Origin: a virus
Strand: one strand, 5' to 3'
IMG/VR virus record: IMGVR_UViG_3300042868_005407
Location: 1-44,623 of that record
Length of the DNA: 44,623 nt
Made by a program: the position numbers and the translations under genes
Shown here: positions 1 through 44,623 of the stretch, piece by piece
Numbering within the stretch: position 1 is the first letter of the stretch
Layout of the letters: each line of letters starts with the position of its first letter
Notes under the pieces: model-generated
Told to the model about the DNA's origin: nothing
Databases searched by the model: none
What the model saw: the letters and a program-made list of their open reading frames with translations, nothing else

Positions 1-178
1 TGATACCTTCCATTGTTATATGAGTACCAAAAGCATCACCAGGTATTCTAGTTACTTGACCAGGGTGTGCATATTGACCATCATCTCCATAGAATACATC
101 TTTCTTGAAAGGGTTCTTTCTATAAGGAGAAGGTTCCCCGTTTGTGTATTCATTCTTAGGTACTTTGTTCTGTTTCAT
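1..178 (-). CDS. Virion protein, 3' end cut by window edge (partial)
   Basis: Only the first 59 codons lie in the window; translation starts MKQNKVPKNEYTNGEPSPYR and continues without a stop to position 1. It contains the string GQYAHPGQVTRIPG, followed by an ITMEG segment. From memory, this H-P-G-x-[VI]-T-x-I-P pattern followed by ITM is common in internal virion proteins of crAss-like phages. Its start codon overlaps the stop of the preceding 1805-aa gene (TAATG), so the two are translationally coupled. The coupling and position support a virion role; the exact function is unknown. Confidence 0.7.
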   Translation of the reverse strand, partial: MKQNKVPKNEYTNGEPSPYRKNPFKKDVFYGDDGQYAHPGQVTRIPGDAFGTHITMEGI

Positions 179-3100
179 TATCTTGGTGAATAAAGATCTT
201 TAATATTAGTAATCATAACAAGCATTTTTCTATCTCCAGATATTTTCTTTCTTAATAATACTGAAGTAGTATAATGTCTAAACTTCTTTCTCTGAAATGG
301 AGGTTTAGCATAGTTAAGGTTTATAGGATTTAAAACTCTTATATAACCATTATCACCAGTATCCCAAATAGGTCTCTGAGCAAAACCTGGGATAGAAGGA
401 TTGAAGAATTCTCCTCTATCATCTGTCACATCCCAGAACTGATTAAACCTATATTTGTTTTCTTCTTTAGAAAATAGAATTTGTATACTAGTAGGTTGAA
501 TAACTGGATAAGCTAAAATAGCTTCTGGATTATTCTTAGGACTAAGATTCAATTTTAATAATCCTGATACTTGTTCTGTATTAAAGATTACAGCTTCATC
601 AAAATTGTAATTAAGCACATGGAATCTATCATAACAATTCTCAGCATACTTATATGCTTCCATAATATATTGAATACTTCTTAATGTATTAACATTCTGA
701 CCAGCGTTAACAATGAATTCTACTTCAAAAGGATAATCTATTCCATAATAGTTGCAATAAAGATCACATCTAACATTATGAATCCAAATACTTTTCTTAT
801 CAAAAGGATTAACAGTCATGAAAGTATTCTTTCCAGGCATGTTTAATGTTGGGTGCCAATCATGCCAGCCTAACCAACCCTCTGTTTTAGGATCATAACT
901 TATGGTCCAGGAAGCATCATTAAAAAACAAAGGACTATTAACATCTCCTAAACCAAATTCTAGACCTGTCTCAACTACTTTAAATCTATTTGAACCTAAG
1001 TACTTCAAAGTCTCTGTGATATCATCTCTAAGTTTATAATCAACTTTAGAAAAGTAAATTAAACCATTAAGGTTATCATACATAGACTGACATCCTATAC
1101 CTATTACAGGATTATCTTTAAGTTCAAAGTCAGGAAAATCTTTAGTTAATCTGTAAGGTAAGTACTGAGCAAACCACCACTTAAGATTTAGATTAGATAC
1201 TTCTTTAAGACCACTAGAAAGATTAAATATCTTTCCTTGATTTTGACTAATCCAGAATAATCCAGCTGGAGTATTAATAACACTTAATCTATTTTGACAA
1301 CTTGCATACTCATGAGATGAATCAACATTGATTACACTCTGCATTGGTTGAGAAAATAATCCGCCATCACCTAGTGTAAGCTTAGTACCTAATCCTGTTT
1401 CTAATTGATCTGTACCTTGAAACTGAACAGGAGAAGCGGCATCAAAGAAAATCATAGCACCACTTTTATTAACCGGTTTTATACAAGTAACAATATTAAG
1501 AAAATCAAAATAATTATTAGGTAAGAAAACTTTCCAACCATCTTTTAACCCTTCAAATTGAGCAGGCAAAGAATAGATTAATCTCTTGGGTCTATAAACA
1601 AAACAAGTCTCTGCAACATATGGATTATATGCTGGAGATTGCATGCTTGCCCATGATGCATAGTTAATAAACAGCTGAGAAATACTTAATGATTTATCAT
1701 ATTTGTAATAGTTACCCGATTTAATAATATTTGTAGTAAACAGATCCTTGCTATCACCTCCTGCGTAAGGATCAAAAAATCTTTGGTCTTGAGGTTCTCC
1801 ATAATCACGGTAAGCAACATTAATCTCACTCTCTACAAAGAAGTCTCTTACTCCTGAATTAAATAAATAGAACCAACCTTTGGCATCAAACTGAAAGGAT
1901 GTCAGTATGGTCATAAGAATATTATTGGCACAAGTATTACCATCTAATACATAATAAGCAGAGGGTGTAACAAGAGGTCCTGGGGTAGGACTAAAGACTG
2001 TAGTAATCCAAGTAAAAGCACTTGCTGTAAAATCATTAGTTTGAAACTCACTAAAGTCTGCCCAATACTTAGGATAGGGTAGCATCTGATGTTGTTTATA
2101 ATTGAATTGAGTACCATTAGGTTGTCCATATAACCAATCATAAAAAAACAAGAATGTATTTTTCTCTGTATATCTATTTACATAAACATCACCGCCAAAT
2201 AATACAGTAGTTGAATCTCCTTTACCAGGAACTATACCTCCTGCAGGAAAGAAAGTACCTGCTGCAAAAGTTACAGGAATAAAACATGGACTAACCGGTA
2301 TTGAAACAATATTATTAAGTTGACCATACTGATTATCTATTCTTACTTTTAAAGCACCATACCAAGAAGAACAAGTCTGTCCACTAGCTCCATCTATAGT
2401 AGTTCCATCTGTAACTGTAAAATTACAAAGTTCTTGAATAGTCTGTGGAATAGGACTTAATTCTGAAGCAGTATATCTTGTTTTATCTACAACAGATGGA
2501 TCAGGAATTGCTCTTGTTGTTTGAAGAGCTACACTTCTTTGTCTATATAGATTATTAACATTATAAGTATTATTCAACTGTAATATCTCAGGATTAATAT
2601 ACTGCTGATCTACTAATTCAGTTCTGAAGGTTGCTGGATTTCTACCTGTTAGATTATTATAAAAACCATGTGAGTGATATCTTACAGCAAAGTCTCTGTA
2701 CTTAAGCATAGCTCTAATTAATCTCATGAAAGAATCAGTACCTTGACTGAAGTAATTCATGAAAGTAGGTAATGCACTTACAGCATTAAGTAATGCAGGA
2801 GTTCTATTTTGAGCACCATCTTTCTCTTCTATATGTTGATCTGTACTACTTATAGCTGGATTTCCTGCAGCAGTACCTTGAGCTGTTAGTTGTGTCGTTG
2901 ATAAGGTAGTATTTGTAATCTGAGCACCAGTAATAGCTTGTGTTAATGGTAATCCTGATATCATCAATGCATTATAGCCTGAATAATTACCGTTTATAGA
3001 TGTCAATGTAGTAAACAAAGTAGGTAAATCTGTATTAGCAGGTGAGGCTCTGGTACCTGTTGGTAAGGGAGTATCTAAAGTTGTGGTTCCTGATGTAGAT

Positions 3101-5595
3101 CCAGTATTACTTCCATTAAAAGTATTTGTACCTATTGTAGTAGTTGAGTTCATAACATAAGGCGTTGTACCTCCATATGTTATAGGACCTACTGTAGTTG
3201 TACCCTTAAGGTCAACTTTATCTGTTAAATCATAAGTATTCTTAGTAAAGTAAACTTCCTCAAAAGACATACCTTGATATTTTGGTCTTTTCTTTGATGT
3301 ACTTCTTTCACCATTTAATTGAAGTACAGCATAACCTATACCAGCAATAGAAGAAAGAAGAAATACAAAGTCTGCAATAAGTTTCTCCTGAGGATGTTTC
3401 TCAGATAAATCAAACTTACCTACAACTTTACCTGAAGCATTTCCATAAATCCTGAACTCTTTTGCTGCAAGAAATGGATTATTAAAATTAGTATCTGGAG
3501 AGTGAAAGGTAAAGTAGTCTTGTTTAAAGTCACTATACTGCATATAATCACCGGCCGCTCCTGGAGTATAACTAAAAGGAGTAAGAGGTGCATTTGTATT
3601 TGCATTCTTGATACCACCAGGAGTTGTTATACAAGAGGCTGTCTTACTAGGTACATTTAGTAAAAAAGGATCATTTCTAAGATCGTTATAAGGATAGTTA
3701 GGATATAATCCTTGCTTACCTCCTGATCCTGGAATATCATACTGATGCATGTTATTAATGATACCCTTAGCAATGATAGTCTTATTACCATTACGGGATC
3801 CTCTCAAAATTCTATATCCTATAATACCTGGGATAAGGTTTCCATTGTTATCTCTAGGAGCTTTGATATTCTCAAACTTAACTCCCATGATTCTTATATT
3901 AGCACCACCTGGAGAATTTAAAGCAACATTAGAACCTAAAGTATCCTCAGGAAATTTATGATGTCTTATAGGAGTACCACACAGATCATAACTAGAAGGA
4001 AGAGTTCCTGGATAGGGCACACTTGTTACGGCTGTCCAAGGATGTGATGGATCATTAGCATTCCATATCTGTGGAGTCTTATCCGGATAGAATTCACTAG
4101 ACTCCCAATAACCCATATAACCTTCTTGAATAATACTACCTATTCCATCAGGAGCTAAGTTTGTACCTACAGGAAAACTTGTTCCTAGAATGGCTGTATT
4201 ATATGTTTCCCAAAAAGGACCGGGTGTAAATGTATTTCCTGTAGGAGCTAATAACATTAATTCTCCACTTGTTATTGGAAATGCAGGAACACTAGTTGGA
4301 TAAGCGGGTGTTGCAAATAGAGGTCCTTGTCTAGCTGGTCTTCCTGGAATATGATATTCATTAGATTTATCTCCTGTATCATATTCATATTGAATAAAAA
4401 AAGAATATACTTCATCGCGCATATAGCCAGTTAGATTATTACCCTTATGATAATAGTCAAATGGATATTCTACAGACTGCCACTTAGCAACAATTTGATT
4501 AGCTAAAGGTTGATAGTTAAAATCTTCCTTAGAAGTAGGTCCTACACGTATTAAGTAATCACCAACATTATACATAGCATCTGACTTATCTACAATAGGA
4601 GTCATGATTGGTAACTGCTCTATAGGAATAGATGGCCAAGTATTAAAAATTGTATCAAAGCTAAATCTTGTTTGTCTTGTTGAATATATTCCAGCTTGTC
4701 TTACAACAGTTTGTGCATTTACAACTTGACCTACACCTATTATAATCTCATCATAACGCAGATCCACACTGTCAATAAATACATCTAAAGATGTTGCTGA
4801 GTTATTATGCTCAAACAATCCTTGTATATTAGATACATACCAATCAGATATCTTCTGTGATTTTACAGCATAAGCCATAACTACAAAGTAACTTCCATTA
4901 AGAAGATTACCTCCAGGAACTCCCTTTTCTACACGAGGACAAATAGGATTAATAAAAAGAGCTAGTCTTAATTTATTACAATCAAGAGCTGGTGTGTTAT
5001 CACAAATAATACAACCTCCAGGTAAACTACCATTAGAATCAACACAGGTTTGAATATAAGGAACAGGAGTATTAATATTAGTAGTATTTGGTGGTGCGGG
5101 TGCTGGAAGAAAAGGATAGTTATTATCAGGATTTGTTATATCAATATCAAGATTTCTAGAAGGATTAATACCATCATCCCAATAAAGTTTGTAAGTACAA
5201 TCACTTGTAGAACGTGACACACCTTTAATAAGATTATCTTGATTAAATTTAAGACATTTGTCATTTACTATATACTGATATGCCGGTAACATAGTACCAC
5301 AATTACTCTCTATAAATAAGCCAATTTCTGAATTAATATTATCTGTAGAGTAAACAGCCCATTTGTCTTCAATAATATGAATAAATCCAATAATAGGATA
5401 CGGAGCTGAGACACATGATAGGTTAGCTGGCTCATTGCCAAGTTTACCTAAATCACCTGTGATAGAATTATTAATAACATTTCTACCTCTACTCCATTCA
5501 TTCTTGGGTAGGTGAAAATCATTAATATCTGTGTTAAGAGATTTGTCAAATGTCTTTGACTCTTCACTGCTAGTATTTTGTGAGTCTTGTGCCAT
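178..5595 (-). CDS. Large tail-hub / tail stabilisation (muzzle-type) protein, crAss-like
   Basis: A 1805-aa protein, the largest in the window. The N-terminus has the pattern expected of the crAss-like tail stabilisation protein (P22 gp10-like family): a short polar leader, then NEWSRGRNVINNSITGD, a GNEPAN motif, PYPIIGFI, STDNINSEIGLF and YWDDGINPSR. The rest is a long beta-rich, Gly/Thr/Asn/Pro-rich chain with no membrane segments. A Thr/Gly-rich low-complexity stretch lies around residues 795-850. It directly follows two ring-type proteins and is coupled at both ends by TAATG overlaps, which suggests co-assembly at the tail tip. Assignment rests on N-terminal motifs, size and position. 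Confidence 0.8.
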   Translation of the reverse strand: MAQDSQNTSSEESKTFDKSLNTDINDFHLPKNEWSRGRNVINNSITGDLGKLGNEPANLSCVSAPYPIIGFIHIIEDKWAVYSTDNINSEIGLFIESNCGTMLPAYQYIVNDKCLKFNQDNLIKGVSRSTSDCTYKLYWDDGINPSRNLDIDITNPDNNYPFLPAPAPPNTTNINTPVPYIQTCVDSNGSLPGGCIICDNTPALDCNKLRLALFINPICPRVEKGVPGGNLLNGSYFVVMAYAVKSQKISDWYVSNIQGLFEHNNSATSLDVFIDSVDLRYDEIIIGVGQVVNAQTVVRQAGIYSTRQTRFSFDTIFNTWPSIPIEQLPIMTPIVDKSDAMYNVGDYLIRVGPTSKEDFNYQPLANQIVAKWQSVEYPFDYYHKGNNLTGYMRDEVYSFFIQYEYDTGDKSNEYHIPGRPARQGPLFATPAYPTSVPAFPITSGELMLLAPTGNTFTPGPFWETYNTAILGTSFPVGTNLAPDGIGSIIQEGYMGYWESSEFYPDKTPQIWNANDPSHPWTAVTSVPYPGTLPSSYDLCGTPIRHHKFPEDTLGSNVALNSPGGANIRIMGVKFENIKAPRDNNGNLIPGIIGYRILRGSRNGNKTIIAKGIINNMHQYDIPGSGGKQGLYPNYPYNDLRNDPFLLNVPSKTASCITTPGGIKNANTNAPLTPFSYTPGAAGDYMQYSDFKQDYFTFHSPDTNFNNPFLAAKEFRIYGNASGKVVGKFDLSEKHPQEKLIADFVFLLSSIAGIGYAVLQLNGERSTSKKRPKYQGMSFEEVYFTKNTYDLTDKVDLKGTTTVGPITYGGTTPYVMNSTTTIGTNTFNGSNTGSTSGTTTLDTPLPTGTRASPANTDLPTLFTTLTSINGNYSGYNALMISGLPLTQAITGAQITNTTLSTTQLTAQGTAAGNPAISSTDQHIEEKDGAQNRTPALLNAVSALPTFMNYFSQGTDSFMRLIRAMLKYRDFAVRYHSHGFYNNLTGRNPATFRTELVDQQYINPEILQLNNTYNVNNLYRQRSVALQTTRAIPDPSVVDKTRYTASELSPIPQTIQELCNFTVTDGTTIDGASGQTCSSWYGALKVRIDNQYGQLNNIVSIPVSPCFIPVTFAAGTFFPAGGIVPGKGDSTTVLFGGDVYVNRYTEKNTFLFFYDWLYGQPNGTQFNYKQHQMLPYPKYWADFSEFQTNDFTASAFTWITTVFSPTPGPLVTPSAYYVLDGNTCANNILMTILTSFQFDAKGWFYLFNSGVRDFFVESEINVAYRDYGEPQDQRFFDPYAGGDSKDLFTTNIIKSGNYYKYDKSLSISQLFINYASWASMQSPAYNPYVAETCFVYRPKRLIYSLPAQFEGLKDGWKVFLPNNYFDFLNIVTCIKPVNKSGAMIFFDAASPVQFQGTDQLETGLGTKLTLGDGGLFSQPMQSVINVDSSHEYASCQNRLSVINTPAGLFWISQNQGKIFNLSSGLKEVSNLNLKWWFAQYLPYRLTKDFPDFELKDNPVIGIGCQSMYDNLNGLIYFSKVDYKLRDDITETLKYLGSNRFKVVETGLEFGLGDVNSPLFFNDASWTISYDPKTEGWLGWHDWHPTLNMPGKNTFMTVNPFDKKSIWIHNVRCDLYCNYYGIDYPFEVEFIVNAGQNVNTLRSIQYIMEAYKYAENCYDRFHVLNYNFDEAVIFNTEQVSGLLKLNLSPKNNPEAILAYPVIQPTSIQILFSKEENKYRFNQFWDVTDDRGEFFNPSIPGFAQRPIWDTGDNGYIRVLNPINLNYAKPPFQRKKFRHYTTSVLLRKKISGDRKMLVMITNIKDLYSPR

Positions 5596-6644
5596 TAGAA
5601 TGTGTTCATTTGACCATTTACATTATTACCATAAGTTAAAGGAGGTATTCCGCCACCAGCATACCAAGGATAAGACTTAAAAGCCTCATAGTATTTACCA
5701 TATTGAGCTTTTCTGTTAGTCCACCACATCTCACGCATCTCTGCAAAATTGGGAGTGTGCACAAGAGCATTAGCTGCACTTTTTGCTACACGTAATCTTG
5801 CTTCAACTAATTGTAACTTCTGACCTACAGGCTCATCATTCATAATTAAGTTCTCTAGAATCCGTTGCTTAATAGCATATTCATAATACTCATTAAGTAA
5901 ATCATGATCCGGAACTAATAAGTTTCCATTATCATCTTCTAATTGACCTTGGTAACTAATATAAATATTAGCTGTTTCTAAATTAGTAAATAAGAAATCA
6001 CCTTGAATCCAAGCATGATCTGCAGACTTTACATAAAGATTAGGACAATCACAAGCAATAGTTTCATTATTTGTAATAAGTCTTAATGGCCACATCCTTC
6101 TATAAGTACGCGTTGTACCATGAACAATCTGTACTAACTCAAAGCTCTCACCTTTACAGTTTAACTCAAGTCTAGGAGTTTTACAATAACTCTGATCATC
6201 CGGTAAAGCAGGACATGCTGCAGGAAGTTGTTGACAAGTACAAGTATTACAAGGAATACCACAGGTCTGACAGTTAACAGTACCATCTGTACAAGAGTTG
6301 ATAACAGCTGGACCAATTGATTTATAAGTAGGAATTCCTACAGGTCTCTCTTCTATAAAAGTGCCTTGGCTTACGGGCTCGTGCACAGTTACATTATCAC
6401 AAACTAGTGCGTAATTCAATACGTAAAAGTCTGTGGGTAATCTCACTTTTCCTTTTTTTACTTCTAATAAAGTTTCTTTTGTACCCATGATTCTTAATCC
6501 AAGATCATAGTTAACTCTTTTAGCAACTTTAATTAATTGCTGAGGTTCAATATAATTAGTTAAATCATATTGAGTAAGATCTATTCTGGCAGCATCAAGA
6601 AGCTGATCAAATGTTCTGTATCTAAGGGTATAGTTATAACTCAT
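5595..6644 (-). CDS. Ring / tail-tube type structural protein, crAss-like
   Basis: A 349-aa protein beginning MSYNYTLRYRTFDQLLDAAR. An N-terminal helical part (IEPQQLIKVAKRVNYDLGLRI) precedes a beta-rich middle (GKVRLPTDFYVLNYALV). The C-terminus is helical, with YYEYAIKQRILENLI, a long amphipathic helix and WWTNRKAQYGKYYEAF. This helix-beta-helix plan, and its place between another such protein and the large hub protein, fit the crAss-like ring proteins that connect portal and tail. A Cys-rich insert at about residues 115-155 carries CxxC-type pairs that could bind metal or form disulfides. Its stop overlaps the next start (TAATG). Confidence 0.68.
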   Translation of the reverse strand: MSYNYTLRYRTFDQLLDAARIDLTQYDLTNYIEPQQLIKVAKRVNYDLGLRIMGTKETLLEVKKGKVRLPTDFYVLNYALVCDNVTVHEPVSQGTFIEERPVGIPTYKSIGPAVINSCTDGTVNCQTCGIPCNTCTCQQLPAACPALPDDQSYCKTPRLELNCKGESFELVQIVHGTTRTYRRMWPLRLITNNETIACDCPNLYVKSADHAWIQGDFLFTNLETANIYISYQGQLEDDNGNLLVPDHDLLNEYYEYAIKQRILENLIMNDEPVGQKLQLVEARLRVAKSAANALVHTPNFAEMREMWWTNRKAQYGKYYEAFKSYPWYAGGGIPPLTYGNNVNGQMNTF

Positions 6645-6648
6645 GGAT

Positions 6649-7320
6649 TTAAGATCTTAAAGGATTCATTTTATCGTCTTGTGTCTCTGTTGGTGTTTGC
6701 AACATAAATGCAAGATCTTTCAAAACTAATTGTTCTACTTCAGCAAATATAAATTCTGGAACTGCTAATCTATCATTCTGTCTTGGTGCACACGGATCTT
6801 GATCACAGTGATACTTCTTTGTAGATGTTGTAAATATACCATCTACTCTTACACCTTCCCACTCAATATTTGGAAAATATAAATGTCCTTCTAAATACCA
6901 GTAATACTTAGCTTTATTATATTTGAAAGTAGGTTGGCCAGTCATATATACATAAGTAGTAGGATTTGTATTACTCATAATAACAGAACCATCTAAAGAA
7001 GTAACTGATCTAATCAATGGTCCTTCAGATCCTTCCATAGGTTCTGGTATATGTTCTTTAGTTCTCATGATAGTACAGTTGGTTTTCACACCTGCACAAC
7101 ACGCTTCAATAGTACTTACTTCAATAAGATCTACACAAGGTATTTTCTCAAATAAGCTTTGGATACGCATAATCTTATTTTCATTATCTAGCTTGCGCAC
7201 TATATAAGAAGCATGTTTAATAAGAAGACTGTATATAAATCTATCTGTAAGAAAAGCATCTTCTTTTACACCTTTGATTGTATTACGAACTCTTGATACG
7301 GTTTCTTCTATTGTAGTCAT
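6649..7320 (-). CDS. Ring / tail-tube type structural protein, crAss-like
   Basis: A 223-aa protein starting MTTIEETVSRVRNTIKGVKE. An N-terminal helical segment (DRFIYSLLIKHASYIVRKLD) leads into a beta-rich core with IPCVDLIEVS, a cysteine pair (EACCAG), TYVYMTGQPTF and YYWYLEGHLYFP. It ends in a helix (PEFIFAEVEQLVLKDLAFML). The pattern resembles its downstream neighbour, from which it is separated by 4 nt. Tail-connector proteins of crAss-like phages come in several paralogous ring types with this fold plan. Which ring it forms cannot be told from sequence alone. Confidence 0.62.
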   Translation of the reverse strand: MTTIEETVSRVRNTIKGVKEDAFLTDRFIYSLLIKHASYIVRKLDNENKIMRIQSLFEKIPCVDLIEVSTIEACCAGVKTNCTIMRTKEHIPEPMEGSEGPLIRSVTSLDGSVIMSNTNPTTYVYMTGQPTFKYNKAKYYWYLEGHLYFPNIEWEGVRVDGIFTTSTKKYHCDQDPCAPRQNDRLAVPEFIFAEVEQLVLKDLAFMLQTPTETQDDKMNPLRS

Positions 7321-7325
7321 TGTAT

Positions 7326-7919
7326 TTAGTTTAAATCAAATTCATTATAAGAGCTATCTACCCTATAGGTTGCTTTAATCTCTCTAAAATAATCATTTTT
7401 TCTTGCTGCTTTCATGTACTTCATAATGTTTCGGCCACTCTCAACTTGAACATAATTTTTCCAATTCACCCTATAAACTTCAGGAACAGCTCTCTTAAAA
7501 TCTCTTGTTGCTTTAAATGTCCATAATTCTCTATTCTTAAACTTATACTTAGATGCAAAGTTAGTATAAAAGATTTTAGCTAGATAATTATCTGACTCAA
7601 AATTTTGGTGCCTAACTTTTGTATTATGCTTTATAGAATTAGCAATATCTGTATTATACTTTTTAGCAGATGCACATGTTCCTAAAAACACATAACCTAA
7701 ACTCTCTGGTAATTCAATACCATCTCTATTATGTAGAGCGTGGTTCCAGAGCTTTCCGTGAAAGGTGTTTAAAATAAGACTGATATGTTCTAAAGATAAG
7801 TCTTTATACTGAGGATATTTTTCTATGAACTCGCTTAAGAAATTATTGGTCACTATTCTAGGGGCCCCTTTTCTACATCTTGGAGCGCTTAAGTCTGGCT
7901 TTTTAAACTCTTTTATCAT
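7326..7919 (-). CDS. IHF/HU-like protein of crAss-like structural block
   Basis: A 197-aa basic protein. I place the start at ATG 7919 (MIKEFKKPDLSAPRCRKG), not at an in-frame TTG at 7952, because the TTG lies beside the terminator hairpin. Residues about 45-75 (LEHISLILNTFHGKLWNHAL, then GIELPESLGYVFLGTC) resemble the HU/IHF arrangement of helices followed by a G-x-x-L-P-x-x-L-G beta hairpin. The segment ESDNYLAKIFYTNFASKYKF and WTFKATRDFKRAVP are, from memory, characteristic of IHF-like proteins next to the tail genes of crAss-like phages. It may bind DNA or serve as an internal assembly factor; the evidence does not separate these. Confidence 0.6.
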   Translation of the reverse strand: MIKEFKKPDLSAPRCRKGAPRIVTNNFLSEFIEKYPQYKDLSLEHISLILNTFHGKLWNHALHNRDGIELPESLGYVFLGTCASAKKYNTDIANSIKHNTKVRHQNFESDNYLAKIFYTNFASKYKFKNRELWTFKATRDFKRAVPEVYRVNWKNYVQVESGRNIMKYMKAARKNDYFREIKATYRVDSSYNEFDLN

Positions 7920-7950
7920 AGCTAAATTTACATCTTTTTTTTCAAGTAGC

Positions 7951-7979
7951 AAAAACCCCAGTATAATTTAACCGGGGTT
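7951..7979 (-). terminator. Intrinsic terminator after the Cys-rich fibre operon
   Basis: Read on the minus strand, a 9-bp stem (AACCCCGGT with ACTGGGGTT, one G-U pair) closes an 8-nt loop and is followed by a T-run. It sits between the end of the 8026 gene and the start of the IHF-like gene. No strong promoter is visible between it and that gene, so read-through probably feeds the tail genes. It may set a lower level for the distal genes. Confidence 0.72.
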
Positions 7980-8025
7980 CTCACCTATTAGTCATGTTGA
8001 ACCAACAAATCATGACATTTTAATA

Positions 8026-8742
8026 TTATGGACAAGGTATACCTTGTGTAATTATACTACTAACATATGGAGTTAAATACAGATTAATAGATCCTGTAAC
8101 CATACAAGCTGTTAAAGTATAAGACACACTACCTGTTAAGTCTATTCTGATAAGTTCTTTTGTTGCACAATCTATGTAGTAAATAGAAGATCCATTTAAT
8201 TCACTAGGCATAATACCAGGCATAATTGTAATAGTGTATTGTTCACAATCAGTACAACATCCATCAAAAAGTGCCATCTCATAACCTAAAGGAAGATTTG
8301 GAATTAATCCAGTAGCACATACATATACAGAAGTATCAGCAGTAATAGGTCCTACCTCTGGTCTTGGTGTACCATTACAATCTAAACCCATTGTAGCTGC
8401 AGGAATTACTCCACAAGGTTGATTAAGTGGAGGACTTGTACAAGTAATAGAATACATACTACAAGTTGGAGTTGGTGTAAAAGTAGTTGACCAAGGTACT
8501 TGGCCTACAGAAGAATTCTCAGGATTACAAGTTGCTTGAATATATCCCTCAAAGCATATTGGTGTACAACTTTCTGGATCTACCATTATAGAAATAGTAG
8601 CACTACACACATTGCCGCCTCCTACACATGATACTACATTAGTACATACATAAGAACCTACATTACATTGTCTCCAACATATTCTATGCGCGCCTGCATA
8701 ATTAGCTGTGAAATTTACTGTTATTGTTGCTGGTGTTAACAT
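8026..8742 (-). CDS. Cys-rich beta-sandwich virion/fibre protein
   Basis: A 238-aa protein beginning MLTPATITVNFTANYAGAHR. It contains many closely spaced cysteines (ICWRQCN, VCTNVVSC, GGGNVC, ESCTPICFEGYIQATC) within short beta strands, and no membrane segments or signal peptide. The strand-and-cysteine pattern fits a virion surface protein stabilised by disulfides or metal. It is the last gene before a terminator and follows two fibre genes, so a receptor-binding or fibre-tip role is likely. No precise family is recognised. Confidence 0.62.
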   Translation of the reverse strand: MLTPATITVNFTANYAGAHRICWRQCNVGSYVCTNVVSCVGGGNVCSATISIMVDPESCTPICFEGYIQATCNPENSSVGQVPWSTTFTPTPTCSMYSITCTSPPLNQPCGVIPAATMGLDCNGTPRPEVGPITADTSVYVCATGLIPNLPLGYEMALFDGCCTDCEQYTITIMPGIMPSELNGSSIYYIDCATKELIRIDLTGSVSYTLTACMVTGSINLYLTPYVSSIITQGIPCP

Positions 8743-8752
8743 ATTTATTAGT

Positions 8753-9967
8753 TTAAGATATTACACATGGTATATAACATAGACAGCCATCTTCTGCGGC
8801 AACTACATATTCTTTATATTTTAATAATCCTGATATGATTGTACCTTCTGGACGGCAATCTACAACAAAACCTTTATTAAGAATTGCAGCAATAATTAAT
8901 GCTTTTTGTAAAGGTGTAACAGCTGTAGGTAATCCATTTAAGAAAGTTGCAAGAATACAAAGTTCTGTACTAAGGTTGATTGTAGATTCTTCTACTACAC
9001 CTAGTATTTTAAAGATTGCATCGCGTGATGTGCCTAATGCTATTTTTAAGCTTTCACTACATTCACTAAAATTAGTTCCACAACAATTAGTTGGAGGAGG
9101 TACAGCTTTAAAAGCAGCAGCTAATGTAGGTGATCCTGGAGCAAGTACAGTAGTAAGAGCTGTTAATGATGCATCTACTTCAATACAACATACAGGAGGA
9201 CAAGTATTAATATCATAAAAATCATTATAATATGTAGCAAATACCGGAGCAGATGCTAATACATATCTATGAGTATCTGTACAATCAGGGCAACAGAAAT
9301 TACAATTAGTTATTAATTCACCATTATCAAGAAACTCATTTATTGATTCAACAAGAGTTTCTACATTTAGTACATTACCTGATGGTTGCTCGCTCATAAC
9401 ATAATTAAGCATATAAGATAAAGGATTTACACAAAGTAATTCCTTAGTCTTAAAACGGTAAATAGGGCAAGTATTTACACTGCCTGCATTATTTCCTGGT
9501 ATCACTTTCCAATAATAATCTGTATTGGGAACTAAAGGATAAGGATGTGTATAGGCAGTGCTAATTTGGCCGGCAGCCACCAAAGGAGGAGTAGTAGGAT
9601 TTGTTCCAAAATACACATCATAATATGTAGCACCAGGAACAATATTCCAACTCATGATTTGATTGACCGGTACTTGTAAAGCATTATTAGCCGGGATATT
9701 TATTATAGTACAATTTAAACACAATAAAGGTTGTAATAGAGAAGTCATATTTGTTATAACTTCTTCTACAGTATTTCCTGTTTCAATACTAAAACAAGGA
9801 ATATTTTGTCCTGTATATATAATACATTTGCTATCAAAAGTCTCATTACATGGACTAGGATCTGGACAAGGTGGTAAATCTGATGGACAATAGTTAGGTG
9901 TTGTAAGACCAGTAGGTACACAATCACAATCACAGGTTCCACATTTTGAACAATTAGTTGTACTCAT
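8753..9967 (-). CDS. Tail fibre / adhesin with fibronectin type III domain
   Basis: A 404-aa protein. I place the start at ATG 9967 (MSTTNCSKCGTCDCDC), because a longer reading from 10009 would overlap the upstream gene. After a CxxC-rich head comes a segment (KCIIYTGQNIPCFSIETGN, then a helical EEVITNM) that is also found at the start of the next gene upstream. Residues about 145-175 form a typical fibronectin type III unit: MSWNIVPGATYYDVYFGT, a TAYTHPYPLVPNTDYYWKV segment and YRFKTK. The C-terminal half is helical with scattered CC pairs. FN3 modules are common on phage surface proteins and usually mediate weak binding. Confidence 0.7.
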   Translation of the reverse strand: MSTTNCSKCGTCDCDCVPTGLTTPNYCPSDLPPCPDPSPCNETFDSKCIIYTGQNIPCFSIETGNTVEEVITNMTSLLQPLLCLNCTIINIPANNALQVPVNQIMSWNIVPGATYYDVYFGTNPTTPPLVAAGQISTAYTHPYPLVPNTDYYWKVIPGNNAGSVNTCPIYRFKTKELLCVNPLSYMLNYVMSEQPSGNVLNVETLVESINEFLDNGELITNCNFCCPDCTDTHRYVLASAPVFATYYNDFYDINTCPPVCCIEVDASLTALTTVLAPGSPTLAAAFKAVPPPTNCCGTNFSECSESLKIALGTSRDAIFKILGVVEESTINLSTELCILATFLNGLPTAVTPLQKALIIAAILNKGFVVDCRPEGTIISGLLKYKEYVVAAEDGCLCYIPCVIS

Positions 9968-9978
9968 TTTGTTTCTTA

Positions 9979-11469
9979 TTAAATAGTTGTTACACTTGTG
10001 TATGGACAAGAAGTCTCTACATTATTTATAGAGATTTTAATTTTTATTTTGTATAGTGTTCTAGAACTCAAATCTTGAAATTCTCCTGTAATAGCTTTAG
10101 AAAAGGTAGATAAAATAGTTTGGCTTAATATTTTTACAGTAGCTGTACTATCCCATACTTCAACAGTATAAGATTGTGTTCCTGGTCCAGACATAAATGT
10201 ATAACTTACACCATTTTCTTTAGGTATAAAGCTTATAGAAGGACACGATCCTTGATTAACTACAGTGTATGTTAAATATGAAGCACATGTAGATCCGGAA
10301 GTTTTATGAGTAAAACTAGGATTAGCTGATAAAATTAAATTATCAGAAAGTACAAGTCTTGAATTTCCTAGATCAATTATATATCCATCAGGATGATTAA
10401 TAATAGTAAAGATATCTATAAGGTAATCGGCAGATCCTCCGTGGGCATCTGCTAAAGTAAATTTGGTAGCTACTCCTTTTGTATTTATAAAATTACTAGC
10501 TGGTAATGTACCATTAACATAAACAATAAGTTGACTATTTCTAATAGCTGAAAATAAAGTTAATGAGATTGACTCACAATCATTAGGAATGTAGTTATTA
10601 ATAACATTATTATAAGCAATTCTCATATCACTTAACATGATTAAAACATTACCTAGAACATCTGCTAAATTAATAGGATTAGCTGTAAAGCCTCTAAGAC
10701 CTGACATATTAGTTCCTGGAATAGATAAGCTTTTAAGATCATTAATACCGGAATCAATTTTTTGAAGGTTTGCATAGACACTGTTAGAATCACCAACTGC
10801 AGCTTTTAATTCACTGAATTGTTGTTCTGTTGCAGCAAGTACTAATTGCATAGAAGTTGCCTCTTTAGGAAGCACTCCTACAGGCGTTACTGTAGGCATC
10901 TCAAATGTTGGAGAATCTTGTTTTTCTAAAGCTTCTAGTCTTTTACTATGATTAGATAATGTACTCTGTAAAATAGAAGCTGAATTAACTAACCCTGATA
11001 CTTTATTACCAATAGCTTGAGCATAGTCACCAACAGTAAGCATTGTAACATCATCTCCAATAGAACTTTTGAATTGAAACTCTTTAGCTATTGGAACATA
11101 CATATCAGAAGAACCAGTCATGCCAGCAGCCATAGTAGAAATGGTAACAGGAGGAGTAGGGCACGGATTACAAGAATCTCCGCAATTAGGATTACATGTT
11201 TGTAAAGCACATACCTTATTAATAAGTATATTAATAAAGTCTTTAAAAGTCTGTGGTTGACACACCCCTGTTGAAAAACAACTTAAATCATAATTAGTTA
11301 AATCAAAGGTATCCATTAAAGCACAAAGCTCTACAGCCAACTTATATACTACTTCTGTAACAGAGTCTCCTTTACAAAGACCTATACATTCAATATCTGG
11401 CCCCTGCCATGTTACGCAGTTAGATGATATATTACTACATCCGGTCTTATCTATGTTTAAAGGTTTCAT
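9979..11469 (-). CDS. Trimeric-type tail fibre protein with coiled coil
   Basis: A 496-aa protein starting MKPLNIDKTGCSNISSNCVT. The N-terminal module (CVTWQGPDIECIGLCKGDSV, then EVVYKLAVELCALMD) matches the pattern in the 8753 gene and probably attaches to the virion. A Pro/Cys linker (CNPNCGDSCNPCPTPP) follows. Residues about 160-185 (NSASILQSTLSNHSKRLEAL) form a short heptad coiled coil expected in trimeric fibres. The C-terminal 200 residues are beta-rich with a Cys-containing tip domain. It stands between the 1511-aa adhesin and the FN3 fibre and is probably co-transcribed with both. Confidence 0.68.
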   Translation of the reverse strand: MKPLNIDKTGCSNISSNCVTWQGPDIECIGLCKGDSVTEVVYKLAVELCALMDTFDLTNYDLSCFSTGVCQPQTFKDFINILINKVCALQTCNPNCGDSCNPCPTPPVTISTMAAGMTGSSDMYVPIAKEFQFKSSIGDDVTMLTVGDYAQAIGNKVSGLVNSASILQSTLSNHSKRLEALEKQDSPTFEMPTVTPVGVLPKEATSMQLVLAATEQQFSELKAAVGDSNSVYANLQKIDSGINDLKSLSIPGTNMSGLRGFTANPINLADVLGNVLIMLSDMRIAYNNVINNYIPNDCESISLTLFSAIRNSQLIVYVNGTLPASNFINTKGVATKFTLADAHGGSADYLIDIFTIINHPDGYIIDLGNSRLVLSDNLILSANPSFTHKTSGSTCASYLTYTVVNQGSCPSISFIPKENGVSYTFMSGPGTQSYTVEVWDSTATVKILSQTILSTFSKAITGEFQDLSSRTLYKIKIKISINNVETSCPYTSVTTI

Positions 11470-11548
11470 ATCTTCTTTATTATTAAATATACATATTTTT
11501 TATTAGTTTAGCAAATTTCATTAGCATTCTCTTTATTATTTTAATCAT

Positions 11549-14500
11549 CTATGGTTCTACACATTGACCTGGCCCACATCCAAATGATGTAGGTGAATAA
11601 GACACGTTTGGATCACTTAAAATACCATTTTGAGAACAAATATAATATGTACCTCCAAAATAACCAGTAGTTTGAGTTGATCCAGCACAATCTGTTATTG
11701 TAATAAAATGCCGATTACCATCAGACGGTACTGATACTCCATAACATATACAAAGATCAACAGGAGCTTGACATTCTCTTAAAGAACAATCAGCAGCTGT
11801 AGCACTTATAGTAATAAACTGTGAACAAGTTGCATCAGCAATAGGGATACTGTTAGCACAAATATAAGTAGTACCAACTTGTATAGAAAAGCCTATAACA
11901 CGCAGACCATTACAATCTGTATAATCAACAATGCAAGTTTCTGTAGCTTCTATTACATAACATACACATACTGCAGGTATAGGACCACAGTAATCACTAC
12001 AAGGTCCTGTATTTGTAACTATTAAACCATTAGCAACTACAGGAGGTGCAACAGAACAATTATATATAGTTACTAGAGGAGCAATTGTTCCTGCTTGTTC
12101 TACAGGATCTGGACCAGCTGGGCAAATAGCAGCAATACTGAATCCTAAAGTTGCAACTGTTGGATTATAGATTGACCAACATGAACATACTTGAAAAGGT
12201 GGAGGTGTACATAAAGGAGATACACCGCATAAACCACTGTCAGTAACAACAATACTTAATGGATTATTTATTGATACAGGCGCTGTAGAAGAACATATAG
12301 GATACGTACCTATTGCATCTATTACTTGTGTTTGAACTACACAGCAACAATCAATATAACTAATACTAACCGGTTCATCTAGTACTTCTACAGAAAAGCA
12401 ACGACATATAACAGGTTCACTAAGCACCTCAATTTCCACATCAATTAATACAGGCGCAGGACAAGGTAGATTAAAAATTACAGATACTATATTAGGAACT
12501 CCACAAAAAGGAAGCACTGTTACAAAAGCCTCAATAAAACAAGGAGCAGGACAACAGCATAAAGTTGATTTACAAAGATTAGGATCTTTAAGCATATCAA
12601 GATCTAACATTTGTTTCTTAATATCCCACTTATTCACATCCTCATCACAACATACGGTTATACCATATCTTGCAACAAGCATTTCATTATAAATTTGCTC
12701 TCCAAAAGTACAGTTAATTCTTTCTATATAATCTAAAGTATAACAACTATTAGGACTTTTCCAACCTGGTTTAATCTTTCTAAGATGTAGATCATAAGGT
12801 GGTGGAGTTGGTGGTAATGGTGGTAAACAAGCAGGACAATCTGCATAATCAATTATAGTTCCACCAAAATATGTAGAAGCATTGCATGTGCTAGCAATAG
12901 CTACATTCCAGCAAATATCCCCACAACCTGTAATTTTTATTACTCTTGGTGGATCAACATAAGCTGCTAAATCATTACATACAATAACCGGAGAAATACC
13001 ACCTACACAAGATGTAAGTATATAACAAGTTCTTGTACAATCAAGACAACAATCATAAGGTTTTATACTAATAAATGCTCCTTCAAAATTAGGAGCAACA
13101 ATAGTAGGAATAATTTCTTTTACTGTTACACAATAACAACCTGCTGGCCAAGGTTGTTGAGCACCTTTGCATATACAAGAAACTACATCAAGTATAATTA
13201 CAGGAACAGCGCCATCACAAGTTCCACCAGCTACAACTCCTGTCACAATAAAACAAGATCCTGGAAAACCTTGTAATGAAACTGTCTGCCATAAGTAACC
13301 GGTTAGAACAGTGTTTGTTACTATATCTGCAACTAATCTGTTACAATCTTTTAAAATAAAACAACTAGTTGAATAAATAATTTGAGGAATACATGTTTTA
13401 TATACACTTTGTGTGTAAGCTGACAAATCAGTATTAGTATAGAATGGAGCTACACCTGGTTCACAACTTGTTACTAAAAAAGTACGTGGACATTCTACAA
13501 ATGGAATAGTTTCAATTAAGCTACAACTAAATGCTCTACCACATGTATTAAGTGCATATCCAGTTGGACATGAAAATCCTGAAGTTTCACCTGTCTGAAA
13601 AGTTCCTTCTTTTCTTTTATCAAAAGTGCTAAAGATAGTAGCTAATTGTACTTGAGCTACAGTAGTATAAGTCTGTAAAGTAGCAGAATTAACATTATAG
13701 ATTTCTGCTGCAAAAGCAGAGGCACCTCCCGTATTAAAACCTTCTAATGTAATTACATGAGTTCCTGCTGTAAGATTGATTTCAAAAACATGCCAGTAAT
13801 TAAAATCAAAAACACCCGAAGCAGCAAGTACTATTAATACGCCATCTATTCTTATTCTAACAGCATCATCTCCACCAATACCAATGCAATAAACACCATT
13901 TGTTGGAATATTAATACACTCTGCAAAACCTATCCATTCATTAATAGGATTAGGTGCTACAGTAGTCCATATACCTACAGTATTTAATCTAGATCCTGCA
14001 GGTCCATTCCATACACCTATAATATTATTTACAGAAGGTACAACAACTAAAGCAGCATCTTTAAACAAAGATCCGATTGCTGTAATCGGATATGGAAGAG
14101 CTGAGATATTACTATAAAAATTTGTTCCTAAGTTTCCATAAAGATTACTAATGCTTCCTGGAGCAGTAGAATATATTATAGGATTTGCAATAGCGGGTAC
14201 TGTTGTAATCTTTTGACAATTATCTCCAATCTTAGTATAGCCTGGAGGACATGCGCAAGAATTACATTCATCACAAGTAGTAAAACTTGCATTAGCATTA
14301 TCGATAGTGATAGCTCCATCACAACTCTGTGAAATTTCTACATTATAACAATGACATTCTCCTAATGAATCACATATTTTAGCTATTTGTCCTACATACA
14401 GACTAAGATCATTGTTTACAACAATCGGAGTTGAGACTGCCGGAGCACATTCTGTCAATAGATAACAAGATGGTTGACAATCAAAACAATCTTGGTATGA

Positions 14501-16084
14501 AGTATAACTTACTACAGTTGTCCAATCTACGCTTCCTGCACAAGCTGCTCCGGGTATCAATTGTAATTGATAACATCCTGGTAAGCATCCTCCACTAGGA
14601 ACTGTAAAACATAAAGATCCTAAAGCACCAGTTAATGTATTAGGGTTAGGTATAAGAGGATTAGCATTTGGTGCAGTATACTTAATTATTTTATCAATAA
14701 CTAAAGTCTTACAATTAAGCAACCCATAACAGCTATTCAAACACTGTTCACAACCAGTTTGGCCCTGTGTATTAGGTTGATAAATATTAAATACAGAAAC
14801 AGTTACCGCTGAACCACAATCTATACCCAGTCTTACATACCAACAACCATTAGTAACAATACCACCAATACTGATCTGTCCAATAGATTGACCACTAATA
14901 AGAGTACTTAAGTCAACAGCATTTGCTGTAGGATTAAGAGCTGTAGTAAATACTACATTAGTCTGACAATCTACAATTTCATAGCAGGTCTCATTACAAG
15001 GTTCGCAAACATTACAATCTTGAGTAACTGTAACTACTGTTGGTGCTGTACATAATCCAGAATTTATGGATACCTGCCAACAATCACCAGAACAACCAAT
15101 ATCATTTGGTGGATTAATATGTACATCCTGTCCTACATAAGCTGCAAGATTTGAATTACTATTTATGGTAGCTCTTGTACGACAATTAGTTAATGTATAA
15201 CAAACACATGTACAACTAGCAATAGTTAAAGGATCTATTGCTCTAGGATTAGTACAAACTTCTCCTCCAGCTAATAAAGTAACTATAAAACATTGTCCCG
15301 GAAAAACACTAGTTGTTATAGGAGGTCCTCCAGCATACGGGCGAAGATCACTTTGACTATACACTACAGTAAGACCATCACAACTTGTAAGTTTAAAACA
15401 AGGAGGTGGTCCCGCGCAGGCAACACAACCATTCAGAAAATAGTTTGAAAAAGCTGTTATAGTTGTGCCTGTATCTGCATCACAAGGTTCAATATTAACA
15501 GCAGTAACTGTCCAACAATTGTTTCCTCCAGAAGGAATAATACTAGGTGTTGGAAAAATAACATCATTAAGAGTAACAATTAATGTACTGTTAACTGTAA
15601 TAATTTCTAGAGGATTTCCACAATTTGTAAGCTGATAACAATATATATTACAAACACAATTCTGAATGCATGTAACAACTATAGGTGAGTTATCAGCACA
15701 TTCGCTAAAATTAGCAATACCTACTATATTAAAACAACGCCCAGGATATTCCGCTACAGAAATACTAGTTCCTATATAAGGATTAAGATTATTACTTACA
15801 TAAATAGGAGGTATCGCATTATTACACTCCATTAATTTATAACAACTATTAGGTGAATTACAACCTAAAGAAGCTATTAAAAAACTAGTATTTACAAGCG
15901 GGTTATCTGGCTGACAAGCAGTGCATGGATCTTCTATAAGCTCAACTGTATAAGCAACAGTGTTACCACCATGATTACTAAAAGAAACGGCAGGACCTCC
16001 TACATAAGGAGCCCAAGCTGGATCAGTAGACCAAAGTATTGTTATATTACCGGCTGTACACGAGGAGAATTTATAGCATGCCAT
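11549..16084 (-). CDS. Giant Cys-rich repeat adhesin with central lectin-like domain
   Basis: A 1511-aa protein with about 120 cysteines by hand count. The N-terminal about 600 residues are degenerate repeats of 65-75 residues. Each has a C-[YF]-x-L-x-x-C start, an N-x-L-x-x-Y-[VI]-G middle (for example NNDLSLYVGQ), a G-x-C-W/F-x-V strand and a closing C-x-x-C. Residues about 625-835 form a different unit with NEWIGFAECINIPTNGVYCI, GGDDAVRIRIDG and HVFEINLTAGTHVITLEGF, resembling PA14-type or other carbohydrate-binding beta-sandwiches. More repeats follow. A conserved-looking insert (GWKSPNSCYTLDYIERINC) lies near residue 1110, and the C-terminus carries a second repeat type (CICYGV, with YTDCNG-like cores). 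It is probably a virion receptor-binding or host-surface adhesin; no exact family is recognised. Confidence 0.66.
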   Translation of the reverse strand: MACYKFSSCTAGNITILWSTDPAWAPYVGGPAVSFSNHGGNTVAYTVELIEDPCTACQPDNPLVNTSFLIASLGCNSPNSCYKLMECNNAIPPIYVSNNLNPYIGTSISVAEYPGRCFNIVGIANFSECADNSPIVVTCIQNCVCNIYCYQLTNCGNPLEIITVNSTLIVTLNDVIFPTPSIIPSGGNNCWTVTAVNIEPCDADTGTTITAFSNYFLNGCVACAGPPPCFKLTSCDGLTVVYSQSDLRPYAGGPPITTSVFPGQCFIVTLLAGGEVCTNPRAIDPLTIASCTCVCYTLTNCRTRATINSNSNLAAYVGQDVHINPPNDIGCSGDCWQVSINSGLCTAPTVVTVTQDCNVCEPCNETCYEIVDCQTNVVFTTALNPTANAVDLSTLISGQSIGQISIGGIVTNGCWYVRLGIDCGSAVTVSVFNIYQPNTQGQTGCEQCLNSCYGLLNCKTLVIDKIIKYTAPNANPLIPNPNTLTGALGSLCFTVPSGGCLPGCYQLQLIPGAACAGSVDWTTVVSYTSYQDCFDCQPSCYLLTECAPAVSTPIVVNNDLSLYVGQIAKICDSLGECHCYNVEISQSCDGAITIDNANASFTTCDECNSCACPPGYTKIGDNCQKITTVPAIANPIIYSTAPGSISNLYGNLGTNFYSNISALPYPITAIGSLFKDAALVVVPSVNNIIGVWNGPAGSRLNTVGIWTTVAPNPINEWIGFAECINIPTNGVYCIGIGGDDAVRIRIDGVLIVLAASGVFDFNYWHVFEINLTAGTHVITLEGFNTGGASAFAAEIYNVNSATLQTYTTVAQVQLATIFSTFDKRKEGTFQTGETSGFSCPTGYALNTCGRAFSCSLIETIPFVECPRTFLVTSCEPGVAPFYTNTDLSAYTQSVYKTCIPQIIYSTSCFILKDCNRLVADIVTNTVLTGYLWQTVSLQGFPGSCFIVTGVVAGGTCDGAVPVIILDVVSCICKGAQQPWPAGCYCVTVKEIIPTIVAPNFEGAFISIKPYDCCLDCTRTCYILTSCVGGISPVIVCNDLAAYVDPPRVIKITGCGDICWNVAIASTCNASTYFGGTIIDYADCPACLPPLPPTPPPYDLHLRKIKPGWKSPNSCYTLDYIERINCTFGEQIYNEMLVARYGITVCCDEDVNKWDIKKQMLDLDMLKDPNLCKSTLCCCPAPCFIEAFVTVLPFCGVPNIVSVIFNLPCPAPVLIDVEIEVLSEPVICRCFSVEVLDEPVSISYIDCCCVVQTQVIDAIGTYPICSSTAPVSINNPLSIVVTDSGLCGVSPLCTPPPFQVCSCWSIYNPTVATLGFSIAAICPAGPDPVEQAGTIAPLVTIYNCSVAPPVVANGLIVTNTGPCSDYCGPIPAVCVCYVIEATETCIVDYTDCNGLRVIGFSIQVGTTYICANSIPIADATCSQFITISATAADCSLRECQAPVDLCICYGVSVPSDGNRHFITITDCAGSTQTTGYFGGTYYICSQNGILSDPNVSYSPTSFGCGPGQCVEP

Positions 16085-16097
16085 TTCTTTTAATTAT

Positions 16098-16286
16098 TTA
16101 AGGTGCTTTATAAAATACATTTACATTAGTAGGGGCTGTGCTATTAGTTGGTTTTTGGACAACGGTGCCCTTTATTTTTTTTTCATATTCTGCCATACAA
16201 GTTCCACATACAGATTTGCCATCACTAGCAACTCTTCTTTGACAGCTACATCCCATGGATACTCCACAATTTAAACATGCACTCAT
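16098..16286 (-). CDS. Small zinc-ribbon-like protein
   Basis: A 62-aa protein beginning MSACLNCGVSMGCSCQRRVA with a second pair SVCGTC. The CxxC-x5-CxC-x10-CxxC spacing suggests a small zinc-binding knuckle. A Lys/Thr/Pro-rich tail follows. The start is preceded by an AAAACCAACA leader, a motif seen before several other genes here. It lies between the 187-aa protein and the giant adhesin, so it may be a minor virion component or assembly factor. Function is not recognised. Confidence 0.62.
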   Translation of the reverse strand: MSACLNCGVSMGCSCQRRVASDGKSVCGTCMAEYEKKIKGTVVQKPTNSTAPTNVNVFYKAP

Positions 16287-16306
16287 TTTATGTTGGTTTT
16301 ATTGGT

Positions 16307-16870
16307 TTAACAAGTTTTGCAGACTGCTCCGCATGATAATTTATCTAGCTGACTTACTGCATATTTATATAGTTCCATTCCTCCTTTTGGGTTATGGCAA
16401 TCTTCTACATATGCTTTAGCAGCTTGTAATTGTTGTTGTATTAATCTTATCTTTTGTAACTTAAGCATTATAGTTTCTGAAGGCAAACATGCTCCCATAT
16501 CTAATTCACAATAGATCTGTCTAACCTTGTTTAAAGCACAAGTCATTCTTAAATGATTGTATTCTACATACACAAGATCTTTTGGTTCAACACTATATTT
16601 TACAATATATATTCCATCAGGAATGTCATAAAAAGTTGTACCACAATCTGCACTTTGAATACCTAAATCACATGCTGTTAGATTAGCATTAAATCCTGGA
16701 TTAATTTCAGGAGGTGCAATATTTACAGGATGTATAAATCCCGGAAGCGTTATCTGCAATAAAGGACAAGTAACTTCTACATCAGGTGCATATACACTAG
16801 TATCTACTATTCTAAAAATACATTTATTGAGAGTGTCTGGAATTTCCAAACTTAATACGTGTCTAGCCAT
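16307..16870 (-). CDS. Uncharacterised protein at the head of the Cys-rich fibre operon
   Basis: A 187-aa protein. The first 120 residues are beta-rich (MARHVLSLEIPDTLNKCIFR, IPDGIYIVKYSVEP), like a small beta-sandwich. The C-terminal 60 residues are helical (ETIMLKLQKIRLIQQQLQAA) and end in paired cysteines (CGAVCKTC). A beta domain followed by a coil suggests a fibre base or chaperone-like adaptor for the large adhesin downstream. A promoter-like element lies only a few nt before its ATG, so the transcript may have almost no leader. The function is inferred only from position. Confidence 0.6.
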   Translation of the reverse strand: MARHVLSLEIPDTLNKCIFRIVDTSVYAPDVEVTCPLLQITLPGFIHPVNIAPPEINPGFNANLTACDLGIQSADCGTTFYDIPDGIYIVKYSVEPKDLVYVEYNHLRMTCALNKVRQIYCELDMGACLPSETIMLKLQKIRLIQQQLQAAKAYVEDCHNPKGGMELYKYAVSQLDKLSCGAVCKTC

Positions 16871-16877
16871 AATCTTA

Positions 16878-16909
16878 CAAATATAAAAGAAAAAAAGGGA
16901 GGAAGCAAA
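16878..16909 (-). promoter_or_regulatory. Bacteroidota-type promoter for the Cys-rich fibre operon
   Basis: On the minus strand TTTG (16906-16909) is followed after exactly 20 nt by TATATTTG (16878-16885). This matches the Bacteroidota primary sigma factor consensus (TTTG at -33, TAnnTTTG at -7). The -7 box ends 7 nt before the ATG at 16870. The -33 element lies inside the loop and stem of the terminator for the preceding gene, so the two signals overlap. Confidence 0.55.
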
Positions 16910-16923
16910 GCAACCTCCCTTTA
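16889..16923 (-). terminator. Intrinsic terminator after the 543-aa structural gene
   Basis: On the minus strand AAGGGAGG and CCTCCCTT form an 8-bp perfect stem around an 11-nt loop, followed by TTTTTCTTTT. This is a textbook Rho-independent terminator located 23-58 nt after the stop of the 16946 gene. It overlaps the promoter of the next operon. Confidence 0.88.
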
Positions 16924-16945
16924 ATCTTTATAGGTTAATAAATTC

Positions 16946-18577
16946 TTAGTTATTTACTGGTACACAAGGTGTGCAAGTATTTGCTTCAAATTCAACACAA
17001 TCAGCACATGATGTTAACCAGTTTGTTAAGAATTGATTTAAAGCTGCATTAGGAGCAGTAGTAATAATCTCTAACATGTAACGGTCTGCATCAAACACAC
17101 CAGTTGGGTTATTCCAACGTGGAACACTATGTAACAAGAAATATCTTGTGTATAATGCATTACGGTTAATAGCACTTGTCATGTCATAACCTTGAGTAAT
17201 CTCACGGATACGTAGATCATTGTTAGCAAAGAAGTTTTGTAAGTATGATTCAGCTAAGATTAAGTCTTTTACAACTTGGTCACCAAAGCCCATACCTTGT
17301 AAACCTAAACAGTCATTGTATACACAGATGCCTTCAAATACACAAGGATCTCCAGTATAATCAACCATTGAAGCAAGGATCTTAACTGGTTCTCTCTCAA
17401 AGTAATCAGTGATTTGGAAAGTACAATCTCCAAATACAGTACCAACAAAGGCACCAAATAAACGAAGACCTGCACATTGACCAGCAGTATGACCCGGAGA
17501 TACATAAGCAGTCCACCACTGAGCTGGTAATACAGCAGCATTTGTAATAGGATCAACAGTTGTTCCTGGAGCATACCAAGCAACACCTAATTCATCAAAT
17601 ACAACAGGTAATACAAACGGTTTTAAGTAGTTATTAATAAGTACTTTTTCAGCCCAAGAGATCATTACTAAAGTCGAATCTACTACAGTAGGTGTAGGAC
17701 CAGCACAACATCCAGTATAAGCATCAAGAGTTTGGTAAGCATTGTGATTTAAAGCACGTAATGCAGGAGAACCTTTAACATCAATACGTAAGTAATAAGT
17801 CTCACCACATAAGAACTCAAAGCAACAAGTTGCAGCAGTAGTTCCACCTTGGAAATTAACAGCAGTAGTTGTAGCTACAGTTGATACAGCTAAAGTTGTG
17901 TCATTAGCACCACCAACAGCAGTTAAAACATCACCAGCACTGTAACCAATACCAGCTTCTACTAAAACAGCACTAGTAGCAGTACCTAAAGCATTAACTG
18001 TTACAGCTAAAGTAGCACCTGTTCCACCAGCAGGAGCAACAGTTGTAGCAACAATATAAGTAGTAGCAACTAAAGGCCATGAAGCAGCAGTACCAGCAAC
18101 AAAAGCACCAGTAGTAAGAACACCAGAACCAGTTTGAGTAGTATTACCTACAGAAACTACAGCTTGTTTAGGTACACATGAATCTACACGGTATGCTTTT
18201 TGAACATACTTAGGATTGATCATTTTAGACTTGTTAGTCTCTTGATATCCACCATGGAAAGGACCAATTTTGTCTTTCTGTAATACAGAAGAACTAGCTA
18301 ATATAATTGGACAGCATTCATAATTACTAAGACCTGTGTCAATTGACAAGTAAGTCTTAGGATCAAAAAATCCAAAATAACCTGTGTGAGGATTGTTAGG
18401 ATAGACAGGTAAGTTTGCTAATGCAACAGTTGGTGTTCCAACTGTAGTTATCATACCACCTGTTGAATAAGGATTGTAAGGTACTATTGCTGAAGCAGCT
18501 GCACCTGTGCTCGCAAGATTGCGGGTTGCGCCTGTTCCAAGAAACATCTTGGTAAAGGCATGATTAAAATAAGCCAT
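16946..18577 (-). CDS. Large structural protein, probably abundant
   Basis: A 543-aa protein beginning MAYFNHAFTKMFLGTGATRN. Residues about 135-255 form an Ala/Thr/Gly/Val-rich insert with a GYSAGDVLTAVGGANDT motif, typical of beta-rich decoration domains in phage structural proteins. The flanks look like a conserved fold (YFGFFDPKTYLSIDTGL; ALNHNAYQTLDAY; EREPVKILASMVDYTGDPC; LRIREITQGYDMTSAINR). The gene is preceded by an AT-rich leader of about 70 nt and followed by a strong terminator, suggesting high, separate expression. A tail, collar or head-surface structural role is likely; no precise homologue is named. Confidence 0.6.
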   Translation of the reverse strand: MAYFNHAFTKMFLGTGATRNLASTGAAASAIVPYNPYSTGGMITTVGTPTVALANLPVYPNNPHTGYFGFFDPKTYLSIDTGLSNYECCPIILASSSVLQKDKIGPFHGGYQETNKSKMINPKYVQKAYRVDSCVPKQAVVSVGNTTQTGSGVLTTGAFVAGTAASWPLVATTYIVATTVAPAGGTGATLAVTVNALGTATSAVLVEAGIGYSAGDVLTAVGGANDTTLAVSTVATTTAVNFQGGTTAATCCFEFLCGETYYLRIDVKGSPALRALNHNAYQTLDAYTGCCAGPTPTVVDSTLVMISWAEKVLINNYLKPFVLPVVFDELGVAWYAPGTTVDPITNAAVLPAQWWTAYVSPGHTAGQCAGLRLFGAFVGTVFGDCTFQITDYFEREPVKILASMVDYTGDPCVFEGICVYNDCLGLQGMGFGDQVVKDLILAESYLQNFFANNDLRIREITQGYDMTSAINRNALYTRYFLLHSVPRWNNPTGVFDADRYMLEIITTAPNAALNQFLTNWLTSCADCVEFEANTCTPCVPVNN

Positions 18578-18648
18578 GTTTTGTTTTTGTTTTTTAGTTT
18601 ATAAATAAATAAGTAGTAAATGTATTAATTAGTTTTATTATATGCAAA

Positions 18649-19149
18649 TTATTTTAAAAAAAGTAATTTATATTTAGTTGAATTAATAGAGTCTTTAACT
18701 AGATCTAAGTTGTTAACAATTTCTGAGTAAGGCAGCATTCCTTGTAGTTTTGTGATAATAGCTGACAAATCTCTTAAATAAGCTACAGCATCTGAAACTG
18801 TATCTAGTATTCTAGGAGTAGTTTCTGTATAAGACAAAAGTTTTTCAGCTGCTCCTTGATATCCTTCAGCTAAAGTGTCAGCATGACCTGGTAAAGCATC
18901 ATAAAGTTCATTTAAAGCTTTATGTGCAGCATAAGATCCATCACCTTTTACTTTTAAATGCAGTTTATGAAAACTTGTTGCAGCATTCATAATTTCTGAT
19001 ACACAGGCACTTACCATAGTATCTAAAGAACTTCCACCTGCTCCAGTATTTGGTGCAGGATTGGCTTTTACCGGTTCAGGTTTTGGTCTACTGATTCCTT
19101 GTATTTTTTCAGGAGTTCTTTTTAAAAATCTAGATTGTGTTTCTTCCAT
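18649..19149 (-). CDS. Dps / ferritin-like protein
   Basis: A 166-aa protein with a Pro/Lys/Arg-rich N-terminal tail (1-38) and a helical body. The string LHLKVKGDGSYAAHKALNEL followed by DALPGHADTLAEGYQGA matches the Dps ferroxidase region. H64 and H76 are 12 apart, D91 lies 15 after H76 and E95 lies 4 after D91, the same spacing as H51, H63, D78 and E82 of E. coli Dps. The residue equivalent to D67 is N80. The C-terminus (YSEIVNNLDLVKDSINSTKY) is a long helix. The fold is a four-helix bundle by inference; whether it oxidises iron is open. It lies in the virion block, so it could be packaged or protect phage DNA. Confidence 0.72.
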   Translation of the reverse strand: MEETQSRFLKRTPEKIQGISRPKPEPVKANPAPNTGAGGSSLDTMVSACVSEIMNAATSFHKLHLKVKGDGSYAAHKALNELYDALPGHADTLAEGYQGAAEKLLSYTETTPRILDTVSDAVAYLRDLSAIITKLQGMLPYSEIVNNLDLVKDSINSTKYKLLFLK

Positions 19150-19151
19150 GA

Positions 19152-19856
19152 TTAGTTATTTTCTTCTGTTGATTGACTCATTCTTTGGTACTGGATTGTA
19201 GATTCTATATCACCAGCTAAGATCTTAACTGTTTCATCTACAAATAATTCTACTAAGTCATCCTTAAATTCAGATGTTACATCTACTGTAGGAACAACAC
19301 CTGTATAAGGATCTGGTATACCTGCAATTTCAATTTTTCTAGGTTGCCTGTAATAATTAAGCATTACATTAACTGGTTTAAATAAACCATTAGTATAGAT
19401 CTTTAAAGTATTATTAGACAAAGTTGCAAAAGTTTCAGCCCAATCAAAATTAGGATTTTTATTAGGATCTCTAAGTAACAAATCTACATTAGCTACCTCA
19501 GTTAAATAAACAACCATAGGTTTAGGATCAGGACAACAATCACTAGTAGCGCTTGTAGAAACTCTTTTCCACTGTAAATAGTTAGAAGGAAAGTTTACAC
19601 TCTCATAATAAGTTTGCCTGTTAGTCATATTCACCGTAGTTTGAGTCAAGAGTATTTGCAAGTCATCTATCCTACGGGTAGATTGCTCATCACCTTCTTT
19701 AACTATATTTAAACCATGAAGATTCCTGCGGCACCAGTCAACCTGAGCCTTATCAAAAGCTTCAATAATTTGCCAGGTTTCTATGTTATCATAGTCATTG
19801 CTGGCAAGTTTATTCAGCCGCTGTTTAACCTTTATGAGTATAGCAGAATTAAGCAT
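19152..19856 (-). CDS. Ring / adaptor-type connector protein, crAss-like
   Basis: A 234-aa protein. The N-terminus (IKVKQRLNKLASNDYDNIE, then WQIIEAFDKAQVDWCRRNLH) is helical and has the look of the conserved N-terminus of crAss-like connector proteins that stack below the portal. The middle is beta-rich (NFPSNYLQWKRVS, NTLKIYTNGLFKPVNVMLNY) and the C-terminus is a helix (KDDLVELFVDETVKILAGD). It belongs to the same broad helix-beta-helix type as the proteins at 5595 and 6649 but is placed separately, next to the tiny-gene cluster. Its start overlaps the preceding gene's stop by one nt (TAATG). Confidence 0.65.
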   Translation of the reverse strand: MLNSAILIKVKQRLNKLASNDYDNIETWQIIEAFDKAQVDWCRRNLHGLNIVKEGDEQSTRRIDDLQILLTQTTVNMTNRQTYYESVNFPSNYLQWKRVSTSATSDCCPDPKPMVVYLTEVANVDLLLRDPNKNPNFDWAETFATLSNNTLKIYTNGLFKPVNVMLNYYRQPRKIEIAGIPDPYTGVVPTVDVTSEFKDDLVELFVDETVKILAGDIESTIQYQRMSQSTEENN

Positions 19857-20044
19857 TACTTATTCTTCTTAGGTTTTTTAAAATCAGCAACTACACTAGG
19901 TGGTCCTGGATTTACATTAAATATAGATACAATAGGTACAGTCATACCTGCAGCCTTAAGCTCACGCATTTTTTCCATGATCTTGTTGTTCTTTGCATCC
20001 TGGTTTTCACTGTTAGGATAACTTGGTAATTTATATTTTCCCAT
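19856..20044 (-). CDS. Small basic protein of the tiny-gene cluster
   Basis: A 62-aa Lys-rich protein (MGKYKLPSYPNSENQDAKNN, ending KKPKKNK). A central hydrophobic segment (MTVPIVSIFNVNPGPPSVVA) is too polar to be a confident membrane helix. Both ends are coupled by single-base TAATG overlaps to neighbours. No family recognised. Confidence 0.6.
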   Translation of the reverse strand: MGKYKLPSYPNSENQDAKNNKIMEKMRELKAAGMTVPIVSIFNVNPGPPSVVADFKKPKKNK

Positions 20045-20409
20045 TATTTCTTCTTTTTAGATTTAGTTTGACCACCTGATTTTTCTTTCTTTATACCACC
20101 GGTATTAGGATCAATAAAGGTAGGATTTGGATATTCTTTGTTAAACTGTTTCTTCTCAGTAGTATCTTGACCTGTTATATTTTTTATATACTTATCTCTA
20201 ATGTCATTTTCTATTTTTTTGTTCATATTATCATATCTACTTATGATATTTTTATTTTGCACATATTTATCATAATCATTTACAGTACCTACTTGACTAC
20301 CTCCAATATCACCTTGAAACTTTTTTAAGTTCTTGTTAAAAGAGTCTACTTTCTTGTCATAGCTATCATTAAAAGTTTTTAATGGATTTGAATTATTTGA
20401 TTTTTTCAT
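20044..20409 (-). CDS. Lys/Asn-rich small protein, helical
   Basis: A 121-aa highly charged protein (MKKSNNSNPLKTFNDSYDKK, ending KSGGQTKSKKKK). The first two thirds are predicted helical and coiled-coil-like (KKVDSFNKNLKKFQGD; NKNIISRYDNMNKKIENDIR). It has no Cys and no membrane segment. Like its neighbours it ends in a poly-Lys tail, which suggests nucleic acid binding or packaging with DNA. No family recognised. Confidence 0.6.
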   Translation of the reverse strand: MKKSNNSNPLKTFNDSYDKKVDSFNKNLKKFQGDIGGSQVGTVNDYDKYVQNKNIISRYDNMNKKIENDIRDKYIKNITGQDTTEKKQFNKEYPNPTFIDPNTGGIKKEKSGGQTKSKKKK

Positions 20410-20420
20410 AGTATATTATT

Positions 20421-20693
20421 TTAACAGTTCCACTTTTTTAAAGAAAGAGCTTTTCTAGTAGGTCTTCCTTTTTCATCTTTCATAGGTCCTTTAACACCAG
20501 ACATTCTTGCACAAAATGACTTTCTCCTTTTAGCATCTTTGCTATCCGGATCAAGTTTAGATGGTTTAGTAGTAACAGCTGTTTGAAGTTTACTACCAGG
20601 ATTAGCTGCTCTATAAGAAGCAACACCTTTTTTATTTAAACCACCAGAAGGATTCTTACCTTCTTTTCTGGTCCAAGCTGCAGTCTTTGCCAT
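20421..20693 (-). CDS. Small basic conserved phage protein (DUF6321-like)
   Basis: A 90-aa protein with MAKTAAWTRKEGKNPSGGLN, ASYRAANPGSKLQTAV, and a C-terminal half RRKSFCARMSGVKGPMKDEK then ALSLKKWNC. From memory this combination (KSFCARMSG, MKDEKGRPTRKALSLxKWNC) is shared by a small family widespread in environmental phages and annotated as DUF6321. No activity is known. It is strongly basic. The start is coupled to the next upstream gene. Confidence 0.68.
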   Translation of the reverse strand: MAKTAAWTRKEGKNPSGGLNKKGVASYRAANPGSKLQTAVTTKPSKLDPDSKDAKRRKSFCARMSGVKGPMKDEKGRPTRKALSLKKWNC

Positions 20694-20842
20694 TATTTCT
20701 TAGTTTTAGCTTTAATCTTTTTTTCTTGTTTAAGCATCTCTTTGGTAGGTGCTTTACCAGAACCTTTGTTAGCTCTGATGTTATCATAAAGACCTCTTTG
20801 AGATACACTACCATCTTTTCTTTTGATCATTTGTTTAGCCAT
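20693..20842 (-). CDS. 49-aa basic protein of the tiny-gene cluster
   Basis: Translation gives MAKQMIKRKDGSVSQRGLYD followed by NIRANKGSGKAPTKEMLKQE and a Lys-rich end (KKIKAKTKK). The ATG at 20842 and TAA at 20693 each share one base with a neighbouring gene, giving a seamless chain of TAATG junctions. It is very short but bounded by real genes on both sides in the same coupled arrangement. From memory, the G-S-G-K-x-P-T-K-E-M-L pattern recurs in small phage proteins of unknown function. Confidence 0.65.
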   Translation of the reverse strand: MAKQMIKRKDGSVSQRGLYDNIRANKGSGKAPTKEMLKQEKKIKAKTKK

Positions 20843-21000
20843 TACTTTTTCTTATTAGATTTAGCAATTTTTTTAAATGTCAAAGCTAATGCTTTAGCCT
20901 TACCTGTGCAACCTGGTTTAGTAATAGGTGTACACTTACCTTCAGTTCCTCTTTTTTTAATAGAGGCTGTAGCTTTTTGCATCCACTTCTTATCTGCCAT
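20842..21000 (-). CDS. 52-aa small conserved basic phage protein
   Basis: Translation gives MADKKWMQKATASIKKRGTE, then GKCTPITKPGCTGKAKALAL and TFKKIAKSNKKK. The pattern S-I-K-K-R-G-T-E-G-x-C-T, G-C-T, A-K-A-L-A-x-T-F-K-K-[IM]-A-K recurs, from memory, in short proteins of many uncultured phages. The two cysteines are close enough to form a disulfide or metal site. The stop overlaps the next start by one base. Function unknown. Confidence 0.68.
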   Translation of the reverse strand: MADKKWMQKATASIKKRGTEGKCTPITKPGCTGKAKALALTFKKIAKSNKKK

Positions 21001-21002
21001 GG

Positions 21003-21233
21003 TTACTTCTTTTTAGTTTGATCACCTGTTTTCTTTTTTCCCAAATAAGCTTTTGCAGCCCTTTCTTCTTTTAAAACCTCTTCATACTTTTTTGCATTAA
21101 GAGGTTTTTTCTCATCACCCCCTGAAAAATGAGCTTTCATTTTAGGTGTCATGACTAGTGCTTTTTTATAATAAGCAGTGCTATCTGTTTGAGTTCCTCC
21201 AGCTTCAGCTTTTTTTAATTTCTTCTTTACCAT
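21003..21233 (-). CDS. Lys-rich small protein of the tiny-gene cluster
   Basis: A 76-aa protein: MVKKKLKKAEAGGTQTDSTA, ALVMTPKMKAHFSGGDEKKP and a helical Lys/Glu C-terminus ending GDQTKKK. No Cys, no membrane segment. It is highly basic and separated from neighbours by 2 nt on each side. Function unknown; probably co-translated with the cluster. Confidence 0.6.
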   Translation of the reverse strand: MVKKKLKKAEAGGTQTDSTAYYKKALVMTPKMKAHFSGGDEKKPLNAKKYEEVLKEERAAKAYLGKKKTGDQTKKK

Positions 21234-21235
21234 TG

Positions 21236-21409
21236 TTATTTCTTTTTAGATTTGTATTTATCAAAAGCTCCACCCATTTTTTTGATCACACCTCTGCCTT
21301 TTAAGATATCAGCTTCAGTTACTTTTCCATCTTTGTTAAGATCTGGAAAACCTCCTTTAGCCATCTTTTGCATTTTAGCTTTTTCACAAGCTGCACATTT
21401 CTTTGCCAT
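21236..21409 (-). CDS. 57-aa protein with EF-hand-like loop
   Basis: I place the start at ATG 21409 (MAKKCAACEKAKMQKMAKGG). A longer reading from 21541 would run through the upstream gene in another frame and gives a non-protein-like extension. The core FPDLNKDGKVTEADILKGRG contains D-L-N-K-D-G-K-V-T-E-A-D, which fits the calcium-binding EF-hand/dockerin loop (D-x-[ND]-x-D-G-x-[VI]-x-x-x-D). A CxxC (CAAC) precedes it. One loop only, so any calcium binding would probably need dimerisation. The C-terminus is Lys-rich. Confidence 0.65.
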   Translation of the reverse strand: MAKKCAACEKAKMQKMAKGGFPDLNKDGKVTEADILKGRGVIKKMGGAFDKYKSKKK

Positions 21410-21410
21410 A

Positions 21411-21608
21411 TTAACAAGATTTTTTAGATTTAACCATTTTACCTTTTGATGCAGGAACTGCACCTTTTGGAGGAGTATTAACTTTGCCAGAAGATTTGCC
21501 TTTAATGGCTGTTTGCTTTTTAGCAACACCATTTCCACCATGTTGCTTACCAGTAGCTTTCATATCTACAGTAGCCTTAGGGTTTTGAGCTTTCATTTTT
21601 CCAATCAT
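21411..21608 (-). CDS. Lys/Gly-rich disordered small protein
   Basis: A 65-aa protein (MIGKMKAQNPKATVDMKATG; ending ASKGKMVKSKKSC) made almost wholly of Lys, Gly, Ser, Ala, Thr and Pro. It is likely disordered and strongly basic, like a histone tail or DNA-condensing peptide. It precedes the 57-aa gene by 1 nt. Function is unknown. Confidence 0.58.
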   Translation of the reverse strand: MIGKMKAQNPKATVDMKATGKQHGGNGVAKKQTAIKGKSSGKVNTPPKGAVPASKGKMVKSKKSC

Positions 21609-21612
21609 AGTC

Positions 21613-21783
21613 TTATTTTTTTAATTTACCAGCAGGTACATCACAAGCAGCTTTGTTCATGCCACCAGTGTACTTTGTTGGGTTGGTTACTACTGTTACA
21701 GAAGCATTCTTTCCTCCTGTGTATTTTGTTGGATTAGTTACCACTGTAGGATAACTGTTTGGGTTTTTCATTTGTCCAGTCAT
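21613..21783 (-). CDS. 56-aa protein with duplicated VVTNPTKYTGG motif
   Basis: Translation gives MTGQMKNPNSYPTVVTNPTK and continues to GKLKK. The 11-residue string VVTNPTKYTGG occurs twice, at residues 14-24 and 31-41, pointing to a short internal duplication. It starts the tiny-gene cluster just after the 338-aa gene and ends 5 nt before the next ATG. Function not recognised. Confidence 0.6.
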   Translation of the reverse strand: MTGQMKNPNSYPTVVTNPTKYTGGKNASVTVVTNPTKYTGGMNKAACDVPAGKLKK

Positions 21784-21802
21784 GATATTTATTTTTTATA
21801 TG

Positions 21803-22819
21803 TTAAACATTCCAATATTTTTCTATTTTCTTAGTTAAATCAAGTAAGATAGAATCATTTAATGGATTCTTCAAATACTCTATACAATCAGATACATTTC
21901 TACCTAACATTGAAGCACTGTCTGTGTGGTAGATAAACCCGTCAGCTTTAGGAGAGATAAACTTATAGAAAGTTGCATCTTTTACAATTGACTTAATCTT
22001 AAGTGTCTCCATGTCTAGCGCGCATGCATCCAAGAATGTCTGAGCAGCTCTGCGTAAGTTCTTCTCAATACCTTCTCCTGTAATGAATTTATCCATGTTA
22101 TCATACATAACATCATTAGGGGTAGTCTTCTTGTATTGAACACTGTTTCCATCAACAACTTTACATATATAGAACAACTTGTTCTGGTTTTTATCAAACA
22201 TTTTAATAAGCTCAGATAATGCTTTATTACGGATTTTGCTGATCTCAGTTTTAGTAGATACAGTATCTATAAATCTGTCTAAGTAGAACTTAGGTGGAAC
22301 AGCTTTACTGCGGGCCTCATCATAACTTTTACATACAATAGAGAATCCACCAGCATCAATTGCATATAACTTAATTAAGTCATAAGGATCTTTTGCAGGA
22401 TCTAAATGCACCGGCTCATTACCACAACGGATTGAGATTCTTTCCCAGAACTCATGATTGTTTGGTTGAAGTAATTGAACTTTATTCCAAAAATCAGGAT
22501 CCTCAGGATCTAGCACATTAGTAGCAAGTTCTCTTTCAAGTTGTGTTACTATTGTACGGATCTCTCTGATCTTAGCTTCGCGTACTTCTTTGTCTGCAAT
22601 AAGTTTAACCTCTGGGGCAAACTCATTAAGACCTGTAATGTATCTCTTGATACCATTACGCTCAATACATGCAAGTTGCTCTTCATGAAATACTCCATCA
22701 AATAATGCTAAGCCATATTTCTCTAGGCCTAGATTAGCTTTATTGGGGTCAAAGAACGGTTTGACAGATATACTGCCAGATTTAGCTGTCTCAGCTAGGG
22801 ATACAATTGTGATACTCAT
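21803..22819 (-). CDS. Uncharacterised protein near the capsid gene
   Basis: A 338-aa protein starting MSITIVSLAETAKSGSISVK. It has a mixed alpha/beta body with FFDPNKANLGLEKYGLALFD, a helical middle (VREAKIREIRTIVTQLEREL), WERISIRCGNEPVHLDP and YAIDAGGFSIVCKSYDEAR, and a helical end (LLDLTKKIEKYWNV). There is no membrane segment or known catalytic motif. Two to three AAACCAAC-like motifs lie directly before the ATG. By position between the capsid protein and the tiny cluster it may be an internal virion or head-completion protein; I do not recognise the family. Confidence 0.62.
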   Translation of the reverse strand: MSITIVSLAETAKSGSISVKPFFDPNKANLGLEKYGLALFDGVFHEEQLACIERNGIKRYITGLNEFAPEVKLIADKEVREAKIREIRTIVTQLERELATNVLDPEDPDFWNKVQLLQPNNHEFWERISIRCGNEPVHLDPAKDPYDLIKLYAIDAGGFSIVCKSYDEARSKAVPPKFYLDRFIDTVSTKTEISKIRNKALSELIKMFDKNQNKLFYICKVVDGNSVQYKKTTPNDVMYDNMDKFITGEGIEKNLRRAAQTFLDACALDMETLKIKSIVKDATFYKFISPKADGFIYHTDSASMLGRNVSDCIEYLKNPLNDSILLDLTKKIEKYWNV

Positions 22820-22852
22820 GTTGGTTTTTTTTTGTTGGTTTATATTGGTTGA

Positions 22853-23434
22853 TTAATCAAAAACATTATAGATAGCTCCATAAAAACGGAACTGGAGAAT
22901 AACATCTTCAATGATATTGTTAGCAGGTACACCGGCTTCTGTAGTAATAATATTCCAAGTTATATGACCAGGAACAGCTGGTAGAACTTCTGAAATTCCA
23001 ATAGCATGTGTTGGTAATTTAAGAGCACTTGGAAAAATACCCACACCTTTAAGGTTGGTATAATCATAAGTATCACTCTTTCCTAAATTAGCTACTAGAG
23101 TATATGTTCCAGCTCCTGTATTTGTCATAATGAGATCAATAGCTGTTGTAGTTTCATTAGAGCAAGTTGGATAACAACCACAAAGAGTACAATCAGAAGA
23201 ACAGTTTCTGTTACATTCACCAGCTAACATTGTTACTCTATTTAGAATTGGTACACCACTGTTGGTGAACTTAACATCCCAAGGACGGTAGTTAACCAAT
23301 TGGTTAATACTTTGAGCTAAAGTATTGAGATCATATAATGTTGCAAACTTAGCAACACCAGTTCTAGCATTAATGATAGAACTAAAAAAGTTCCTTGCTG
23401 GAACTGTGATAGCTGAGAAAAGTTTAATGGCCAT
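22853..23434 (-). CDS. Uncharacterised protein after the capsid gene, possible head decoration
   Basis: A 193-aa protein: MAIKLFSAITVPARNFFSSI, a helical segment (DLNTLAQSINQLVNYRPWD), a Cys-rich hairpin (GECNRNCSSDCTLCGCYPTC) and a beta-rich C-terminal domain (GAGTYTLVANLG; EDVILQFRFYGAIYNVF). It is the first gene after the capsid gene and is separated from it by a folded RNA element. A head-surface or vertex decoration role is plausible but unproved. Confidence 0.58.
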   Translation of the reverse strand: MAIKLFSAITVPARNFFSSIINARTGVAKFATLYDLNTLAQSINQLVNYRPWDVKFTNSGVPILNRVTMLAGECNRNCSSDCTLCGCYPTCSNETTTAIDLIMTNTGAGTYTLVANLGKSDTYDYTNLKGVGIFPSALKLPTHAIGISEVLPAVPGHITWNIITTEAGVPANNIIEDVILQFRFYGAIYNVFD

Positions 23435-23477
23435 TTTGTTTAAATTTTATTTGTTAGTAATTTGTTAATAATTAGTT

Positions 23478-23569
23478 CCTGGGCAGAGTTACGAGCTCTG
23501 TTAATGACGCATCCCCAGGCAGGTGCTTATATGAGGGAAGAAAAGTATGAAAAATCTTCCCTCAAGCAC
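23478..23569 (-). ncRNA. Compact two-hairpin structured RNA element after the capsid gene
   Basis: The minus-strand transcript starts a fold 5 nt after the capsid stop. Hairpin 1 has a 6-bp outer stem (GTGCTT with AAGCAC, 23564-23569 with 23523-23528). Its 9-bp inner stem is GAGGGAAGA with TCTTCCCTC, with a 4-nt one-sided bulge and a 13-nt loop. After 3 nt, hairpin 2 has a 6-bp stem (CCTGGG with CCCAGG, 23514-23519 with 23478-23483), a 13-nt one-sided bulge and a 5-bp tip (CAGAG with CTCTG). No U-run follows either stem. It is not a canonical terminator; it could stabilise, process or attenuate the capsid mRNA. Confidence 0.5.
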
Positions 23570-23574
23570 AAGTA

Positions 23575-25212
23575 TTAGAATGATCCTCCAGTGATTGGAT
23601 TTCTCATAACAATCTTAAGAACCTTGGTAGGATCTTTTACCCAGATAGCTGGCATTGTTTGAGTCATCATAACACGGTATCCATTGAATTGTCCACTAGA
23701 TTGGAACCCTTGAGTTCTTCCCATGTAATCCATAGTACCATTTTGGTACCACCACTTTAATTGATTATCCCAAGATAATTTCAACATGAAGATGTTGTCA
23801 TTTCCTGTATCAGTGATATCAAAGATCACAAAGCTATAAGAGCTTAATGGATTTCCATCAATGATTGGGTTCTCAATATCATTAGTGTGTAAGTTATCAA
23901 ATGCTGGGTTAAGAACAAACTTAACATTAGCTAAGAAAGGAATCACATAACTAGTGAAAGAGAATCCAAAGTTTAGATCCATACCTTGACCAGTGATAGC
24001 TCCAATACCGCCTCCACCATTTTTACCATCACCCATGTTGATCATTAAACCTGTGTTTACTGCCTCACGCTTGATAGCCTCATTTACTAATCTCATACCA
24101 CCCATACCTGTTTGAACAATTAATTGTCTCTTAGGATCTGGACCTTGGAATTCAACACGTCCTGCATAAAAGTTATATAACTCAGCACGGAATAATTCTA
24201 AGCTAAAGCTAGCTTTGTTATACACACGCTTGTAAGAGTTGTCTAATTGCTTCCATAAACCTACTGATAAACGCATGTCATCTGGACCATCTTGCTTAAT
24301 ACGTCCACCATGACCCCACATTAAGTAAGTCTCGATGTCAGTAGCAATCTTAGTTAAGTGAGCTGCTTCCATAGTAGTTAAGAAAGTACGGGTTAAAGTA
24401 CCATTACCAATAGCACGCTTTAAGTAATCTTTACCCATTTTGCTTGCTACATCTTCAATCTTGCTGATAGCAGGATCTAATTGTGTATCAAAGTTTCTCC
24501 AGATCTCAGTTACAGGAACTGTACCATCTGCAGCCATTCCACCTTTTAACATCAAGTCAGCACGAGATGAGATAGAATAATGTACATGAGCTTCTGCACC
24601 TCCTACGAAGTTATAGAACTCACGGAATCCAGAGCGAGTAGAAATATCAGAGAATCTCTCACCATACTCTCCGCGGGCAGAACCTTTACGGAATAATTTA
24701 GTTTGAGCTACTAAATACTTGTTCTCAAGGAACTTGTAGTTATCATTGTTTACTAATTGTACAGTGTAGATAAAACCATCACCCATAGGTAGGATATCAT
24801 CTGCAGTAATGTACATCTCACAACCATTGTATTTGTCATAAGTGATAATATCACCATGACCAAACTCACGCTTGTTAACTTTAATTTTGAAAGGAGTACC
24901 ATCAACACCTTTAGTAAGGTTAGCTGGTTCAATGTCTTCAATGATGTATGGTAAGTCTTGACTAACCGGAGTTTGCCATTTGTACTCACCACGAGCATTT
25001 TCAACCATGATGATATTCTTACCACCAAAAGATGATAATTGGTAAAGAGGCATTTCAACTTTTTGAGCCATAGCCCAAATGTCTACTGGACCTAAGTCCA
25101 TTGGTTCTGCATCTTTTAACATGTTTACTAAGTGGTATGAATCTACGTGAGAACTAGCATTGTAGTTTGTGTCACGCAAGAATATACCGTTGTTTAATAC
25201 TGGAGTTGCCAT
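23575..25212 (-). CDS. Major capsid protein, crAss-like (HK97 fold)
   Basis: A 545-aa protein beginning MATPVLNNGIFLRDTNYNAS. The order scaffold then capsid after portal and terminase, the length and strings such as PVDIWAMAQKVEMPLYQLSS, YKWQTPVSQDLPYIIEDIEP and FRKGSARGEYGERFSDISTR fit crAss-like major capsid proteins, which adopt the HK97 fold. It has no signal or membrane segments. Codon use is even, and the gene ends directly before a folded RNA element. Self-assembly into the T=9-type head known for this group is inferred. Confidence 0.85.
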   Translation of the reverse strand: MATPVLNNGIFLRDTNYNASSHVDSYHLVNMLKDAEPMDLGPVDIWAMAQKVEMPLYQLSSFGGKNIIMVENARGEYKWQTPVSQDLPYIIEDIEPANLTKGVDGTPFKIKVNKREFGHGDIITYDKYNGCEMYITADDILPMGDGFIYTVQLVNNDNYKFLENKYLVAQTKLFRKGSARGEYGERFSDISTRSGFREFYNFVGGAEAHVHYSISSRADLMLKGGMAADGTVPVTEIWRNFDTQLDPAISKIEDVASKMGKDYLKRAIGNGTLTRTFLTTMEAAHLTKIATDIETYLMWGHGGRIKQDGPDDMRLSVGLWKQLDNSYKRVYNKASFSLELFRAELYNFYAGRVEFQGPDPKRQLIVQTGMGGMRLVNEAIKREAVNTGLMINMGDGKNGGGGIGAITGQGMDLNFGFSFTSYVIPFLANVKFVLNPAFDNLHTNDIENPIIDGNPLSSYSFVIFDITDTGNDNIFMLKLSWDNQLKWWYQNGTMDYMGRTQGFQSSGQFNGYRVMMTQTMPAIWVKDPTKVLKIVMRNPITGGSF

Positions 25213-25265
25213 TTTTCTTTTTTGTTTTTAGTTTATAATTTATAGTTTATATTTAGTTGTTTTAA

Positions 25266-26507
25266 TTATCTCTTGAAAAAACTACCAGTAGGTCTTTGAA
25301 TTCCTGATCCTGGTTTTTTTCTACTTGCATTATCATCATCTTCTTGCGCTTGGCTAGAGATAGTTTTATTGCTTTGTTCTGTTTTCAAAGTACGTACTGT
25401 TTTTTCTACTTGATCTTTACCGCCTACAGCTTTAATCTTGGTTTTGTAGCCTTCCGGATCAGCCAATAACCAAAGTGCTTCAGCTATCAAAGCCGGATTA
25501 GGTTCTACATACTGATACTTCTCTATAAGGTGACCAAACAAATTAGTAGGTCTTCCTGATACTGAAGGATAGTTAGCTTGAGTTAATCCACCAAATAACA
25601 TATTTTGTACTTTCTTGTCTAGCTTAAGACCGTTGATCTCACCCGGTTCAAGAGTTTTGTATATAGTATCTGTATAGATAGCGGCTTGTTGTTGTTGTTG
25701 TTTACGCTTGCTTTCTTGTTGTTGAAGCTGTCTAGCTATAATCTGTTCCTGCATCGCGTCTAACTTTGGCTTGAATTTAATAGCTCTACTCTCCAATTCA
25801 TCACGATCTTTATACAGTATAATTTCTTCTTCAATTTCTTCAGCATCACCAAAATTAGTAGCATGTAAATAACTTCTGATAATCTGCTCTTGGCTGGATT
25901 CATCAGTAGTATCTAACTGGCGAATTTCTTCTACCGCTGCTAAAGATCTGAATAAACCTTTTAGATCTTGACCACCATTGGCCACATAGTGTGCTGCTAC
26001 TTGTAACTCTTCAGGAAGCTCTTCATAGAATTCACCAGAAACTTCTTCTTTTGTTTTCTTTCTTTTCTCTTTCTCATTAGATTCAAACAGTTCTTCCCAA
26101 TCTTTAAGAGTATATTTAGATACATCTTCCTCACCCTCAAACGGTGTAAGATATCCTTTTTCAATAAGCTTTGTACCAAGCTCTACTAGGTTTGTAGGTC
26201 TACCACCTTTTTTTCCTGAATCTTCTTCTTTTTCCTCATTGGTCTTAGGTTTAAGGAGATCTTCTATTTCCTTTTCTTCTTCTAGAGTTTTTCTTACAAC
26301 TCCTTTGGCTGCTGCATCGACATCTGCTTCCTTTTCTTCATCAGTCTTTTCAATGAGCATCTTATCAATATCAACCTTTGGGTTTCTACTGAATAAGCTT
26401 TGTTTACTTTCAGGCACCATGACATTTTCTGCCCCGGGTGTACCTAACAATTCATCAAGGGATATATCCGCTTGACTTACTGTTGTGTTATCTTTAGTTT
26501 CTGACAT
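25266..26507 (-). CDS. Scaffold-like acidic coiled-coil protein
   Basis: A 413-aa protein. I place the start at ATG 26507 (MSETKDNTTVSQADISLDEL), because two AAACCAAC motifs sit just upstream and a promoter -7 box lies within the 17-codon extension from 26558. The first 170 residues are Glu/Lys-rich and mostly disordered. Residues about 255-290 are a Gln/Arg/Lys helix (EQIIARQLQQQESKRKQQQQ). It ends KKPGSGIQRPTGSFFKR, a basic tail suited to capsid binding. Position between portal and capsid genes and the acidic helical make-up point to a head scaffold. Confidence 0.72.
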   Translation of the reverse strand: MSETKDNTTVSQADISLDELLGTPGAENVMVPESKQSLFSRNPKVDIDKMLIEKTDEEKEADVDAAAKGVVRKTLEEEKEIEDLLKPKTNEEKEEDSGKKGGRPTNLVELGTKLIEKGYLTPFEGEEDVSKYTLKDWEELFESNEKEKRKKTKEEVSGEFYEELPEELQVAAHYVANGGQDLKGLFRSLAAVEEIRQLDTTDESSQEQIIRSYLHATNFGDAEEIEEEIILYKDRDELESRAIKFKPKLDAMQEQIIARQLQQQESKRKQQQQQAAIYTDTIYKTLEPGEINGLKLDKKVQNMLFGGLTQANYPSVSGRPTNLFGHLIEKYQYVEPNPALIAEALWLLADPEGYKTKIKAVGGKDQVEKTVRTLKTEQSNKTISSQAQEDDDNASRKKPGSGIQRPTGSFFKR

Positions 26508-26555
26508 ATAGTTGGTTTTTTGTTGGTTTAATTTTTGTGTCTTAATATAATATAG

Positions 26556-26563
26556 CAAAAATA
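26556..26563 (-). promoter_or_regulatory. Promoter -7 element for scaffold/capsid genes (candidate)
   Basis: On the minus strand TATTTTTG matches the Bacteroidota TAnnTTTG -7 box exactly, 48 nt before the scaffold start. A weak -33 element (TTTC) lies 22 nt upstream instead of TTTG at about 20. It would give a separate transcript for the most heavily needed head proteins. Confidence 0.35.
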
Positions 26564-26635
26564 TAGAAATAAACTTTATAAATGTGAAACTATCTTAAAG
26601 GCTCTATTAAATATTTTGCATAATATGGCTATAAG

Positions 26636-29404
26636 CTATTTCTTCTTCTTTGTGTCTTTCTTCTTAGCATCAAATTTATTCTTATTTTCCCTGGCTATCT
26701 CTAGATCAGTATTCTTCATCCGCAGCTGTGCTGCTAATTTTTCTCTTTCAATCTGAGCTTTTTCTCTATCATTAGTCATTCTGTTAGACTCTTTACTATT
26801 TTGTAAATTCATGGACTGTTGAAATTCATCTGATTTTTTAATTTCATCCAAGGCATCCAAATAATCTGATTGCTGATTAGCATTGATATCCTGCATAGCG
26901 CCATAGCCGGCAGACTTAATCTCAGCAATAAGAATATCTTTTCTTCTATCCTTCTCTTTTTCTTGCATATCATGATCAAGTTGCATTTGCTTTTCTTGAA
27001 TACGAGTCTGCATTTCTTGCTCCTGCATTTCTTGCTGATGCTGTTGTTCTTCTTGTGTTTTTTTGTTGGCTTTTCTTTCTATACTTTTTAAACTATTGGT
27101 TAATTCACCTACAGACTCTGTTTGCATAATAGTTCCTAGATCATAAATGGTAGCACCGGCAGTGTTATTAGTGAAGGCTAATTGTTTCATTTGTTCAAGA
27201 ATAGCTCTTTGATTAGCCTTAGTTGTAGCAAAGACATTTAAGTCACGCAACAATAAGTCAGTACCATTCATCTCAAAATTAACCTTTTCATCTGCAGAAG
27301 TCATGTATTGAAGTCTAAGAGATGGTTTTCTAGAGTTATAGAACATTGCTAAGTCAGTTCTCATTTGATGCACACGCGGCATTAAATAATCTGAGTGATT
27401 GATAAAGAAGTTTTCTGTTTGTGCAAAAGATCCTACCATAGCTTGTTCTACTCCTTTAGCTGTATCTATCTGACCCATCTGTTGACCTAATCTTTGTGGT
27501 GTAATTCCTATTACTTCAAAGCATTGTTGCTTGAAATAATTAGCCATTTGGATCCTAGACATCATACGGTTAGTCTGCTCTAAGTTCATTACCTGGAAAG
27601 GATTCTGAGAGATTGAGTTTTCTGTATTAGCAATAGATGTATCTAAAGGTAAGATCTGAAAATTCTTCATTGCTACATAAGCCTTGGCAAAGTTGTTCTT
27701 ACCCCAGTCTTCTCCTAATGAGCGCTTAGGTAATGCATTCTGATCTAACATGATTACTGTGCCAAGCTCGTCAATAAGGATATCAGCAATCTGATTGTTT
27801 ACAATATTGTACCCGATCTGGAAAGGCTTCATTAAGTCAACCATAGAAGTTGATCTTGTATTTCTGTCATTGAATACAGCTCCCTCTACAGGAAGTTTAC
27901 ATCCATAAAGAGTGTTCTCACCTTTGAACTGAAACTTTAAAGGCCCTAATCTATTTTGATCAATACCTAAGTACATTGGATTTACTCCTCCTGGATTATT
28001 CATACCCCAGAAACTTGGATGATTGGGTCCAATCTTTACACCGCCCCAAACCTGGTTGATCCAGATCCAGTCAATGTGCTCACCAAAGATCAAGTTATCT
28101 TTAGATTTGTTTTTGATTAAAGTTGTATCATAGATAGCCTTGTCTGTAACAACATAATCTTCTCCAATGATGTCGGTAACTACTTCACCATTATCACTGA
28201 TCTTGGTTAAGTGACCTACTTTTCTTTGAGATTTCCAATAAGCTGTAGTTACGCGTAGTAAGAAAGCTGCACCCATAGGCGCGTAGTCTTCTCCTTCAGC
28301 CATGATCCAATTAATAATATCACCACCATTATACACAAAGTTATCATACATAGATGTAAACTGTCTGTAGGCTAAGGACGGCATATTAGTATTCCATTCA
28401 TGAGACTTGGTAGCATCATAGTAAGATCCATCATTCTGGTAACCCTGTAAAGGATAACCGGCAGATCTTACAGGATAGATAGCTTCAATAGATTCTAATT
28501 GTTCTTGAGTCATCACATATCCGTACTTATCAATAACATCAGCAATGGTCATCATCTCAATTCTACCTACCCAATTACCTTGAGAGATATAACGAGCCTC
28601 TGCAGATTTATGATAGAAAGTAGTAACCGGATTCCATAACTCAATATCATAATCATCTTCCATCATCTTCATGTGCCAGAACTCGCGATCGGTAATAAGC
28701 ATATCACGGAAACCTCTTTCCTCTAGCTCATCCATCTTAAAGCGCTCTTCATCAACTTTGGTCTGATGCATCGCCCATTGCTCAACCATAGATCTATAAT
28801 CTTTATCAAAGAAAGTCTGAATCTCAGGAAGTGTTTTTAAATTCTCAGGAGACATTTGTTGCTCCATTTGTTGTTGAACCTCTGGATCCTCAGGATCCAT
28901 ACCTTGTTCAAGCAACTTGGCCAGCATCTTTTGTTCTGCTTGTTGAAAAAGAACTTGTTCAACTTGAGATCTCTTTTGTTCTAATTGTTCATTGTATGAA
29001 TACTCATCTTTAGCTTGAAAAGTAATCTTAGTATTTCTTTTAGCAAACTCTGCTGTGAGAACATTAATAACATTTGGGATAATAGGATAGAACTTTAATT
29101 CTAGAACTGTAGGATCTTCTTTCATTAAGGTATCCACAAGATCTCGCATTTCATTCTGTTCTTCAACCATGTAGTCACCACGGTCAATAACTCCCTTAGC
29201 TAACTTATAGTTCTTCATAAGTCTACGGGCATTTCTACGGATTTGCTTAAGACCATTCCACTCAAGCCAATCTAAGTTCCAAGCAGTCCATTCTTGGTCT
29301 TTTTCTTTCTTTGGTAAAAACTGTAAAGGTTGAGTTATAGAACCCATCCTGTTATACTCAGCTTTTTTGCCAGACTTCATTTGTAATGCGTTTAATACTT
29401 GCAT
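26636..29404 (-). CDS. Portal protein, crAss-like
   Basis: A 922-aa protein beginning MQVLNALQMKSGKKAEYNRM. Internal strings (WLEWNGLKQIRRNARRLMKN, LKFYPIIPNVINVLTAEFAK, DREFWHMKMMEDDYDIELWN, WVGRIEMMTIADVIDKYGYV) fit a portal of the crAss-like group, which is longer than most podovirus portals. The region around residues 590-650 (KNFQILPLDTSIANTENSIS; GITPQRLGQQMGQ) fits the stem and wing. The last about 150 residues are Gln/Glu/Lys-rich coiled coil (EEQQHQQEMQEQEMQTRIQE) ending in poly-Lys, likely the barrel or internal tail. It lies 5 nt from terminase, as expected for the packaging pair. Confidence 0.84.
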   Translation of the reverse strand: MQVLNALQMKSGKKAEYNRMGSITQPLQFLPKKEKDQEWTAWNLDWLEWNGLKQIRRNARRLMKNYKLAKGVIDRGDYMVEEQNEMRDLVDTLMKEDPTVLELKFYPIIPNVINVLTAEFAKRNTKITFQAKDEYSYNEQLEQKRSQVEQVLFQQAEQKMLAKLLEQGMDPEDPEVQQQMEQQMSPENLKTLPEIQTFFDKDYRSMVEQWAMHQTKVDEERFKMDELEERGFRDMLITDREFWHMKMMEDDYDIELWNPVTTFYHKSAEARYISQGNWVGRIEMMTIADVIDKYGYVMTQEQLESIEAIYPVRSAGYPLQGYQNDGSYYDATKSHEWNTNMPSLAYRQFTSMYDNFVYNGGDIINWIMAEGEDYAPMGAAFLLRVTTAYWKSQRKVGHLTKISDNGEVVTDIIGEDYVVTDKAIYDTTLIKNKSKDNLIFGEHIDWIWINQVWGGVKIGPNHPSFWGMNNPGGVNPMYLGIDQNRLGPLKFQFKGENTLYGCKLPVEGAVFNDRNTRSTSMVDLMKPFQIGYNIVNNQIADILIDELGTVIMLDQNALPKRSLGEDWGKNNFAKAYVAMKNFQILPLDTSIANTENSISQNPFQVMNLEQTNRMMSRIQMANYFKQQCFEVIGITPQRLGQQMGQIDTAKGVEQAMVGSFAQTENFFINHSDYLMPRVHQMRTDLAMFYNSRKPSLRLQYMTSADEKVNFEMNGTDLLLRDLNVFATTKANQRAILEQMKQLAFTNNTAGATIYDLGTIMQTESVGELTNSLKSIERKANKKTQEEQQHQQEMQEQEMQTRIQEKQMQLDHDMQEKEKDRRKDILIAEIKSAGYGAMQDINANQQSDYLDALDEIKKSDEFQQSMNLQNSKESNRMTNDREKAQIEREKLAAQLRMKNTDLEIARENKNKFDAKKKDTKKKK

Positions 29405-29409
29405 AGCTA

Positions 29410-31611
29410 TTATTTTATGTTTTTAAATGGGTTTCTTGGAGGTCTTTTATCCAAAGAACTTTGACCCATCCCAATATGTCGGAATGGGCTATTAGTAAAT
29501 TTATATAAATTTTCTGACTTTTGCAAGTCTTTTTTGTCTGTTGTGTCTAATCTTTTTCTAACACCTCTATTTGCTTCTTGAACTTTTGCAAAAGCTATGA
29601 GAGCTCCTAGTGCAATTAATCTATCTACATTGAGTCCTTCCCTGTATTGTTGCATCTCAACCATAACCATCTTATCAGGAATTCTCTCAATACCATAAAC
29701 TACTTTAACTACCTTACCTTCATCTGTGGTTACTTCTTCTAAAACTTCTTTACAAAAGTCTATTAGGTAAGGTAAGATGTGGGCCCGGAATATTGTTCCA
29801 GTATTTCTCCATCCATACTCCTGGTGATAAGTTTGAACATTATCAATGTCTTTTCTGAAAGTAATCTGACTCTTGGGAACTAAATACTTTTGTTTTTTTT
29901 GCTTGATCATGTGAGTTATAAAGCCTGGGACGTTGCTCTCAACAAGGGTCCAGGCATTATACCATTCAATCATGTTCTCTAATCTTTTATGAGTCTCATT
30001 GATATCATCAAATCTTCCACACCAGCTGGCTACAATTTTATCTTGTTCTATGTATGTAGATACATCTACACCATCTTGTCTAGTTACTTCAATAGGAATT
30101 TTATAAATAAATATTGAACATAAAGATTCTGAAGTTGTAGTTTTACCTTGTGATACTGGATCTATAGATGCATAGTATGTACCCCACTCAGCCTTTAAAT
30201 CTGGTTTTTCATACATTACAATTACACCACTTTTATCTTCAGCATTCTTCTCTACTGGAAACTTTGATACAGGAAGCTTTTTACTTTTTTCTATAACCCA
30301 TACACCTTGGGCATTTCTAGATAAATCTATAAATTCTGTATGGTATTCTTTATCTTCAATCCTTCTCTTCTGGGCAGCAACTAAATGACTAGGAAATAAG
30401 GATACACTTCTTGTTGCAAAGGCCTCTTCAATATTGCGCGGATGCTGAGATACTTCTAATTGATAATCCTCAGGTGCTAAATCTTTTTTAATTTTAGCAA
30501 AATATTCATCAAGCATTACAAGAGCCTTTTCTACTTCAGAGTTACCAAACTTATCTACACAAGGTGGCATTGACCACTGCTCTGGAATAAATAAACCAGT
30601 TCTTCCTACCGTCCCTCTGTCATCTAGAAGATTAGAGTTAACATAAAATATCTCATTAGCCTCAGGAGTCTGAATCATTTTTCTTAAAGGCTCACACTGC
30701 TCCAAGTCACCCACAGATCCGGCCGCTATGAAAGTACCAGTTGTGATCATACCTGATTTCAAGGCAGGCTTCATGTATCCAAAAGTAAACATCATGTCTG
30801 GAGCAATCCCAGCTTCTTCATGAAAGAAATAAGTACAGGGTCCACCTACACCGGCTGTTGGATCTTGCTCAAAGGATGTTCCTTTGATAACACCTTTTAA
30901 ACCTCTTAAGGTTTTTCTTGTAGTTCCTGGAATAGTTGTCTCAATTTGTTGTTGCCAGTCTAGAACCTTACCTGGATTCATAGGCCGGTACCAAGCTGTA
31001 TTCTCATCTAAGAAGTTTCTATACTCTGCTAAAAATCTCCAAGTATCTTGTACATAAGCTTTAAGACTCGCTCCCATTTTTAGAATAGGAGTTTGTTCAA
31101 ACCAGATCTGGTTAATAAGTTTAGCTGCATGAAAATACGAAGAGGCTATCTGCCGTTTCTTAAGAATAGCAGCATGCTTATAAAACAGTTCAGCTAAGAT
31201 CTCATAAAGAGCTAAGTGATATTGAGCATCGCGTATATCAGGGAAAGCAAACTTTCTTATCTCCTTGTTGTTGATAGGTAGGAAGTTTATCCACATGTAG
31301 TACTCACGCGTAAGATACCAGAGCTTTTCTTTATTCTTAAAGATCACACCTTTTCTACATCGCGCATTCATCTCATCCCAATAAGTAATATAATCTTTAC
31401 TTCTCACAGGAGCTGGTGTATAAAATCCTTGCGCGTTATACTTAGTAGCTTCTTCATTAAATATGAAAGATGTTTCATCAAAATCATATTTACCTGGTTC
31501 TTTAAATACAGATAAAACTAGATCTCTAAATTCTTCTCTAGTATCAAAACTAGTAGTAGTCCAAACACCATTATCCCATGTGGGAATATCTGTATAAAAA
31601 AACTTATCCAT
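29410..31611 (-). CDS. terL: Terminase large subunit (ATPase and nuclease)
   Basis: A 733-aa protein that would power DNA packaging through the portal. The Walker A region is degenerate (LKKRQIASSYFHAAKLI, residues 150-166): the usual G-x-x-x-x-G-K-S is replaced by K-K-R-Q-I-A-S-S. Walker B is TYFFHEEAG (260-268), with H replacing the usual D before the catalytic Glu. The nuclease domain has D484 (ASIDP), E558 (LVESNVPGF) and D663 (NVDRLIALGALIAF), the acidic triad of RNase H-like terminase nucleases. It follows a run of coupled small genes and is 5 nt from the portal gene. Confidence 0.9.
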   Translation of the reverse strand: MDKFFYTDIPTWDNGVWTTTSFDTREEFRDLVLSVFKEPGKYDFDETSFIFNEEATKYNAQGFYTPAPVRSKDYITYWDEMNARCRKGVIFKNKEKLWYLTREYYMWINFLPINNKEIRKFAFPDIRDAQYHLALYEILAELFYKHAAILKKRQIASSYFHAAKLINQIWFEQTPILKMGASLKAYVQDTWRFLAEYRNFLDENTAWYRPMNPGKVLDWQQQIETTIPGTTRKTLRGLKGVIKGTSFEQDPTAGVGGPCTYFFHEEAGIAPDMMFTFGYMKPALKSGMITTGTFIAAGSVGDLEQCEPLRKMIQTPEANEIFYVNSNLLDDRGTVGRTGLFIPEQWSMPPCVDKFGNSEVEKALVMLDEYFAKIKKDLAPEDYQLEVSQHPRNIEEAFATRSVSLFPSHLVAAQKRRIEDKEYHTEFIDLSRNAQGVWVIEKSKKLPVSKFPVEKNAEDKSGVIVMYEKPDLKAEWGTYYASIDPVSQGKTTTSESLCSIFIYKIPIEVTRQDGVDVSTYIEQDKIVASWCGRFDDINETHKRLENMIEWYNAWTLVESNVPGFITHMIKQKKQKYLVPKSQITFRKDIDNVQTYHQEYGWRNTGTIFRAHILPYLIDFCKEVLEEVTTDEGKVVKVVYGIERIPDKMVMVEMQQYREGLNVDRLIALGALIAFAKVQEANRGVRKRLDTTDKKDLQKSENLYKFTNSPFRHIGMGQSSLDKRPPRNPFKNIK

Positions 31612-31842
31612 TTACTTAGACAAAGCTACAAATTCATTTATTTTTTTGATATCACCCTCGTGGGTTATTATAAGCTCTTCTAAAGTTTTTTGAGATTTAC
31701 TTTTTAAAACATCTTTGGCAACTAACTTACCATTAAAGTAATCACTTACTTGCTCTCTTTTGATAGCAGACCACAATCCTGTATAAGGATTATAGTGAAA
31801 TAACCAGTTGTGTAATTCTTCCATATTATTATTTTTGATCAT
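31612..31842 (-). CDS. Small protein just before terminase
   Basis: A 76-aa protein: MIKNNNMEELHNWLFHYNPY, TGLWSAIKREQVSDYFNG, and a Lys-rich helix ending EFVALSK. The N-L-F-x-Y-N-P-Y-T-G-L-W string looks like a small globular fold. I keep ATG 31842, since GGAG lies 9 nt before it; an internal ATG at 31824 is the alternative. It overlaps the upstream gene by 14 nt and ends 1 nt before terminase. It could be a small terminase or packaging accessory, but this is position-based only. Confidence 0.62.
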   Translation of the reverse strand: MIKNNNMEELHNWLFHYNPYTGLWSAIKREQVSDYFNGKLVAKDVLKSKSQKTLEELIITHEGDIKKINEFVALSK

Positions 31843-32344
31843 AAGCTAATTCTCCACCACCGCGAGTTCTTGTTTGTTGTTCTTCTTGAAGATCTTTATA
31901 AGCTCCTTTAAATGAGTTACGGATTCCATCAAAGTTCTTAGCAGCACTCACCAAGGAGTTGATGTTTCCATCCCGTCCATGAGATACAGGAGTCTTCTCC
32001 ATGTAACTTGCTAATCTATCTAGCATAGCACTGATACCTCTAAAGGCTCTGACTGTAGGTGTTTCATACATTAGTGTGCACTTGTTTAAGGCTGTAAGTA
32101 TTATCTCTTCTTCTGTAGTGAATTCTGCGCGAATATCTTGCAAAATAATATACTCCTTCTCATCAATAGGCATATTAAAGTATGGATTAATTTCAGGATT
32201 AGGACAGGTCATGTAAAACAAATACGCGTATATGCTTAGATGTTGATCTGGATGTGTATCCATAATGTCTTTAAGAAATCCTAAAGTATAACAATGTTCT
32301 GTAGGGATAATCTTCCCATTTTGTAAATCAAATAGCTTTATCAT
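31829..32344 (-). CDS. Uncharacterised helical protein of the packaging operon
   Basis: A 171-aa protein. I start it at ATG 32344 (MIKLFDLQNGKIIPTEHCYT), which is preceded by AAAACCAACAAAG. The longer reading from 32398 would overlap the 59-aa gene more deeply. The body is helical (LGFLKDIMDTHPDQHLSIYA; EYIILQDIRAEFTTEEEIIL; AMLDRLASYMEKTP), with a Gln/Glu/Arg-rich end. No catalytic motif is seen. From position it may help terminase or portal assembly; a small-terminase role is possible but not shown. Confidence 0.62.
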   Translation of the reverse strand: MIKLFDLQNGKIIPTEHCYTLGFLKDIMDTHPDQHLSIYAYLFYMTCPNPEINPYFNMPIDEKEYIILQDIRAEFTTEEEIILTALNKCTLMYETPTVRAFRGISAMLDRLASYMEKTPVSHGRDGNINSLVSAAKNFDGIRNSFKGAYKDLQEEQQTRTRGGGELAYDQK

Positions 32345-32507
32345 CTTTGTTGGTTTTAATCTCTTCACAGAAGAGTTTCTTTTCTTGTGATTCATCAAAT
32401 AAAGGATGAGGTATAAAAGTAACTGTTATATTTTCACCCTTTATTGTTACAGCTTTTTTCTTTTCAAAGAAAGCCTTATGTTGATATTCATCTTCACTCA
32501 TAGTCAT
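32328..32507 (-). CDS. 59-aa small protein of the packaging operon
   Basis: Translation gives MTMSEDEYQHKAFFEKKKAV then TIKGENITVTFIPHPLFDES and a charged end. It begins in an ATGA overlap with the upstream gene's stop, has a GAAAGAG just before the ATG, and overlaps the next gene's start by 17 nt. A short beta hairpin (AVTIKGENITVTFIP) is likely. No family recognised. The tight coupling at both ends supports it as real. Confidence 0.62.
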   Translation of the reverse strand: MTMSEDEYQHKAFFEKKKAVTIKGENITVTFIPHPLFDESQEKKLFCEEIKTNKDDKAI

Positions 32508-32638
32508 CTCTTTCTAAATTTAATATGAATACCTACAAACAGTATAGTAATATACATATCACTATAATCAGTCCATGGAAAACCTACTCCTACACATAGG
32601 CCAGGAAAGGTTGTAAAAGTTATCTTAGGTATTCTCAT
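32504..32638 (-). CDS. 44-aa hydrophobic small protein
   Basis: Translation gives MRIPKITFTTFPGLCVGVGF then PWTDYSDMYITILFVGIHIK and FRKR. Both ends are 4-nt ATGA overlaps with neighbouring genes (nuclease upstream, 59-aa gene downstream), the clearest sign it is translated. It is beta-prone and hydrophobic with a basic end. I see no family match. Confidence 0.55.
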   Translation of the reverse strand: MRIPKITFTTFPGLCVGVGFPWTDYSDMYITILFVGIHIKFRKR

Positions 32639-33453
32639 TTTGGGTTATTTTTAAGGTGATCAATCATAGCTATTACTTCTGATTTCAAATAAGGCACCTC
32701 ATAAGGAACTACAGTCTTCACAATAGGATTTCCGGAAGTATCTTTTTTTACAATAGGGTAACCAAACTCATCCTCACCATCCTTCTCAAATATAACATGA
32801 TGAAGCATTTGCTTTCCAACTTTATACTGAGGATTATGTTTAAGAATAATATACATATAGGTACTTAATTGTAAAGCATAATGGTTAAAGTTACAATCAT
32901 CTAGATGAGATAAAGGCCCAGTCATCTTCTGAGACTTACCCTCCCAGTTTACAAAACTATTCTTTTTGATCTCTTTATTAGTTTTGTAATCAATAACATC
33001 TACTACACCTTTTACTACTTCAACTCTATCTGATTGTCCACACACACCTGCTGACTTCAAATATACAAAATGTTCAGGATAAATCCCTTCTGTCAATCTT
33101 TGGTTAGGTGCATATTTAATTCCACCTTCCCAAATTGGTTTAATAATAGCAACAGCTACACCCGATCTCTGAATAGTATCAATGCTTGTAATGTCTGCTT
33201 CTCTCTCATCATGATACCATGAACCGGCTGTTACTGCACGATCACCTTCACCTGACCAGATCTCTTGAATCTTTTTAGGATCTATACCAAACCACTTAGA
33301 ATTTTTATTTTTAGATGACTTAATAGATTGGGCAACAGGATCAAACTTTTGCTTGAACTGTCCTACAAAACTAGTTACGCTTACCCAGTCTATCCTTTCA
33401 TTAGGATCTAAGCTCTGATATTTGTGATTTCCCGCTGTGAATGTTACTGACAT
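32635..33453 (-). CDS. PD-(D/E)XK family nuclease (RecB-like)
   Basis: A 272-aa protein with the RecB/Cas4-type signature. It has H81 in GSWYHDERE, D142 in CGQSDRVE, D155 and K157 in VIDYKTNK, and the QxxxY-like string YALQLSTYMYIILKHNP. These are motifs for Mg-dependent exonuclease or endonuclease activity on DNA. N-terminal strands (TFTAGNHKYQSL) start the fold. Placed in the packaging operon, it could process DNA ends, resolve concatemers or degrade host DNA. A TAATTTTG box 46 nt before its ATG fits a -7 element but lacks a -33 partner. Confidence 0.8.
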   Translation of the reverse strand: MSVTFTAGNHKYQSLDPNERIDWVSVTSFVGQFKQKFDPVAQSIKSSKNKNSKWFGIDPKKIQEIWSGEGDRAVTAGSWYHDEREADITSIDTIQRSGVAVAIIKPIWEGGIKYAPNQRLTEGIYPEHFVYLKSAGVCGQSDRVEVVKGVVDVIDYKTNKEIKKNSFVNWEGKSQKMTGPLSHLDDCNFNHYALQLSTYMYIILKHNPQYKVGKQMLHHVIFEKDGEDEFGYPIVKKDTSGNPIVKTVVPYEVPYLKSEVIAMIDHLKNNPK

Positions 33454-33509
33454 GTTGAGTTAATTTTTGAGTTGATATTGTTTTTATAAGGATCTTTGCA
33501 AAATTATGC

Positions 33510-33791
33510 TCATAGTTCTACAGCTTTCCATTTAGGCCCATCAGGATGCGGGCATTCAGAATCCATAGATCTTAATTTCATAGCTAAGCTACAACCACAA
33601 ACACCACAACAAGGTTGAGTACCAGTGATTACACATTTTGATCCTTGTGGATCTAGTTCTGGGCAAGTACTGCAGATCTTCATTCTTTTATTATGAATCT
33701 TCTCTACAGGTTCCTTCTTGATCAGACTGTTTAGAAAGCCCTCCCATATCAGGGCTTTGTTCTTCCATATTGTTTTTATTTTTTCTAGCAT
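33510..33791 (-). CDS. Cys-rich zinc-cluster protein
   Basis: A 93-aa protein with a helical N-terminus (MLEKIKTIWKNKALIWEGFL) and a Cys cluster: CSTCPEL, KCVITGTQPCCGVCGCSLAM, then SECPHPDG. The cysteine spacing points to one or two bound zinc ions. From memory, small proteins with this pattern occur beside terminase genes in Bacteroidota phages. It overlaps the end of the upstream IHF-like gene by 101 nt in another frame, unusually deep for this compact genome. Starting at an internal ATG (33683) would remove the overlap but lose the helix. Confidence 0.65.
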   Translation of the reverse strand: MLEKIKTIWKNKALIWEGFLNSLIKKEPVEKIHNKRMKICSTCPELDPQGSKCVITGTQPCCGVCGCSLAMKLRSMDSECPHPDGPKWKAVEL

Positions 33792-34134
33792 CTCTTATTA
33801 CTTTAAATTTTTCTTCTCTCTCTTGTACTAAACTCTTAATCTTCTCAAGCTTTTCTATTCTGTCTGTAAGATCCATCTTCATCCTGTAACCTGCAAACTT
33901 TCCTTCAACTCTAAGAATTGTAGCTTTATGTTTTTCTACAGTATCTGCAATCGTCCAATGCTTTACTCTAAAGGTACCAAAGTTTTGAATTCTTATCTCA
34001 CCATAGGTTAATTCAGACATGTGCTTTCTTATGTTCTCCCAATAGAAATTAACTAAATTATTTATTAAGTCTTCTGGTAGATTTAACTCTTCAGCAGTAG
34101 GTTTTTTAAAGTCTTTAGCTTTCTTGGGTATCAA
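33691..34134 (-). CDS. IHF/HU-like DNA-binding protein
   Basis: A 147-aa protein. Residues about 20-75 (INNLVNFYWENIRKHMSELT then GEIRIQNFGTFRVKHWTIAD) fit the HU/IHF plan: two helices that dimerise, then G-x-[IV]-x-[IV]-x-x-[FL]-G-T-F into the beta arm. This form of IHF-like protein is common in crAss-like phages. The C-terminus is a long Lys/Glu helix (IEKLEKIKSLVQEREEKFKV). It may bend DNA for packaging or regulate late transcription. The gene overlaps its upstream neighbour by 20 nt and its downstream neighbour by 101 nt. Confidence 0.72.
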   Translation of the reverse strand: MIPKKAKDFKKPTAEELNLPEDLINNLVNFYWENIRKHMSELTYGEIRIQNFGTFRVKHWTIADTVEKHKATILRVEGKFAGYRMKMDLTDRIEKLEKIKSLVQEREEKFKVIRDARKNKNNMEEQSPDMGGLSKQSDQEGTCREDS

Positions 34135-34528
34135 GATGAAACATTTTAAAGTTTAACAATACATTCCCTTCTGTTTGTACACTTAGTTCTGAGTTTAACT
34201 CTATAATTTTGCTATGACCAAAACCTTCCCTGTTTATGATATTGTAATTCCTCATCTTGGCAATACAATTTCTTACAGTCTGAGGAGTTTTGAATATAAC
34301 CTTTTTGTAGGTTAAGGTTGATTCCTTATCCCTCTCTTCTGGATCACAACAAGCATTACAAAAATCAGAAAGCTCAGCTTTCTTGTTAAGACCAAGCACA
34401 GTAAGACAACTTAAGTCAGATTCAGTAATTATGATCTTGTGAATATAGCAGTATATCACTATCTGAAACCTAATAATTTCTTCTAGAGACATGCTTACTT
34501 TTTTGTCCACTACATTAAATTTAGCCAT
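34115..34528 (-). CDS. Winged-helix-like DNA-binding protein
   Basis: A 137-aa protein with SLEEIIRFQIVIYCYIHKII and a motif FKTPQTVRNCIAKMRNYNII then FGHSKIIELNSEL, which fits a recognition helix followed by a wing. A Cys stretch (DFCNACCDPEE) sits between. It ends in a beta segment (EGNVLLNFKMFHL). Position at the start of the packaging operon, right after the promoter, suggests a regulatory or replication/packaging DNA-binding role. The ATG is directly preceded by AAACCAAC. Confidence 0.62.
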   Translation of the reverse strand: MAKFNVVDKKVSMSLEEIIRFQIVIYCYIHKIIITESDLSCLTVLGLNKKAELSDFCNACCDPEERDKESTLTYKKVIFKTPQTVRNCIAKMRNYNIINREGFGHSKIIELNSELSVQTEGNVLLNFKMFHLDTQES

Positions 34529-34546
34529 GTTGGTTTGTTTTGACTA

Positions 34547-34813
34547 TTATGATTTCTTTAGTTTTCTTTCTTTAGTTTCTTCAGGTTCTTCAGGTTCTTC
34601 TGGCGGGTTTGCCATCTGTGCTTGACGTATAATCATCTCCATCCTCTTGGCGCGAGATTGCTCAATGTCAGCCATTAGTTTTTCATACTCAGCTTGTGCA
34701 GTGAGTAATTCAGTTTGTAATCTGTAAAAGTTTAATGCTTTGATGCGGTTAGCTTCTAGCTGTTCTGATGTTAGTTTTTCAGCTTGAGGCTCGGTGTTGG
34801 TTTCTTTTGCCAT
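34547..34813 (-). CDS. Small coiled-coil protein, first gene of the packaging operon
   Basis: An 88-aa protein. I place the start at ATG 34813 (MAKETNTEPQAEKLTSEQLE), because the extension from 34837 begins inside the promoter -7 box. The body is a long heptad-like helix (LNFYRLQTELLTAQAEYEKL; ADIEQSRAKRMEMIIRQAQM) with an acidic-proline then basic end. It could dimerise and act as a small terminase-like or scaffold-like factor, but no motif proves that. Confidence 0.62.
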   Translation of the reverse strand: MAKETNTEPQAEKLTSEQLEANRIKALNFYRLQTELLTAQAEYEKLMADIEQSRAKRMEMIIRQAQMANPPEEPEEPEETKERKLKKS

Positions 34814-34834
34814 AGTATATGTTTTAAATTTAAA

Positions 34835-34866
34835 CAAATATACTATTAAAGTTTAAACTTACCAAA
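34835..34866 (-). promoter_or_regulatory. Bacteroidota-type promoter for the packaging/structural operon
   Basis: On the minus strand TTTG (34863-34866) then exactly 20 nt then TATATTTG (34835-34842), with 21 nt to the ATG at 34813. The match to the Bacteroidota consensus is full in both boxes. A 10-bp perfect palindrome (AGTTTAAACT) lies in the spacer and could be an operator. Confidence 0.66.
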
Positions 34867-34889
34867 TTTATACTTTAAAAGTTTAACTC

Positions 34890-35417
34890 CTATCTTTTAG
34901 ATAATATCAGAATGCCTGTGAGTGCAGCTGTTGAACCAAACAGCCATTTTCTATGTTTCTTTAATTTTGTTACATCTTTCTCTAGCTTAGCAATCTTTAT
35001 AGAATCTAAGACCATTACCTGGGCTTGACTATCCATGATTATGCTATCTGTATAAATAATGTCTCTAAGATCTTTAATATAAATACTATCTTTTGAAATG
35101 ATTGAATCACATGTGCTTACAACCATAGGTAGAATGCTATCACAAGGAATAGAGTCATGTTGGATTATAGTTTTAATCTTAGTTCTCCACTTAGTTATGT
35201 ACTCTAGTCTTACAGAGTCATTACTATTAGCTACAAGCTTTAAGCTATCGGCTATTCTATTTTGATTTCTTATAGTTGTCTTTAGACTATCTTTAAGATG
35301 ATCAGTTTCTACAGCTTCAGTATCATCACACTGTCTGGTTAATAGGCCAAACATTATAACAACAGCTGTTATAAGAATCATTTTGACTTTGTCAAAAGAA
35401 TATTTTTTTTCTGTCAT
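34890..35417 (-). CDS. Spanin-like membrane-anchored coiled-coil protein
   Basis: A 175-aa protein with an N-terminal membrane segment (about residues 11-27, MILITAVVIMFGLLTR), a cysteine just after it (RQCDD), a long Ser/Asp/Ile/Lys-rich helical region and a weak C-terminal hydrophobic segment (WLFGSTAALTGILILS). Position at the end of the lysis cassette and the N-anchored, coil-rich layout fit an Rz-type inner-membrane spanin or a unimolecular variant. The second hydrophobic stretch would allow bridging or a hairpin. Sequence alone does not prove the role. Confidence 0.55.
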   Translation of the reverse strand: MTEKKYSFDKVKMILITAVVIMFGLLTRQCDDTEAVETDHLKDSLKTTIRNQNRIADSLKLVANSNDSVRLEYITKWRTKIKTIIQHDSIPCDSILPMVVSTCDSIISKDSIYIKDLRDIIYTDSIIMDSQAQVMVLDSIKIAKLEKDVTKLKKHRKWLFGSTAALTGILILSKR

Positions 35418-35791
35418 TACTTCTTAAGCATTTTAATAAAGAGCCTGAACATACTTTGTCCAGTTATTTTTTCTATATTTTCATCTATACTAAGTAACTC
35501 ACTATAAACAATATAGCCAGCTATAATCTTGGTAGCAGGAACGTCTGGAAAAAACTGTCTTTGTATAACATGTGATACTAGTACAGCTACACCATATATT
35601 ATAAACTTAGGAAATACAGCTCTGAATTTTCTTGATGTTATAGGCTCCCCTTGTTTATAAGCAGCAGTCATTGCAGCTATGGTATCCATAGTAACAAAGA
35701 ATCCTACTAATAATAGTATACTATAAACTGGTTGAAAATAAACTACAAGTGATCCTAGTAATGCTAATAAGTGTTGCTTAATTGTTCCCAT
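35417..35791 (-). CDS. Holin (phage_holin_4 / TcdE-like type)
   Basis: A 124-aa protein with three hydrophobic segments (about 8-38, 60-76, 87-100). Strings VTMDTIAAMTAAYKQGEPIT, SRKFRAVFPKFIIYGVAVLV and IAGYIVYSELLSIDENIEKI match the holin family typical of Gram-positive and Bacteroidota phages, in which a D-T/N motif ends TM1 and an E-x-L-S-I-x-E-N motif ends TM3. It would pierce the inner membrane at lysis. It overlaps both neighbours: 14 nt with the upstream membrane gene and 1 nt with the spanin-like gene. Confidence 0.8.
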   Translation of the reverse strand: MGTIKQHLLALLGSLVVYFQPVYSILLLVGFFVTMDTIAAMTAAYKQGEPITSRKFRAVFPKFIIYGVAVLVSHVIQRQFFPDVPATKIIAGYIVYSELLSIDENIEKITGQSMFRLFIKMLKK

Positions 35792-36035
35792 TTTCTTCTT
35801 CTGTATTGTGCTTTTTATTAATCCACTTATCTACAGAGGCTATACCAAAACAAGCTATTGTTATAACTTGGAATGAGTTGAAGATAAACTCATTAACCAG
35901 TAAAGGTTTATTAGCTATTCCTGTGCCTATATCTACAAAGGCAAAAAGGATCATTACTATAAAGGCTATAAAGCCTACTACTGCTTTTTCATTGATGCTG
36001 TTGTTGTCATCAAACATTGTCCAAAACTTTTTCAT
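35778..36035 (-). CDS. Small two-TM membrane protein, possible second holin or antiholin
   Basis: An 85-aa protein with two membrane segments (about 19-37, VVGFIAFIVMILFAFVDIGT, and 49-66, FNSFQVITIACFGIASVD) and a charged C-terminus (KWINKKHNTEEENGNN). The N-terminal FDDNNSINEKAVVGFI pattern occurs, from memory, in lysis regions of Bacteroidota phages. Its place between the PAS protein and the holin suggests a holin partner or regulator. Confidence 0.62.
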   Translation of the reverse strand: MKKFWTMFDDNNSINEKAVVGFIAFIVMILFAFVDIGTGIANKPLLVNEFIFNSFQVITIACFGIASVDKWINKKHNTEEENGNN

Positions 36036-36054
36036 TTTTCTTTTTTTTTAGTTG

Positions 36055-37164
36055 TTATTTTTTAGCACCATCTTGTGTGGCATATTTTATTCCCATGATT
36101 GTTCCTACTATTGAAAAAGCATTAGTCAACAAAACACTAAACATATTGCTCCAAGTTGAACCAATTATCTGTGTGTCTTGCTTTGTTATAATAGCTACCC
36201 AGTATAATATTGTTGTTACAACTCCAACTCCAACTATAACAGCCAATGCAACTCTAACAATTATTTTTATTAGCTCACTTTGGCTTTTTTTCATCATCAC
36301 ATCTAAGTCATTTAAAGCTGCATCCTTCTCTATCTCTATTGCATTCTTAAGTTTTTGAGAGTTTTCCAACTCTACTGTTAAAGTCTTTGTAAGCTCATCT
36401 ATTTTTTTCTTATTGTTTACAGACTCAGTAATATCAGTTGCAATCTTAACTACATCGGTAATATTTCCTTTGCTGTCAAGTACAGGATTGTAAGATGCTT
36501 GTAAGTAAATAGTAGAGCCATCTACTTTTTTTCTTTCAAATACTCCATCAAAGTACTTACCCTTTCTTAGACTTTCCCAAAACTTAGCATACTCATCAGA
36601 TTTAGAATACTCATAGCTTACAAAAATACTGTGGTGCTTGCCAATGACTTTATTTTTCTCATTAGCTTTAAAGCCCATTGTTTGTAAAAATATAGAATTG
36701 ACATCTGTTATAAAACCTTCAGTATTAAAACTAATAAGAGCTGTACTTCTGTTGATTGCATCTATTTGTTTCTTGCTGTTGACAATTAAACTAATGTCAG
36801 TGGCAATCTTCATTATCTTGGTGATCTTATTATCCTCATCAAAAATAGGATTATAAGTTGCTTGAAGATTGATAAGACTTCCATCTTTTTTTCTTCTCTC
36901 AAACTCCCCTTGATAATACTTGCCACTTCTTAAGATGTCCCAAAACTTTTCATATTCAAGTGATCTTGCATAATCTTCACATACAAAAATACTATGGTGT
37001 TTACCAATAATTTCTTGATGATTACCCTTACCATAACCCATTGCTTCTAGGAAGATGTCATTGACCCCTGTTATAACTCCAGTAAGGTCAAAGTAAATTA
37101 TAGCATTGCTTCTGTTTATTGCTTCAAGCCTGCTTAATAACTCTTCTTTAGATAGGTTTTTCAT
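36055..37164 (-). CDS. Tandem PAS sensor fused to a two-TM membrane domain, in the lysis cassette
   Basis: A 369-aa protein. Residues 14-125 and 135-246 are two similar PAS/PAC domains, alike enough to be a tandem duplication: AINRS, GKHHSIFV, KFW, LR-x-GKY, FER-x-K-x-DGS, LQA-x-YNP and IATDI occur in both. The form matches the chemoreceptor/BdlA-type PAS. A coiled coil (about 250-298) leads to TM1 (about 300-326, IIVRVALAVIVGVGVVTTIL) and TM2 (about 341-361, MFSVLLTNAFSIVGTIMGIK). There is no kinase, methyl-accepting or GGDEF domain. The sensor part would face the cytoplasm. It sits 3 nt from the endolysin gene and 19 nt from the next membrane gene. A signal-gated holin or lysis regulator is my inference; membrane-tethered host signal interference is the alternative. 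Confidence 0.82.
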   Translation of the reverse strand: MKNLSKEELLSRLEAINRSNAIIYFDLTGVITGVNDIFLEAMGYGKGNHQEIIGKHHSIFVCEDYARSLEYEKFWDILRSGKYYQGEFERRKKDGSLINLQATYNPIFDEDNKITKIMKIATDISLIVNSKKQIDAINRSTALISFNTEGFITDVNSIFLQTMGFKANEKNKVIGKHHSIFVSYEYSKSDEYAKFWESLRKGKYFDGVFERKKVDGSTIYLQASYNPVLDSKGNITDVVKIATDITESVNNKKKIDELTKTLTVELENSQKLKNAIEIEKDAALNDLDVMMKKSQSELIKIIVRVALAVIVGVGVVTTILYWVAIITKQDTQIIGSTWSNMFSVLLTNAFSIVGTIMGIKYATQDGAKK

Positions 37165-37167
37165 TTA

Positions 37168-37713
37168 TTAGAACTCTTTTAGTAAAGTGTATGTAAAAAA
37201 CTTTTGCTTACTAGACTCAGCAGCAAACAATATTTTAGCAAAGTCTGCTGGATTGTTAAGTACTTGACAACCGGCTGACCACTTGTCTATAAGCTTAGAA
37301 GTAAACTTCTCATTAGCTCTGTGGATGTTTATACCAAACAAGCCTTTGTCTATAGTAGCTGTTTCTTCAGCTTTGTCATCAAGATTTTTGTCACGGAATA
37401 CCTCAACCGGTTTAACTTGACAAAAAGCTTTGTACTTTCCTTGGTGCATACCTATAGACCAAGTATCTTTATACTGGTTAGCTTTAAGTAATGCAGTACC
37501 TTTTGGATTAAGCAAGTTCTTTAACCAATGTGTACCTGGGTTAGTAGTGCATGTAAACCATTCTACTTTATCACCATATACCATACCAAACAAGTCATCA
37601 AACTGGTTAGGTAAGTTGGCTGTAGATCTAATGCCTACAAAGTGAAATGGATGCCATTGGTAATTGTGCTTAGCAAATTCTGCTTTTAGTTCTTCTATTG
37701 TGTATTTTTTCAT
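37168..37713 (-). CDS. Endolysin candidate, L,D-transpeptidase (YkuD)-like
   Basis: A 181-aa protein with an alpha/beta body (FHFVGIRSTANLPNQFDDLF; DTWSIGMHQGKYKAFCQV). A catalytic-type pattern is present: H131 in FGINIHRAN, then W-S146-A-G-C149-Q, the H...S-x-G-C arrangement of YkuD-type cysteine enzymes acting on peptidoglycan. There is no signal peptide, so release would need the holin. It opens the lysis cassette. In phages such domains probably cut peptide cross-links rather than form them. Family confidence is moderate; no zinc-protease or muramidase motif competes. Confidence 0.66.
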   Translation of the reverse strand: MKKYTIEELKAEFAKHNYQWHPFHFVGIRSTANLPNQFDDLFGMVYGDKVEWFTCTTNPGTHWLKNLLNPKGTALLKANQYKDTWSIGMHQGKYKAFCQVKPVEVFRDKNLDDKAEETATIDKGLFGINIHRANEKFTSKLIDKWSAGCQVLNNPADFAKILFAAESSKQKFFTYTLLKEF

Positions 37714-37731
37714 AATATATTGTTTTTATTA

Positions 37732-39621
37732 TTATCTACTTACTTCCTCCCAGTCTAATGAAACATATGCTCCAAGAGTTCCTCCTGTTGCATCTATTGC
37801 TACTTCAACAATAAGTTCATAAGGGGTTGATGTAAAACTATTTCTTTCTAACTGTGTACTAAATAAGGCTTCTTTTAATATGTTAATACTAGGAGATCCT
37901 TGGTTTGAAGAGTTTACATAACCCTGAGCTAAAACCCTACCACCTAAAGCAGATGTTCCTGTAAGATTATATTCTACAGATGAATCAGGACCTGCTGTTA
38001 GCCAAGATCCACCAGTTATAGTACCAGCTTGCACAATTCTCCAAGCATAGTTTTTACCATTACCTAATCCTAATATTGATGCTGCAGTAATTATAACTAC
38101 AGCATCTAAAGCTGTTGTTTTTAATCTAAGAGCTGTTATTGGATAATATGTTCCAGCAACTGCAAATGTTCTTGGTGCAGTAATAGAAGTTCCTATTGCT
38201 TGTTGTGCACCTCTTAGTTCATAACCTCCTTCAGAAATAGCAGTAGAACAAACTTGTTTAAGTGTACTTGCATTTGCTGTTACTCCTGTGTTTGTTATTT
38301 CATATCTTAAAGGTAAAGAAGCAGTTGTAATGTAAGTTGAGGTAATAAGGTTAGCATGGTTGAATCTGTGGCAAAGTATAAAATTACCATCTATTACAAA
38401 GCCTAATCTTACAGTTCCTTCACCTAACCACTCAATATCCATAAAGAGAATCTGAGCTTTAGTGATGTCTAATATAACGCCAGATGGGCCGGTGCCATCC
38501 ATTTTGTCTACACTCCAGGCTGATTGGTTTACAACAGTTTCTGTAACAACTCCTGTAACTAAGCTTCTTTCTACAAAGCTTAAAGTACTATTGTTTAACT
38601 GAATGTATATTCCATTTTGTGTACCAAAATAACCTACTCTTTGTCTAAGGTTAGTTTGAGCAGGAGCCATTACAAATGTGTTAAACACTAGTAAAGACTT
38701 ACCTGGCTGATAAGAAAATACTTTTGTAGTTTCTCTTAATACTTCTGAGGCATTAGTAGTATTTACATTTAAGTTTACTAAACCTTCATTTGCACTAAAG
38801 ACTGCTGCACCACCACTGTTTGTAGCTGTATTCCATAAACCATTGTCTCTGTATCTGTGTGAAGAGTCAAATAAGGTTAATGGGTTTGATACTCTCTGTC
38901 TACCAAATGCATCTGTAGTCATTGGATTAGCACCTATGTTTACATTAACTATTTGGTCTGATGGTAATACAACAGGTGTACTTTGAGCTGAGGTCTTTTG
39001 ACCTAGAGTGTTTATTCTATTTGTAAAGGTAGTATCAGCTAATCTTGTTGATAAAGCTACATCAAGATTAGATGTGTCTCCATCAATAGTAGTAAGCAGG
39101 TTCTTTATAAGAAGTTGTGTAGCTTCTTTATTAAGAGTAGAAAGTGCAACATCTAGATTAGATGTATCCCCATCTATTGTAGTAAGTAAGTTTTTAATTA
39201 GTAACTGTGTAGCCTCAGCATTTCTGGTAGAAAGATTTACATCAACAGAGTTATCAATAGATGTAAGTAAAGCAACCATTTGAGCTAAATGGAAATCTGG
39301 ATTAAGGTATACTACAGGACCTACAGGTATTACTGCGTTACCTTGAGCATCATAATATATAGGAGGATCAAATGTAGTTCCATTCCATATTCTTACTTCA
39401 AGATATACTGGACAGTTTGCAGGACATCCTGTACCACCTTGATCTTCTACCAGGGTTTGAATAAAATTTTGACCATTTTGTAAAGCAGCAAGTATACTTA
39501 ATAAAGTACCTCCTGATGTTGTACAACAGTCTTTTATTCCTCCAAGTAATTGTAGATTACTTAGTTGGTAGGGAAAGTTATTTCTCTTGTTACCATTATC
39601 ATTTAAGTTTCCTATGCTCAT
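37732..39621 (-). CDS. Fibre/virion protein with repeat coil and conserved beta C-domain
   Basis: A 629-aa protein. Residues 1-125 form an attachment module (GNLNDNGNKRNNFPYQLSNL, DQGGTGCPANCPVYLEV, IPVGPVVYLNP) that recurs in the 205-aa protein at 40837. Residues 134-193 hold two copies of a 30-residue helical repeat. From residue about 240 a large beta domain (RQRVSNPLTLFDSSHRYRD; GKSLLVFNTFVMAP; DIEWLGEGTVRLGFVIDG) resembles a putative fibre domain widespread in environmental phages. It is the last gene before the lysis cassette. A tail or head fibre is likely. Confidence 0.68.
   Translation of the reverse strand: MSIGNLNDNGNKRNNFPYQLSNLQLLGGIKDCCTTSGGTLLSILAALQNGQNFIQTLVEDQGGTGCPANCPVYLEVRIWNGTTFDPPIYYDAQGNAVIPVGPVVYLNPDFHLAQMVALLTSIDNSVDVNLSTRNAEATQLLIKNLLTTIDGDTSNLDVALSTLNKEATQLLIKNLLTTIDGDTSNLDVALSTRLADTTFTNRINTLGQKTSAQSTPVVLPSDQIVNVNIGANPMTTDAFGRQRVSNPLTLFDSSHRYRDNGLWNTATNSGGAAVFSANEGLVNLNVNTTNASEVLRETTKVFSYQPGKSLLVFNTFVMAPAQTNLRQRVGYFGTQNGIYIQLNNSTLSFVERSLVTGVVTETVVNQSAWSVDKMDGTGPSGVILDITKAQILFMDIEWLGEGTVRLGFVIDGNFILCHRFNHANLITSTYITTASLPLRYEITNTGVTANASTLKQVCSTAISEGGYELRGAQQAIGTSITAPRTFAVAGTYYPITALRLKTTALDAVVIITAASILGLGNGKNYAWRIVQAGTITGGSWLTAGPDSSVEYNLTGTSALGGRVLAQGYVNSSNQGSPSINILKEALFSTQLERNSFTSTPYELIVEVAIDATGGTLGAYVSLDWEEVSR
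39043..39222 (-). repeat. Two 90-bp tandem repeats within the fibre gene
   Basis: Two in-frame copies encode EATQLLIKNLLTTID then GDTSNLDVALST with the same 30-residue period (residues 134-163 and 164-193). The protein copies are almost identical while the DNA differs at many third positions. The duplication is therefore not very recent or is held by selection. The helical content suggests a coiled-coil stalk whose length may vary by repeat number. Confidence 0.85.
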
Positions 39622-39632
39622 AATTGTATGCT

Positions 39633-40835
39633 TTAAACTATTGTTACATTTGCTCCTATACCATTCACAAATATAGTTCCAAAACCATTTACAGTTACTG
39701 GTGAACTATTATCAATTCCTAAGCTTCCTTGCAGTACAGTGCAATTGTATATTGAACAACCTGGGCCAATCTCCTCTATTGTTGGACTGATTCCTGATGT
39801 ATCTACACCATCAAATACACAATTTGAGATAATAGAATTATCACCTACTTGTTCTATAGAATTGAAAGAGCTTAGTTTTGCTATTATTACTGTTAAGAAA
39901 TCGGAAACTAACCTATTAGCAAATCTTGAATTTATAATGGTTAAAGTATTAGGAGTAAATGTTGGACTAGCATTAAATACAGTAAGAGCTCCAACTACAG
40001 CTTCCAATATAGTTATGTTGCCTGCTGTAGATAGGGTTAATTGATTTATTTGTCCATTCTGCATTGAGAATGATGATTGTATGCCACCAACATTTGATAT
40101 TGAAACAACTGATCCAAAAAAGTTTCCTCTTGCCTGGAGTGTTACACCTCCGTTTAAATTTCCATTTGCTGTAATGATTTGATTAAAGAAAAAAGAAGCC
40201 CCAATAATGATAACTGCTCCTGCAGAACTTGTTGAGCCTTGACTTGTAGTTCTTATATCTGCAAATACAATAAAATTATTGGTGTTGAGTGCACCAATGG
40301 TTGCGGCAGTTCTTACCTCTCCGCCACTACCTGTTGTATTGCTTACATTAGTTATAGAAGTGTTTATATTTCCTAACTGGACATTATTAAGGTTCATAGA
40401 CACAGATCCTGAACTTCCTGTAGGACCTGTTGCATTAGTACTTATTGTTCCAATTCTTACATCTGTTATAATAACACCTGCAGTAGTTTGACCCACATTA
40501 AATCCATTACCTGTTGCATTTGTAGCAATAATATTTCCAAGGATAGAGGACTGAAGGTTTATCCCTTTTATTAAGACAAACCGATTATAGTTTGCTGTAA
40601 GTGTAAGATTACCTACTGTTGCTGCTGTAGTATTTCCAACTAGTATGACAACGGTATTTGTTCCACCTAAAGATACTTGTAAAGCATTAGCTGCATCATA
40701 AGCTGTTTGAAAAGTAGTATACACATTACTTGGAATACCTCCCATTCTAACAGCATCTGAAGAATCTCGTACTAAGTATACATATCTTACTATTGGTAAA
40801 CTAGTTCCTGTACCACCTTGTATTAAAGTCCCCAT
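39633..40835 (-). CDS. Beta-helix-type fibre protein
   Basis: A 400-aa protein beginning MGTLIQGGTGTSLPIVRYVY. After an N-terminal strand region (YTTFQTAYDAANALQVSLGG, like the start of pectate-lyase type fibres), short Ile/Val/Asn/Gly/Thr repeats continue to the end (NRFVLIKGINLQSSILGNII; NTLTIINSRFANRLVSDFL; ISNCVFDGVDTSG). The repeat style is that of a right-handed parallel beta-helix. No catalytic residues are evident, so binding rather than cleavage is the safer guess. Confidence 0.66.
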   Translation of the reverse strand: MGTLIQGGTGTSLPIVRYVYLVRDSSDAVRMGGIPSNVYTTFQTAYDAANALQVSLGGTNTVVILVGNTTAATVGNLTLTANYNRFVLIKGINLQSSILGNIIATNATGNGFNVGQTTAGVIITDVRIGTISTNATGPTGSSGSVSMNLNNVQLGNINTSITNVSNTTGSGGEVRTAATIGALNTNNFIVFADIRTTSQGSTSSAGAVIIIGASFFFNQIITANGNLNGGVTLQARGNFFGSVVSISNVGGIQSSFSMQNGQINQLTLSTAGNITILEAVVGALTVFNASPTFTPNTLTIINSRFANRLVSDFLTVIIAKLSSFNSIEQVGDNSIISNCVFDGVDTSGISPTIEEIGPGCSIYNCTVLQGSLGIDNSSPVTVNGFGTIFVNGIGANVTIV

Positions 40836-40836
40836 G

Positions 40837-41454
40837 TTATACTATAGTTATAATTAATAAATCAGTACCTGTACCATTATAAGTAATAGCTCCTAGAGTA
40901 TCGTTAAGAGATGCTGCATCAAAGTTTATTGTTTCTCCCGGAAGAAGGTTTGCTCCTAGTACTACACCATTGGCTCCACCAGCATTTCTGATAGATACAG
41001 ATCTTTTACCTGCAGTAACAGTTCCACTAGCAGATGTTCTAAACATTGCTGGAGTTCTTGCTGTAGGAGTATTTATTGATGTAACTTGTAACAATATGTC
41101 ATTAAGAACATACTGTGGGTTTACATATACTAATGGACCTACCGGAATTACAACAGCTCCATTAGCATCATAATAAGTAATTGTAAAGCCTATACCATTC
41201 CACACACTTACTTCAGAATAAGTTGGACAGTTTGTAGGACAGCCTACTCCACCTTGATCAATAACTAAGTTATTGAAGAAAAGAGATCCCCCTTGTATAG
41301 CAGCTAGCACTTGTTGTAAAGTAGCTTCAGTAGCTGCTGTAGGGCAGCATCCACTACTACTAGAAGATATCTGTCCTAACAATTCAAGGACAGCTCTCTG
41401 ATAAGGAAAGTTATTACCTTTATTACCTTGGTCTTTTAAATTTCCTACACTCAT
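40837..41454 (-). CDS. Short fibre protein sharing its N-terminal module with the 629-aa fibre
   Basis: A 205-aa protein: GNLKDQGNKGNNFPYQRAVL, LVIDQGGVGCPTNCPTYSEV, ITYYDANGAVVIPVGPLVYV. These match the N-terminal module of the gene at 37732. The last 75 residues form a different beta domain (RSVSIRNAGGANGVVLGANL; GETINFDAASLNDTLGAITY), a compact tip-like unit. The pair probably attaches to the same virion site with different tips. Confidence 0.68.
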   Translation of the reverse strand: MSVGNLKDQGNKGNNFPYQRAVLELLGQISSSSSGCCPTAATEATLQQVLAAIQGGSLFFNNLVIDQGGVGCPTNCPTYSEVSVWNGIGFTITYYDANGAVVIPVGPLVYVNPQYVLNDILLQVTSINTPTARTPAMFRTSASGTVTAGKRSVSIRNAGGANGVVLGANLLPGETINFDAASLNDTLGAITYNGTGTDLLIITIV

Positions 41455-41456
41455 AA

Positions 41457-41651
41457 TTACTTGCTGTTTATAAGATTAACAAATGCAGCTACTATTGCCT
41501 TCTCTTCAGAAGAAAAAGATTCAGTGTCTACAACTTTATTAGATACCCCAGTCTTGCTAGCCTCTGCATTAAAGTTTGTATTAGTAAGGCTAAAATTTGT
41601 ACTGTTTGTGCCTTCTGCTTTTATTTCTAATGTATTGATTGATATTTTCAT
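41457..41651 (-). CDS. Small protein of the fibre operon
   Basis: A 64-aa protein: MKISINTLEIKAEGTNSTNF, an Asn/Thr/Ser-rich middle, then a helix SSEEKAIVAAFVNLINSK. It is flanked by fibre genes at 2 nt (downstream gene) and 17 nt (upstream gene). It could be a fibre chaperone or minor fibre part; no family is recognised. Confidence 0.55.
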   Translation of the reverse strand: MKISINTLEIKAEGTNSTNFSLTNTNFNAEASKTGVSNKVVDTESFSSEEKAIVAAFVNLINSK

Positions 41652-41668
41652 TGTTTTATTTTTAAATG

Positions 41669-43150
41669 TTAAAATCCTATGTCTGTCATGTTTGTATTGG
41701 TAAGCTCACCTATTGATTGATCTGGTGAACCTGTACCCAAACTATTACCTATAGTAGCATCCATTGCTACATTATCATATAATGAATAAACTTCTGCTAG
41801 TAATGTTGTTGATGCTATAGCTGAAAATGTATTAGCAAGATCTACTATAAACTTGGCATTAAATATTCTTAGTGTACAAGCCGCTTGTAGATTAAGAATT
41901 ATATTATTAAGAGCTCCTGCATTAACTAGCTTACAGTTATTAATATCTATTTGTGGAGTTAATGTAGTTACCGCAGGTACAACAAGAATTTGATTACCTA
42001 TACTTCTAGTATCAGCATACAGTTTTAATTTGCCATCTCTTATATAATAGCAAGAAGCAAAATCTGATACATAAGTATTAGAATCATGGATAATATTACC
42101 TTTGATTATAGCTTGTGATGCATCACCTCTTGAAACATAAGCACTTACACCTATAAGATTCATTGTGGCATCTATCTCTACAAAACTTTGTGAAGTATCA
42201 TGAGAAACAATAGCTGTTGGAGCACTTACTCCAGCATAGTTTTCTGCAAAGTAATTACCTGTTACAAAGTATTTATTTTTAGGTGAACCATAGTCTAACT
42301 TTATAAGAGAGTGACCACTCTTTGAACTAATGTTAGTACTACCAAAGTTAAATCTAGATGTTGTATCAAATCCTGTAACAGCACCAGCACCAAGATTAGT
42401 AAACCAAAAATCTCCCATAGGATCAACTACAGGTTGTGCAATTCTTTCCAAGGTTGTTACATCAACATTTACATTATAGTTTAATGCTAAAAAAGCAAAG
42501 TATGTACCTTGTATATCTAAGTAATTTGCTTTTAGTGTAAAGTAACATGGTTGACTATAGTCTAGATGATCTAGAAAAAATGGTATATCTTCAAATGCAT
42601 ACAACTCATTACACTCTATGTTTATATTAGCAGTTATACAAAATGTTGTTTTAAAGACTGCACCAGATAAAATATATATATCAGCATTACCTTTAATAGT
42701 AAGAGCTGTAAAAATTGATCCTGTTTGTGGTCCTCTAAATATTAATGTACAATTCCATGCATAAATAGTCAGCTGTTTATCTAGAAGATTGTTTAGAATA
42801 GTATAAGTTCCTCCTAGTACCCAAAGAGTATCTCCGGTATTAGCATTAGCTACAGCATTATTAATAGTCTGAAAGGGTTTGTTAAAGTCATAGTTGCCAG
42901 CAGCTGCTGCTGAAGCATCATCACCAAAAACTGAATCTACTACTATTATGTTCTTATTACTAACACTGTTTCCAGCAATTTCACTAAGAGCAAGTGCATA
43001 ATTCTTATAGCTTGTACCATCTCCTTTAGATTTATTGGTGCCGTTTTGGTATACACCAACTACAATATAATCATTAGTAGGATCTAATAAGTCTGTTCTT
43101 TTTACTACTCTTTTCTGAGCTATTAGAGATTCAATTGTTGTGTCTTCCAT
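41669..43150 (-). CDS. Right-handed beta-helix fibre/adhesin
   Basis: A 493-aa protein. The N-terminal about 60 residues (IESLIAQKRVVKRTDLLDP, NDYIVVGVYQNG, KNYALALSEIAG) form a head-attachment module like that of the upstream gene. Then comes the pectate-lyase-type opening (VVDSVFGDDASAAAAGNYDF, KPFQTINNAVANANTGDTLW) and long repeats of short strands (LTIYAWNCTLIFRG; ADIYILSGAVFKTT; QAIIKGNIIHDSNTY). This layout fits phage beta-helix tailspikes. Any depolymerase active site is not identifiable by eye. Confidence 0.72.
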   Translation of the reverse strand: MEDTTIESLIAQKRVVKRTDLLDPTNDYIVVGVYQNGTNKSKGDGTSYKNYALALSEIAGNSVSNKNIIVVDSVFGDDASAAAAGNYDFNKPFQTINNAVANANTGDTLWVLGGTYTILNNLLDKQLTIYAWNCTLIFRGPQTGSIFTALTIKGNADIYILSGAVFKTTFCITANINIECNELYAFEDIPFFLDHLDYSQPCYFTLKANYLDIQGTYFAFLALNYNVNVDVTTLERIAQPVVDPMGDFWFTNLGAGAVTGFDTTSRFNFGSTNISSKSGHSLIKLDYGSPKNKYFVTGNYFAENYAGVSAPTAIVSHDTSQSFVEIDATMNLIGVSAYVSRGDASQAIIKGNIIHDSNTYVSDFASCYYIRDGKLKLYADTRSIGNQILVVPAVTTLTPQIDINNCKLVNAGALNNIILNLQAACTLRIFNAKFIVDLANTFSAIASTTLLAEVYSLYDNVAMDATIGNSLGTGSPDQSIGELTNTNMTDIGF

Positions 43151-43151
43151 G

Positions 43152-43748
43152 TTATATTACATTTAATGTGTTAGCACCATCAATCATCAATACTCTATTA
43201 AACACAGTTAGTGTAGATACAGTAGGAGTTGTTGGTATGATTTTGAATTTTACTTTAATTACTTTATTGGCTGGTAAACTATCTACTTGCCAGATTATAC
43301 TTGTTCTATAGATACCTGTATTATTTGGAGACTCTATCACCTCGGTAGGAAGTATATCTACTCCATCAATATTTAAAATGAATTCAGCTGAAGATCCTAG
43401 ATCTGAAAGTTGATAGCTAGCTGAAAAATGTATTTGATAATTTCCAAGTGCTCCCGGTGTTGGGCCACCTAACTCTTGAGTTGTAAGAGTCATAAAAGGT
43501 ACATCTATATATGTACTTAATAATGTTTGGAATGTTGTGTTTGAATTTGCTTTTTGTTTATCTACAAAATTTATTTGTCCAAGAATATCAGAAGCCTTTA
43601 CTAAATATAAAGGATAGTCAGTCCATTGATACTCCCTGCGTCTATTATCATAATGACCAAGAACAAAATAATCCTTGTCTCTATTGATATCTGCTAAGTT
43701 AATTATCTGACCTCTTGCTTTTAGAGCATCCCAACTTATTGGATCCAT
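43152..43748 (-). CDS. Short fibre protein with attachment module, first gene of the fibre operon
   Basis: A 198-aa protein. The N-terminus (SWDALKARGQIINLADINRD, KDYFVLGHYDNRR, LYLVKASDILGQ) parallels the first 60 residues of the next gene. A beta-sandwich domain follows (GNYQIHFSASYQLSDLGSS; FILNIDGVDILPTEVIESP; IKVKFKIIPTTPTVSTL). It is preceded by a terminator and promoter-like sequence, so it opens the fibre operon. A short fibre or collar protein is likely. Confidence 0.63.
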   Translation of the reverse strand: MDPISWDALKARGQIINLADINRDKDYFVLGHYDNRRREYQWTDYPLYLVKASDILGQINFVDKQKANSNTTFQTLLSTYIDVPFMTLTTQELGGPTPGALGNYQIHFSASYQLSDLGSSAEFILNIDGVDILPTEVIESPNNTGIYRTSIIWQVDSLPANKVIKVKFKIIPTTPTVSTLTVFNRVLMIDGANTLNVI

Positions 43749-43772
43749 GTTTTATACTTTATAAATAAAGTA

Positions 43773-43800
43773 CTAATATACATATTATTATTATAACAAA
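43773..43800 (-). promoter_or_regulatory. Weak promoter candidate for the fibre operon
   Basis: Minus-strand TTTG (43797-43800) is followed after 16 nt by TATATTAG (43773-43780), one mismatch from TAnnTTTG. The spacing is shorter than the 20 nt seen at the two good promoters. A promoter is expected here because a terminator precedes and a long operon follows. Confidence 0.3.
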
Positions 43801-43834
43801 ATAAAAAATCCTCAAAAATTTCTTAATGAGGATC
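43801..43834 (-). terminator. Intrinsic terminator after the GroES gene
   Basis: On the minus strand ATCCTCA pairs with TGAGGAT (43827-43833 with 43808-43814) around a 12-nt loop, followed by TTTTTTATTTT. It ends the GroES transcript and isolates the fibre operon, which starts 53 nt further on. Confidence 0.82.
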
Positions 43835-43869
43835 TTTTACTGTTTTCCCTAAAAACATATCAATAGAAC

Positions 43870-43889
43870 AAGCCTTTAAAGTTAGGCTT
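43870..43889 (-). other. Hairpin just after the GroES stop
   Basis: AAGCCT and AGGCTT form a 6-bp stem around 8 nt, starting 6 nt after the GroES stop. On the minus strand no U-run follows. On the plus strand TATTTTTT follows, so it would terminate transcription entering from the left, although no plus-strand gene is seen. It may protect the GroES mRNA 3' end. Confidence 0.5.
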
Positions 43890-43895
43890 TATTTT

Positions 43896-44162
43896 TTACA
43901 ATACACAAATAATATCCGGTTCGCGCATAATTAAATATTCTTTTTCTTCCCATTCAAAAATGATTCCTGAGTGCTGACCATATTGAACAAGATCTCCTAC
44001 TTTAACATCAGCTGAAACCTTCTCTCCTATGGCCATTACTTTTCCACGAGTGGAAGGAGGCAGTTCTTTTTTCATAGTAATTAATCCGGAGGCTCTTACC
44101 TCTTCTGTCTCTTGATCTGTTGGTGAAATGATCACCCTGTTAGCTAATGGTTTTACTTTCAT
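43896..44162 (-). CDS. groES: GroES-type co-chaperonin
   Basis: An 88-aa protein of normal Cpn10 length: MKVKPLANRVIISPTDQETE at the start, a mobile-loop region (EVRASGLITMKKELPPS), TRGKVMAIGEK, VKVGDLVQYGQHSGI and YLIMREPDIICVL at the end. It would cap host GroEL and assist folding of phage proteins, probably the capsid or fibres. Mobile-loop residues differ from the bacterial G-G-I-[VI]-[LI] form (here S-G-L-I-T), which may tune GroEL binding. The ATG is preceded by AAACCAACAAT. It is followed by a hairpin and a terminator. Confidence 0.92.
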   Translation of the reverse strand: MKVKPLANRVIISPTDQETEEVRASGLITMKKELPPSTRGKVMAIGEKVSADVKVGDLVQYGQHSGIIFEWEEKEYLIMREPDIICVL

Positions 44163-44192
44163 ATTGTTGGTTTATTTATAGGTGCAAAGATA

Positions 44193-44357
44193 TCACTTAT
44201 TTCCACTCAACCTAACTTCTCTTTCCTTATATACCAGATAATCAATAATACCATTTCTGCCGGTGAGATACTTCTTACCTTCCATCTCTATAGAATAGAT
44301 CCCTTCCGGAATCTCAAGCTCTAGCTTTTCGCGGAGCAATACTTCCCATTCTTCCAT
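44193..44357 (-). CDS. 54-aa small protein upstream of GroES
   Basis: Translation gives MEEWEVLLREKLELEIPEGI then YSIEMEGKKYLTGRNGIIDY and LVYKEREVRLSGNK. The amino-acid mix is protein-like, with a helix then a beta hairpin. It is 30 nt from GroES and probably shares its transcript. No family is recognised. Confidence 0.6.
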   Translation of the reverse strand: MEEWEVLLREKLELEIPEGIYSIEMEGKKYLTGRNGIIDYLVYKEREVRLSGNK

Positions 44358-44623
44358 ATATTAAAGATACATATATATAAGAACAAAAACAAGATCTTGT
44401 AGGGTATATAGGAAATGGTATGGCAAATATACTATATGTACCAGGGGGTGGGGTCATCAATAACAAGCCCCCGGGGTATCACAACTTCCCCCCTACCCCC
44501 CATGTTTTGTGTGCTTGGTTTTGGATTCAGGGTAGAAAACAAAAAACTTCAAGCTAGATCTTATCTCTTCATCTATCTTAAAACTTAAAACTTATGGTAA
44601 CACTGTGTGTCTCTGGTCACATC
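44358..44623. other. Intergenic region with G/C-run element and promoter-like box
   Basis: No credible gene is seen in these 266 nt on either strand. It contains G5-T-G4 (44444-44453), C5-G4 (44468-44476) and C6-TA-C6 (44488-44501), extreme for this AT-rich genome. G5TG4 can pair with C6TAC6 with one bulge, closing a loop that holds the self-complementary CCCCGGGG. The minus strand carries three long G-runs within 34 nt, enough for partial G-quadruplex folding. On the minus strand a TATATTTG box lies at 44424-44431, between this element and the 54-aa gene. It may be a control region at the edge of the late block. Confidence 0.55.
44424..44431 (-). promoter_or_regulatory. Promoter -7 box upstream of the GroES operon (candidate)
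   Basis: TATATTTG on the minus strand is identical to the -7 box of the two strong promoters in this window. No TTTG lies at the 20-nt spacing; the sequence there is the C-rich run, and the nearest TTG is 26 nt away. The leader to the 54-aa gene would be about 60 nt. Confidence 0.35.

Follow-up and report, generated by a model that had tools for sequence, protein, structure and literature searches.

A tandem-PAS protein with a C-terminal membrane hairpin in phage lysis cassettes, a candidate signal-controlled regulator of lysis

The window analyzed here, a stretch of 44,623 nucleotides of viral DNA (IMG/VR record IMGVR_UViG_3300042868_005407), encodes on its minus strand, at positions 36055–37164, a 369-aa protein composed of two PAS domains, a coiled coil and two transmembrane (TM) segments, which quite probably regulates phage lysis as a one-component membrane protein under the control of a signal. 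Its reading frame, domain content and predicted fold (Pfam, AlphaFold) and at least 241 relatives define the protein, and its architecture and gene neighborhood strongly suggest control of lysis, with a likely function in lysis timing. The carriers are many uncultured phages, probably of Bacteroidota. A broader reading, to which we give slightly better than an even chance, is that a widespread group of phages, probably of aquatic Bacteroidota, time lysis by true signal transduction, using one membrane hairpin that is either fused to a tandem-PAS sensor or served by a complete histidine kinase-receiver relay encoded by the phage, and that is exchanged among unrelated phages.

The sensory half of the protein consists of PAS domain 1 (residues 14–125; 36790–37125, minus strand), recognized by Pfam, by its fold and by its structural neighbors DosP, MmoS, NifL and FixL, and PAS domain 2 (residues 135–246; 36427–36762, minus strand), recognized by Pfam and pairwise alignment. 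Pfam matches PAS_3 (E = 1e-23) and PAS_9 (3e-18) in two stretches each, the PAS_3 score of 83.5 bits lying far above the curated cut-off of 25.6, and the AlphaFold model agrees on the PAS fold. The two domains are 55% identical in pairwise alignment, which points to an internal duplication. They are followed by a signaling helix or coiled coil (residues 247–300; 36265–36426, minus strand), which recurs in the two-component variant described below, by TM1 (residues about 301–327; 36184–36264, minus strand), delimited by hydropathy and the model, and by TM2 (residues about 339–362; 36079–36150, minus strand), delimited by alignment and hydropathy. AlphaFold predicts two PAS folds, a single helix from 246 to 327, unbroken, that takes the coiled coil straight into TM1, and a further helix from 332 to 364, with a mean pLDDT of 65 that is about 80 for PAS1 and low for the hairpin; the predicted topology of the hairpin is N-in/C-in. 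Residues 331–363, comprising TM2 (WSNMFSVLLTNAFSIVGTIMGIKYA), are invariant in an alignment of 50 PAS-form homologues and nearly so in the two-component form, and this segment is rich in polar residues and contains a GxxxG motif. Pfam finds two PAS domains and no output domain: the scan detects neither HisKA/HATPase domains nor the methyl-accepting MCPsignal domain by which a chemoreceptor of the MCP or BdlA type, the latter being the comparison drawn in the original prediction, is recognized. The original prediction, made from the sequence alone, had placed two PAS/PAC domains at 14–125 and 135–246, followed by a coiled coil and two C-terminal TM segments with no output domain, and Pfam, the AlphaFold helix and hydropathy agree with it on each of these points.

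The gene is embedded in a compact lysis cassette whose genes all lie on one strand, separated by gaps of 3 to 19 nt or overlapping. It begins 3 nt after the gene for a 181-aa endolysin (37168–37713, minus strand) of the phrog_3000/phrog_33083 type (2e-35 for phrog_3000 and 2e-19 for the endolysin family phrog_33083), homologues of which are fused to PG_binding_1, and it ends 19 nt before the gene for tm85 (35778–36035, minus strand), an 85-aa protein with two TM segments that, given its linkage and a phage homologue, is a candidate holin or antiholin and a likely partner. Further downstream follow a 124-aa holin of the Phage_holin_4_1 family (35417–35791, minus strand; Pfam 1e-8 and phrog_199 holin) and a 175-aa protein (34890–35417, minus strand) that looks spanin-like from its hydrophobic segments at the N- and C-terminus and has no family match in Pfam or PHROGs. 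No terminator-like site is predicted at the junction of the PAS-hairpin gene with either the endolysin gene or tm85. In Flavobacterium phage immuto (NC_055915), the tm85 homologue gp192 sits beside the annotated endolysin gp191 and holin gp190, and tm85 is thus an ordinary lysis-cassette gene. The earlier placement of the gene between an endolysin candidate and two small membrane proteins, one of them a clear holin, is therefore upheld by the Pfam and PHROGs matches of the neighbors, the holin being the product of 35417–35791 and the 85-aa neighbor belonging to a separate two-TM family. Elsewhere in the window, a gene at 33691–34134 resembles a bacterial DNA-binding (IHF/HU-like) protein by a weak Pfam match, and one at 43896–44162 resembles, by eye, a GroES-like co-chaperonin.

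Association with lysis genes is also found outside the window. The loci examined are mostly contig fragments, many of them cut by contig ends, and linkage was counted in 35 dereplicated loci flanked on each side by at least 2 kb. The PAS gene has an endolysin gene no more than 1 kb away in 34 of these 35 (L023 is the exception), confirming the expectation of the original prediction that PAS-TM-TM homologues would be found beside phage lysis genes, and 27 of the 35 have tm85 at a distance of at most 100 nt, on the upstream side in some loci and on the downstream side in others. The endolysins belong to four unrelated families (GH19, amidase-like, GH24 and M15), sometimes two at once; across all loci, many of them cut by contig ends, the types are GH19 (26), amidase-like (17), GH24 with M15 (17), GH24 with amidase (13), others (9) and none (4). 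Linkage that persists through changes of gene order, enzyme type and lineage makes chance placement unlikely. Neither of the two main holin clusters is represented within 2.5 kb in 19 of the 35 loci, although holins may have gone undetected there since the profiles used are not exhaustive. Other membrane proteins accompany the gene in some loci. A probable unimolecular spanin, with an N-terminal lipobox-like signal and a C-terminal TM segment, is encoded close upstream of the PAS gene (L022, 221–697; a cluster present in 10 loci), and a 200-aa protein with an N-terminal TM segment adjoins it in three loci (L027, 7138–7740; also L056 and L074), appearing GAF-like by eye with only a weak Pfam match. 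Between tm85 and a GH19 endolysin, beside a LydA-like 131-aa holin candidate, five loci (L103, 5273–6374; also L117, L120, L131 and L134) encode a membrane protein with a 4HB_MCP_1 sensor bundle (Pfam 1e-7), the third type of sensory domain to appear among these lysis genes.

The best 80 of the at least 241 IMG/VR relatives are 84–100% identical to the window protein over nearly the full length. None of 50,697 phage records searched contains a full-length relative; MT836939.1 and Listeria phage records, which carry no annotation, match the PAS part only. The PAS-hairpin gene is more conserved than the terminase and other neighbors: in the same locus pairs it is 84–97% identical, compared with about 60–65% for TerL and, outside the nearest relatives, 39–41% for the endolysin. 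Its dN/dS is about 0.05–0.09, and its divergence at fourfold sites is 0.31–0.38 vs. 0.56–0.63 for TerL (pairs with L014, L026, L029, L035, L051 and L077), the lower value indicating transfer of the gene from phage to phage, with arrival in lysis cassettes. It is thus under constraint and at the same time exchanged between phages. Note also that the number of relatives, the dN/dS values and the linkage to endolysins in 34 of 35 loci indicate a real reading frame rather than a chance one. The carriers of the PAS form span different phage lineages: the terminase of the window, distantly similar to that of crAss-like phages (about 25%), was found in 7 of the 18 PAS-carrying records searched, the others, including records of 118–272 kb, having none of this type, and one carrier (L018) has an immuto-like GH19 cassette. 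The major capsid family PF17236, tried as a lineage marker, gave no matches, and the controls likewise gave none.

The coiled-coil-TM-TM module also occurs without PAS domains. In loci retrieved via tm85, it is part of an operon of three genes in this order: first a histidine kinase located in the membrane, which in most cases carries one PAS domain, then a response regulator made of a single domain, and last a stand-alone hairpin protein of 190 aa that consists of a short N-terminal domain, a long coil and the TM hairpin. In the locus L162, for example, the kinase lies at 2183–3421, the receiver at 3418–3855 and the hairpin at 3855–4427, followed by tm85, an M15 endolysin and a holin; Pfam identifies HATPase_c (3e-13), Response_reg (3e-7) and PAS_3 in two-component loci. 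All 69 stand-alone hairpins with enough upstream sequence are preceded by receiver and kinase in the same order, some with an extra 0.3–1.1 kb between receiver and hairpin. The residues DDE...D...S...K are conserved in 46 receivers and RHDMHSG, the N-box, DNGRG and SGLGLN in 55 kinases, so that the H-, N- and G-boxes of the kinase and the DD, D, S/T and K positions of the receiver are all present; given these active-site motifs, the phosphorelay looks active. AlphaFold models the stand-alone hairpin, at moderate confidence (pLDDT 80), as one long helix plus a second TM helix. Profile alignment of the C-terminus of the window protein with the stand-alone family (hhalign probability 100%, E = 2.8e-49, 63% identity; per-record profile matches from 1e-44 to 1e-49) places their homology beyond doubt. 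In the contigs tested the two forms are mutually exclusive, a response regulator being present in 0 of 16 PAS-fusion contigs vs. 7 of 7 two-component contigs, and one record with the terminase type of the window (57%) carries the two-component form (G016/L221), a swap of form within a single lineage. A shared module in exclusive forms suggests one phage-specific membrane output whose input is either a fused sensor or a two-component system, and its position as the third gene of a two-component operon makes the passage of a signal to a membrane output much likelier than it would be for an isolated odd reading frame.

Two-component copies are less tightly tied to lysis genes, an endolysin lying within 2 kb in 6 of 23 dereplicated loci and none within that distance in the other 17, while at a distance of up to 3 kb 16 of the 23 have at least one of endolysin, tm85 and holin. 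Of six two-component records in which tm85 was found, five have it no more than about 6 kb from the operon; in the sixth (G013) the distance is about 158 kb. With these copies so often outside the lysis cassette, lysis may be only part of what the module controls. In three loci (L183, 4319–6573; L190; L196), reading of the sequences by eye shows the operon flanked by a sigma-factor-like gene on one side and by what look like structural genes on the other. A conserved protein of 176–179 aa follows the hairpin in many two-component loci (L162, 4429–4968; L183, 6576–7106).

The original prediction described a sensor fused to a holin-like membrane domain inside a phage lysis cassette; the fusion of sensor and hairpin and the linkage to lysis across lineages hold, and homology of the C-terminus to holins is not supported. 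Neither the full window protein nor the stand-alone hairpin proteins match a holin in Pfam or PHROGs, and a PDB search with the hairpin profile returned only coil-like chance matches. A match to phrog_1544 (E = 0.008) was dismissed as coiled-coil noise, as the stand-alone hairpin proteins did not reproduce it, and homology to tm85 was rejected (hhalign probability 0.4%). The hairpin does combine TM segments with a location in the lysis cassette, and ‘holin-like’ describes a resemblance of topology alone. The C-terminus equally lacks a match to chemotaxis or other known domains, the kind of match that the original prediction had named as counting against it. The hairpin is absent from the 50,697 phage records, and 400 genomes of the family to which the Winogradskyella genome of L083 belongs yielded two weak matches, neither covering TM2; the module would thus represent a new phage-specific family.

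As for the origin of the sensor, the PAS domains match MmoS, Aer and NifL in sequence and DosP, MmoS, NifL and FixL in fold, but these oxygen and redox sensors are a weak guide to the signal, since PAS folds share such likeness broadly. The Trp aligned in the FAD-binding proteins MmoS and Aer is Tyr or Phe in the window domains, and both domains are strongly conserved, including GKHH and YNP motifs. The closest bacterial PAS pairs (about 40–42%) are found in hybrid kinases from Winogradskyella and from a second Bacteroidia bacterium. A first scan of genome contigs found no relative; an alignment-based second scan found only sensor kinases and chemoreceptors of bacteria whose PAS domains are related, and neither the hairpin nor the full architecture at any bacterial locus. 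Viral contigs scanned with a bacterial PAS pair gave no viral relative. The simplest reading would be that the phage took over a sensor from a host and put a membrane switch of its own in place of the original output.

In the mechanism that we propose, a cytoplasmic signal (a cofactor, redox state, oxygen or a metabolite) would alter the PAS dimer, the altered dimer would twist the signaling helix, and the twisted helix would switch an oligomer of the TM hairpin, which would set the moment at which the inner membrane opens. The hairpin could do so by itself, forming a small gated channel or an oligomer like that of a pinholin, or through the neighboring tm85 or holin, which it would hold or release. 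In the two-component form, the target of the phosphorylated single-domain receiver would be the extra domain at the N-terminus of the hairpin protein. The identity of tm85 falls to about 40% while TM2 stays nearly identical, and constancy of TM2 beside variable neighbors slightly favors a self-assembling switch over binding of one variable partner, with tm85 as the likely partner if the hairpin binds instead.

The strong form of this signal-controlled regulator is a PAS-regulated holin, in which the hairpin itself makes the hole, with class II topology, and is opened directly by the PAS pair or the phosphorelay. The N-in/C-in layout with two TM segments, a near-invariant TM2 whose GxxxG suggests homo-oligomers, and the 19 of 35 loci lacking a main-cluster holin within 2.5 kb (by non-exhaustive profiles) speak for it; in the window, however, a recognizable Phage_holin_4_1 holin and tm85 adjoin the gene, and the hairpin has no sequence similarity to holins, and we regard this form as possible but on the unlikely side. 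Less probable still is that the PAS domains are a ligand-free dimerization part of a constitutive antiholin or scaffold. No cofactor residues can be assigned and the flavin-PAS Trp is replaced, as such a role would allow, but the strong conservation of both domains, GKHH and YNP included, is at odds with it, and the same output is elsewhere served by a catalytically conserved histidine kinase, implying a regulated input.

We also weighed a cargo gene, rather unlikely in our judgment: the module would respond to a host signal by altering the membrane for some end other than lysis (e.g., superinfection exclusion, energy state or takeover) and would merely be parked among lysis genes, the lysis region being, in this reading, a common landing site for accessory genes. 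The mobility of the PAS-hairpin gene and the two-component copies away from endolysins, near a sigma-like gene and structural genes, would fit such cargo, yet in the window the gene lies within the cassette, with the endolysin 3 nt before it, tm85 19 nt after it and no predicted terminator-like site at these junctions, and it stays with lysis genes despite many rearrangements and across four families of endolysin. Finally, the resemblance of the PAS domains to Bacteroidota sensor kinases (about 42%) might hint that misassembly had joined a receptor gene of bacterial origin to a virus contig. This is ruled out by how many loci there are and how widely they are spread: at least 241 are viral and surrounded by terminase, tail and lysis genes, the 400 genomes of the family of the bacterial relative lack the hairpin, and the full architecture did not turn up at any bacterial locus.

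The usual account of lysis timing invokes accumulation of the holin and loss of the membrane potential, and to our knowledge few external inputs are recognized, T4 lysis inhibition being one example. If the signal-controlled regulator reading is true, lytic phages measure the state of host or environment (e.g., redox or energy) and then decide when to burst the cell, a new protein family gives functions to hundreds of unannotated aquatic-virus genes, and which signal tells a lytic phage to lyse becomes a directly testable question. In the open-access literature searched we found no paper reporting a phage lysis cassette with PAS or two-component genes, in line with the original prediction, whose author knew of no described lysis system of this architecture. 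The output module belongs to no known family, and no lysis system with PAS or phosphorelay input is known to have been described, although the role could yet be that of an ordinary antiholin with an attached sensor.

Known systems resemble parts of this arrangement. In T4 lysis inhibition, the holin T is controlled by the antiholins RI and RIII, of which RI is periplasmic and senses superinfection; there too the condition of the infected cell influences lysis time through a regulator, in the membrane or the cytoplasm, that the phage encodes, but the T4 system has no PAS domain, kinase or receiver. Class II holins such as the pinholin S21 have two TM segments and a GxxxG in TM2, like the window hairpin with its predicted N-in/C-in topology, whereas S21 lacks a sensor or coiled coil and the window hairpin lacks a family match. 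Tandem-PAS sensors (MmoS, NifL, DosP, Aer-type receptors and Bacteroidota hybrid kinases) share the PAS domains, but their outputs are kinase, methyl-accepting or phosphodiesterase domains in place of a TM hairpin. The cassette of Flavobacterium phage immuto has the order tm85 homologue, GH19 endolysin, holin, but no PAS-hairpin or two-component genes were found in it. A phosphorelay also figures in the ‘lytic deferment’ proposed for CtrA in phages of Alphaproteobacteria, where it would synchronize lysis with the state of the host (PMC9437464); that proposal concerns a host response regulator acting on transcription, whereas here the kinase, the receiver and the membrane output are all encoded by the phage.
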